A program made the position numbers and the translations under genes. Shown here one piece after another: positions 1-38,725 of a DNA stretch of 38,725 nucleotides. Source of the DNA: Candidatus Aerophobetes bacterium Ae_b3a (GTDB taxonomy: Bacteria; Aerophobota; Aerophobia; Aerophobales; AE-B3A); NCBI GenBank assembly GCA_005223095.1, contig NJBQ01000011.1, positions 1 through 38,725 on the forward strand. Direction: 5' to 3'. Within the stretch, counting starts at the first letter, position 1; every line of letters starts with the position of its first letter. The notes under the pieces are model-generated. The model made no database searches, had not been told where the DNA came from, and worked only from the letters and a program-made list of their open reading frames with translations.

Positions 1-34
1 TACTTGCTACAGGCTTATCATTTACCCTGCTTGC

Positions 35-71
35 CTTGTAGCGTTTGAATTTCTTGGTGGGTGAGGAATGG
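35..71 (+). repeat. TAGCGTTTAGC-type intergenic repeat (partial copy 1)
   Basis: About 28 bases match the copy at 2212 with four differences (CTTGTAGCGTTT...TTTCTTG...TGGGT). The two copies flank the toxin-antitoxin/kinase segment in the same orientation. Further copies elsewhere in the window make a dispersed repeat likelier than a pair of attachment sites. Confidence 0.5.
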
Positions 72-99
72 TCGGGCGTACCAAAGGCATATATTTTGA

Positions 100-127
100 T
101 TGACGAGAATAAGATAAAGACTATAAT
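100..127 (+). promoter_or_regulatory. Promoter of the MNT-HepT operon
   Basis: A -35 box TTGACG (100-105) and a perfect -10 box TATAAT (122-127) are separated by 16 bases. The predicted transcript starts near 134, about a dozen bases before the first gene, so its leader is very short. The purine-rich AGGGA at 139-143 is only two bases from the ATG, which makes ribosome binding unusual. Seen in sequence; activity is inferred. Confidence 0.6.
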
Positions 128-145
128 GAAAAAGAGACAGGGACA

Positions 146-562
146 ATGAAGATTACAAAAAACGAGCAAAAACAAATAAATAAAATTGGTCAGCAATATC
201 ATTTAAAACTAGCACTTATCTATGGTTCTTTTGCTAAAGGGAAAAACCATAAAGCTAGCGATCTTGATATTGCTATTTTGGGGAAAAAATTGTTGGATTT
301 CAAGACCATCTTAGAACTTTCTTATGAGTTTACCCATATTTTCAAGGGTATTGAGGTGAATGTCAAGTCTCTTCACCAGGTTGACCCCTTTTTTCGCTAC
401 CAGGTAATGCAAAATAGTATTTTGATTTATGGTCAGCCTTTTGATTACCACAATTTCAAAACTTACGCTTTTCGAGCTTATGTAGACTCTAAGGAGTTAC
501 TCCACCTGGAAAATATCCTAACTCAAAAAACCCTCCAATATCTTAGGAAATCACATGCTTGA
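146..562 (+). CDS. mntA: MNT-type nucleotidyltransferase, antitoxin of a HEPN/MNT pair
   Basis: A 138-residue minimal nucleotidyltransferase of the pol-beta superfamily. The signature glycine-serine is at residues 27-28 (GSFAKG) and the paired acidic residues are in SDLDIAI (Asp39 and Asp41). In characterised HEPN/MNT systems the MNT protein adenylylates the HepT toxin and so silences it. The third catalytic carboxylate expected in the later strand appears to be Asn (VNV near residues 72-74), so activity may be altered; this reading needs an alignment. The gene overlaps the HepT gene by 8 bases, the usual arrangement for this module, and has its own promoter. The family call is firm and the toxin-antitoxin role comes from family knowledge. 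Confidence 0.85.
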   Translation: MKITKNEQKQINKIGQQYHLKLALIYGSFAKGKNHKASDLDIAILGKKLLDFKTILELSYEFTHIFKGIEVNVKSLHQVDPFFRYQVMQNSILIYGQPFDYHNFKTYAFRAYVDSKELLHLENILTQKTLQYLRKSHA

Positions 563-1007
563 TTCAGAACTCATCCAGCGAAAAGTTAATTTAATCAGGG
601 AAGACCTGATTAAATTAGAAGATTTTAAGAAACTTAGCCTTGATGAGCTAGCAAAAGACTGGTTAAAGTGGAATGCCCTGGAACATATCTTTATGAAAAT
701 TATTGGCCGGGGCATCGATATAAATGAACATCTAATAGCTGAGCTGGGAGGACCAAGGACAAAAGCTCCTAGAGACTACAGGGAAACCTTCTTAGGATTG
801 GTTGAGTTAAAAGTTTTGCCTCAAGGATTTGCTCAAGAAATAGCTAAAAGCGCTGGTTTTCGCAATGCTATCGTCCACGAGTATAATGAAATAGATAAGA
901 ATATAGTCTATCGAACAGTGGGGGAGGCAATAAAACAATATACTGAATACTGCCAATATATTCTGAATTTCTTTAACTCGTTTTCTCGAGACACTCAAGA
1001 AAGCTAG
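555..1007 (+). CDS. hepT: HepT-like HEPN (DUF86) ribonuclease toxin
   Basis: A 150-residue all-helical HEPN protein of the DUF86 family. The conserved RX4HXY motif is intact as Arg103, His108 and Tyr110 (RNAIVHEY). In HepT toxins this motif is the RNase active site, and its tyrosine is the residue modified by the partner MNT enzyme. The start codon lies inside the end of the upstream MNT gene, so the two are translationally coupled. The pair makes a self-contained toxin-antitoxin or abortive-infection module at the edge of an otherwise metabolic region. Function is inferred from family; nothing seen here shows truncation. Confidence 0.85.
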   Translation: MLDSELIQRKVNLIREDLIKLEDFKKLSLDELAKDWLKWNALEHIFMKIIGRGIDINEHLIAELGGPRTKAPRDYRETFLGLVELKVLPQGFAQEIAKSAGFRNAIVHEYNEIDKNIVYRTVGEAIKQYTEYCQYILNFFNSFSRDTQES

Positions 1008-1152
1008 GGCTTAAGTAAAAGAAGGTAAAAAGAAGTCAATCCTTTCCTGTTGATCGCCATCTAAAAATTCACCCATCTCTGCCATTGAATTTTGGCCTAC
1101 CCATCTCCGACATATATTTGAAGTAGTTTTGTATCAATAAATAGAGGAGGGT

Positions 1153-1260
1153 ATGCTGCAGGCAGTAATGGTCAAGCCAGGAAAGATTGAATTTAGAGAG
1201 GTGGAAAAGCCTAAACTAGAAGCTACTACAATGAATACAGATGTATTAATACTTGGTTAA
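1153..1260 (+). pseudogene. N-terminal stub of a zinc-type (MDR) sugar/alcohol dehydrogenase
   Basis: A 35-codon reading frame with a good ribosome binding site (GAGGAGGG just upstream) begins MLQAVMVKPGKIEFREVEKP. This is the typical first strand of medium-chain dehydrogenases such as sorbitol or galactitol dehydrogenase. After about 25 residues the match ends and the frame stops at MNTDVLILG, shortly before the PfkB kinase. The remaining 300 or so residues, including the zinc ligands and the Rossmann domain, are absent. I read it as the leftover of a deleted sugar dehydrogenase that once preceded the kinase. Moderate confidence, since only the N-terminal strand is available for recognition. 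Confidence 0.55.
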
Positions 1261-1298
1261 GTTCTCTCGGTCTAAATCTGAATATCGGAGTATCAGAG

Positions 1299-2204
1299 AT
1301 GCAAGAAAAGAGTATGAATACAAAAAGGGAATATATAATAGTTGGCTTAGGGGAGCTACTATGGGATATATTTCTACAGGGGAAATGTCTTGGGGGAGCT
1401 CCGGCAAATTTTGCCTATCATATCTCAGCATTAGGACATAAAGGGATTATAGCCAGTCGAATTGGAAAAGACACATTAGGAAAGGAGATTATCAATGTCA
1501 TAGCTACTCTAGGCCTTACAAGGGAATATATACAAATTGATCCAAATCATCCTACAGGCACAGTAGATGTAAGAGTAGACAGTAATGGACATCCTAAATA
1601 CACTATTACGGAAAATGTTGCCTGGGACTTTTTTGAGTTTGATGAGAAATGGAAGATACTGGCAAAAAAGGCTGATGCAGTATGTTTTGGTTCTCTTGCT
1701 CAACGCTCATCAGAATCACGCACAACAATCATTGAATTCTTAAAACATACTGGAAAAGAGATTGTGCGGATATTTGACATCAATCTCAGGCAGAATTTTT
1801 ACTCTCCTGAAATAATTATCCAATCCTTGAAAATATCATCAATACTGAAACTAAATGATGAAGAATTACCTATACTCATAGATTTGCTTGGCTATCAGAA
1901 GAAGGAATCCGAAGAGGAATTATGTAGGTTATTAATTGAAAAATATGGGTTAGACCTTGTATGTCTTACCAAAGGTAGAAATGGAAGCCTGCTTGTCAAT
2001 GAGAGAGAAACGGTCAAACATCCTGGGAGGAAGGTTACAGTTATTGATACAGTAGGTGCTGGAGATGCATTTACGGCTGCTCTGGCCATTCAATATCTAA
2101 AAGGTAGCTCACTTGAAAGAATAAGTGAAGCTGCAAACAAACTAGGCTCCTGGGTTGCCTCTCAAGCCGGTGCGACGCCACCCGCTAATAAATATGTTCA
2201 ATAG
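1299..2204 (+). CDS. PfkB-family carbohydrate kinase, fructokinase-like
   Basis: A 301-residue ribokinase/PfkB-fold sugar kinase, likely phosphorylating fructose or a related hexose with ATP. The N-terminal PfkB motif is LGGAPANFAYH (residues 31-41). The C-terminal signature DTVGAGDAF (250-258) carries the anion-hole glycines and catalytic Asp256. The opening GELLWDIF and LGGAPANFAYH are typical of fructokinases rather than ribokinases, but substrate cannot be fixed. The start at 1299 is supported by GGAG at 1287-1290; an internal ATG at 1314 is an alternative. The dehydrogenase stub upstream suggests it belonged to a sugar-alcohol or sugar catabolic operon. Confidence 0.85.
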   Translation: MQEKSMNTKREYIIVGLGELLWDIFLQGKCLGGAPANFAYHISALGHKGIIASRIGKDTLGKEIINVIATLGLTREYIQIDPNHPTGTVDVRVDSNGHPKYTITENVAWDFFEFDEKWKILAKKADAVCFGSLAQRSSESRTTIIEFLKHTGKEIVRIFDINLRQNFYSPEIIIQSLKISSILKLNDEELPILIDLLGYQKKESEEELCRLLIEKYGLDLVCLTKGRNGSLLVNERETVKHPGRKVTVIDTVGAGDAFTAALAIQYLKGSSLERISEAANKLGSWVASQAGATPPANKYVQ

Positions 2205-2211
2205 AGAAACT

Positions 2212-2285
2212 CTTGTAGCGTTTAGCTTTCTTGCTGGGTAGGAAATAGATGAAGACGATTCTAGCCTTTGGCGTATAGTAAAAAC
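2212..2285 (+). repeat. TAGCGTTTAGC-type intergenic repeat (copy 2)
   Basis: The stretch contains CTTGTAGCGTTTAGC and, 50 bases later, GCGTATAGTAAAAAC. Related copies occur at 35-71 (first half only), at 15738-15776 on the opposite strand (both halves fused) and at 33701-33724 (short form). The repeated words suggest a dispersed non-coding element. Confidence 0.6.
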
Positions 2286-2326
2286 AAGAAGGAGAAAAAG
2301 ATAGTGTTCTACGTTTCCTTTTCCCT

Positions 2327-2392
2327 CATTGCGAGACTTCCGAAGGCAGGCGTGGCAATCTCCTGGGATTGCTTCACTCCGTTCGCCATGAC
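2327..2392. repeat. CATTGCGAG/GATTGCTTC intergenic palindromic element (copy 1)
   Basis: Outer arms CATTGCGAG (2327-2335) and CGCCATGAC (2384-2392) enclose an inner inverted repeat, GCAATC (2355-2360) with GATTGC (2367-2372). The element lies between two convergent genes. Related copies are at 13293, 15575 and 30064. Such elements are common in intergenic DNA of several anaerobic lineages; no coding capacity is seen. Confidence 0.75.
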
Positions 2393-2411
2393 AAGCGCGG
2401 AGGAATCTCGC

Positions 2412-3683
2412 TCACAATAATGAACTGCTTGCCAGATTCCCTTCCTTATCAAATCTCATTTCTTCTAACTTGCCGATGATTTCGATATCATCTCTGCCCG
2501 TGAGTTCCTCTGTGAGTGCCTCTGAGATATAGACTTCATCCAGCTTTAAGGTATTTTTAATTCTGACTACGCCTGCTTTTTCTGGCTCGATTCCCCAGCA
2601 GGTGTCGAGCGCTATTTCCATTGCCTCACGGTCATTATCTAAGGTAAGGGGGATTTTTCCTCTTATAATAAATCTGGCCGTCAATATGTTAACTAAAGAA
2701 TCCTCATAATTCATTTTCTTGAATAACTTTCTAGTGATGAAATCAGCCAGGCCCAGCCCAGCAGCGTTGCCGTGGGTTTCCTGGCTAAGGTCCAGGATGA
2801 CGATTCTTTTTATCTGGGGAGAGGACGGTTCTTTTTCTCCCAGTATCATCATCCGACCAATAATATTGGTATCCATGCCGGAACCACTTATGTTTTTTCC
2901 CATTTCTTCTACGATGAGAACATCTATTTCATCACTGGGCAGGTGGGGCATTAGTTCTTTAGCCTTTAATAAGAGCTTTTTTTCTTTTTCCTCAAGCTCA
3001 TCCCGTCCAATGGCTTTTATGAGGGCTGTTTCGTGGTAGGCGTTTTCCACCATAGCAACTCCAAAGAGGATAGGCATTTTTTCAGTAATCAAACGAGCGG
3101 CTGCCGGAACCAAGTGATGAAGACCAGCAGCTCCATGCCTATGGATACTGAGAGCTCCTTTATGTTTACCCAAACCAATGACCATAATTTTTGCTATGCC
3201 ACTTTCAATTTCGTCATGAAAATCAGTGTGGGGTTTAACTCGGTTAATGGGAATGATGGCATCTGCCTGAGAGGCGTTCTTATCAAAATAGACGGGAACA
3301 CTATTATCCAAAATACCAATCTTGATTACCTCCATGGAGGAGACAATGGGAGCACCCACAGAGTGTTCGTTTATTCCATAGGATTCCAGGACTTTTTTTT
3401 GTCCTTCTGCTGTAGCTCCCCCGTGACTTCCCATAGCCGGGATGATGAAAGGTTTTGCCCCGCATCTTTTCACCTCCTGCACTACCGCAGCCGCTACCTC
3501 CTTGATATTGGAAATCCCCCGACTTCCGACAGCTATAGCCACACGGGCTCCTGAAGGTAGCTTGTCAAGAAACTGGGCTACTTCTTTTTTTACTTCAGAT
3601 GCGATATCAGCACAAACAGGGCGGGGAAATTTTTGGCGAATCTTTACCATTCTGGGCATCTTAATTTCTTCTCTTACAGACAT
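2412..3683 (-). CDS. LarA-like (DUF2088) nickel-pincer-dependent isomerase homologue
   Basis: A 423-residue protein of the LarA/DUF2088 superfamily, whose founding member racemises lactate with a nickel-pincer nucleotide cofactor. Conserved patches include VGSRG (52-56), GSHGGATAEGQ (85-95), KPHTDF (150-155), GLGKHKGA (170-177) and HRHG (181-184). The His/Lys-rich patches fall where the cofactor-binding residues of LarA lie, though exact equivalence needs a structure-based alignment. The ATG at 3683 is preferred because AAGGAA lies six bases upstream; the longer frame begins with TTG at 3689. The gene follows an oxidoreductase gene by 14 bases and must share its promoter. The substrate is probably a 2-hydroxy acid or polyol-type compound rather than lactate, by inference from its partner. 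No larBCE cofactor genes are in the window. Confidence 0.75.
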   Translation of the reverse strand: MSVREEIKMPRMVKIRQKFPRPVCADIASEVKKEVAQFLDKLPSGARVAIAVGSRGISNIKEVAAAVVQEVKRCGAKPFIIPAMGSHGGATAEGQKKVLESYGINEHSVGAPIVSSMEVIKIGILDNSVPVYFDKNASQADAIIPINRVKPHTDFHDEIESGIAKIMVIGLGKHKGALSIHRHGAAGLHHLVPAAARLITEKMPILFGVAMVENAYHETALIKAIGRDELEEKEKKLLLKAKELMPHLPSDEIDVLIVEEMGKNISGSGMDTNIIGRMMILGEKEPSSPQIKRIVILDLSQETHGNAAGLGLADFITRKLFKKMNYEDSLVNILTARFIIRGKIPLTLDNDREAMEIALDTCWGIEPEKAGVVRIKNTLKLDEVYISEALTEELTGRDDIEIIGKLEEMRFDKEGNLASSSLL

Positions 3684-3697
3684 TTCCAATTCCTTTT

Positions 3698-4675
3698 TTA
3701 TTGGTTATCGGTTAGTTTAATTACTTTTCCTTTTTCCAGGGAGGTAGTAGCGGCCAGGGTTAGTTTTAAGGTTTTTAAGGCGTCTGAGTAAGGTGATTTT
3801 ATGATTTCAGGATTATTTTCTTTTATGGCTTTGATGAAAAGGTCGTTCTCTGACTGATAAGGGTCAATGGTCATCTTCACCTCTTCTTTTTTCCCATTGG
3901 TAATCTTCAAAAGATGGGAAGAAAGAAGAAGGTCGATTTTAAAGCCTTTTCCGATTAAGTTAATTCCCCAATCACGCCCATGGGAGAGAATACAGGCAGA
4001 GGAAATACTTCCTATGGCTCCATTTTCAAAGTGAAGATTCACGCAGGAGGTATCATCCAGGTCATAATTTTCTACTTCTTCCATCAGACCCTGGGACCTT
4101 TGCCCATAGACTTCATTTACTTCTCCCACTAGATATCTTGCCAGGTCAAATATGTGAGTAGTTTGTTCGACTATCTGACCTCCTGATTCATTCTTGTTTC
4201 TCCACCAATAAACAGGACGCAGTGGGCAGAAGTAATAGCCTAAAATAAGGGCAGTTTTTCTTTTCTCAAGTTCTTTCTTGACTTTGTTTACTATGTCTGA
4301 ATATCTGTATACGTATCCTACGCTGGAGATAATACTATTTTTCTCAATGGCTTCATTGATTTGGTATGCCTTTTTCAGGTTTAGAGCAAGTGGTTTTTCT
4401 ATAAATAGGTTTATTTTCTTTTCCGCTGCCATAATTTCTTGCTCACCATGGGCAAAGGGAGGTAGGCAAATATATACAGCTTCCAATTTTTCCTTTTCTA
4501 ACATCTCCCGGTAGTCAGTATAGCAGTTAGTTGCGAAGGTTCTGGCTACTCTTTCAGCTTCCTTTTTATGTACATCACAGACGGAGACAAGCCTGGTATC
4601 TTCTATTTTTGCTAGTTTCTCCATATGGCGGACAGCGATTCTTCCCGTTCCGATGAATCCAACTCTGACCTTCAT
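3698..4675 (-). CDS. Gfo/Idh/MocA-family NAD(P)-dependent oxidoreductase
   Basis: A 325-residue two-domain oxidoreductase. The Rossmann fingerprint GFIGTGRIAVRH (residues 6-17) binds the dinucleotide, and IEKPLAL carries the conserved EKP lysine near residue 95. The C-terminal alpha/beta domain includes a His-containing QTTHIFDLARYL segment of the kind that forms the catalytic site in inositol- and sugar-dehydrogenase relatives. It likely oxidises or reduces a cyclic polyol or sugar derivative. It is the first gene of an operon: a strong promoter lies 70-100 bases upstream, AGGGAG precedes the ATG, and the LarA-like gene follows immediately. Pairing a dehydrogenase with a LarA-type epimerase suggests stereochemical interconversion of a sugar acid or polyol. 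Confidence 0.85.
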   Translation of the reverse strand: MKVRVGFIGTGRIAVRHMEKLAKIEDTRLVSVCDVHKKEAERVARTFATNCYTDYREMLEKEKLEAVYICLPPFAHGEQEIMAAEKKINLFIEKPLALNLKKAYQINEAIEKNSIISSVGYVYRYSDIVNKVKKELEKRKTALILGYYFCPLRPVYWWRNKNESGGQIVEQTTHIFDLARYLVGEVNEVYGQRSQGLMEEVENYDLDDTSCVNLHFENGAIGSISSACILSHGRDWGINLIGKGFKIDLLLSSHLLKITNGKKEEVKMTIDPYQSENDLFIKAIKENNPEIIKSPYSDALKTLKLTLAATTSLEKGKVIKLTDNQ

Positions 4676-4746
4676 ATAAGCTCCCTTATTATTTAACGAT
4701 ATAGGGATAGCAAAATACTTCTAAGGTTTTTATTGATTCATAAATA

Positions 4747-4775
4747 AGTATAGCATAATTGTTTTTATTTATCAA
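4747..4775 (-). promoter_or_regulatory. Promoter of the oxidoreductase/LarA-like operon
   Basis: On the minus strand a -35 box TTGATA (4775-4770) and a -10 box TATACT (4752-4747) are spaced by 17 bases. It points into the oxidoreductase gene and is divergent from the aroE promoter some 40 bases away. Confidence 0.65.
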
Positions 4776-4806
4776 ATTTGAGTTTAAATGAGGGTATTAG
4801 ATAAGG

Positions 4807-4865
4807 CTGATAAATTGACAGCGAGGGCGGATATGATAGAATATTGATGATTTCTATAAAGAAAG
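4807..4865 (+). promoter_or_regulatory. aroE promoter region, duplicated upstream of aroK
   Basis: The -35 box TTGACA (4815-4820) and -10 box TAGAAT (4837-4842) are spaced by 16 bases. The whole 59-base block recurs at 13220-13278 with 51 identical positions, nearly all differences being transitions. Conservation of both boxes in the copy supports function. Transcription would start near 4849, inside the longest possible aroE frame, which rules out the 4844 start. Confidence 0.7.
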
Positions 4866-4939
4866 TAGTTTGGTATAGGAATTTCCTTTTTAGACATAGA
4901 GCTGCGAAAATATGCGTCCTAATTGAGTTGAATGGAGCA

Positions 4940-5821
4940 ATGAAATCATCTGAGCAATTGAGTAAAATTGATGGCAAGACAAAGATAGCAGGGGTATTTG
5001 GCTATCCTGTGGAGCATTCTCTTTCTCCTCTATTTCATAATGCCGCCTTTGCCAGGCTGGGGCTTAATTTTGTCTATCTTCCCTTTTCTGTAAAGCCAGA
5101 GGAGTTGAAGATAGCCGTTGAGTCCATAAGGTCTTTAAATATAGTAGGGATGAATGTGACTATTCCTCATAAAGAGAAGGTTTTGCCCTATCTTGATGAG
5201 ATATCTCCTGAGGCAAAAGTAATAGGAGCGGTGAACACCATTCGTAATAAGGAAGGCAAATTAATTGGCTACAATACAGACGGGGATGGTTTTATTGAGT
5301 CATTAAAGAAGCAGGGAGGATTTGACCCCAAAGGTAAGAATGTATTTTTACTGGGTTCAGGCGGAGCTGCTTATGCTATCTCTTTTGCTCTTATTAAAAA
5401 TGGCATAAAGAAACTAATTCTTGCCAATCGTACATATTCTAGAGGAAGGGCTCTTTTAGAGCATTTAAAGAAAATTTTTCAGGATAAGTGCCAGCTCTCT
5501 CTGGTTGAGTTTATTGAGAAAAATTCCTCTTTTATAATGAGTGAGATTGACCTATTGATTAATGCTACTTCCATAGGTATGCATTCAGGTGACCCTGGCT
5601 TGATTGCTCCCGAAATTTTGCCGCCGAATATATTCATTTATGATGTTGTGTATAACCGAAAAACACCTTTTTTGAAGTTAGCAGAGGAAAGAAAACTGGC
5701 TTTTTTGGGAGGACTGGATATGCTCGTCTATCAGGGTGCCCTTTCCTTTGAAATCTGGACTGACCAAAAAGCCCCTGTAGAGGTGATGAAAAAGGCATTG
5801 AGGAGAGAATTATCGAAATAG
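4940..5821 (+). CDS. aroE: Shikimate dehydrogenase (NADP)
   Basis: Reduces 3-dehydroshikimate to shikimate. The 293-residue protein has the shikimate-binding serines in HSLSPLFHN, the catalytic lysine in VTIPHK, the substrate-binding Asp in NTDGDGF, the glycine-rich loop GSGGAA and the NADP-selective NRT motif. The frame is open from 4844, but the promoter -10 box ends at 4842, so that start would not be transcribed. The ATG at 4940 gives a normal family length and follows GGAG, although the spacing is only two bases. The same ATG context is preserved in the decayed copy upstream of aroK. aroC follows after 53 bases, forming an aroEC unit. Confidence 0.93.
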   Translation: MKSSEQLSKIDGKTKIAGVFGYPVEHSLSPLFHNAAFARLGLNFVYLPFSVKPEELKIAVESIRSLNIVGMNVTIPHKEKVLPYLDEISPEAKVIGAVNTIRNKEGKLIGYNTDGDGFIESLKKQGGFDPKGKNVFLLGSGGAAYAISFALIKNGIKKLILANRTYSRGRALLEHLKKIFQDKCQLSLVEFIEKNSSFIMSEIDLLINATSIGMHSGDPGLIAPEILPPNIFIYDVVYNRKTPFLKLAEERKLAFLGGLDMLVYQGALSFEIWTDQKAPVEVMKKALRRELSK

Positions 5822-5874
5822 AAAGGTGTTTATTAGGATGCTGAGAATATCCTGAGACCCAATGGAGGAAAAGT

Positions 5875-7044
5875 ATGCTGCGTTATTTAACCGCCGGGGA
5901 ATCCCATGGTAAAGGTTTGGTAGCTATTTTAGAAGGCGTGCCTGCTGGCTTGAAACTCTCCAGCGAGGATATTGACCGGGAATTGAGGCGCAGGCAAGCA
6001 GGCTATGGCCGGGGAAAGAGAATGAAAATCGAGAAAGATAAAGTAGAAATTATCTCTGGGGTTCGTATGGGAAGAACACTAGGCAGCCCCATTGCTTTAT
6101 TGATAAAGAACCTGGACTGGGAAAATTGGCGCCAGGTTATGATGGTAGAAGATAGAAAAGTAATTTCTCAGAATATTCCTCCCCTCACCCATCCTAGACC
6201 CGGTCATGCCGACCTGGCAGGAGCTATCAAATATAATTTTGATGATTTGAGAAATGTTCTGGAACGAGCCAGTGCTCGGGAAACAGCAGTTCGCGTGGCT
6301 ATAGGAGCTATTTGCAGGAGATTTCTTTCCGAATTTGAGATTCGAATTTACAGTCGGGTGATTCAGATTGGCAGGATAAAAGATGTGAACCAATGGCAGC
6401 CAATAAAAGCAAGTTATCAAATAATTGAAGATTCTCCCTTGCGTTGTCTGAATAAGAGAGCCGAGGCAAAGATGATAGCTCTAATTGATTCAGCTAAAGA
6501 AAAAGGGGATACTTTGGGAGGAGTATTTGAGGTGGTAATTCTTAACTTACCGGTGGGATTAGGAAGCTATGTTCAGTGGGACCTCAAGCTCGATGCCCGG
6601 CTAGCCTATGCTCTAATGAGCATCCAGGCAATTATAGGAGTGGAAGTTGGCTCAGGTTTTATGGCGGCAGAGAAATTTGGCTCCCAGGTTCAGGATGAAA
6701 TATTCTACGAGAAAAGTGAGCATAGGTTCTTTCGCCGCAGTAATAATGCCGGTGGCATAGAAGGAGGAATGAGTAATGGTGAACCCATTATCCTCCGAGC
6801 AGCCATGAAGCCTATATCCACATTAGCTCAGCCTTTGTCTTCAATAGACATCGTTAGCAAAAAGCCCGTAAAAGCAATGAAAGAGCGAGCTGATGTTTGT
6901 GCTCTTCCGGCTGCTTCTGTTATCGGGGAGGCAGTAGCTGCCTTTGAGATAGCCAGAGCTATGCGAGAGAAGTTTGGCGGAGATAGCCTTACCGAGACAA
7001 AAAGAAACTATTCTGGCTATCTCGATTATCTAAGAAAAAGGTAA
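5875..7044 (+). CDS. aroC: Chorismate synthase
   Basis: Converts 5-enolpyruvylshikimate-3-phosphate to chorismate using reduced FMN as catalyst. The 389-residue length is normal. Signatures include GESHGKGL near the N-terminus, [16 protein letters not shown] mid-protein and [13 protein letters not shown], which together line the FMN and substrate sites. GGAGGAAAAGT-like purine-rich sequence precedes the ATG. Its C-terminus [10 protein letters not shown] matters for the history of the locus, because a near-identical coding tail sits immediately before aroK at 13444-13470. The next genes are on the opposite strand, so the aromatic operon is interrupted here. Confidence 0.95.
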
Positions 7045-7069
7045 AAATATGTGTTAAATCCTGCCTTGC

Positions 7070-8050
7070 TCATTCTCTCTTCTCTTTATTCTTATCTTTC
7101 TGCATGAAAACTGTCGGTTTTTCTAGTTCAATAGCTTTTCTTACAAATCCGTCTGCTTTTTTTGAAAGGTCAATAGCTTGATTATAACCGAGGTTGGTTT
7201 TTATCATTACTATGGCTACTTTGACACTTCCATCTGCTTTTTTCAAAGCTTTCTCTGCAGCATCATAATCTAATCCTGTAGCTATCATAATCACTCTTTT
7301 GGATCTCTCCACTAATTTTTGGCTGGTGGCTTGAAGATCAATCATCATATTTTTGTAGACCTTACCCAGTCTGATCATTGCAGCGGTAGTAAGCATATTA
7401 AGGACCATCTTTTCTGCGGTGCCGGCTTTCATTCTGGTAGAGCCCATAATTACCTCGGGTCCTACCATAGGACAGATAGATACATCAACATCTATATCCA
7501 TCTGGGAACGTGGATTACAGATTACAAAGATGGTTCCCGCTCCTATACTTCGTGCCTTTTTTAAAGCGCCGATCACATAGGGGGTTCTTTTGCTGGCGGC
7601 AATACCTACAACCACATCCTTACTCGTTATTCCTCGTTTAATTATCTCGTTAGCTCCTTCTTCTGAATGATCCTCCGCTCCTTCAATAGCTTGCACCAGA
7701 GCCTTCTCCCCGCCAGCAATTATTCCCTGAACCATCTCTGGATTAGTACCAAAAGTAGGTGGGCATTCGGTTGCGTCGAGTACCCCTAGTCGGCCGCTTG
7801 TTCCGGCTCCTGTATAGAAAAGTCTTCCTCCCTTTTTAAAACACTCTACGATTATTTCTACCGCATTAGCAATATAGGAAATCTCCTTCTCTACCGCATA
7901 GGCTACCTTTTTATCGTCTTCATTGATGAGTTTAATTATCTCTTTGGTAGATTTGGTATCGATATCCATTGTATTAATGTTTCTCTGCTCAGTCATCAGG
8001 CTGGCTAACTCCCGGAAAATTCTTTTTTTATCTTGCTTAGATTTAATCAT
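7070..8050 (-). CDS. murQ: N-acetylmuramic acid 6-phosphate etherase
   Basis: Cleaves the lactyl ether of MurNAc-6-phosphate to give GlcNAc-6-phosphate and lactate in peptidoglycan recycling. The 326-residue protein has the SIS-domain phosphosugar loop TGAGTSGRLGVLDATE, whose final Glu matches the catalytic acid, and AIEGAEDHSEEG with the second conserved acid. A C-terminal helical segment of the usual type follows. AAGGGAT precedes the ATG. It is the last gene of the minus-strand recycling operon, downstream of anmK, and ends 25 bases from the end of aroC in convergent orientation. A small palindromic element separates it from anmK, so its expression may be partly uncoupled. Confidence 0.95.
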   Translation of the reverse strand: MIKSKQDKKRIFRELASLMTEQRNINTMDIDTKSTKEIIKLINEDDKKVAYAVEKEISYIANAVEIIVECFKKGGRLFYTGAGTSGRLGVLDATECPPTFGTNPEMVQGIIAGGEKALVQAIEGAEDHSEEGANEIIKRGITSKDVVVGIAASKRTPYVIGALKKARSIGAGTIFVICNPRSQMDIDVDVSICPMVGPEVIMGSTRMKAGTAEKMVLNMLTTAAMIRLGKVYKNMMIDLQATSQKLVERSKRVIMIATGLDYDAAEKALKKADGSVKVAIVMIKTNLGYNQAIDLSKKADGFVRKAIELEKPTVFMQKDKNKEKRE

Positions 8051-8068
8051 CTTAATCCCTTTATCTTT

Positions 8069-8212
8069 TTAAATAGGGACAGCGACCATTTTCAAAAGCG
8101 TTACTTAAGAGCTTCGAAATGCAGATCAATTCTAACGGGGAATAGGAAGAGTTTCTGCTTATTTATTCTTTTCCGAAATCCTCGCCAAAAAATGGTCGCT
8201 GTCCCTATTTAA
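8069..8212. mobile_element. MITE-like element with perfect 24-bp terminal inverted repeats
   Basis: Bases 8069-8092 and 8189-8212 are exact reverse complements of each other, including AATAGGGACAGCGACC and its mirror. The 96-base interior has no coding potential. It occupies the space between anmK and murQ. Perfect arms imply recent arrival or selection for pairing. A small non-autonomous transposon or RAYT-type palindrome is the likeliest explanation; as RNA it would fold into a long hairpin between the two genes. Confidence 0.7.
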
Positions 8213-8219
8213 TGTCTAT

Positions 8220-9425
8220 TTAATGATTCAAATTTATTATTATTTTACCCAGGATTACCCCTCTTTTGGCTCCGGTAGCCGAAGGAACATTTGCCGGATT
8301 AGCGGAGATAGTCTCGTTGGCCAAAATAGCAAAGATTAATGCCTCTTTGGCTTTATCGGAAATCCCAAAATCTTCAGTCCGAAATAGAGAAATAGGCTCA
8401 AACCTTTTCCTTAGAAAGTTAAGCAAAGTGGGGTTATAACTTCCCCCTCCAGAGATGATAATTTCATCTAGCTGATGCTGGGGAAGAATAAAGTTTTCAT
8501 AAGCATAATAAATGGAATCAGCGGTAAAGCTAGTAACTGTGGTAAGCAAGTCCTTGTTTTTTAGGTGTAGAGCTCTTGCTCTTTTAATTAGCTGACGAGC
8601 AAACTGCATTCCAAATTCCTCTCTTCCTGTGGTTTTAGGAGGTATTTTTTTTAAATAGGAGTGATTCATTAATTCTTTCAGTAATTTCCTATTTACCTTT
8701 CCTTGGGCAGCCATTAGCCCGTTTTTGTCGTAAGTTCTCTTGCCCTGACTGAGAATCTGGCTGACAGCATCAATGATCATATTGCCAGGTCCGGTATCGA
8801 AAGCAACCACATCATCTAGCTTGGCGGCTGCCGGGATTAAGGTAATATTTCCTATCCCCCCAATGTTTTGAATGGCTCTAGTCTTTTTTTCATCTCTAAA
8901 TAAGATGTAGTCTACATAGGCAGCTAATGGTGCTCCCTGTCCGCCGGCCGCCATATCACCAGTCCTAAAATCAGCTACTGTGGTTATCCCTGTTCTTTCG
9001 GCAATAACAGAGGGCTCTCCTATTTGAAGGGTTGATCTTACATAAAGGCTGCCTTCTCTTTTAGGTATAGGAATGTGGTAGATAGTCTGGCCGTGGGAAC
9101 CAATGAGGTCAATCTGCCAAGGTTCTAAGTTCGCTTTAAGAATGATTTTCAAAGCAGCCTGAGCAAATAGTTCCCCCAGAACAAAATTTAAATGGCAGAT
9201 CTTGTCCACCGTTCCTGTCCTGGGGGAGAAAATATTGAGTATCTTCTTCCGCACCGTTTGAGGATAGGGATATACCTGGAAGAAGAGAAGTCTTGCCCTG
9301 GTAGAAAGTCCATTTCCTTTTATCTTGACCAGAGCGGCATCTATTCCATCCACAGAAGTTCCCGACATTAATCCTATAACGATTTTCTCATTCTTCTTTT
9401 CTAACTGGATTATATCTTTACCCAT
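8220..9425 (-). CDS. anmK: Anhydro-N-acetylmuramic acid kinase
   Basis: Phosphorylates and opens 1,6-anhydro-MurNAc to MurNAc-6-phosphate, the substrate of MurQ. The 401-residue protein starts near GLMSGTSVDGIDAALV, the family signature and ATP-binding loop, followed by GSHGQTIYH, ADFRTGDMAAGGQGAPLA and FDTGPGN, all landmarks of the AnmK sugar-kinase fold. GGGSYNP near residue 320 is the adenosine-binding loop. It sits between the permease gene and murQ on the minus strand, so import, kinase and etherase form one route for recycled or scavenged cell-wall sugar. Confidence 0.95.
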   Translation of the reverse strand: MGKDIIQLEKKNEKIVIGLMSGTSVDGIDAALVKIKGNGLSTRARLLFFQVYPYPQTVRKKILNIFSPRTGTVDKICHLNFVLGELFAQAALKIILKANLEPWQIDLIGSHGQTIYHIPIPKREGSLYVRSTLQIGEPSVIAERTGITTVADFRTGDMAAGGQGAPLAAYVDYILFRDEKKTRAIQNIGGIGNITLIPAAAKLDDVVAFDTGPGNMIIDAVSQILSQGKRTYDKNGLMAAQGKVNRKLLKELMNHSYLKKIPPKTTGREEFGMQFARQLIKRARALHLKNKDLLTTVTSFTADSIYYAYENFILPQHQLDEIIISGGGSYNPTLLNFLRKRFEPISLFRTEDFGISDKAKEALIFAILANETISANPANVPSATGAKRGVILGKIIINLNH

Positions 9426-9467
9426 TTTTCTTAGGAAACTAAAGGCTCTTTTAAGACTCTGGAACTT

Positions 9468-10328
9468 CTATTTTATGGCTCCACCCACAATTCCCTTTAT
9501 CAAGTATTTTTGAAAAAGAAGAGCTACCAGTATAGGGGGAATAATGGCAACAAGAGCTCCGGCAGACATAAGATTCCACTCTGCATAGAATTGGCCCACG
9601 AATTCTGAGATAGTAACTGTAATTGGCTTGGCCTTAAGGGTATAGGTAAGAATTAAAGGAGCCATAAACATATTCCATGAGAAGAGGAAAGAAATAATTA
9701 CTACTGCCATCAGCCCGGGTAAAGACAGAGGAAGGACAACTTTAAACATTGCCCCCAGGAGTGTACAGCCATCGATTCGTGCTGCATCCTCCAGTTCTGT
9801 AGGTATGGAGCTGAGATAGCCCTTCATAAACCACGTATCAAAGGGCATTCTATAGGCAACGCTTAGAATAATCAAACCTGTAAGGGTATCCAGAAGACCT
9901 AATTTGCTAAATTCAGAAAAAAGGCCAATCAGTACCGGCCAACTGGGTACGGCTATCATTCCTATGATGTAAAAGAAGAATAGATTCTTTCCGGGAAAAT
10001 TTAGTCTTGCGAAAACATAGCCAATTAGAGGCGCTGCCACGGCCATAATCAAAGTGGTTGTTCCGGCAACTATTAAGCTGTTAATCAGACCTTTTTTGAT
10101 GAGTTCGGTGGCTGTTGTCCCTACCGCTCCTCGAAATCCCTTTCCTGTTATAAGGATACTTCTGAAGTTTTCCAGGGTTATTCGAGCAGGAATCCAGCGG
10201 GGAGGGATTGAATATAGATCCACTTGGGGAATTATACTGGAAAGAATGAGCCAGTACAAAGGAACAAGAGACCATATCAGCATAATGACAATACAGAAAT
10301 AGAGAAGAATCTTTTTGTGATTTATCAA
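9468..10328 (-). CDS. Carbohydrate ABC transporter permease (MalG/UgpE type)
   Basis: A 286-residue inner-membrane permease of the CUT1 sugar-transporter family with about six hydrophobic helices. The EAA loop that contacts the ATPase is seen as EDAARIDGCTLLGAMFKVVLP near residues 180-200. It overlaps the upstream permease gene by 4 bases. Neighbouring anmK and murQ suggest the cargo is MurNAc, anhydro-MurNAc or another amino sugar, but the substrate is not readable from sequence. No ATPase gene lies in the cluster; CUT1 systems often share one encoded elsewhere. Confidence 0.9.
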   Translation of the reverse strand: MINHKKILLYFCIVIMLIWSLVPLYWLILSSIIPQVDLYSIPPRWIPARITLENFRSILITGKGFRGAVGTTATELIKKGLINSLIVAGTTTLIMAVAAPLIGYVFARLNFPGKNLFFFYIIGMIAVPSWPVLIGLFSEFSKLGLLDTLTGLIILSVAYRMPFDTWFMKGYLSSIPTELEDAARIDGCTLLGAMFKVVLPLSLPGLMAVVIISFLFSWNMFMAPLILTYTLKAKPITVTISEFVGQFYAEWNLMSAGALVAIIPPILVALLFQKYLIKGIVGGAIK

Positions 10329-11242
10329 TATTTCACTTCCCTGTATATAGATTTTATATAAAAATAAGTTATTAAAAACATAAAAATACCAATTACATAA
10401 GCCAAGGCAGATCCAATCCCAAAACGACCTTTCTCAAATGCGAGTTCATAGCCGTACATCATTAAAGTCTTAGTAGCAGGGTCCAGTCCAGTTAAAGTAT
10501 ATATCTCATCGAAGACAGTAAAGGAAAATATCATAATAATAATCAGGGCAATGGTTAGCATGGGACGCAGAAGGGGAAGGGTTATATGCCACCAGCAGGA
10601 TCGAGCACCAGCTCCATCTACCTTTGCCGAATCGTAAAGCTCTAAAGGAATGGACTGAAGAGCACCCAGAAGCAGGATTGTCACAAAAGGGGTAAATCGC
10701 CAGACAAAGGTTAAAGTTGCCCAATTTAAGGCCATAAAGGGATCCTTTAACCAGGGCTTATAAGAAGAGATAAGGCCAAATTGATAGAGAATTCCGTTCA
10801 AAAACCCAAAATCACCACTCAGTAGCCATTTCCACATAAACCCATTAACTACGGGTGGTATGGCCCAGGCCAGTATAACCAAAGCCCGCAGGATGGACCT
10901 TCCCTTGAAGTTCTGGTTGAGAACCAGGGAAAATACCAGGGAAATACTTAAAATCATACCAACAGCTATCACTACAAAATAAGCTGTTCTTTTCAAAGCC
11001 TCCAGAAAAAGGGGGTCTTTAAGAATCCTGATATAGTTATTCAAACCAACAAAATGAATTCTCTCGGGCAGTCTTGTGTTGTAGTACATCAGGCTAAACC
11101 GGAAGGATTGGATAGCCGGAAAATAGGCCATAAAAAAGATCAAGATGACCACCGGCGCAAGGATCAAGTATGCCAGCCATTTCTGGTTATCAATAATAGC
11201 AGAAAGACTTCTCTGCCATTTTTGTTTATTTCTGATTTTCAT
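10325..11242 (-). CDS. Carbohydrate ABC transporter permease (MalF/UgpA type)
   Basis: A 305-residue permease with a hydrophobic first helix after a short basic N-terminus and an EAA loop read as YDSAKVDGAGARSCWWHITLP. It is the partner of the downstream MalG-type permease. The frame is open up to 11287, but that longer form would run through a perfect GC-rich hairpin (11256-11279). The ATG at 11242, starting MKIRNKQKW, places the hairpin in the space after the binding-protein gene, which is the usual design. No strong ribosome binding site precedes it, consistent with lower expression than the binding protein. Confidence 0.88.
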   Translation of the reverse strand: MKIRNKQKWQRSLSAIIDNQKWLAYLILAPVVILIFFMAYFPAIQSFRFSLMYYNTRLPERIHFVGLNNYIRILKDPLFLEALKRTAYFVVIAVGMILSISLVFSLVLNQNFKGRSILRALVILAWAIPPVVNGFMWKWLLSGDFGFLNGILYQFGLISSYKPWLKDPFMALNWATLTFVWRFTPFVTILLLGALQSIPLELYDSAKVDGAGARSCWWHITLPLLRPMLTIALIIIMIFSFTVFDEIYTLTGLDPATKTLMMYGYELAFEKGRFGIGSALAYVIGIFMFLITYFYIKSIYREVKY

Positions 11243-11255
11243 TCTTAGTGTTTGT

Positions 11256-11279
11256 GAGGGCGCCTGAAGCGGCGCCCTC
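11256..11279 (-). promoter_or_regulatory. Intra-operon stem-loop between binding-protein and permease genes
   Basis: A perfect 9-bp GC-rich stem, GAGGGCGCC with GGCGCCCTC, encloses a six-base loop. On the transcribed minus strand no T-run follows, so it is not a classical terminator. Stem-loops at this spot in sugar ABC operons protect the upstream binding-protein message from 3-prime exonucleases and reduce read-through into the permeases. Confidence 0.7.
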
Positions 11280-11299
11280 TTTCTCATTCAATTCTTACT

Positions 11300-12544
11300 T
11301 TACTCATACTCCTTTTTGAGCTCGTATACGTAATTAGCTAGATGACCTACCGCTTCTTCTGGAGAGATCTGATCCCTGACCATTCTCTTTATCGTATCGT
11401 TAGCTTCATTCTCAAATTCCGTATACCAGGGAGCCCGATAAGGGATGCGACGCACAAATCTTGCCTGCTCCGCCATTACATCAAAGCCCTCTATTTTACC
11501 TGCCTCTCCCAAAGCAGCAAAAGCAGCCTTGTTTGCCGGAAACATCCCATAGGCCTCATAAAGGGATTTTTGAATCTCTGCTTTGGTGAACCACACTATG
11601 AATTTATAGGCTTCATCTTTTTTATTGGAAAATGCGGATATACCTAAAGCTGCGGGTAAACTCCAGGTGAAGTGTTCATCCGGGAGGAGTATATATTTAG
11701 CATTAGGAGCAATCTTTGACTTTTCAGGATCGTTAGCAATAGTTAGGGAACCCTGCCAGGCTTGATGGAAGACGGCTTCTCCAGCCCAGAAAGAAGGATG
11801 GGGATTGACGCTTGTTATGCGCTCAGCTGAAATAAGCTCCTCTTCAAAGAAATCTCTCAGGAGCTTCATTGCTCCTAGTCCCCCTGAGTCAGGTTGATGA
11901 AATGTGGGATTGAGTTCTTCATCAAATAGCACCCCTCCCATAGAAAGAGCTATTAAGTACCAACTCCATGCCCGAGCACCAAAGGTTATGGGATATTTTC
12001 TTATTCCTTTTTGTTTAATCTCCCGACATAACTGGGTAAATTCCTCCCAGGTGGTGGGTACTGGAGCACCCATTTTCTCAAGAACGGAGGAATCATAGTC
12101 TATCATCACCAGTTGCTGGTAGATAGGTACACTGTATAGATAACCTCCAATTCTAAATAAATCAGCGCTTGTTAGCTCTTCCAGTAGGTCCGGGGAGACT
12201 ATCTCATCAAGCTGCGCAATGCTTTTGCTGGAAGAGAAAACCCCTACATTTGTTATTCCCACAAATATTACATCAGCCGGGGCAATGCCTCCTGCTGTAG
12301 CAATCATCACCTTGTCTCTCAGAGCTTTTTCGTCTCCAATGGTAGTTACCTCAACTTCGATACCAGTTTGTTTCTCAAATTCTACCAGTAAATTCTTAGA
12401 TGGTACTCCCCAGGGGGTTGACATATAAATTATTTTCTCTTTTGCCGCTAAAGATACGGATAGCAGGCAAAAACCAATAGCCCCAATGAGTAACGTACCG
12501 ATCACAACTTTCAATTTAAATGCTAACTTATCTCTTCTTCTCAT
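11300..12544 (-). CDS. Extracellular sugar-binding protein of ABC transporter
   Basis: A 414-residue family 1 solute-binding protein. The N-terminus is MRRRDKLAFKLK followed by a hydrophobic helix and a likely signal-peptidase I site after VSLAA near residue 34; no proper lipobox is seen. The mature part shows typical CUT1 features, such as FEKQTGIEVEV early and TTWEEFTQLCREIKQKG mid-protein. The ATG at 12544 is chosen because AGGAGGT lies six bases upstream, while the longer frame starts with GTG at 12586 without proper spacing. It heads the transporter/anmK/murQ operon and likely captures an amino sugar or muropeptide fragment. Confidence 0.92.
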   Translation of the reverse strand: MRRRDKLAFKLKVVIGTLLIGAIGFCLLSVSLAAKEKIIYMSTPWGVPSKNLLVEFEKQTGIEVEVTTIGDEKALRDKVMIATAGGIAPADVIFVGITNVGVFSSSKSIAQLDEIVSPDLLEELTSADLFRIGGYLYSVPIYQQLVMIDYDSSVLEKMGAPVPTTWEEFTQLCREIKQKGIRKYPITFGARAWSWYLIALSMGGVLFDEELNPTFHQPDSGGLGAMKLLRDFFEEELISAERITSVNPHPSFWAGEAVFHQAWQGSLTIANDPEKSKIAPNAKYILLPDEHFTWSLPAALGISAFSNKKDEAYKFIVWFTKAEIQKSLYEAYGMFPANKAAFAALGEAGKIEGFDVMAEQARFVRRIPYRAPWYTEFENEANDTIKRMVRDQISPEEAVGHLANYVYELKKEYE

Positions 12545-12689
12545 TGCCTTACCTCCTGTAAAGATTAAAATTTGGTAGTCTTTCACTCCTTAAAAGGAAT
12601 ATGCAGGAAAAAATTCTCACCTCCTCCCCCTACATAAATTCACTCCTCAATGCTTGTTTGGTAGCTATTCAGCCTTCTCATATTTCACC

Positions 12690-12854
12690 CTAATAGCGCT
12701 TAGTCTTTACTGCCTCGGTAGTTTTCTCAAGACATTTTACAGTCTTCTCATAACGAGACATCAGCACTACAAGAAAAAGTGCATCAATCACACTGAGTTG
12801 GGCAATTCTGGAGGCTATTGCTCCACTGCGAAAAGTATTCTCTTTCGCAGCCAT
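12690..12854 (-). pseudogene. C-terminal remnant of a MurR/RpiR-family regulator
   Basis: A 54-codon frame reads MAAKENTFRSGAIASRIAQL onward and ends in KTTEAVKTKRY. The segment FRSGAIASRIAQLSVIDALF is the characteristic end of the SIS domain in RpiR/MurR regulators, which sense phosphosugars such as MurNAc-6-phosphate. The N-terminal helix-turn-helix and most of the SIS domain are absent, and stop codons occur directly upstream in frame. It lies on the same strand 145 bases before the binding-protein gene, so it was probably the local regulator of this recycling operon. This truncated form cannot bind DNA in the usual way. Confidence 0.75.
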
Positions 12855-13219
12855 TGAACCTGCCCCTTACGCTTAAAAATTATTTTTATTTCATCTTAGT
12901 ATATATGAAAGAAATTGTTTGTCGACCACAAAATTTCCTTTGTCAATCGCCTTGAGTCGTATATAAGAGAGCTCTGGCCAGGTCAACCTTGGGCCACATG
13001 CGTTACTCTCTCCATTTAGCATACCTGGGCCTCGTTAATCTAAGGGCCAACAGGCACGATTTGTCGAGCCAACCTGATGAGGAGTTTCCCCAAAATTCAA
13101 GTGCACTTTCCCTAGAACGATTATATAATGAGGAATACAGCGTTTGGTTAACTGGAATAGGACAATTATCTTGTAATAGCTCTATTTTGGAGTGAAATTA
13201 TGGGGAAACTTTTATCAAC
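12855..13219. other. Gap with no recognisable gene
   Basis: This 365-base stretch lies between the regulator remnant and the duplicated aro promoter. Open frames exist on both strands, the longest at 12989-13195 on the plus strand, but none shows a known motif or a ribosome binding site. It is probably decayed sequence left by the rearrangement that truncated the regulator. Confidence 0.5.
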
Positions 13220-13278
13220 CTGATAAATTGACAGGGAGAGTGGATATGATAGAATGTTGATGGTTTCTATGAAGGAGG
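13220..13278 (+). promoter_or_regulatory. Duplicated aro promoter driving aroK
   Basis: A second copy of the aroE promoter block, with TTGACA at 13228-13233 and TAGAAT at 13250-13255, again 16 bases apart. Identity to 4807-4865 is 51 of 59 bases. Both promoter boxes are unchanged while the surrounding bases have drifted, which suggests the copy is kept because it transcribes aroK-aroB-aroQ. Confidence 0.7.
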
Positions 13279-13292
13279 CCAAGTGATATAAT

Positions 13293-13370
13293 TGAGATTA
13301 CCTCGCTCTGTTCGCAATGACGAGAAAAGAGCTTTGCTTGCAATAACGCCGTTCACTGGGTATTTACGTA
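13293..13370. repeat. CATTGCGAG/GATTGCTTC element (copy 2)
   Basis: Contains GAGATTACCTCGCTCTGTTCGCAATGAC and a tail TTCACTGGGTATTTACG that recurs after copy 3 at 15671. It interrupts the leader duplicated from aroE, lying between the promoter copy and the residual aroE codons. Confidence 0.55.
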
Positions 13371-13382
13371 AATTTAAACAGG

Positions 13383-13470
13383 GCAATGAAATTATCCAAG
13401 TGATGAAGAGAAATTGTGGCAAGATAGAGATAGCAGAAGCATTTGGCTATCTAGACTATCTAAGAAAAAT
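13383..13470 (+). pseudogene. aroE'-aroC' deletion scar upstream of aroK
   Basis: Bases 13383-13451 align with the first codons of aroE (4937-5006), about 55 of 70 positions identical with a one-base deletion that breaks the frame. From 13444 onward the sequence instead matches the last codons of aroC (7014-7040), 24 of 27 identical, encoding GYLDYLRK. The two parts meet at TGGCTATC, which occurs in intact aroE at 4999-5006 and in intact aroC at 7014-7021. The structure is what deletion between two direct 8-bp repeats would leave. The residual frame ends in an ATGA overlap with the aroK start. Confidence 0.88.
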
Positions 13471-14019
13471 ATGAATATTGTCTTAACTGGTTTTATGGGA
13501 ACAGGAAAAAGCAAAATAGGGAGAAGATTAGCCAAGAAATTGAGAATGAGTTATCTAGATACCGATGAGCTCATTGAGCAAAGGGAAAAGGACACTATTT
13601 CAGCTATGTTTAAAAAAAGAGGGGAAAAATACTTCCGCCGCCTGGAAACTAAAATAGTCAAAGAAGTTACCCTTCTTGATAATTATGTAATTTCTACTGG
13701 TGGAGGAGTTGTTTTAAGAGAAGAGAACACAAGGGCGCTCAAGAAAAATGCTCTTATTATTTGCCTTTTCGCCAGCCCTGAGGTAATTCTTAAGCGAATA
13801 GAAGGAAATGAGAACCGTCCTCTTTTAGAGATGAATAATCAGAAAAAGAGGATTGAGGAGCTCCTTACGCTCCGCAAGCCTTATTATGAAAAGGCAGATT
13901 TTAGCGTTGATACTTCCGCTTTAGATAGCGAAGGAGTAGTAGTAGAAGAGATAATAGAGTTTTTAGAAAAAGAAGAAATCTTCCAAAAGACTAAACTGGC
14001 GCAAAATGATAACCGTTAA
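13471..14019 (+). CDS. aroK: Shikimate kinase
   Basis: Phosphorylates shikimate at O3 with ATP. The 182-residue protein has the Walker A loop GFMGTGKS at residues 7-14, shikimate-binding DTDELIE, FRRLE and the GGG motif in ISTGGGVVL, and the lid arginine in NRPLL. The frame is open upstream to 13414, but that extension encodes the aroE/aroC scar, so the ATG at 13471 with MNIVLTGFMG is the true start. It overlaps aroB by 14 bases. The gene is expected to be transcribed from the duplicated promoter at 13228-13255. Confidence 0.93.
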   Translation: MNIVLTGFMGTGKSKIGRRLAKKLRMSYLDTDELIEQREKDTISAMFKKRGEKYFRRLETKIVKEVTLLDNYVISTGGGVVLREENTRALKKNALIICLFASPEVILKRIEGNENRPLLEMNNQKKRIEELLTLRKPYYEKADFSVDTSALDSEGVVVEEIIEFLEKEEIFQKTKLAQNDNR

Positions 14020-15094
14020 GATTAATTTGGGGAAAGAACGCAGCTATCCTGTCTATATAGGGGCAGATTTAGCCAACCTGGGGAGAACAGTAAAGAGCCT
14101 TGCCCCGGGAGACAAAATTTTGCTTGTCAGTGATGAGCGTGTTTATAGCCTCTATGGTGAGGCGGTAAAATCTTTTTTGGAAAAGAATGATTTTGATGTG
14201 AGTATAGCCTGCGTGCCGCCAGGAGAGACATCCAAGTCCCTTTTTCAAGTAGAGAAGTTGTATGCTCGCTGTGCTGAGCTTAAACTGGACCGCTCAGATG
14301 CTATTCTTGCATTGGGCGGTGGAGTAATCGGGGATTTAGCTGGATTTGTTGCTTCTACTTATCTAAGAGGGATTAATTTTTTTCTTGTACCTACTACCCT
14401 GTTAGCTCAGGTTGACGCCAGTGTAGGAGGCAAAGTGGGCGTGGATCTACCCGCCGGGAAGAATCTAATAGGTTCTTTCTATCAGCCAAAATTTGTCTAT
14501 ATGGATCTTAAGACTTTAGAGACATTAGAGCCCAGGCAAGTTAGAGAAGGATTAGCTGAGATAGTAAAACATGGCGTGATAAAAGATGAAGAACTCTTCT
14601 GTTTCCTGGAAAAGAATATAGGAAGAGTAAAGAATCTGGATAGGAAAGTAGCTCAATTCATCATAGAGAGATCAGTGAGAATAAAAGCTAGAGTGGTTGA
14701 GGAAGATGAGCGAGAAGAAAAAGGAAGAAGGCAGGTTTTGAATTTTGGCCATACCATAGGGCATGCCATCGAGGGAGCAATGGAGTATAAAGAGTATACT
14801 CATGGAGAGGCAGTCTCTTTGGGAATGGTAGCGGCAGCAAAAATATCAGAAAAGTTGGGTTTTATCAGTGAGGATTTAGTAAAAAGAATAATAGAGCTTC
14901 TTAAAGTGATAGGTCTACCGGTAAAGGTAGAAGAAGTAGATGAGGATAAACTCTGGGATGTTCTCTATCGGGATAAGAAAATAAGGGCGGGTGGATTAAA
15001 TTTTGTTCTACCCAGAGATATAGGCGATGTTTTTCTTACCTCAGAGGTTCCTACAAAGGTGATAAAAGAGGTTCTCAGGGAGATAGAGAAATGA
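14006..15094 (+). CDS. aroB: 3-dehydroquinate synthase
   Basis: Cyclises DAHP to 3-dehydroquinate using NAD and a divalent metal. The 362-residue protein shows PPGETSKS, the glycine-rich LALGGGVIGDLAGFVAS, the PTTLLAQVDASVGGK substrate/NAD motif and metal-binding HTIGHAIE and THGEAVSLGM. Length is normal. It starts inside the end of aroK and ends four bases into aroQ, so the three genes are translationally coupled. Confidence 0.96.
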   Translation: MITVKINLGKERSYPVYIGADLANLGRTVKSLAPGDKILLVSDERVYSLYGEAVKSFLEKNDFDVSIACVPPGETSKSLFQVEKLYARCAELKLDRSDAILALGGGVIGDLAGFVASTYLRGINFFLVPTTLLAQVDASVGGKVGVDLPAGKNLIGSFYQPKFVYMDLKTLETLEPRQVREGLAEIVKHGVIKDEELFCFLEKNIGRVKNLDRKVAQFIIERSVRIKARVVEEDEREEKGRRQVLNFGHTIGHAIEGAMEYKEYTHGEAVSLGMVAAAKISEKLGFISEDLVKRIIELLKVIGLPVKVEEVDEDKLWDVLYRDKKIRAGGLNFVLPRDIGDVFLTSEVPTKVIKEVLREIEK

Positions 15095-15525
15095 AACACA
15101 TTTTAGTCATTCACGGACCAAACCTGAATTTGTTGGGAAGAAGAGAAATAGACATTTATGGTAAGGTCACCTTAGCTGAGATTAATGAGGCAGTTAAACT
15201 TAAGGCAAAAGAGCTAGATTGTCAGGTAAAGATAAAGCAATCGAATAGTGAAGGGGAAATAGTATCCTTTATTGGTGAGACTAAAGATTGGGCCGATGCT
15301 TTGATAATTAACCCTGCTGCTTATACTCACACCAGTGTGGCGATAAGAGATGCTATTTTGGCAGTTGGCATTCCTGCTGTAGAGGTGCATCTCTCCAATA
15401 TTCATCAGAGGGAGGGTTTTCGACGGAAATCTCTAGTGGCAGGGGTCTGTAGGGGCCAGATTGCTGGATTTGGTCTCCACAGTTATATTTTGGCTCTGGA
15501 GGCAGTAGCAAATAGTGAATGGTAA
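15091..15525 (+). CDS. aroQ: 3-dehydroquinate dehydratase, type II
   Basis: Dehydrates 3-dehydroquinate to 3-dehydroshikimate. This is the small dodecameric type II enzyme (144 residues), with the GPNLNLLGRRE lid start including the catalytic Arg, INPAAYTHTSVAIRDA, and VEVHLSNIHQREGFR with the catalytic His. It overlaps the end of aroB by an ATGA. A 288-base repeat-filled gap separates it from pheA, so the coupled aroKBQ block may end here. Confidence 0.96.
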   Translation: MKHILVIHGPNLNLLGRREIDIYGKVTLAEINEAVKLKAKELDCQVKIKQSNSEGEIVSFIGETKDWADALIINPAAYTHTSVAIRDAILAVGIPAVEVHLSNIHQREGFRRKSLVAGVCRGQIAGFGLHSYILALEAVANSEW

Positions 15526-15574
15526 ATAGAAATTAGTTGCTGGTAGATGTTCAGCAAAGTACATTCTATGTTAT

Positions 15575-15688
15575 CATTGCCAGGAGCGGTAGGAGATTCC
15601 TCGCTTCGCTCGGAACAGGCTCTGCGATCCTAAAGACTGAGATTGCTTCACTTCGTTCGCAACGACAAGGTCCACTGAATATTTACGG
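15575..15688. repeat. CATTGCGAG/GATTGCTTC element (copy 3)
   Basis: Begins CATTGCCAGGAGCGG and continues through GAGATTGCTTCACTTCGTTCGCAACGAC to a tail CCACTGAATATTTACGG, the same tail as copy 2. Several short inverted repeats occur inside. No coding frame is visible. Confidence 0.65.
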
Positions 15689-15689
15689 T

Positions 15690-15776
15690 GCGTATTGCGC
15701 AATGAAATATACGACATAAGCAGTACGATGTTTGTTTGTTTTTACTATACGCTACCCGCTATACGCTAAACGCTAG
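15690..15776. repeat. Word-like palindromic repeats between aroQ and pheA
   Basis: CGTATTGCGCAAT at 15691 matches the perfect palindrome at 23924-23939, followed by ATATACGAC words. At 15741-15776 a run of CTATACGCTACCCGC and CTATACGCTAAACGC words is the reverse complement of the TAGCGTTTAGC family at 2212. Together with copy 3 they fill the gap before pheA. Confidence 0.6.
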
Positions 15777-15813
15777 AAATGTCTCCGGACATTTCTAATA
15801 AGAAAGGTGAAAG

Positions 15814-16875
15814 ATGAAGTTAAATTCATTACGAAAAGAAATTGATGACATTGACTCAAAATTGGTTCAACTATTGAATGAAAGGGCAAAAAGGGTTCTG
15901 GGGGTGGCCAAGGTAAAGAGAAGAGAAAAAATGGGATACTATTCTCCCGGAAGAGAAAGGAGTATTCTCAATAGATTGATCAAGGAAAATAAAGGCCCTT
16001 TGTCTAATGAGAATCTTTCTGAAATTATTCGTTTTATTCTAAAGGTTTCTTTATCTTTAGAAAAAAAATTAAAAGTTGTCTATTTTGGCCCTCCTGCTAC
16101 TTTTACTCATCTGGCGGCTATGCAGAAATTTGGCCAGGAGGTAAATCTAGTCCCGGCTAAGAGTATCGCTGAAATTTTTGCCAGGGTGGAGAAAAAACAA
16201 GCTGACTTTGGCGTAGTGCCGGTGGAAAATTCCACCGAGGGAGTAGTTAATTATACTTTAGATATGTTTCTTGACTCCAATCTGAAGATATGTGCTGAGG
16301 TAATTTTGGAGATTTACCACCATCTTCTGGGCAGGGGAGAGCTCAAAGAGGTAAAAAATGTCTATTCTCATCCCCAGGCTCTGGCTCAGTGCAGAAGTTG
16401 GCTAGAGGAGAATCTTCCCGAAGTGAGATTAATTGAGGTGGAAAGCACCGCCAGGGCTGCTCAACTGGCAGCTAAGGAGATGAAAACGGCGGCTATCGCC
16501 TCTGATGTGGCTGCTAATCTTTACAAGCTCAATATCATAGCTTCTCGCATCGAAGATTTATCCAATAATTATACAAGGTTTTTGGTTATTGGGAGAGGAT
16601 ATAGCGAGAGAAGTGGTGAGGATAAAACATCTATCCTTTTCTCTATAAAAGATAGAGTAGGAGCGCTTTATAACATGCTTTCTCCTTTTCGCAGGCATGG
16701 AATTAACCTTACTAAGATAGAGTCCCGACCTACCAAGAGAAAAGCATGGGAGTATGTTTTTTTTGTTGATTTTTTTGGCCATAAAGATGAAGAAAATGTG
16801 AAAAAGGCTCTTTCTGAGCTTGAAGAACAGTGTTTTTTCTTAAAAATATTAGGTTCATATCCAATAGAAGGATAG
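15814..16875 (+). CDS. pheA: Bifunctional chorismate mutase / prephenate dehydratase
   Basis: Converts chorismate to prephenate and then phenylpyruvate. The 353-residue P-protein has an AroQ-type chorismate mutase helix bundle in roughly residues 1-80 (LRKEIDDIDSKLVQLLNERA), a periplasmic-binding-like prephenate dehydratase domain from about 85 with YFGPPATFTH, VPVENSTEGVVN and NNYTRFLVI, and a C-terminal ACT domain (DRVGALYNML, INLTKIESRP) that binds phenylalanine for feedback control. AAAGGTG precedes the ATG. aroF follows after 8 bases. Confidence 0.95.
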   Translation: MKLNSLRKEIDDIDSKLVQLLNERAKRVLGVAKVKRREKMGYYSPGRERSILNRLIKENKGPLSNENLSEIIRFILKVSLSLEKKLKVVYFGPPATFTHLAAMQKFGQEVNLVPAKSIAEIFARVEKKQADFGVVPVENSTEGVVNYTLDMFLDSNLKICAEVILEIYHHLLGRGELKEVKNVYSHPQALAQCRSWLEENLPEVRLIEVESTARAAQLAAKEMKTAAIASDVAANLYKLNIIASRIEDLSNNYTRFLVIGRGYSERSGEDKTSILFSIKDRVGALYNMLSPFRRHGINLTKIESRPTKRKAWEYVFFVDFFGHKDEENVKKALSELEEQCFFLKILGSYPIEG

Positions 16876-16883
16876 GGGGAAAG

Positions 16884-17900
16884 ATGATGGTTATTACTTT
16901 AAAAGCAGGAACCACCGAGAAGGGGATTGAGCATGTGGTGGAAAAAATCAAGGAGCTGGGATTTACTCCTCACATCTCTCACGGCGAGGAGAGGGTTATA
17001 ATTGGCGTCATCGGTGAAAATGCCATTAGGTCGCGTGAGATATTCGAGGCTATGTTTATTGTTGATTCTGTTATGCCCATTTCTCGACCCTATAAGCTAG
17101 TCAGTCGGGAATTTAAAGGAGAAGCTACCGTTGTGGAAGTAAAAGATGTAAAAGTGGGAGGGAATGAGGTGGTAGTGATGGCTGGTCCCTGTGCTGTGGA
17201 AAACAGAGAACAGCTTTTGGAAATAGCCAGCCAGGTTAAAGAAGCAGGGGCGAAGATTCTGCGAGGTGGCGCCTTCAAACCGCGCAGTTCTCCCTATTCT
17301 TTCCAGGGCTTAGGAGAAGAAGGCTTAAAGTATCTGGCTGAGGTGAGTAAAATTACCGAGCTTCCTGTTGTCACTGAGGCTATGGATCCCAGGCAGGTAG
17401 AACTGGTAATCAGATATGCTGATATGGTTCAGGTGGGAGCACGCAATATGCAGAACTTTGACCTCTTAAAAGAAGTAGGAAGAAGTAGGAAGCCTGTGCT
17501 TCTTAAAAGAGGGATGGCTTCTACTCTTAAGGAATTTTTGATGTCAGCAGAATATATTTTGTCCAGTGGTAACTATAATGTCATTCTTTGCGAAAGGGGT
17601 ATCAGAACTTTTGAAGATGCTACTCGTTTTACTCTTGATCTTTCCACTCTCTCCCTGATTAAGGAACTGAGCCATCTTCCTGTTATTGCCGATCCCAGCC
17701 ACGCTACAGGCAAAAGAAGTCTGGTTGCTTCTATGGCTAATGCGGCTATTGCTGCCGGTAGCGATGGTCTTATGATTGAGGTGCATTCCCGGCCAGAAGA
17801 AGCTTTGTCAGATGGTTTTCAGTCCCTAACACCGCCGGATTTTCGTAAGTTAATGAGAAGAATGAGGTCAATAGCTAAAGCTTTAGGGAGGAAGGCTTAA
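16884..17900 (+). CDS. aroF: DAHP synthase, AroA-beta type with ferredoxin-like regulatory domain
   Basis: Condenses phosphoenolpyruvate and erythrose-4-phosphate, the entry step to the pathway. The 338-residue protein has an N-terminal ferredoxin-like regulatory domain (residues 1 to about 65), the arrangement found in the Thermotoga enzyme, which is feedback-inhibited by tyrosine or phenylalanine. The barrel follows with [33 protein letters not shown] and [10 protein letters not shown]. The start is set at the ATG pair at 16884-16889 because GGGGGA lies just before it; the longer frame overlaps pheA and lacks a ribosome binding site. Pairing with pheA puts entry and branch control in one transcript. 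Confidence 0.95.
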
Positions 17901-17978
17901 GATTAGTGCCACAATAGTCATAAGGTATTTGACACAAAGGTATCTTTGAAATTCAGGTACTTTAGATTAGGCGGAAAA

Positions 17979-19274
17979 ATGAGTAGTCTTTTAACCATAA
18001 CTCCAGCAAAGTTTCTTAAAGGTGAGATTTCTCTTCCCGGGGACAAATCAATTTCTCACCGAGCTATTATCCTTGCCTCTATTGCCAAAGGGATTTCAGT
18101 AATTAGAGGATGGCAGAGGGGAAAAGATTGTCTGGCTACTTTGAATATCTTAAAGATGATGGGCATAGAGGCAACAGAAGAGAAAGATGAGCTGTTCATT
18201 AAGGGTAGGGGACTTACCGGACTGAAAGAACCCACCGATATCCTCAACTGTGAGAATTCAGGCACTACCATGCGGCTTTTAGCCGGACTTCTCTCTGCTC
18301 AAGGCTTTTACAGTGTTCTCAGCGGGGATTCTTCTTTGAGAAGGAGACCTATGAGAAGGGTGATTAGTCCGTTAGAAAGAATGGGAGCAAAGATATCTGG
18401 GCGGGAGAATGGCCAATTTCCTCCCCTAAGTATTATAGGAAGTAGTCTTAAGGGAATAGATTATTCCTTACCCATTGCTTCTGCTCAAGTCAAATCCTGC
18501 CTTCTTTTAGCCGCCCTTTATGCCAGGGGAACTACCTCAATAACTGAGCCTTATCGCTCGCGTGACCATACCGAGCGTATGCTCAGATTTCTGGGAGTGA
18601 ACCTAGAAATTGACAGTTTGACGGTGAAGGTTGAAGGTGGGGTATCACCGGTAGGCAAGGAGATATCTGTTCCGGGTGACCTTTCTGCTGCTGCGTATTT
18701 TATCGCAGGGGCAGTGCTTCTCAATAAATCAGAAGTAAAGATTCTCAATGTAGGACTTAATCCTACCCGGCGAGGTTTTATTGATGTTCTTCTTCAGATG
18801 GGGGCTGATATTAGAGTTCTCAATTTAAGGGAAGAATGTGGAGAGGAGCTCGGTGATATAGAGATAAAGGGAGGAGCTACTCTAGAGGGGATTCTTATTC
18901 GGGGAGAGATGATTCCTCGAATGATTGATGAAATTCCTATATTGGCTGTGGTTGCCTGTTTTGCCAGGGGGAAGACAGTTATTAAGGATGCCGCCGAGCT
19001 CAGAGTTAAAGAAACAGACCGCATCAAAGCGATAGCTGCAGAGCTCTGTAAGATGGGAGCTCAAATTGAAGAGAAAAGAGACGGCATCATTATTGAAGGC
19101 ACAGGAAGACTAAAGGGCTGTCAGTGCCAGAGTTATAAAGACCATCGGATTGCTATGGCACTGATTATAGCTGGCTTAGCTGCCGAGGGAAAGACAGAAA
19201 TAGTAGCTCCAGAATGTATCGAGACATCTTTTCCTGGCTTTGAGGATACTTTGAGGAAAGTAGTGAGAGACTAA
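17979..19274 (+). CDS. aroA: EPSP synthase (3-phosphoshikimate 1-carboxyvinyltransferase)
   Basis: Transfers enolpyruvate from PEP to shikimate-3-phosphate. The 431-residue protein has LPGDKSISHRA near the N-terminus, NSGTTMRLLAGLL, RRPMRRVI, SAQVKSCLLLAAL, the RVKETDRI region and DHRIAMAL, all substrate-site landmarks. The ATG at 17979 after AGGCGGA is preferred over the upstream TTG at 17946. The 78-base gap after aroF holds two AAGGTAT-containing direct repeats but no good promoter. In many bacteria tyrA sits between these genes; it is absent here. Confidence 0.95.
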   Translation: MSSLLTITPAKFLKGEISLPGDKSISHRAIILASIAKGISVIRGWQRGKDCLATLNILKMMGIEATEEKDELFIKGRGLTGLKEPTDILNCENSGTTMRLLAGLLSAQGFYSVLSGDSSLRRRPMRRVISPLERMGAKISGRENGQFPPLSIIGSSLKGIDYSLPIASAQVKSCLLLAALYARGTTSITEPYRSRDHTERMLRFLGVNLEIDSLTVKVEGGVSPVGKEISVPGDLSAAAYFIAGAVLLNKSEVKILNVGLNPTRRGFIDVLLQMGADIRVLNLREECGEELGDIEIKGGATLEGILIRGEMIPRMIDEIPILAVVACFARGKTVIKDAAELRVKETDRIKAIAAELCKMGAQIEEKRDGIIIEGTGRLKGCQCQSYKDHRIAMALIIAGLAAEGKTEIVAPECIETSFPGFEDTLRKVVRD

Positions 19275-19316
19275 AGAGTTTCAAGAAGTGATAAGAGAGG
19301 AGATAGAGGGGCTGAT

Positions 19317-20228
19317 ATGAGATTAATAAAAGAAATCAGTCAGATGAAGGATTGTAGAAAAAAGATAAAGGCACCTCAGACTGTTGGTCTTGTTCCCACT
19401 ATGGGCGCTTTCCATGAAGGGCACCTGAGTTTAATTAGGAAAGCACGTCAGCAGTGCGATAAGGTAGTAGTGAGTATATTCGTTAATCGTATTCAATTTG
19501 GCAAGGGAGATGATTATCAGCGCTATCCACGCAATCTATCAGAAGACATAAGTTTGAGTGAGAAAGAAGGGGTAGATGTAGTATTTGCTCCTTCTTTAGA
19601 AGAGATGTATCCTCAAGACTATTCTACTTTTGTTCAAGTAGGAGGTCCTTTGTCTTCCACGCTGGAAGGGGCTTCTCGTTCCGGTCATTTCAAGGGTGTA
19701 GCCACTGTTCTCATCAAGCTATTCAATATAGTTAAGCCTGACTTTAGCTATTTTGGAGAAAAGGATTATCAGCAGGTTTTAATAGTAAAAAAAGTAGTAG
19801 ATGAGCTTAATCTGGATACCCAAATTATTGTTCTTCCTACCATAAGGGAAAAAGATGGACTGGCTCTCAGCTCACGAAATTCCTACCTTAATAAAGAAGA
19901 AAGAAAAGCCGCTGTCATACTATATAAAGCACTAGAAAAGGCAAAACTCTGGATTGAGGAAGGGGAGAGGAATCCTTTTAGTATAGTTTCCAAAATAAAA
20001 GATTTAATAAAAAAAGAGTCGCTGGCCAAACTAGACTATGTAGCTGTGGTTAATCCAGAGACTTTGGAGAAAGTGGAAGATATAAAGGGAGAAGTTCTTG
20101 CTCTTCTTGCTGTGAGTATAGGAAAAGCGAGGCTAATCGATAATTTGTTGCTCATTGCTGGTCGCTCGTATCTCGAAAAGAAGGAAAAAAAATTTAGCAT
20201 CGAACGTTCAATAAAGAAATGCGAGTAG
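19317..20228 (+). CDS. panC: Pantothenate synthetase, C-terminus extended by a repeat
   Basis: Joins pantoate and beta-alanine with ATP to make pantothenate. Motifs include PTMGAFHEGHLSLI with the HxGH nucleotide site, FGEKDYQQ and the KMSKS-like SSRNSYL. Homologues usually end soon after a RLIDN-type sequence, at about 280 residues. Here the frame continues for some two dozen more residues, GRSYLEKKEKKFSIER and beyond. That tail lies in a large imperfect inverted repeat whose right arm supplies the stop codon. The enzyme core appears intact, and the tail is probably a by-product of the repeat's insertion. Confidence 0.93.
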   Translation: MRLIKEISQMKDCRKKIKAPQTVGLVPTMGAFHEGHLSLIRKARQQCDKVVVSIFVNRIQFGKGDDYQRYPRNLSEDISLSEKEGVDVVFAPSLEEMYPQDYSTFVQVGGPLSSTLEGASRSGHFKGVATVLIKLFNIVKPDFSYFGEKDYQQVLIVKKVVDELNLDTQIIVLPTIREKDGLALSSRNSYLNKEERKAAVILYKALEKAKLWIEEGERNPFSIVSKIKDLIKKESLAKLDYVAVVNPETLEKVEDIKGEVLALLAVSIGKARLIDNLLLIAGRSYLEKKEKKFSIERSIKKCE

Positions 20229-20252
20229 CGAGCAACCAGCGATGAGCAACAA
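20145..20252. repeat. Inverted repeat spanning the panC 3' end
   Basis: The 31-base left arm (20145-20175) and right arm (20222-20252) are reverse complements at 26 positions. They are built from GAGCAAC/GTTGCTC words. The left arm lies in panC coding sequence, the right arm holds its stop codon and lies directly before the lpxB ribosome binding site. A related run is at 27127-27157. Confidence 0.75.
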
Positions 20253-20273
20253 ATTTAAAGAAAGGTATCCTCT

Positions 20274-21410
20274 GTGGTGTCGAAAAGAATAATGATATGC
20301 GCAGGTGAGGTTTCGGGTGACCTCCATGCGGCTAATTTGGTCCAGGCGGTAAAAAAACTTGCTCCCGATACAGAGTTTTTTGGAATCGGGGGGGAGAAAA
20401 TGAAAGAGGCAGGGGTAAAAATAAGAGATAGAACTGTACATATGGGGACAGTAGGCGTTATTGAAGGAGCTAAGTATTATCCTTCTTTTTGGAAGATAAA
20501 GACAAGACTTAGCAAAGCCCTCGAGGAAGAGCACCCCGATTTAGTGATTCTAGTAGATAGCCGGGATTTTAATTTGAGAATTGCCAAAATAGCCAAAAAG
20601 CTAGGAATCTTGACTCTCTACTATATTGCTCCTCCTATCTGGGCCTGGAACGATTGGCAGAGGAGGAGTATTTCTAGAGATATTGATAGATTCATTGCTA
20701 TTTTTCCATTCGAAGCTGAAGCCTATGAAAGAGCAGGGGCAAAGGTAGATTTTGTGGGATATCCTCTGGTAGACCTGGTCAAACCAAGTATGAGTAAAGA
20801 AGAGGCTTTGCAGAGGTTTAATATTACGTCAGAGAGATTAATAGTTGGTCTTCTTCCTGGTAGTCGAAGACATGAGATACTAAAACTCCTGCCCCTTATG
20901 TTAAAGGTTGCCGTTAGATTAGACAAAGAGTTTAAGGGTATTCAATTTCTACTTGCTGAAGCTTCCTCTCTTTTTCATAAAGAGATTGCCAGAATTGCCT
21001 CCGGGACTGGTCTATCTCTCAAGATTATCTCTAATAATACCTATGATGTAATGAATGTTTCTGACTTAATCATTACTGCCTCAGGGACAGCTACTCTAGA
21101 GGCAACTCTTCTTAATACTCCTATGGTTGTTATTTACAAAACTTCTTTTAGCACCTGGTTGATAGGGAAAATCTTAATAAAATTGCCTTACATAGCTCTT
21201 CCTAATATCATTGCGCGAGAGGAAATCGTTCCCGAGTTAATAGGATTTCAGCTTACTGTAAAGCGTTTGATTGGCGTAGCCCTGGAACTTCTGCATAGCA
21301 AAGAAGGACTGCAAAAGATGAGAGTTAAGTTGAAGAGAGTCGCTGAGAAGTTGGGCAGACCAGGAGCAATAGACCGAGCAGCTAAGGTTGTTGCAGAGAT
21401 GGTTAATTAA
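20274..21410 (+). CDS. lpxB: Lipid-A-disaccharide synthase
   Basis: Condenses UDP-diacylglucosamine with lipid X to form the lipid A disaccharide at the inner membrane. The 378-residue GT19 protein begins with CAGEVSGDLHAANLVQA, then shows FFGIGGEKM, YYIAPPIWAW, the phosphate-binding LPGSRRHEI and SGTATLEATLLNTPMVV, the UDP-sugar site. The GTG at 20274 has AAAGG eight bases upstream. It is the clear orthologue among three LpxB-like proteins in this cluster and the best evidence for an LPS outer membrane. Confidence 0.93.
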   Translation: MVSKRIMICAGEVSGDLHAANLVQAVKKLAPDTEFFGIGGEKMKEAGVKIRDRTVHMGTVGVIEGAKYYPSFWKIKTRLSKALEEEHPDLVILVDSRDFNLRIAKIAKKLGILTLYYIAPPIWAWNDWQRRSISRDIDRFIAIFPFEAEAYERAGAKVDFVGYPLVDLVKPSMSKEEALQRFNITSERLIVGLLPGSRRHEILKLLPLMLKVAVRLDKEFKGIQFLLAEASSLFHKEIARIASGTGLSLKIISNNTYDVMNVSDLIITASGTATLEATLLNTPMVVIYKTSFSTWLIGKILIKLPYIALPNIIAREEIVPELIGFQLTVKRLIGVALELLHSKEGLQKMRVKLKRVAEKLGRPGAIDRAAKVVAEMVN

Positions 21411-21427
21411 AAACTTGGGGGAAGAAC

Positions 21428-22573
21428 TTGAGCGTTGTTTCGATAGTGAAATGTGGTGACTATGAGCAAAAGAGAATAGACAGAGCAGTCAAAGAGAGTC
21501 TTTCCTTAATAGGTGGTTTAGATAGAGTGGTAAAAGCTGGTCAGAAAGTTCTTTTGAAAGTGAATATGTTAAATGCTGATCCACCAGAAAAAGCAGTGAC
21601 TACTCATCCGGCTCTTCTCAGGTCAGTAATCAGGGCAGTTAAAGAGGTAAAAGGAGAAGTTATAGTAGGAGAGGCACCTGGGATTGCCTATAAGGATATA
21701 GAGAAAGCCTGGCATGTAACTGGGCTTAAAAAAGCAGCTAAAGAAGAAGGAGCTAAAGTTATTAATTTTCATAAGGTGGAAAGAATTGATAATTCTCAGA
21801 ATAAACAGGTACCTGTTTTACACCTGGCCGGAGAGGTCTTAGGGTCAGATGTAGTCATTTCTCTCCCTAAACTAAAAACCCACAACTTCACCCTCTTTAC
21901 CGGTGCTATCAAGAACCTATATGGTTGTATTCCTGGATTTCATAAAAAAGAACTTCACCGGCTGGTTCCTCGTCCAGAGGACTTTGCCAGGTTAATGATT
22001 GATATTTTTGCTGTGATTAAACCAGACCTTGCTATAATGGATGGGGTTGTGGGGATGGAAGGCGATGGACCAGCGGCTGGTCCTCCCCGCAAGATTGGGG
22101 TGGTTTTGGCCAGTCAGGATCTTGTAGCACTAGACGCAGTTGCCTCTCATATCATCGGTTACGCTCCTTTTGATATAGACATTACCAGAGTAGCTGCAGA
22201 AAGAGGCCTGGGAGAAGGCAAATTAGAGAAAATAGAAATTAAGGGGGCTCCTCTGAGTGAGGCTAAAATAGAGGGTTATCAGCTCGCCTCCAGTATCAAC
22301 ACTCTGTTAAATAAAGTACCTGGTTTTGTTCTTTTTGCTTTCAGGCATCTAGCTCCCTGGGTTCTGAAAATTAAACCTGTAATAGACAAAGATAGATGTA
22401 CCAAATGTGAGGAATGCATTGGACATTGCCCTACCGAGGCGATGAAAATGGGTAAGGACTGTCCTATTATTGATAACAAGAGATGTATTAAATGTTTTTG
22501 TTGCCAGGAGTTTTGCCTGGAGAGAGCTGTAGGGATTAAGTATAATTGGTTGGCTAAAAGGTTTCAAATCTGA
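21428..22573 (+). CDS. DUF362 protein with C-terminal two-cluster ferredoxin domain
   Basis: A 381-residue protein: residues 1 to about 300 form a DUF362 domain (VLLKVNML, GEAPG, SLPKLKTHNFTLFTGAIKN, MDGVVGMEGDGPAAGPP), and the C-terminus carries two 4Fe-4S motifs, CTKCEECIGHCP and CIKCFCCQEFC. DUF362 proteins are widespread in anaerobes and their reaction is unknown. A TTG start at 21428 is set by GGGGGA five bases upstream. Its place between lpxB and an LpxB-like gene, with only 17- and 11-base gaps, ties it to envelope-lipid synthesis by context. A redox step on a lipid or glycan is an inference only. Confidence 0.88.
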   Translation: MSVVSIVKCGDYEQKRIDRAVKESLSLIGGLDRVVKAGQKVLLKVNMLNADPPEKAVTTHPALLRSVIRAVKEVKGEVIVGEAPGIAYKDIEKAWHVTGLKKAAKEEGAKVINFHKVERIDNSQNKQVPVLHLAGEVLGSDVVISLPKLKTHNFTLFTGAIKNLYGCIPGFHKKELHRLVPRPEDFARLMIDIFAVIKPDLAIMDGVVGMEGDGPAAGPPRKIGVVLASQDLVALDAVASHIIGYAPFDIDITRVAAERGLGEGKLEKIEIKGAPLSEAKIEGYQLASSINTLLNKVPGFVLFAFRHLAPWVLKIKPVIDKDRCTKCEECIGHCPTEAMKMGKDCPIIDNKRCIKCFCCQEFCLERAVGIKYNWLAKRFQI

Positions 22574-22584
22574 GGTTTTTCAAA

Positions 22585-23820
22585 ATGCATATTTTTATGG
22601 TGACCAATAGTCCAGGTGAGGTGATGGGATGGGTGAAGCCAGCAGCAGAAAGACTAAAGGAAAAGCAAAAAGAGACAATAATTACTGTGGTTATTCCTCC
22701 CTGCCAATATGCCAGTGGGATGGAAGATAAAGTAGCAGGAGAGATTCCTGCCGTAGATTCTGTGGTGGGTCCATCTCAGTATTTGAAATATCTTTTTTTA
22801 GGCAGCAGACCTTCTTCTTTTCGCCAGGCAAAGAAAGGAGTCATTGTTTTCTTAGGAGGGGATCCCTTTCATGCTCTCCTTCTTTCTAAACGTTTAAAGC
22901 TACCTGCTGTAGCTTACATCCAAAATTTAAGATGGAAGAGGTATTTTAAGAGATTTATGGTGCTTAGCGAGACCATTAGAGAAAGGTTTATCGCCCGGGG
23001 AGCCAAAGAAGAAAAAGTTGTGGTAGTAGGGGATTTAGCCAAAGATGGAATGAGAGTGAAGATGTCTGCTAAAGAAACATTCAACTATTGGGGACTTGCT
23101 CCTGGGTATTTGGTTATTTCTTTTCTCCCTGGAAGTAGGCTGGAGGAGATAAGGTATATGACTCCCTTTTTTTTAAAAGCAGCCGAGCTCATTAAGAAAG
23201 AGTTTCCCTCAAGCCAATTTCTTCTAATACTTTCTCCTTTTGTTTCTAAGAAAGAGTTAAACGCTGTGAATGGAGAGAGTTTAAGTAAGACGTTTTCAGG
23301 AGTAGGGGCTAAATTAAAGAAAGAAAGTGGTCAATGGAAATTGATTACCAAATCTGGCTTAAAAGCCTTGGTAATTGAAGAAAAGAGATACGAAGCTATA
23401 AACATTTCTCATTTAATTATAACGATTCCTGGTACTAACACGCTAGAGTCAACCTACCTGGGGACTCCTATGGTAGTAGCTATTCCTTTGAACAAGCCAG
23501 AAGCAATACCCCTGGACGGCCTGGCAGGATTAGTGGGGGGTTTGCCAATAATAGGTTCTCTTATTAAAAGACAGATGGTAAAGCAATATAGTAGGAGCAT
23601 CAAATTCGCAGCTATACCTAATATACGAGCAGAGAGGGAAATTGTGCCTGAAATAAGAGGGATAATCAAGCCAGCTGATGTAGCTAAAGAGGTGATAGGG
23701 CTGTTGAGAAGCCCCGAACGACTCACCGAAATGAAAGAGGAACTGAGAAAGATAGCCAGGACAACAGAAGGCGCTGCTAATAAAGTCGCAGATATCATCC
23801 TTGAGGTGGGAAATTGGTGA
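22585..23820 (+). CDS. LpxB-like (GT19-related) glycosyltransferase of unknown acceptor
   Basis: A 411-residue relative of lipid-A-disaccharide synthase. The N-terminus MVTNSPGEVMGWVKP replaces the LpxB GEVSGD motif. The nucleotide-binding half is preserved with SFLPGSRLEEIRYM and TIPGTNTLESTYLGTPMVV, matching the LPGSR and SGTATLE blocks of LpxB. An extra hydrophobic loop, GLAGLVGGLPIIGSLI, lies in the C-terminal half. It probably transfers a sugar to a lipid or polyprenyl acceptor, but it is clearly not a second LpxB. It follows the DUF362 gene by 11 bases and is likely cotranscribed. Confidence 0.75.
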   Translation: MHIFMVTNSPGEVMGWVKPAAERLKEKQKETIITVVIPPCQYASGMEDKVAGEIPAVDSVVGPSQYLKYLFLGSRPSSFRQAKKGVIVFLGGDPFHALLLSKRLKLPAVAYIQNLRWKRYFKRFMVLSETIRERFIARGAKEEKVVVVGDLAKDGMRVKMSAKETFNYWGLAPGYLVISFLPGSRLEEIRYMTPFFLKAAELIKKEFPSSQFLLILSPFVSKKELNAVNGESLSKTFSGVGAKLKKESGQWKLITKSGLKALVIEEKRYEAINISHLIITIPGTNTLESTYLGTPMVVAIPLNKPEAIPLDGLAGLVGGLPIIGSLIKRQMVKQYSRSIKFAAIPNIRAEREIVPEIRGIIKPADVAKEVIGLLRSPERLTEMKEELRKIARTTEGAANKVADIILEVGNW

Positions 23821-24184
23821 ATAATCGTTAGTGAATAGTGAATCGCAAACAAGAAAGTAAATGATTGTAGGGTTTAACTAACCATTCACGAAATACGATT
23901 CACCAGCCTTGTCGTGCGTGATGCGTATTGCGCAATACGATATACGAGATTGTCCTGAGGCATCTCCTTTGTCACATCACTGCCGAAGGATATTTTCTGA
24001 AGAAGCCTTATAGGAGCAACCATAACGAAGTTTCGAGTTGAGGAAGAAGAAAAATATACTGTTTGAGGAGCAGAGTGACGAGTTTATATTTTTCCCGAAA
24101 CGAGAAGCTGAGCAGAAACAATAAGAAGCTAATATACAGCGACGGAAGAAATTGTCCTGAGGCATATCTTGAGATAGGAGCAAA
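23821..24184. repeat. 364-base repeat-filled gap before the GT4 gene
   Basis: The gap holds an inverted repeat of GTGAAT words (GTGAATAGTGAATCG at 23831 with CGATTCAC at 23896), the perfect palindrome CGTATTGCGCAATACG (23924-23939), and a direct repeat ATTGTCCTGAGGCAT (23949-23963 and 24151-24165). Each direct repeat copy is followed by ATAGGAGCAA (about 24010 and 24174); the second is the ribosome binding site of the next gene. A GAAAAATATA/TATATTTTTC inverted repeat lies between (24050-24093). No gene is seen. Confidence 0.7.
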
Positions 24185-25231
24185 ATGCATATCTTGCACC
24201 TTACACCTTATATGTCTTTAGGGGGAACAGAAAGACATATTCTTAACTTAATCGCACAGGGTTTATCACGAGGGTACCAGGTCTCTTTAGCCTCACCAGC
24301 GGGTGAGGGGTTAAGAGAAGTTCCCGATACGGTTAGGCTCTATCAGATAGAAAATTGGCGAGGGTTAAAATTATTAGGCTCAGTTAAAGCCTTAAAGGAG
24401 ATAATTCTTGCTGTTGGTAATAAGGTGGATCTCGTGCAGGTTCATGCTTCAGCAGAAATGGCATACTTAACAAAGAAATACCTGACAAGAAAGCCGGTTA
24501 TTTTTACCTGCCATGGCTATAATACCCACCCTCCTTACTTTAACTATTGGCTTGCAGCAAGATTCTTAACAAGAATAGACTGTATAGTTGCTCTTACTCC
24601 CGAAGAAAAAGAGTATTTTCTTCGGGGAGGAATTAAAGAGAGTAAATTAGTAGTTATTTCTAATGGAGTAGAAAAGAAATTTTTCCGTGTTCCTTCTTTT
24701 CATCAGGATGATGGTGAAGTGATAGGTTTGGTGGGGAGATTAGTTAAAGAAAAGAATTTTGCCTGGGCTGTGAAGATGCAGGCTAAATATAGATTTGCTT
24801 CTAAGCTCTTTATAGTAGGAGGGGGTCCCTATCGTTCTAAACTGGAAAAGTTAGTGAAAAAATTGAACTTAGAAAAAGAGATAATCTTCCTGGGTCATAA
24901 AAAAGAGATGGAAAAGATATATCCCCTTTTCACTTATCTTTTGATCTCTTCCCGCAAGGAAGCCTTTGCCCTGGTTATCCTGGAGGCATTGGCTGCCGGT
25001 GTGCCAGTGCTTGTTCCTCATTGGCTTTTCGGAGTGAGGGAGTTCTATGGCTCTGCGCCTGGTGTGGTTACCTTTAAAGGAGGGAAGGATTTAAAACAAA
25101 AAGTGGAAAAAGGGGAAGGGAAGATAATGGGAGATAGAATCCAGTCTTTTGCCCGTAATTTTCTGTGGGGAAATATCTTTGATAGATATGAAGAATTATA
25201 TAGCCATCTCTTGATGAGGAGAGAATTCTAA
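24185..25231 (+). CDS. Glycosyltransferase family 4
   Basis: A 348-residue GT-B glycosyltransferase. The acceptor-side glycine-rich loop SLGGTERHILNLI is near residues 13-25. The donor-side domain has VGRLVKEKNF and SRKEAFALVILEALAAGVPV, the E-x7-E region that binds the nucleotide sugar. Probably adds a sugar to a lipid-linked glycan or LPS core on the cytoplasmic face. AGGAG sits four bases from the ATG. Its stop codon shares a base with the start of msbA, so synthesis and export are coupled. Confidence 0.9.
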   Translation: MHILHLTPYMSLGGTERHILNLIAQGLSRGYQVSLASPAGEGLREVPDTVRLYQIENWRGLKLLGSVKALKEIILAVGNKVDLVQVHASAEMAYLTKKYLTRKPVIFTCHGYNTHPPYFNYWLAARFLTRIDCIVALTPEEKEYFLRGGIKESKLVVISNGVEKKFFRVPSFHQDDGEVIGLVGRLVKEKNFAWAVKMQAKYRFASKLFIVGGGPYRSKLEKLVKKLNLEKEIIFLGHKKEMEKIYPLFTYLLISSRKEAFALVILEALAAGVPVLVPHWLFGVREFYGSAPGVVTFKGGKDLKQKVEKGEGKIMGDRIQSFARNFLWGNIFDRYEELYSHLLMRREF

Positions 25232-26970
25232 TGGCAATGAAACCCTGGCGTCGTTTATTAGTCTATCTGAAGCCATACTGGCCACTCTTTATATTGGTTT
25301 TGTTTCTTACTCTGGCAGTTACTTTGACTACCCTGGCTCTTCCCTGGATAATTGGAAAGAATTTAATTGATTCGGTTATTTTAGGAGAAAAGAGTCTTAA
25401 GCTGCTAAACTTAATTGTTCTGGGGATAATAGGGATAGTTGCTTTGAAGGGGCTCTTCTCCTTCGCACAAACATATCTAATGTCTCTTATTAGTTTTAGA
25501 GTAGTTACTGAGCTCCGTAATCGTGTCTATGAGCACCTGCAGCGTCTTTCCTTGAGTTTTTATAGAAAAAGACAGACCGGAGAGATTATCTCGCGGGTTA
25601 TCAATGATGTGGACCAGTTACAAAATGCCCTAACTACTACAACTGTTAATTTTCTTACCAATTGTCTTATTTTGATAGGTGTCTTTGGGTTAATTTTTTA
25701 TATTCATTGGCAGCTTTCCCTTTTTGTTCTAATAGTCATTCCTATTATTGCCTTTGCTGCTAATAAATTTGGTCAGTCGATAAGAAAATTTAGTAGTTCC
25801 ATTCAGACTAGAATAGCTAACATCTCTTCTATCCTGCAGGAGACGATAGTGGGGGTTGAGGTAGTAAAGTCTTTTGGTGCAGAAAGTAGAGAGATTGAGA
25901 GGTTTAAGGAGGAAAACGCCAGGACTCTTCAATTGTCTATAAAGAGAACTCGCTTCATTGCTGCTCTTACTCCTTCTATGGAGATATTGACCCTGATAGG
26001 GCTAGCAGGGATTCTCTGGTACGGAGGAAGAGAGGTTATAAGAGGAACCTTAAGCACAGGAGAACTGGTTACCTTTTTGGGGTACATAGCCCTGGCAGTT
26101 AATCCCCTGACCTATATTAGCCAGACTTTTGGTGTCTATCAACAGGCAATGGCTTCAGCAGAGAGGGTTTTTGAACTCATGGATACAGAACCTGAAATAA
26201 AAGAATCTCCTCAGGCAGTGGAGATGCTACGTCTAAAGGGCTCTGTGCAGTTAAAGAATGTCTATTTTGGTTATGATGGAGAATCAGTGCTGGAGAATAT
26301 TGATTTAGAAGTCAAACCGGGAAAGAGATTAGCCCTGGTGGGGCCTAGTGGTGTAGGTAAAACCAGCCTGGTTAGCCTTATTCCCCGTTTTTATGATCCT
26401 ACCTCCGGGCTTATTACTATAGATGGATATGATATTAGAAAGGTAAAGCTGGCTAGTTTAAGAAAACATATAAGCATTGTTTCCCAGGAGACTATACTTT
26501 TTAATGGCAGCATCCGAAATAACATTGCTTACGGCAAAATAGAGGCGTCTGATGCAGAGATCATCAAGGCAGCTAAACAGGCTAATGCCCATAGTTTTAT
26601 TATCGGACAGAGAGATGGATATGATACACAGGTAGGTGAGCGGGGAGTAAAGCTTTCAGGAGGAGAGAGACAGCGTATTGCTATAGCCAGAGCTATTATT
26701 CGAGATCCCCGTATTCTCATTCTCGATGAAGCCACCTCTTCTCTGGATACAGAAAGTGAAATTCTGGTTCAGCAGGCACTGGAAAGACTTATGGAGGGCA
26801 GGACTACCTTTGTCATTGCCCATCGGCTTTCTACCATTCAGGGAGCAGATATAATTGTTGTGCTTAATGACAAAAAAATTGAGGAAATTGGCTCTCATAA
26901 AGAGCTTTTGGCTAAAGATGGATTATATGCACGATTGTATAGAAAGCAATTTAAATTAGAGGAAGACTGA
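25231..26970 (+). CDS. msbA: MsbA-type lipid flippase ABC transporter
   Basis: A 579-residue half-transporter. Residues 1 to about 310 form the six-helix exporter domain with the QTGEIISRVINDVDQLQ intracellular loop. The ATPase domain has Walker A GPSGVGKTS, the Q-loop VSQETILF, signature LSGGERQR, Walker B ILILDEAT and the switch His in IAHRLST. In the lpxB/glycosyltransferase setting it most likely flips lipid A-core or a related glycolipid across the inner membrane; other type IV exporters look similar, so the name rests partly on context. Confidence 0.88.
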   Translation: MAMKPWRRLLVYLKPYWPLFILVLFLTLAVTLTTLALPWIIGKNLIDSVILGEKSLKLLNLIVLGIIGIVALKGLFSFAQTYLMSLISFRVVTELRNRVYEHLQRLSLSFYRKRQTGEIISRVINDVDQLQNALTTTTVNFLTNCLILIGVFGLIFYIHWQLSLFVLIVIPIIAFAANKFGQSIRKFSSSIQTRIANISSILQETIVGVEVVKSFGAESREIERFKEENARTLQLSIKRTRFIAALTPSMEILTLIGLAGILWYGGREVIRGTLSTGELVTFLGYIALAVNPLTYISQTFGVYQQAMASAERVFELMDTEPEIKESPQAVEMLRLKGSVQLKNVYFGYDGESVLENIDLEVKPGKRLALVGPSGVGKTSLVSLIPRFYDPTSGLITIDGYDIRKVKLASLRKHISIVSQETILFNGSIRNNIAYGKIEASDAEIIKAAKQANAHSFIIGQRDGYDTQVGERGVKLSGGERQRIAIARAIIRDPRILILDEATSSLDTESEILVQQALERLMEGRTTFVIAHRLSTIQGADIIVVLNDKKIEEIGSHKELLAKDGLYARLYRKQFKLEED

Positions 26971-26973
26971 ACA

Positions 26974-27157
26974 CGTTCATAGTTCATCGATAAAAACGAT
27001 GCTCTCCTCTCCCCTTTTTGTGTTCATTGTTCATTGACCTGCTAGCCCCTTAGCCAACTGTTTTACCGTTTGTTCTTTCTATCAATGAACTATTTGTGAG
27101 GATTAAGGTGAGGGGGCACTAGGTATGAGCAACTAGCAACTAGCAACGAGCGACGAA
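26974..27157. repeat. Inverted TTCAT/ATGAA and AGCAAC word repeats before GT2 gene
   Basis: ATAGTTCAT (26979-26987) pairs with ATGAACTAT (27085-27093), and a small hairpin CATCG/CGATG lies just after the left arm. At 27127-27157 the run GAGCAACTAGCAACTAGC continues into CAACGAGCGACGAAG, the same words as the panC inverted repeat. This run abuts the ATG of the next gene, where a normal ribosome binding site would be expected. Confidence 0.65.
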
Positions 27158-27161
27158 GATT

Positions 27162-28067
27162 ATGGAAGCAAGCATAATAATTCCTACATATAATCGAAGA
27201 GACACCCTGAAAAGAGTGCTCAATAGATTATTTAATCAGACTTTTCCTAAAGATGCTTATGAGGTTATAGTTATTGATGATGGCTCTACAGATAATACGG
27301 GAGCAATGGTCAAGAAGCTCAGTGCTGCTTGCTCTTTTAAGTATCTCTGGCAGGAAAAGAAGGGTCCTGCTGCTGCCAGGAATTACGGTTTGAGTAAAGC
27401 GCAGGGTGAGGTTATTATTTTCATTGATAGTGATGTTATAGTTGGACCTGATTTCATTGAAGAACACCTGAGTTACCATAAGAAGTATGATAGAGTTATA
27501 GTGCGCGCTCCGGTAATTCGTACACAAAATAGGGATAATCCAATTGGGGAAAGAATGAAATTGACCGACCTCTCTAGTGCTTTCTTTGCTACAGGAAATA
27601 CATCGGTGAAGAAGTCTTTTTTATTTCAGGCAGGTCCCTTTGATGAAGACTTTAAAGAATATGGCTGGGAAGATCTGGAAATGGGTGAGAGATTAAGAAA
27701 ACTGGGCCTGTCAGTGAAGACTAATAAAAGAGCAGTGGGATATCATTATCAGAAAAGACTTCGTCTGGCAGACCTTTCCCGTCTATGCGCCAAAGAAGAG
27801 ACTCGAGGACGCACAGCAGTCATTTTCTATAGAAAACATCCTACCTCAACTGTTAAGTATATGACTCAAATTAACTTCTTCTTTTTTTTTCTAGACTGGC
27901 TACTAAGTGTGGGTAATTTGATGAATACATCCTGGGGAAAAAAGTTTCTTATTTATCTAGATAAAAACAACTGCCATCTGCTGCTTAGCTTCTTTATGAA
28001 GATAATTGCCCAGCATTCCTATATAGAGGGAATAAAAGAGGCTCTTAAGAAAAATAATAAGGAATAG
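27162..28067 (+). CDS. Glycosyltransferase family 2
   Basis: A 301-residue GT-A inverting glycosyltransferase. The N-terminus ASIIIPTYNRRDTLKRVL starts the nucleotide-binding fold, VIVIDDGSTDNT supplies the first acidic pair, and FIDSDVIVGPDF is the DXD metal site. EDLEMGERLRKLG is the typical ED motif with the catalytic base. A hydrophobic segment near residues 235-250 may touch the membrane. Probably extends a surface glycan. The ribosome binding site is poor because a word-like repeat runs up to the ATG. The next gene starts 4 bases after its stop. Confidence 0.9.
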   Translation: MEASIIIPTYNRRDTLKRVLNRLFNQTFPKDAYEVIVIDDGSTDNTGAMVKKLSAACSFKYLWQEKKGPAAARNYGLSKAQGEVIIFIDSDVIVGPDFIEEHLSYHKKYDRVIVRAPVIRTQNRDNPIGERMKLTDLSSAFFATGNTSVKKSFLFQAGPFDEDFKEYGWEDLEMGERLRKLGLSVKTNKRAVGYHYQKRLRLADLSRLCAKEETRGRTAVIFYRKHPTSTVKYMTQINFFFFFLDWLLSVGNLMNTSWGKKFLIYLDKNNCHLLLSFFMKIIAQHSYIEGIKEALKKNNKE

Positions 28068-28071
28068 TTTT

Positions 28072-29301
28072 GTGCCATTGGCCCAATCCAATAAAAAAGG
28101 AGTAGTTCTTTTTCTTTCCAACGGACATGCAGAAGATCTCATTGCTTCTACTGTTATCGAGAAACTTTCTCAGGAATGTTTTCCCTGGGAAATAAGAGCT
28201 CTGCCGCTGGTGGGAGAAGGGAGAGCCTACGATGAAATAGGAATAAAGGTGCTTGGACCTCGTAGAATGATGCCCAGTGGTGGATTTGTAGAGTTTAATC
28301 CCCTATGGCTAGCTAGAGATATGGCTTCCGGTTGGCTAGGAGTATTGCGAGGACAGGTAGGTGTCTTAAGGAAGCAGCGAGCCGCGACCAGGCTAGTGGT
28401 TTGCGTGGGGGATATTTTTCTAGTTATCCTTTCTGTTTTTTTTCTTAAGAAGCCTATTGTCTTTCTTTCCACAGCAAAGTCGGATTATGCGCGGTTATAT
28501 AAGGGCCATTACCTGGTAGAGAAGTGGTTAATGAAATGGTTTTGCCAGTTAGTTTTATCCCGGGATGAGCTGACCACTTCCTCTTTGCGGGATTTTGGTA
28601 TAAATGCTGTCTATGTAGGCAATGTAATGATGGATTGCTTGAAGATAAGTGATGAGGAGTTGGGAATAGGAGAAAATAGACATGTAGTAGGAATTCTTCC
28701 CGGAAGCAAAGAAGAAGCTTATAAAAACTTACCTATTATTTTAGATGCGGTAAAGAAAATTAGCAGGGAATCTTTTCTTTTCAGAAAAACAGATTTCCTT
28801 TTAGCTCTGGCTGCTTCTTTGAGCCTGAAAAGGTTGGGAGAAGTAGTTTTTTCAAGCAGAGACTGGATATTGAAGAGTAGTGCCTCAGAGGAAAAAAAAC
28901 AGGGAATAGTAGCTTATTTAGTCTCCTCTCCTGGGATTCGTATCAAGATAGTTGAGGGGAGATTTGCTGATGTCCTTAATTCTTCACAAGTGATTATTGG
29001 TCTTTCTGGCATGGGGAATGAACAGGCGGTGGGTTTGGGCAAACCGGTGGTGAGTTTTCCTACCGAAGGACCTCAGATAACTAAGAAATTTTTGCGTATT
29101 CAGCAGCTTATTCTGGGAGAAGCTATATCAATAGTGGAACCCAAAGCAGAGGCCGTCGCTGAGGAAGTCAGCGCAATTCTTTCCCATCCTGAAAAAAAAG
29201 AAGAAGCATTAAGAGTAGGCAAAAAGAGGATGGGAGGCCCTGGAGCAGCGGCACAGGTAGCAGATTTGATAAAGAAAGAATTAGGAGAACAAGAGTGGTA
29301 A
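28072..29301 (+). CDS. Lipid-A-disaccharide synthase-related protein (TIGR03492-like)
   Basis: A 409-residue protein of the LpxB-related family first noticed in cyanobacteria and Deinococcus. It opens with VVLFLSNGHAEDLIASTVI, matching the family SNGhGED motif, then LVVCVGDIFLVIL, GILPGSKEEAYKN (the LPGSR equivalent) and LSGMGNEQAVGLGKPVVSFP for donor binding. The acceptor and sugar are unknown; in organisms without LPS this family is thought to make other glycolipids. GTG start at 28072, four bases after the GT2 gene. It overlaps the methyltransferase gene by 7 bases. Confidence 0.82.
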   Translation: MPLAQSNKKGVVLFLSNGHAEDLIASTVIEKLSQECFPWEIRALPLVGEGRAYDEIGIKVLGPRRMMPSGGFVEFNPLWLARDMASGWLGVLRGQVGVLRKQRAATRLVVCVGDIFLVILSVFFLKKPIVFLSTAKSDYARLYKGHYLVEKWLMKWFCQLVLSRDELTTSSLRDFGINAVYVGNVMMDCLKISDEELGIGENRHVVGILPGSKEEAYKNLPIILDAVKKISRESFLFRKTDFLLALAASLSLKRLGEVVFSSRDWILKSSASEEKKQGIVAYLVSSPGIRIKIVEGRFADVLNSSQVIIGLSGMGNEQAVGLGKPVVSFPTEGPQITKKFLRIQQLILGEAISIVEPKAEAVAEEVSAILSHPEKKEEALRVGKKRMGGPGAAAQVADLIKKELGEQEW

Positions 29302-30017
29302 GTCCTTATGAAGAACTCAGTCAGATATATGATAAAGGATGGGGGTTTTTTGGTGAGTCCTACTTCAGGTTAGTAAAAGAACTATTTGGCGAGAGTTTTT
29401 TTGAGCATCGTAGGGTTCTTGATGTTGGTTGTGGTACAGGAATCCTTGCTCTGAAGCTAGCCCAGCAGGGGTTCTCTGTGGTCGGTATAGACAGCTCTCC
29501 CCAAATGATAGCACTGGCTCAAGCTAAAGTAAAGCCTGGGCTCCCTCTTTTCTTTAAAGTTCAGGATATGAAAGAGCTCAATGCGAAAGGACCCTTTGAC
29601 CTTATTTTTTGTACCTTCGATTCTATTAATTATCTCTTATCAGAAAGTGATATAGCTCATTTTTTGGCCAGGGTGAATTCTGCTCTTGAATTAAGCGGTT
29701 TCTTTATGTTTGATAGTGTTACGGAAGTTTTATGTAACAAACATTACGGAAAGCGTAGTCGTAAGGTGGGCGGGGTGAGATTCCTTGAAAAGTTTAGCTA
29801 TTACCCCAGGAGAAAAATTGCTATTACTACATTTCAATTTGAAGATGGAAGTGAAGAGATACATCTTCAAAAGCCGTACGGATTAAGAGAATTAGCTCCG
29901 CTCCTGCGCAATACTGGTTTTGTTATTTGCGATAAATTTTCCAGTCCAGAAGGAGAGTTATACCGACCCGGGAGTGAGCGACTGATCTGTATTACTCGTA
30001 AGAAGGAATGTTTATAG
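29295..30017 (+). CDS. Class I SAM-dependent methyltransferase
   Basis: A 240-residue methyltransferase with the glycine-rich SAM loop VLDVGCGTGILALKL (residues 41-55), the acidic ribose-binding position in VVGIDSS and the post-motif FDLIFCTFDSINYL. Substrate is not readable. It starts with GTG inside the upstream LpxB-related gene, hence translational coupling and a probable role in modifying the same glycolipid or a surface glycan. It is the last gene of the envelope cluster. Confidence 0.88.
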   Translation: MVSPYEELSQIYDKGWGFFGESYFRLVKELFGESFFEHRRVLDVGCGTGILALKLAQQGFSVVGIDSSPQMIALAQAKVKPGLPLFFKVQDMKELNAKGPFDLIFCTFDSINYLLSESDIAHFLARVNSALELSGFFMFDSVTEVLCNKHYGKRSRKVGGVRFLEKFSYYPRRKIAITTFQFEDGSEEIHLQKPYGLRELAPLLRNTGFVICDKFSSPEGELYRPGSERLICITRKKECL

Positions 30018-30023
30018 TAAAAT

Positions 30024-30051
30024 TTGACAGTTGGGAATAATTACTTATAAT
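30024..30051 (+). promoter_or_regulatory. Promoter of the sugar kinase/aldolase operon
   Basis: TTGACA (30024-30029) and TATAAT (30046-30051) with a 16-base spacer, both consensus. It starts a transcript reading through a palindromic element into the PfkB kinase. Confidence 0.75.
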
Positions 30052-30063
30052 ATCTTGATAATT

Positions 30064-30131
30064 GACATTGCCAACGAAGTGAAGCAATCTCAGGGGATTG
30101 CCACGGTTGTTTTCAACAACCTGGCAATGAC
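30064..30131. repeat. CATTGCGAG/GATTGCTTC element (copy 4), three nested hairpins
   Basis: Outer arms CATTGCCA (30066-30073) and TGGCAATG (30122-30129) enclose two inner hairpins: GCAATC with GATTGC (30084-30101) and GGTTGTT with AACAACC (30105-30121, perfect, three-base loop). It lies in the predicted 5' leader of the kinase transcript and could fold into a cloverleaf-like RNA. Confidence 0.75.
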
Positions 30132-30185
30132 AGAAAAAAGAAGATTCTAGGAAGCTAAAGCGTACCAGTGTAAAGGGAACAGGAT

Positions 30186-31136
30186 ATGAAGCTCCAGGTA
30201 GTTTCTATGGGCGAGCTGTTGGTCGAGATTATGAGAGAAAATATAGATGAGCCTCTTGGGGTCAAAGGGACTTTTGTTGGTCCGTTTGCCAGCGGAGCCC
30301 CGGCCATTTTTATTGATGCTATAGCCAGATTAGGCATATCCTCTGGTTTTATTGGCAGCGTAGGAAGGGATGATTTTGGAAAGTTGATTACCAATAGACT
30401 AAAAGAAGACGGAGTAGATACTACCTATGTTCAATCCTTAGATAATTATACTACGGGAGTAGCTTTTGTCACCTATTATAGTGATGGAACTCGCCAATTC
30501 ATTTATCATATTCCCCAGGCTGCTTCAGGAAGAATTAGCCAGACTCAGCTTAATAGAGATTATTTGTCGGGGATAAGTTATCTTCATATAATGGGCTCAA
30601 CCCTGTCCATAAATGATTCCTGGCGTAGGTGGTGTTATAGAGCAGTGGAGATAGTTAAGAATTCAGGGGGAAAGATCAGTTTTGACCCCAACCTTCGTCC
30701 TGAGCTATTGGCCATAGAAAAAATCAGGGAAATCTGTGAGCCTATTCTCTCTTCTTGTGAGATTATTTTGCCTAGTGGAGAGGAAGCGAGGATGTTGACG
30801 GGAATTAAGGATACAGACAGAGCCTGCAGGAGGTTGCTCGAATGCGGCCCGGAGATAGTGGCTCTCAAGTTGGGTGAGGAAGGTTCCTGTATTTATATGA
30901 AAGAGGAGAAGTTAAAGGTTCCTTCTTTTCCGGTGAATGAAATAGACCCAACTGGAGCGGGTGACTGCTTCGATGCTGCTTTTATAATGGGGCTTCTTAA
31001 AGGATGGTCTATTAAGCGAGTGGCTAAATTTGCTAATGCCGTGGGTGCCCTGGCCGTAGCCAAAAGAGGCCCTATGGAGGGCGCTCCTTATTTAAGAGAA
31101 GTAGAAAAGATGGTTGGTCTGGGACAAGCAACGTGA
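30186..31136 (+). CDS. PfkB-family sugar kinase (2-keto-3-deoxygluconate kinase-like)
   Basis: A 316-residue ribokinase-fold kinase with MGELLVEIM at the start, GPFASGAPAIFIDAIARLG as the first PfkB motif and DPTGAGDCFDAAFI with the catalytic Asp near residue 260. The opening is typical of the KDG kinase and IolC-like subgroup, but the two bisphosphate aldolases downstream suggest it could feed a phosphorylated hexose to them. AAAGGGAAC and AGGA precede the ATG. Expressed from the consensus promoter at 30024-30051. Confidence 0.85.
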   Translation: MKLQVVSMGELLVEIMRENIDEPLGVKGTFVGPFASGAPAIFIDAIARLGISSGFIGSVGRDDFGKLITNRLKEDGVDTTYVQSLDNYTTGVAFVTYYSDGTRQFIYHIPQAASGRISQTQLNRDYLSGISYLHIMGSTLSINDSWRRWCYRAVEIVKNSGGKISFDPNLRPELLAIEKIREICEPILSSCEIILPSGEEARMLTGIKDTDRACRRLLECGPEIVALKLGEEGSCIYMKEEKLKVPSFPVNEIDPTGAGDCFDAAFIMGLLKGWSIKRVAKFANAVGALAVAKRGPMEGAPYLREVEKMVGLGQAT

Positions 31137-31231
31137 ACCGTATCTCGTATCTGGAAAAAAAAGGAAAAGGGAGCGGCTATTTTTTAAATCAATGAACTAT
31201 GAACAAAAAACAGATAAGAGGAGGGAAGTTG

Positions 31232-32320
31232 ATGGAGAAAGTGTTTATTTCTGCGGGTAAAATACGTGGTTTAAAGGCATTGGCCGATGAGAATGGTCGG
31301 TTTAAGATGATGGCCATTGATCAAAGGGGTTCTTTAAAGAGGATGCTGGCTAAAGTGCTTTCTAAAGAGGCTGATGAGGTAAAATACCAGGATTTGGCTG
31401 AATTTAAGACGATAATAATCAAGGTGCTATCTCCTTATTCCAGTGCTACTCTTGTTGATCCTATTTACGGATATCCCAATGCTATAAAGTATTTTACCAA
31501 AGGGACAGGCCTTCTTCTTTGTAGTGAGGAGACAGGGGGAGAGAAAGCAGGTAAAAGTGGTAAAGAAATAAAGTCAAGCTTAATATCAGATTGGACAGTG
31601 GAAAAGACGAAGCGAACCGGAGCAAATGCTGTAAAACTCCTTATTTATTATCGCGGAGATGCTTCTCCCGATGTAGTAAATCACCAAAAGGAAATAATTA
31701 GAGAGGTAGGTAGAGATTGCCGGCAATACGATCTTCCTTTTGTCTTAGAGCTGGTGAATTATCCTTTCTTGCCTGACGAAGAAAAGGATAATGCTACTTT
31801 TGCTCGGCGCAAACCAAAAATAGTCAAGGATTATGTAGAGGAGTTTTCTCGCTCCGAATATGGAGTTGATATTCTCAAGGTGGAATTTCCCGCTAATCTA
31901 AAATTTGCCAAAGAATATTGTCAGGGAGAGTTTGATGGAGTGAAAAGAGAAGCTCTTTATGACCTGTCAGAAATCAAAGGTTTTTGTCGAGAAGTGACAG
32001 CTCTGGCTGGTGTTCCCTGGGTAATATTATCAGCAGGAGTAGATATAGATGAATTTGTGGAAAATGTGCGTATAGCTACTAAATCAGGTGCATCAGGATT
32101 CTTAGGAGGAAGAGCTATCTGGCAGGGATGTGCTGACTATTATCCCGACAAGGAAGCTATGGAGGAATGGCTTTCTACCAGCGGAGTAAACAATTTCAAG
32201 CGTCTACATCAACTCCTTCAGGAAGCTACCCCCTATTTTGAACACAAGAAGTTCAAAGGTTTTCCTAACTTCTATTTGGAGAAAAAAGGGCCAGACTGGT
32301 ATCAACAATATGAATCGTAA
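31232..32320 (+). CDS. lacD: Tagatose-1,6-bisphosphate aldolase (LacD family)
   Basis: Class I aldolase cleaving tagatose-1,6-bisphosphate, and often other ketohexose bisphosphates, to DHAP and glyceraldehyde-3-phosphate. The 362-residue protein shows KMMAIDQRGSLKRML near the N-terminus, the Schiff-base lysine in DILKVEFP and the phosphate-site run VILSAGVD followed by GASGFLGGRAIWQ. The ATG at 31232 has a strong AGGAGGG six bases upstream, so the frame's earlier ATG at 31199 is rejected. Follows the sugar kinase by 95 bases, and a decayed relative of this gene lies beyond the next aldolase. Confidence 0.92.
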   Translation: MEKVFISAGKIRGLKALADENGRFKMMAIDQRGSLKRMLAKVLSKEADEVKYQDLAEFKTIIIKVLSPYSSATLVDPIYGYPNAIKYFTKGTGLLLCSEETGGEKAGKSGKEIKSSLISDWTVEKTKRTGANAVKLLIYYRGDASPDVVNHQKEIIREVGRDCRQYDLPFVLELVNYPFLPDEEKDNATFARRKPKIVKDYVEEFSRSEYGVDILKVEFPANLKFAKEYCQGEFDGVKREALYDLSEIKGFCREVTALAGVPWVILSAGVDIDEFVENVRIATKSGASGFLGGRAIWQGCADYYPDKEAMEEWLSTSGVNNFKRLHQLLQEATPYFEHKKFKGFPNFYLEKKGPDWYQQYES

Positions 32321-32539
32321 ATAGTATTTTGCCATTCGCATGTTGAAGAGTTAGAAAATAGGCAAAAATAGAAAACAAAAAGAAGGAAGAAGCTGCCCTT
32401 TTACCCGGAAGTTTACCGTGGTGAAATTGAATCAGCGTTTGGTTAAAAGTACCAAGGTAGCTGTCTAAGACAGTCAAAAAAATCTAGAAAAAACACATAT
32501 TTAATGAATAAATAATAATGTTGGAAGGAGATACAGAAG
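32321..32539. other. Intergenic stretch before class II aldolase
   Basis: A short frame at 32390-32446 reads LPFYPEVYRGEIESAFG and stops; its codons resemble those of the following aldolase and it could be the tail of a gene that arrived with it. I cannot identify it. An odd palindrome CTGTCTAAGACAG lies at about 32460-32472. GGAAGGAG precedes the aldolase ATG. Confidence 0.35.
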
Positions 32540-33571
32540 ATGTCCTTGGCGTCAATGCGACAAATTCTCGATGAGGCAGCTAAAGGCGGTTATGGAGTTG
32601 GAGCATTCAATATCAATAATATGGAGCAAATTCAAGCAATCATGGAAGCGGCAAGAGAAACAAAATCTCCTGTCATTATTCAGGCAAGCCGGGGAGCACG
32701 AGGCTATACAAACGATCGTTTTCTGTATCATTTGATGATAGCGGCGACAGAGCTTTATCCTGAAATTCCGGTTGCCCTTCATCAAGATCACGGTAATAGC
32801 CCAGAAACCTGCAAGTCTGCCGTTGATATGGGTTTTACCAGCGTCATGATAGATGGCTCATTGGAAGAGGATGGTAAAACCCCATCAAGCTTTGAATACA
32901 ATGTCAGAGTCACCCGCAAGGTTGTTGAAATAGCGCATAAACGTGGTGCAACGGTTGAAGGTGAACTTGGCTGTCTCGGTGGGATTGAAGATGGACATGG
33001 TGCAGGGGCTGATGCAATGGCATACCTTACTGACCCGGATCAGGCTGTAGAGTTTGTCGAGCTCACAGGCATTGATGCTCTTGCTGTTGCCATTGGAACG
33101 AGTCATGGTGCATATAAGTTCTCTCGAAAACCAGATAGCGCAATTCTTGATATGGACCGAATCATTGAGATACATAGACGATTACTCAAGACCTATCTTG
33201 TTATGCATGGCTCCTCCAGTGTGCCCAAAGAGTTGCAGGATATCATTAATGCTTACGGTGGTAAACTCAAACCAACATGGGGTGTACCTATCGAAGAGAT
33301 TCAGCTTGGCATTCGGAATGGTGTTCGTAAAATCAACGTCGATACCGATAGTCGGCTAGCAATAACAGGAGCAATACGTAAGTACATGAGCGAACATCCG
33401 GAAGGGTTTGATCTACGTAGTTATCTCACGCCTGCCCGCGAAGCAATGAAGAGGGTTGTTGCCAAACGAATGGTAAGCTTCGGCCAAGCAGGCCATGCCG
33501 GTGATTATGACCCCATTCCTCTCTCTGTAATGGCACAGCGCTATTCAAAGGGTGAGTTAAAAGGTGAGTAG
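32540..33571 (+). CDS. fba: Class II fructose-bisphosphate aldolase, atypical codon use
   Basis: Zinc-dependent aldolase of glycolysis and gluconeogenesis. The 343-residue protein has the catalytic Asp and first zinc His in ALHQDHGNS, EGELGCLGGIEDG, the later zinc ligands in IGTSHGAYK and VMHGSSSVP, and KINVDTDSR for phosphate binding, matching the class IIB form. Codon use is unlike the neighbours: 17 of 21 arginines are CGN, against about 6 of 21 in aroB. That, with the LacD remnant downstream, points to recent acquisition. GGAAGGAG gives a strong ribosome binding site. Confidence 0.95.
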   Translation: MSLASMRQILDEAAKGGYGVGAFNINNMEQIQAIMEAARETKSPVIIQASRGARGYTNDRFLYHLMIAATELYPEIPVALHQDHGNSPETCKSAVDMGFTSVMIDGSLEEDGKTPSSFEYNVRVTRKVVEIAHKRGATVEGELGCLGGIEDGHGAGADAMAYLTDPDQAVEFVELTGIDALAVAIGTSHGAYKFSRKPDSAILDMDRIIEIHRRLLKTYLVMHGSSSVPKELQDIINAYGGKLKPTWGVPIEEIQLGIRNGVRKINVDTDSRLAITGAIRKYMSEHPEGFDLRSYLTPAREAMKRVVAKRMVSFGQAGHAGDYDPIPLSVMAQRYSKGELKGE

Positions 33572-33577
33572 TTATCT

Positions 33578-33680
33578 TACAGGATTTTTGTCGAGAGATA
33601 GCAAGTTTTAGTGGTGTTTCTTGGGCCATACCAACATAAAAAGCGGCTGCAATAATATTCAAAAGGAGAGACCTGGCATA
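33578..33680 (+). pseudogene. Decayed fragment of a second LacD-type aldolase
   Basis: Bases 33589-33636 encode DFCREIASFSGVSWAI, which aligns with FCREVTALAGVPWVI of the intact LacD gene (31983-32027), sharing a 12-base identical run TTTTTGTCGAGA. After a stop, 33641-33678 resembles the later GASGFLGGRAIWQ-coding stretch, as if about 60 bases between them were lost. Most of the gene is missing. It begins a few bases after the class II aldolase stop, suggesting that aldolase replaced or landed in a duplicated LacD copy. Identification rests on short similarity. Confidence 0.55.
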
Positions 33681-33700
33681 AAGAATACTGATGATGAAAC

Positions 33701-33724
33701 TAGCGTTTAGCGAATAGTAAAAAA
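33701..33724. repeat. TAGCGTTTAGC-type repeat (short copy)
   Basis: TAGCGTTTAGCGAATAGTAAAAA matches the family seen at 2212 and 15738. It abuts the V-ATPase terminator and its A-run supplies the terminator T-tract on the minus strand. Confidence 0.5.
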
Positions 33725-33753
33725 GACGGTGAGCTTTAGAGTTCACTGTCTTT
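33719..33753 (-). terminator. Rho-independent terminator of the V-ATPase operon
   Basis: On the minus strand a 13-bp stem (33753-33741 with 33734-33722, two G-U pairs) and a six-base loop are followed by TTTTTT (33724-33719). The stem includes the stop codon of subunit D, so termination begins within the gene's last codons. Confidence 0.8.
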
Positions 33754-34363
33754 CTGCCATTTCCTTTATTTTCATCAGGTTAATCAGGTGGGCTCTTTCC
33801 CGTTCTTCCAGCTTCATAGTGATATATCTTACTGTCTCTTCCACACGGGGTATGAAAATATATTCCAGAGCATTTACCCTTCTTCTTGTTCGCTCGATTT
33901 CCTTAGCTAGTCGCTTTAGCTCATCCTCTTTCTGGGCCAGGTTGAGCAAGGAGGGTAGGATGTTCAGGAACGCTTTAAGGGTAAAATCAAGTTTCCAATT
34001 AGTTCCATAAAAACCGTAACATAAAGGGTTGCCCTCTATTTGCAGCTTAAATCGAGGAGCTTGGAATCTCGTATATCCAGATACCTCTAAACCCACCTTC
34101 ATTTCAGTCCACATAAGAGCCTCTTCTATTTCTCTTTCTGAGTTAAGCATTTTGGCTACCTGAAAGTCAGCATAGACTCTGTTCATCTCTTGCAACACTC
34201 TTTTTTGCAACTCTCGTACTTCTTTAACTAAAGGAAGGAACTGCTGAATTAACTCGTCTCTTTTATTTTCCAGAAGGTCATGCGCTCGATGAGCCATAGC
34301 AAGCCTATGCTTCTGTTGTAGTAGCTCCATCCGGGTGGGGTTAACTTGTAAGGCTTCAGGCAT
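33743..34363 (-). CDS. ntpD: V/A-type ATP synthase subunit D
   Basis: Central-shaft subunit that couples rotation of the membrane ring to the A3B3 head. The 206-residue protein is almost wholly helical, beginning VNPTRMELLQQKHRLAMAHRAHDLLENKR, and its C-terminal helix has RTRRRVNALEYIFIPR, the signature of this subunit; together they form the long antiparallel coiled coil. AGAGGA precedes the ATG. It is the last gene of the operon, 36 bases after subunit B, and its stop codon lies within the terminator hairpin. Confidence 0.95.
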   Translation of the reverse strand: MPEALQVNPTRMELLQQKHRLAMAHRAHDLLENKRDELIQQFLPLVKEVRELQKRVLQEMNRVYADFQVAKMLNSEREIEEALMWTEMKVGLEVSGYTRFQAPRFKLQIEGNPLCYGFYGTNWKLDFTLKAFLNILPSLLNLAQKEDELKRLAKEIERTRRRVNALEYIFIPRVEETVRYITMKLEERERAHLINLMKIKEMAERQ

Positions 34364-34377
34364 TAAAGTCCTCTCAC

Positions 34378-34409
34378 GATATACGACATATGATATATAC
34401 TATATACGG
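34378..34409. repeat. GATATACG-word repeat between ntpB and ntpD
   Basis: An alternating run CGATATACGACATATGATAT followed by ATACTATATACGG covers the ntpB stop codon and most of the gap to ntpD. The same words follow palindromes at 15705 and 23937. It supplies the last two codons of subunit B. Confidence 0.5.
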
Positions 34410-35770
34410 TACTTTTCTATGAACTCATCCCTTACCCTTTTTAGTTCTGGAGTGGGAATAATTTTGAGTAGTTTCCAGCCAATATTTAAAGTCTCTTCTA
34501 CTGGGCGGTCTTCATTTTGTCCTTGTGAGACAAAGTCTCGCTCGAATTCATCGGCGAAGCGAAGATATTTCCTGTCCATTTCACCAAGAGTAGCCTCACC
34601 CATAACCAGTGCCAATTCCCTGATTTCCAGTCCCTGGGCGTAGCAAGCATAGAGCTGGTTGGACAACTCACGGTGGTCTTCTCGGGTTTTCCCTCCTCCT
34701 ATTCCTTCATCCATCAAACGGGATAGGGAAGGAAGGACATTTATGGGAGGATAGATTCCCTTCTGGTGAATATTTCTTTGCAGTATAATCTGACCTTCCG
34801 TAATGTAACCGGTAAGGTCAGGTATGGGATGGGTTTTGTCATCATCAGGCATGCTGAGGATAGGAATTAAGGTGATAGAGCCTTTTTTCTCCTTAATTCT
34901 ACCGGCTCTTTCGTAAATACTAGCCAGATCTGTATAAAGATAGCCCGGATATCCTCTTCTTCCGGGAACTTCCCGTCTGGCAGCAGAAAGTTCACGCAGC
35001 GCTTCAGCATAGTTGGTCATATCAATCAAGATGACCAGAATATGCATTTCTTTGTCGAAAGCAAGGTATTCGGCGCAAGTTAAAGCCATTCTGGGCGTAG
35101 AAATTCTCTCGATTACAGGGTCATCGGCCAAATTGAGAAAGAGAGTGGTTTTTTCCATTGCGCCACTGGCTTCAAAGTTGGAGACAAAGAAATTTGCCTC
35201 TTCAAAAGTTATTCCCATAGCAGCAAAGACAATACCGAATTCCTCCTCTTTTCCCAGAACCTTAGCCTGTCTGACGATTTGAGCTGCTAATTGAATATGA
35301 GGTAGGCCAGCTCCTGAGAAAATGGGTAGTTTTTGTCCTCGCGAGAGTGTGTTCAGTCCATCAATAGCTGAGATTCCGGTCTCGATAAATTCCTCTGGAT
35401 AGGCGCGTGATTCAGGATTAATAGGGCTTCCACTTATATCCAATCTTTTCTCTGGAATTATCTTTGCTCCTCCGTCTCGAGGTCTGCCCCATCCGTCAAA
35501 TACCCTTCCTACAAGATCCTCCGATACATCCAGTTGAATTCCCTTGCCCAGGAACTTTACCTGGGTTCCTTCTATCCCTAAGTCGGTAGCCCGTTCGAAT
35601 AATTGCACTAAAGCTGTTTGGGAGGTTACTTCCAGAACTCTACCTCGCCTTCTTTCTCCATTAGCCAGCTTAATCTCTACCAGCTCTTCGTAAGAGATTC
35701 CTGAGACTTTTTCTATTAACATCAAAGGTCCGGTGAGTTCTTTTACAGTAGTATATTGCTTTATTTTCAT
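34400..35770 (-). CDS. ntpB: V/A-type ATP synthase subunit B
   Basis: Regulatory, non-catalytic subunit of the A3B3 head. The 456-residue protein has the family's degenerate nucleotide site, with [15 protein letters not shown] where a true P-loop would be, plus [54 protein letters not shown]-type sequence and [18 protein letters not shown]. The ATG overlaps the end of subunit A by 4 bases. Complete and intact. Confidence 0.96.
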
Positions 35771-38725
35771 CCTCTATCCTCCCTCTTATTTATCAACTCA
35801 TCAACCTCTTTTTTTAATTTCCTGCTTATTTTCTCTCTCTCTTTTTCTATATCTTCTTCAGGGATAAATTTCATCTTGGCGATATCTTCTCTTACAGAAA
35901 GAGAAATGAGGCTGTCTAAGGATATTTCTTTTCTTAGAGCTTCCAGGGATACATCATAATAACTCAACACGGTTTTCAGCATCAGATACTGTTTTTTTAT
36001 GGAAGTATAAGTATCTATGTCATGAAAAGCAAATTGCTGCAGGAAATCTTCCCTCAAAGAACGGGCTGTTTCCATAGCTATCCTGTCTTGACTGGATAGG
36101 GCATCCAACCCTACCAGCCTGACTGTTTCTCTTAATTCGTCCTCTTGCTGCAGCAGAGCCATAGCTCTAGCTCGTAGCCTCATCCAGTCAGGAGCTACTT
36201 TTTGAGTGAAGTACTTCTCCAGGTCTTCTAAGTAGAGCGAATAACTGCGCAGCCAATGTATGGCTGGAAAATGGCGTTGGTAGGCTAATTCAGCTACCAG
36301 AGCCCAGAAAACTCTTACTACTCTCAGGGTAGCCTGGGTTACTGGTTCAGAGAGGTCCCCTCCCGGTGGAGATACCGCCCCAATAGTACTTAGACTTCCT
36401 TGGCGTCCATCCTTTCCCAGGCAAATAATTTTTCCTGCCCTTTCATAAAACTCAGCTAGCCTGGAAGGAAGATAAGCTGGATATCCCTCTTCTCCCGGCA
36501 TCTCTTCCAGTCTTCCGGACATCTCTCTTAGAGCTTCGGCCCAACGGGAAGTAGAATCAGCCATTAGAGCAACATCATAACCCATATCTCTATAGTATTC
36601 AGCCAGGGTAATTCCGGTATAAATAGAGGCTTCCCGTGCTGCCACTGGCATATTGGAAGTATTAGCTATCAAAATAGTCCTTTGCATTAAGGGTTTACCT
36701 GTCTTGGGGTCTTTCAGTTGGGGGAATTTCCTCAGAACATCAGCCATCTCATTACCCCTCTCGCCACACCCTGTGAAGATGATAATCTCTGCATCTGCCC
36801 ATTTGGAAAGCTGGTGTTGGACCACCGTATTATGGAGAAGAATTGGCCCGTGCCCTCCCACGAAATTCTCTTTTTCAGGGACACAAACATCATAGACATT
36901 GATAGGGTCCTTAATTTCCTCAGTACTTACGATTCTGTCGCAAAAAATATAATCTAAAAGAGAAGACAACCTCAGAATTTGACTGTATTTATCCTTTTTC
37001 CCATCTTCCTTTAAGAACTCAGCAAATCTCTTGAATGTGCTGGTACTCATTCTTTCTCCATTACCAATATAGTTACTTATTTCTATCCCCCCAGCTTTGA
37101 GTTGAGAGTAGGTGACCTTTGAGTTATGATAAAGGCTGGATATGATTTTACTGGACAGAGGGACCACATCATAAGAGGTATAAGTGGTTTTTTTTGAATC
37201 TATATAGTCCTTGATTTTGTGAATCCTATCAAATTTTTCACTATTTTTACCCATTGCTTTATAAAATATTTTCAGATTATTGATACCTCGAATGAAAATA
37301 CGATAGTAGTTCTTTTCTTTGAACTTTTTGATAGCCAAAAGATGAAAAATCCCCAATCTGGTTAGAGTATAAGAAAGACCAATTTGCAACTTATTGCTAG
37401 CTGTAGAAAGCTCTATTTCTCCTTGAGAGAAAGAGCCATCGCCCAGGTAATATCCCTTTAAAAAGGCAGAGAGAATTTTGTCGCTGGATTTTAGAATAAG
37501 GGAGGGAATTTGTTTGTCGGAAGAGTTGCCTCCAGCATCTATGGCCTTGATAAAGTCTACAAAAATTTTATTGTGCACGAGAATTCCAGGAGTTTTTCCC
37601 TTTTGTATCTCCTTTTTAGTTTTGATACCAAAGATATAATTAATCAAGTCAGTAAATTGTTTTAGAAGTATATCGTCTCCGTTAGTAAAGACGGCTGTAT
37701 TTTTGGTTCTGATATATCCTTCAGCAATGAAAAGCCCTAGGACTTCACCTAATTCCGGGCTGGTCTGAGACGGGATATGGACAATCTGGCCCCATCTGGC
37801 CCCTCTTAGTTCTTTAGGAATAGGGAGGGATAGACCAGTCTGGCAATAGACTTCTTTTACTAAAGAGAGAGGAGGAAGATTTCTTTTATAGATAAAGCTT
37901 TCTGCGTTTACCTTGGAGATTCCTACCAAAGATAATTTCTGCTCTTTCCTGAGATTTCGCAAAACCTGGGAAAACTCTTCTCTGATAGAAGTATCTGCCA
38001 CCCTAGCTTCTTTTAGCTCGTATAGGTCAAATCTTGCCTTTCTGTTTCTGGTCTCTATCTTTCGCACAGCAGCGATAAAATCTCCTACCCGCAGATTCTC
38101 AGCTTTGGTTTGAACAATCTCTCCCTTCTCATTTATTCTGAATAGTTTGTGAGAAGGAGTGACTTCGACCGAACGTCCACTCCTTGTCTTAATGCGAATA
38201 ATAGAGTCAGTTTTTCCCTTGTAAAGAATAGAGGAGTTTGATCCTTCAATTTTATTTGTGTTCATAGAGAAAAGAGAAAGTGAAGGCTTAATCTCAATTA
38301 TTGTCTCTAGGCCATTTGTTTTTACTTTCCCTTCTTTCAAGTACTTTCTATAAAGTTCCTTCATAGTGAGAATAGTTCCGTTACCAAGGATCACTGGAGT
38401 ATCGCCAACCACGCATTTTCCACTTCCGAAGGGGCCAGGAATACAGGCAGTTCCTCCTTTTGCAATAGGAAAGAGAGTATCAATGACTCTCTGGCCAGTA
38501 ATAAGAGGCTCCTCAGGAGCTAATTGCTTCTTGTAGGGCCTCATCTTTCTTACCGGCCATTTTTGCAGCATGCATATTTTCTCTTCCTTTCCTTGATAGG
38601 TTTCGATAATGGCGATTATGTCCTCAACTTTTGCTTTACCTCCTCTTATTTTTCTTATTTTTCCTTTTATTCCCACTGGAACAAGAATACGATGTTCGAT
38701 TATTTCTGTCTCCTGGACAGTCCCC
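35767..38725 (-). CDS. ntpA: V/A-type ATP synthase subunit A, intein-containing, N-terminus beyond window
   Basis: Catalytic subunit of the rotary ATPase. The frame is open to the window edge: upstream of the GTG at 38676 it still encodes family sequence ([17 protein letters not shown]), so the start and roughly 130 residues lie outside. Host segments are [24 protein letters not shown], the P-loop GPFGSGK-T interrupted by an intein after Lys, then [30 protein letters not shown] and [23 protein letters not shown]. Removing the 529-residue intein leaves a normal subunit. Order A-B-D is standard; the remaining subunits are expected just beyond the window. Confidence 0.95.
36829..38415 (-). mobile_element. 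Intein with LAGLIDADG homing endonuclease in the V-ATPase P-loop
   Basis: A 529-residue in-frame intein between GPFGSGK and TVVQH. Block A is [10 protein letters not shown] with Cys1; block B is [10 protein letters not shown] with TxxH at 86-89; endonuclease motifs are LGLFIAEGY (226-234) and [12 protein letters not shown] (318-329), both with their acidic residue; block F is [15 protein letters not shown]; block G is ILLHN, ending in penultimate His and terminal Asn with Thr as the +1 residue. All splicing and nuclease residues I can check are present, so it looks active. The position corresponds to the archaeal VMA-b site, not the yeast VMA site before CGERG. Confidence 0.92.

Follow-up and report, generated by a model that had tools for sequence, protein, structure and literature searches.

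Campbell-type insertion-duplication leaves a full copy of the target region ending in a truncated 3' gene, followed by the foreign DNA and by a second copy that starts at the 5' end of the homologous segment. In bacterial experiments, tandem duplication or deletion has been found to hand an existing promoter to silent genes (PMC11111574), and the Salmonella his case of Anderson and Roth (1978) is cited there. In yeast, small-fragment-driven amplification begins with a DNA fragment that matches two sites and ends in a duplication (PMC3521702).

We analysed a window of 38,725 nt, the whole stretch of DNA shown above, from Candidatus Aerophobetes bacterium Ae_b3a. It is contig 117 of a metagenome-assembled genome (MAG) of 141 contigs (87% complete, 2.37 Mb; assembly only). 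In this window, an operon of aromatic biosynthesis genes is interrupted between aroC and aroK, and a decayed copy of the operon head lies directly before aroK. As in promoter capture (PMC11111574), a duplication joint or a deletion would have placed a promoter beside promoterless genes, with short microhomologies as marks. However, the genes that would gain the promoter here are native ones, the downstream half of an operon that foreign DNA has cut, and the structure is an old natural relic rather than a selected laboratory mutant. The yeast process (PMC3521702) likewise links a fragment to two sites and thereby duplicates the intervening stretch in tandem, but it was driven by homologous oligonucleotides, whereas a 6-kb foreign-like block occupies the joint here and the mechanism is a reconstruction. 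The topology is the same as that of Campbell-type integration, although the locus lacks an identified circular donor, integrase or shared segment. The literature on operon splitting by insertion yielded nothing closer. The processes are known; what is uncommon is that a single natural sequence lets all steps be read, and that it was the operon's own severed half which received the promoter.

Relics of the operon head before aroK

The intact genes and their counterparts before aroK are as follows.
4807–4861, plus strand: P, the aroE promoter (parent copy), with TTGACA at 4815–4820, a 16-nt spacer and TAGAAT at 4837–4842 preceded by TG (11 of 12 consensus bases)
4940–5821, plus strand: aroE, intact copy (Pfam Shikimate_dh_N, Shikimate_DH and SDH_C)
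5875–7044, plus strand: aroC, intact copy (66–75% amino acid identity to aroC of relatives)
13220–13274, plus strand: P', the copied aroE promoter upstream of aroK, with TTGACA at 13228–13233 and TAGAAT at 13250–13255, core boxes identical to those of P
13383–13451, plus strand: relic of the aroE start, ending in TGGCTATC (79% identical to 4937–5006)
13444–13451, plus strand: deletion junction TGGCTATC
13444–13474, plus strand: relic of the aroC tail, with its in-frame stop TGA (13472–13474) overlapping the aroK start codon as ATGA
13471–14019, plus strand: aroK (Pfam SKI; start conserved in relatives), heading the severed half aroK-aroB-aroQ-pheA-aroF-aroA-panC

Judged by alignment, the fossil at 13220–13470 is the aroE promoter, the aroE start and the aroC tail in this order, and chance is excluded. 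The promoter piece (13220–13274) matches 4807–4861 without gaps at 49 of 55 positions, or 51 of 59 if extended to 4865; the aroE start piece agrees with 4937–5006 in 55 of 70 columns (78.6%); and the aroC tail piece (13444–13469) shares 24 of 26 bases with 7014–7039, or 24 of 27 if extended to 7040. The first-pass annotation had proposed the same three copies with practically the same counts, and our realignment bears it out. The alignment scores of 80, 63 and 43, respectively, all exceed those of 2000 shuffles for each piece (means 14–18, maxima 28–39). Searched against the whole 2.37-Mb genome, the promoter piece gives E = 5.3e-14 and the aroE start piece E = 7.5e-9; the aroC tail alone reaches significance only within the window (E = 1.7e-5), and it occupies the position of the aroC tail in relatives.

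The two gene relics share TGGCTATC, an 8-bp direct repeat that recurs in the intact genes at 4999–5006 of aroE and 7014–7021 of aroC, in agreement with the earlier claim that they meet at a motif common to both genes. Random endpoints within aroE and aroC share at least 8 bp at a frequency of 0.0004. The locus therefore shows what a collapsed tandem duplicate would leave: matches collinear with the parent locus and with the middle absent, a junction formed by a direct repeat found at both parental endpoints, and an unduplicated order in relatives without the event. The fossil has diverged from the intact copy by 11%, plus indels. The leaders between promoter and aroE start (4862–4936 and 13275–13382) do not align to each other, because each carries a different dispersed repeat. 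These repeats, and a third one beside P', are listed here with matches in the source genome (G000) and in its only congener (G001).
4873–4932, plus strand: dispersed repeat family 1, in the parent leader; about 25 partial matches in G001, also on G000:C7 and C103
13279–13368, plus strand: dispersed repeat family 2, in the copied leader; 77% identical over 90 nt to G001:C160, with further partial matches in G001
13080–13211, no strand assigned: MITE-like repeat of 132 bp with inverted ends AGTTTCCCC/GGGGAAACT; 77% identical to G000:C103:37802–37933, partial in C99

Family 1 matches in G001 reach 93% identity, the longer ones 85–93%. The MITE-like repeat lies between the block and P', directly before P'; another copy stands upstream of a LacI-type regulator gene on contig C103 (L221). 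Short dispersed repeats of several families, with many copies in G001, occur in intergenic gaps of the window at 4873–4932, 13279–13368, 2307–2418, 8071–8213 and 15558–15780. Those in the two leaders entered later than the duplication.

Ancestral order and the inserted block

Four further features bear on the origin of the present arrangement.
3698–4675, minus strand: gfo, a Gfo/Idh/MocA oxidoreductase gene (Pfam GFO_IDH_MocA), ancestral neighbour of aroE by synteny with G002–G006
7045–7057, plus strand: probable stub of aroK (its first bases) behind aroC, at the ancestral joint
7070–12586, minus strand: foreign-like block of murQ, anmK, two ABC permease genes and a solute-binding protein gene (Pfam; compared with G011:C259)
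12689–12923 (region about 12599–12923), minus strand: remnants of an rpiR-type regulator gene and its upstream region (similarity to L163)

The nearest named relatives of aroC belong to Candidatus Aerophobetes MAGs and to a TPA assembly labelled Clostridia. Among family and order relatives with loci long enough, aroC directly precedes aroK in G002, G003, G004, G006, G008–G011 and G013–G016, and aroE-aroC-aroK is contiguous in nearly every one whose locus was readable. The G005 locus is divided between two contigs, and in one of them the aroK start adjoins aroC. In five family members, G002–G006, gfo is divergent and lies upstream of aroE. Given this contiguity and the position of gfo, aroE-aroC in the window is the old copy and the block before aroK is the new one. 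On this synteny, both gfo-P-aroE-aroC and aroK with its followers have kept their ancestral positions, and the DNA between about 7058 and the fossil is new. The first-pass annotation had held that relatives in which aroC stands immediately before aroK, without an aroE-like leader, would speak against the duplication. Such relatives do exist, but they do not refute it, because the leaderless arrangement is the ancestral state before the duplication.

In the window, 6.4 kb separate aroC from aroK, and all genes in between are on the opposite strand. The solute-binding protein and permease are 82–87% identical in amino acids and 83% in DNA to those of G011:C259, from another family of the same order, whereas the aro genes share 52–75% amino acid identity with G011 (aroC 70%, aroK 52%). 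In other family members, the best match of the solute-binding protein is 28%. This pattern indicates horizontal exchange, for which either direction is possible, and the disparity of 82–87% versus 52–75% agrees with horizontal acquisition of the inserted DNA, as an insertional duplication would require. The G011 locus has genes for an rpiR-type regulator and an acetyltransferase ahead of the solute-binding protein gene. What is left in the window is the final 155 nt of rpiR at 12689–12843 (90% identical to the 3' end in L163) and 51 nt of its 5' flank at 12873–12923 (84% identical); the middle of rpiR is gone and the acetyltransferase gene is absent from 12599–12923. Hence the block appears to have lost pieces, its regulator among them. 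Because the G011 contig, 4615 bp long, stops 270 bp past the shared part, it does not fix the far end of the block. A second, apparently broken murQ fragment, about 72–75% identical, lies elsewhere in the same genome (L169, G000:C84:8722–9294).

At the near end of the block, BLASTN alignments of copy 1 to three relatives pass the aroC stop and continue as far as 7057, which in those relatives lies about 15 nt into aroK. An alignment with its anchor at the aroC stop exceeds about 99% of random window stretches (p ~0.01), and 7045–7057 is probably a stub of the aroK start. The relic of the aroC tail with the following aroK start aligns ungapped to the aroC-aroK joint of G005 from a shared TAT codon onward. 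The ATGA overlap of aroC stop and aroK start is found in the relic and in G002, G005 and G009; the intact copy has changed at the aroC end, reading AGG TAA. Between the stub, which runs to 7057, and P', which starts at 13220, the joint also holds the 132-bp MITE-like repeat and about 136 bp of further DNA. The block would thus begin just behind the aroK stub, assigned with moderate confidence, and end before P'.

Proposed history and its alternatives

Sequence and synteny establish the duplication, the deletion junction and the derived position of the block, and from these we propose a history for the locus. Very probably, P' and the relics are a collapsed second copy of the operon head, which arose with the block, shrank by an 8-bp-repeat deletion and left P' to drive the severed half. 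Initially, P-aroE-aroC-aroK-aroB and the following genes would have formed one operon beside the divergent gfo. A foreign murQ-anmK-ABC block would then have entered between aroC and aroK, with duplication from P to the first bases of aroK, yielding the intermediate P-aroE-aroC-(aroK stub)-block-P'-aroE'-aroC'-aroK. Afterwards, a deletion of about 2 kb between the direct repeats TGGCTATC would have removed the redundant second aroE-aroC except for the aroE start and an aroC tail that carries the aroK start region, and would have spared the promoter. As a result, P' would now start transcription of the severed operon half. Because the block sits at the duplication joint behind the probable aroK stub, insertion and duplication may well have been one event, in which the foreign DNA would have bridged codon 5–6 of aroK and the stretch preceding P on a sister chromosome. 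Campbell-type integration would be an alternative route to the same result. The first-pass annotation had the duplication, the 8-bp collapse and the surviving promoter right; its view that the block separated the copies afterwards is the point that we would amend, since both may be one event.

A stepwise course, in which P-aroE-aroC was first duplicated in tandem, the second copy then collapsed and the block was inserted between the copies later and independently, differs from this history only in the order and number of events. It would produce the same final structure, and bacterial tandem duplications at short microhomologies are known (PMC11111574), but it requires the block to have hit the joint, with the stub (about 7057) on one side and P' (13220) on the other, by chance. 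We regard this course as possible though the less probable one: it is less economical than a single event, and the stub that speaks against it is evidence of moderate weight. The intact gfo-P-aroE-aroC might instead be a xenologous replacement, with the relic as the remains of the native genes, as the exchange of DNA with other lineages seen in the block would allow. However, gfo, aroE, aroC, aroK, aroQ and pheA are all nearest to G002/G005 (64–79%), and G004 scores lower for those genes that were compared, the pattern expected of vertical descent; in addition, relic and intact copy have lineage-specific features of aroE in common, which makes a replacement very improbable.

It is even harder to credit that P' was acquired as an independent promoter module or arose as a chance consensus. 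A 59-bp P-like stretch, 86% identical, does stand before lptF in G002, away from aroE, but the strict P pattern occurs only three times across nine family genomes, and the relics of the aroE start and aroC tail that follow P' in order contradict such an origin. An assembly artefact joining unrelated fragments is similarly far-fetched. MAG contigs can be misjoined, and dispersed repeats of the kind in which this genome is rich break and misjoin assemblies; yet a relic 11% diverged, with indels, is no chimera of intact genes, and its link to aroK reproduces the ancestral aroC-aroK joint.

As for the age of the collapsed copy, the relic carries the lineage-specific N-terminal extension of aroE, which G002 and G005 lack; the duplication is therefore probably younger than the split from them. 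Compared with the intact aroE start of the window, that of the congener G001 is 98% identical and the relic 79%, so the duplication probably predates the G000–G001 split, with the caution that aroE is constrained. The G001 assembly (69% complete) is without aroC and aroK and holds only the aroE start, at a contig end and in another context. There (L213, G001:C135:1–98), repeats and a CooC/MinD-like ATPase gene stand before it in place of gfo and P. Homology to the window breaks at 4903 inside repeat family 1, suggesting a repeat-mediated rearrangement, and the contig end corresponds to window position 5000, inside the TGGCTATC motif.

Predicted expression of the severed half

All 12 order relatives examined have a TTGACA-type promoter before aroE, and in nearly every case its spacer is 16 nt long. 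From 4600 to 14000, the best plus-strand promoter matches are P and P', each with 11 of 12 consensus bases; between aroC and aroK, no other plus-strand promoter of at least 10/12 was found besides P'. The extended -10 pattern matches exactly only at P and P' in the window, and in none of 100 shuffles. As in a captured promoter, the elements of P' are intact and correctly spaced (TTGACA-16-TAGAAT with TG). Promoter function of P' is supported by the conservation of this promoter in relatives and by the lack of a comparable one near aroK; it is likely that P', a predicted promoter, starts transcription of aroK-aroB-aroQ-pheA-aroF-aroA-panC. The boxes did stay intact in the copy, as the first-pass annotation stated, but their intactness does not serve as a sign of selection. 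The substitution rate of P' equals that of the non-promoter parts (6/55 versus 10/91 in the rest of the fossil, p = 1), so intact boxes are not by themselves evidence of selection, and the neutral probability of 14 unchanged core bases is about 0.2. No Rfam match to a known RNA element or riboswitch was found in the leaders or elsewhere in the window. The lptF-associated stretch of G002, a member of another genus (L164, G002:C63:3376–3433), lies about 240 nt before its gene and is closer to the window's P than to the aroE promoter of G002 itself; lptF of G005 is without it.

One further feature concerns the translation of aroK.
13403–13474, plus strand: possible leader ORF of 23 codons in the in-frame aroE'/aroC' relic, ending in the aroK start (translation of sequence)

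The Shine-Dalgarno sequence of aroK is very weak (-1.3 kcal/mol), and aroK overlaps aroC in some relatives. Before aroK, an ATG at 13386 opens MKLSK and a stop, a TGATG overlap leads into the 23-codon ORF, and the ATGA overlap leads into aroK. The deletion joined aroE and aroC in frame, and the relay remains after later frameshifts. Retention of the aroC tail may thus be relevant to aroK translation. It is conceivable, though rather unlikely, that the relic acts as a translational lead-in, ribosomes from the relic ORFs starting aroK as ancestral aroC did. As proof of constraint the relay was rejected, given that neutral decay retains it in about 6% of simulations; it is suggestive only.

In summary, foreign insertion into an essential biosynthesis operon should silence the downstream half. 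Here the operon head seems to have been duplicated together with the insertion or close to it, so that the cut half is predicted to have kept the operon's own promoter, and the position of P' predicts where the aroK transcript begins. The locus would thus be a natural record of how an operon can be divided and still be expressed, in a lineage that metagenome-assembled genomes alone represent here.

Follow-up and report, generated by a model that had tools for sequence, protein, structure and literature searches.

Among the described systems closest to the locus analysed here is the four-enzyme route by which Cyanobacteria and Dictyoglomi make a Kdo-free lipid A (PMC3087551). Another is the LarA superfamily, with which DUF362 shares the Pfam clan CL0471 (PMC11770544); the LarA positions relevant to this study are H174, K184 and H200 (PMC7583248, PMC11770544). 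According to the portions of PMC11796402 consulted, about 15% of genomes carry LarB, LarE and LarC without LarA, most cyanobacteria being without LarA, and the protein that uses the nickel-pincer nucleotide (NPN) in LarA-less organisms with LarB/C/E, the cyanobacteria above all, is stated as an open problem; the authors of that work expected the missing user to have a fold distinct from LarA. For DUF362, the excerpts of the literature found under DUF362, COG2006, PF04015 and DUF362 with nickel name no reaction.

The window, i.e., the whole stretch of DNA that was analysed, is an entire contig of 38.7 kb from a genome of 2.37 Mb that, among named records, is closest to Candidatus Aerophobetes MAGs. 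The DUF362-ferredoxin gene lies in the order panC, lpxB, DUF362-ferredoxin, LpxBrel, GT4, MsbA-like exporter, GT2 and TIGR03492 protein (Table 1). The initial annotation described a DUF362 protein with two 4Fe-4S sites placed between lpxB and an LpxB relative, with gaps of 17 (lpxB to DUF362) and 11 bases (DUF362 to LpxBrel); the Pfam and TIGR scores and the cysteine motifs confirm this description, and both gaps are exact on recount. The label 'LpxB relative' is correct for the downstream gene because its product matches Pfam LpxB and scores 55.9 bits against TIGR00215, under the cut-off. Upstream of the DUF362 gene the operon runs aro genes-panC-lpxB, shikimate and pantothenate genes being mixed in, and adjacency alone is therefore weak evidence for a role in lipid A synthesis.

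Table 1. Features of the window discussed in the text, with positions, strand and supporting evidence.
Feature	Position	Strand	Evidence
LarA-like protein, NCBIfam NPN isomerase group 22 (NF052515)	2412-3689	-	546.9 bits, cut-off 400
panC	19317..20228	+	TIGR00018 337.2 bits; syntenic, kept upstream of lpxB
lpxB, lipid-A-disaccharide synthase	20274..21410	+	TIGR00215 280.4 bits (cut-off 190.25); Pfam LpxB 315.2 bits
DUF362-ferredoxin protein, 381 aa, TTG start	21428..22573	+	Pfam DUF362 200.4, Fer4 26 bits; AlphaFold2 pLDDT 90.6
Predicted LarA-fold domain, ~aa 1-290	21428..22297	+	VIA-align Z 17-19 against lactate/malate racemases, 214-220 residues, rmsd 2.9-3.0
H152 codon, LarA H174 column (putative catalytic His)	21881..21883	+	hhalign, register kept when masked; 73/73
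K162 codon, LarA K184 column (putative NPN-site Lys)	21911..21913	+	hhalign, shifts 5 when masked; 73/73; 4/4 distant paralogs
H177 codon, LarA H200 column (putative Ni-ligand His)	21956..21958	+	hhalign, shifts 2 when masked; 73/73; 4/4 distant paralogs
2[4Fe-4S] ferredoxin domain, C-terminal, ~aa 315-372	22370..22543	+	eight invariant Cys; Z 9-10 against clostridial-type ferredoxins
LpxBrel, LpxB-related glycosyltransferase	22585..23820	+	Pfam LpxB 50.6 bits; conserved neighbour
GT4 glycosyltransferase	24185..25231	+	Pfam Glyco_transf_4 / Glycos_transf_1
MsbA-like ABC exporter	25231..26970	+	TIGR02203 558 bits, slightly under cut-off 602
Third LpxB-family protein, TIGR03492	28072..29301	+	319.3 bits, above cut-off

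The DUF362 core (Pfam PF04015) covers residues 41-240 with 200.4 bits, exceeding the gathering cut-off of 24 bits, and is followed by a Fer4 match at residues 317-339 (26 bits). The protein has two CxxCxxCxxxC motifs, whose cysteines (C324/327/330/334 and C353/356/359/363) are the same in all 73 aligned relatives; eight near-identical or partial loci were left out of this alignment, and a smaller alignment comprises 45 of the 73 rows. Outside the cysteines, K44, N46, P61, K148, K150, H152, K162, G166, H177, F186, D205, G212, G214, P215, G218 and D236 are identical in 73/73, as are P335 and E361 in the ferredoxin part. This domain content and these invariant residues are common to the window protein and the DUF362 family members with a C-terminal ferredoxin. 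The ferredoxin domain with its eight invariant cysteines would also suit an Fe-S electron carrier or an assembly factor with no catalytic activity; however, invariant K44, N46, K148, K150, H152, K162, H177, D205 and D236 are more typical of an active site and the remainder of the protein has a predicted LarA fold, so that we regard such a role as very improbable.

This fold emerged from an AlphaFold2 model built on the 73-sequence alignment (pLDDT 90.6, pTM 0.90); an earlier model from 9 sequences was weaker (pLDDT 72.5). The nine best VIA-align matches of the model had Z-scores of 17.2-18.9, covering 214-220 residues with an rmsd of 2.9-3.0 A. Of the twelve best, one is an uncharacterised Thermotoga protein (4nar, Z 14.9); the others are LarA or malate racemases and further LarA-like NPN enzymes. 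Foldseek gave a best E of 7.5e-7 with modest TM-scores, about 0.4 by query length. Sequence profiles of DUF362 or of NPN isomerase group 22 gave no match to LarA in the PDB among the matches listed, and the PDB matches to DUF362 were all ferredoxin-type (best 60 of 300). The model indicates that the DUF362 part has the fold of the NPN lactate/malate racemases (LarA N-terminal domain), a likeness to the 2-hydroxyacid racemases and epimerases of the LarA superfamily (PDB 5huq, 6d6z, 9eid) at Z 17-19. As for the LarA C-terminal domain, some alignments end near model residue 286 and others reach about residue 357; unlike LarA, the window protein ends in a 2[4Fe-4S] ferredoxin.

Of 17 Aerophobota genomes, 16 have LpxC and all 17 an LpxB-family match, with LpxK above the cut-off in 0/17 and WaaA in 0/17. 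LpxK and WaaA were not found either in WOR-1/Saganbacteria (3/3) or in UBA8530 (1/1); both are present in Elusimicrobiota (4/4). Because the two enzymes were not found in the 17 Aerophobota genomes, the three of WOR-1 and UBA8530, the lipid A of these lineages is probably Kdo-free, a conclusion drawn from gene absence in sets where many genomes are incomplete. In having LpxC and LpxB and neither LpxK nor WaaA, Aerophobota resemble the Cyanobacteria and Dictyoglomi as described in PMC3087551; unlike the pathway described there, the Aerophobota operon also carries LpxBrel and, optionally, a DUF362-ferredoxin gene. That DUF362 replaces LpxK or WaaA was rejected as a main reading, since Elusimicrobiota have both genes and four Aerophobota genomes without LpxK and WaaA lack the DUF362 gene in this operon. 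Elsewhere in the window's genome, on contig C45, lpxD adjoins an lpxC-fabZ fusion (L175, 1881-4214).

How far the DUF362 gene keeps company with lipid A genes was assessed within the phylum and beyond. Orthologs with 60% identity or more occur in 9 of the 17 Aerophobota genomes, the window's own counted, and the order lpxB-DUF362-LpxBrel is found in 9/9 of these (in two of them lpxB is truncated where the contig ends); chance adjacency is ruled out by this conservation of the three-gene order. Genome contigs were then scanned for DUF362 loci, yielding 80, whose flanks (6 kb sought, often shorter) were searched with LpxA, LpxB, LpxBrel, LpxK, LpxL, FabZ, TIGR03492 and HldB-like seeds. A lipid A gene (lpxA, lpxB, LpxBrel, lpxL or lpxK) occurs in the flanks of 16 of the 80 loci, which belong to four lineages: Aerophobota (8), WOR-1/Saganbacteria (3), 'Cyanobacteria bacterium UBA8530' (1) and Elusimicrobiota (4). 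In the three WOR-1/Saganbacteria loci LpxBrel lies beside DUF362, followed in two by an MsbA-like gene and lpxL; the UBA8530 MAG has the order fabZ-lpxA-lpxB-DUF362; and in all four Elusimicrobiota loci (L073, L082, L089, L061) lpxL comes directly after DUF362, with lpxK next in L061. The window's subclade, linked to lpxB or LpxBrel, thereby differs from the DUF362 family at large, as 64/80 scanned loci gave no match to the lipid A seeds, an upper bound because the seeds were limited and some flanks short. Uniqueness of the DUF362-lpxB adjacency to this genome, the outcome named in the initial annotation as counting against its proposal, is not what was found: within the phylum the linkage to lpx genes is conserved, and it is seen again in three further lineages. 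As would be expected of a member of a lipid A (Raetz) pathway gene cluster, the gene keeps its adjacency to lpx genes across lineages. A record titled 'Clostridia bacterium' (L050) has the same gene order as the window, with 63-77% identity, and is probably a mislabelled Aerophobetes MAG.

In a quick tree of 82 proteins (four short proteins were left out), the lipid-A-linked rows cluster: the 17 labelled rows require 3 changes, compared with a mean of 15.7 after shuffling. Thirteen of them fall in one 16-row clade (SH-aLRT 97), together with three rows (L070, L078, L081) without lipid A genes. Aerophobota, WOR-1 and UBA8530, in which LpxBrel or lpxB adjoins DUF362, fall in one supported clade. 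The Elusimicrobiota rows branch outside the 16-row clade and, since these bacteria also keep LpxK and WaaA, their lipid A link may be separate.

From the linkage, the domain content and the fold, our best single reading, which we hold tentatively, is that the DUF362-ferredoxin protein is a redox tailoring enzyme of a probably Kdo-free lipid A. It would be a two-domain oxidoreductase, predicted to be cytoplasmic, made of a LarA-fold catalytic domain and a C-terminal 2[4Fe-4S] ferredoxin, and would belong to a DUF362 subclade of probably Kdo-free diderms encoded beside lpxB and/or LpxBrel. Its task would most probably be to tailor, as an optional step, the lipid A/LPS under assembly: a hydride would be removed from or donated to a hydroxyl or keto carbon of the glycolipid, of its sugar donor or of an acyl precursor, with two electrons travelling through the ferredoxin domain. 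The lipid A context points to an unusual pathway, probably without Kdo, in which a redox gene is optional.

The gene is dispensable, however, and is not required wherever lpxB and LpxBrel occur. Four Aerophobota genomes (G002, G003, G005 and G013) keep panC-lpxB-LpxBrel with no DUF362 gene in between, lpxB and LpxBrel being separated by 12, 15 or 33 bases or overlapping by 4 bases (mechanical ORFs). Elsewhere in the phylum, lpxB runs off the contig end (G007), LpxBrel adjoins an MsbA-like gene on a different contig from LpxB (G014), or LpxB is in a different gene context (G011, G016); the LpxBrel search was unmatched in G007, G011 and G016, the same search having also missed the existing LpxBrel of G010. 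The WOR-1 protein has a match with E of at most 1e-60 in 25 of 74 Margulisbacteria genomes; threonine synthase (thrC) lies within about 1.5 kb in 16/25 of these loci and LpxBrel in 7/25, both figures being lower bounds owing to contig ends. Another set of loci, rich in Aminicenantes, has as neighbours a 2-hydroxyacid dehydrogenase (16 loci), an aminotransferase V (15) and DUF1015 (7), counted as clusters of which one representative each was verified.

With thrC commoner than LpxBrel in WOR-1 and the gene absent from four operons, the lipid A reading competes with another, which takes the protein for a housekeeping enzyme of the DUF362 family that acts in general metabolism (on hydroxy acids, Ser/Thr or cofactors) and lies by chance in a mixed biosynthetic operon, its lipid A neighbours resulting from operon inheritance and not from function. 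The window operon, running aro genes-panC-lpxB-DUF362, the thrC neighbour (the ThrC of L056 was verified) and the Aminicenantes-rich neighbour set favour this possibility, as does the gene's absence from the four lpxB-LpxBrel operons; yet a single inherited operon would not be expected to yield links to different lipid A genes in four lineages, and LpxBrel or lpxB was kept adjacent across Aerophobota, WOR-1 and UBA8530. We consider a general metabolic role nearly as probable as lipid A tailoring. The initial annotation proposed that the protein modifies the glycolipid or its donor by iron-sulfur-dependent redox chemistry, and this is partly supported: the redox role fits a LarA-type hydride-transfer fold joined to a 2[4Fe-4S] ferredoxin, whereas the glycolipid or donor as putative target has against it the four operons without the gene, the mixed operon and the prevalence of thrC in WOR-1. 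In the WOR-1 loci L176-L191 and L198 no neighbour of the DUF362 gene is commoner than thrC, and the neighbour set of mostly Aminicenantes loci such as L069, L074, L075, L096 and L123 hints at a different DUF362 substrate.

A link between DUF362 and NPN enzymes is offered by the window itself. Its group-22 protein (Table 1) scores 25 bits against Lar_N and 21.3 bits against DUF362, the latter under the cut-off, and by these profile scores is a sequence bridge between the LarA and DUF362 families. Aligned by hhalign (E 1.1e-5, probability 82%, 174 columns), DUF362 and group 22 bring H152, K162 and H177 onto the invariant H148, K161 and H177 of group 22. When the triad columns were masked, H152 stayed in register, K162 was off by 5 positions and H177 by 2; the placement of the latter two therefore rests partly on the residues themselves. 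The LarA numbering relies on the published positions and on the group-22 bridge, because a plasmid search for true LarA proteins to map residues yielded only a group-22-like set. The His-Lys and Lys-His spacings are 10 and 15 in DUF362, 10 and 16 in LarA (as given in PMC7583248) and 13 and 16 in group 22. Four distant DUF362 paralogs in the window's genome keep K162 and H177 (4/4) and, in 2/4, H152. The DUF362 protein would thus share with LarA the catalytic His column and, less firmly, the Lys and Ni-His columns. Of the two catalytic histidines of LarA (H108, H174), only the H174 column is His in DUF362: H83 of group 22, in the H108 column, aligns immediately before A-P-G, and nothing in the alignment corresponds to LarA H108. 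According to PMC12611868, a single His is likewise seen in some LarA homologs, there with Asn at the H174 position. Group 22, for its part, aligns with DUF362 at E ~1e-5 and weakly matches the DUF362 model, but unlike the window DUF362 protein has no ferredoxin and keeps its second histidine, H83; on a Sulfitobacter plasmid its neighbour is a LarC gene, whereas DUF362 lies beside no lar biosynthesis gene in the scanned loci. The predicted LarA fold of the DUF362 protein and the invariant H152, K162 and H177 in putative NPN-site columns are new here.

These likenesses raise a further possibility, which overlaps in part with the other readings: that DUF362 proteins, the window's included, are NPN-dependent enzymes. 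K162 would tether the pincer nucleotide, H177 would ligate nickel and H152 would serve as the single acid/base, the ferredoxin allowing net oxidation or reduction in place of racemisation. The structural matches of the predicted model, the hhalign placement of the triad, the LarA-like spacings and the retention of K162 and H177 in the paralogs, where H152 varies, argue for it; the masked shifts of K162 and H177 count against it. The distribution of the NPN biosynthesis genes is mixed. Among 14 control genomes, DUF362 occurs in 5, LarE in 5 and LarC in 6, and all three coincide in four of the five genomes with DUF362 (Synechococcus elongatus, Thermotoga maritima, Haloferax volcanii and Methanosarcina acetivorans), the fifth, Bacteroides ihuae, having DUF362 without LarE or LarC. 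LarE or LarC was found in 16/16 genomes comprising UBA8530 and 15 Margulisbacteria chosen from the 25 matches, and in 2/4 Elusimicrobiota with the DUF362 protein. Inside Aerophobota there is no contrast, since 8/9 genomes with the DUF362 gene and 6/8 without it have LarE or LarC. A strict NPN requirement seemed refuted by LarE alone; LarC restored two genomes, but G015 (93% complete), which has the DUF362-ferredoxin protein and neither LarE nor LarC, still stands against it, as do the two Elusimicrobiota lacking both.

Gene context also weighs against NPN dependence. In the scanned DUF362 loci the LarE, LarB and LarC seeds gave no match, the only match of the four lar seeds being the window's own LarA-like gene, and no DUF362 gene lies beside LarE or LarC in 20 regions (one 16-bit match, L207, was not counted). 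The window genome's own NPN isomerase can, moreover, account for its LarBCE. That LarB, LarC and LarE occur without LarA, in cyanobacteria above all, as set out in PMC11796402, speaks on the other side, and we judge NPN dependence of DUF362 proteins unlikely. A larE-larB-larC cluster for NPN synthesis lies on contig C67 of the window's genome (L201, 8422-11176).

Less probable again is the conjunction that DUF362 and DUF362-ferredoxin proteins are the missing NPN enzymes of NPN-making, LarA-less genomes, cyanobacteria included, and that the Aerophobota and WOR-1 members act on Kdo-free lipid A. If true, it would mean an organonickel-dependent step in LPS synthesis, in which a ferredoxin turns the hydride relay of a racemase into a net redox reaction. 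A broad family without an assigned reaction, present in 5/14 control genomes, now offers two handles. One is the lipid A context conserved in a single subclade. The other is the invariant His-Lys-His triad on a predicted LarA fold, which bears directly on which protein uses NPN without LarA, the question stated in PMC11796402. At the far end of the window (35767-38676, minus strand), a gene for a V/A-type ATPase catalytic subunit is split by an intein that carries a LAGLIDADG domain.
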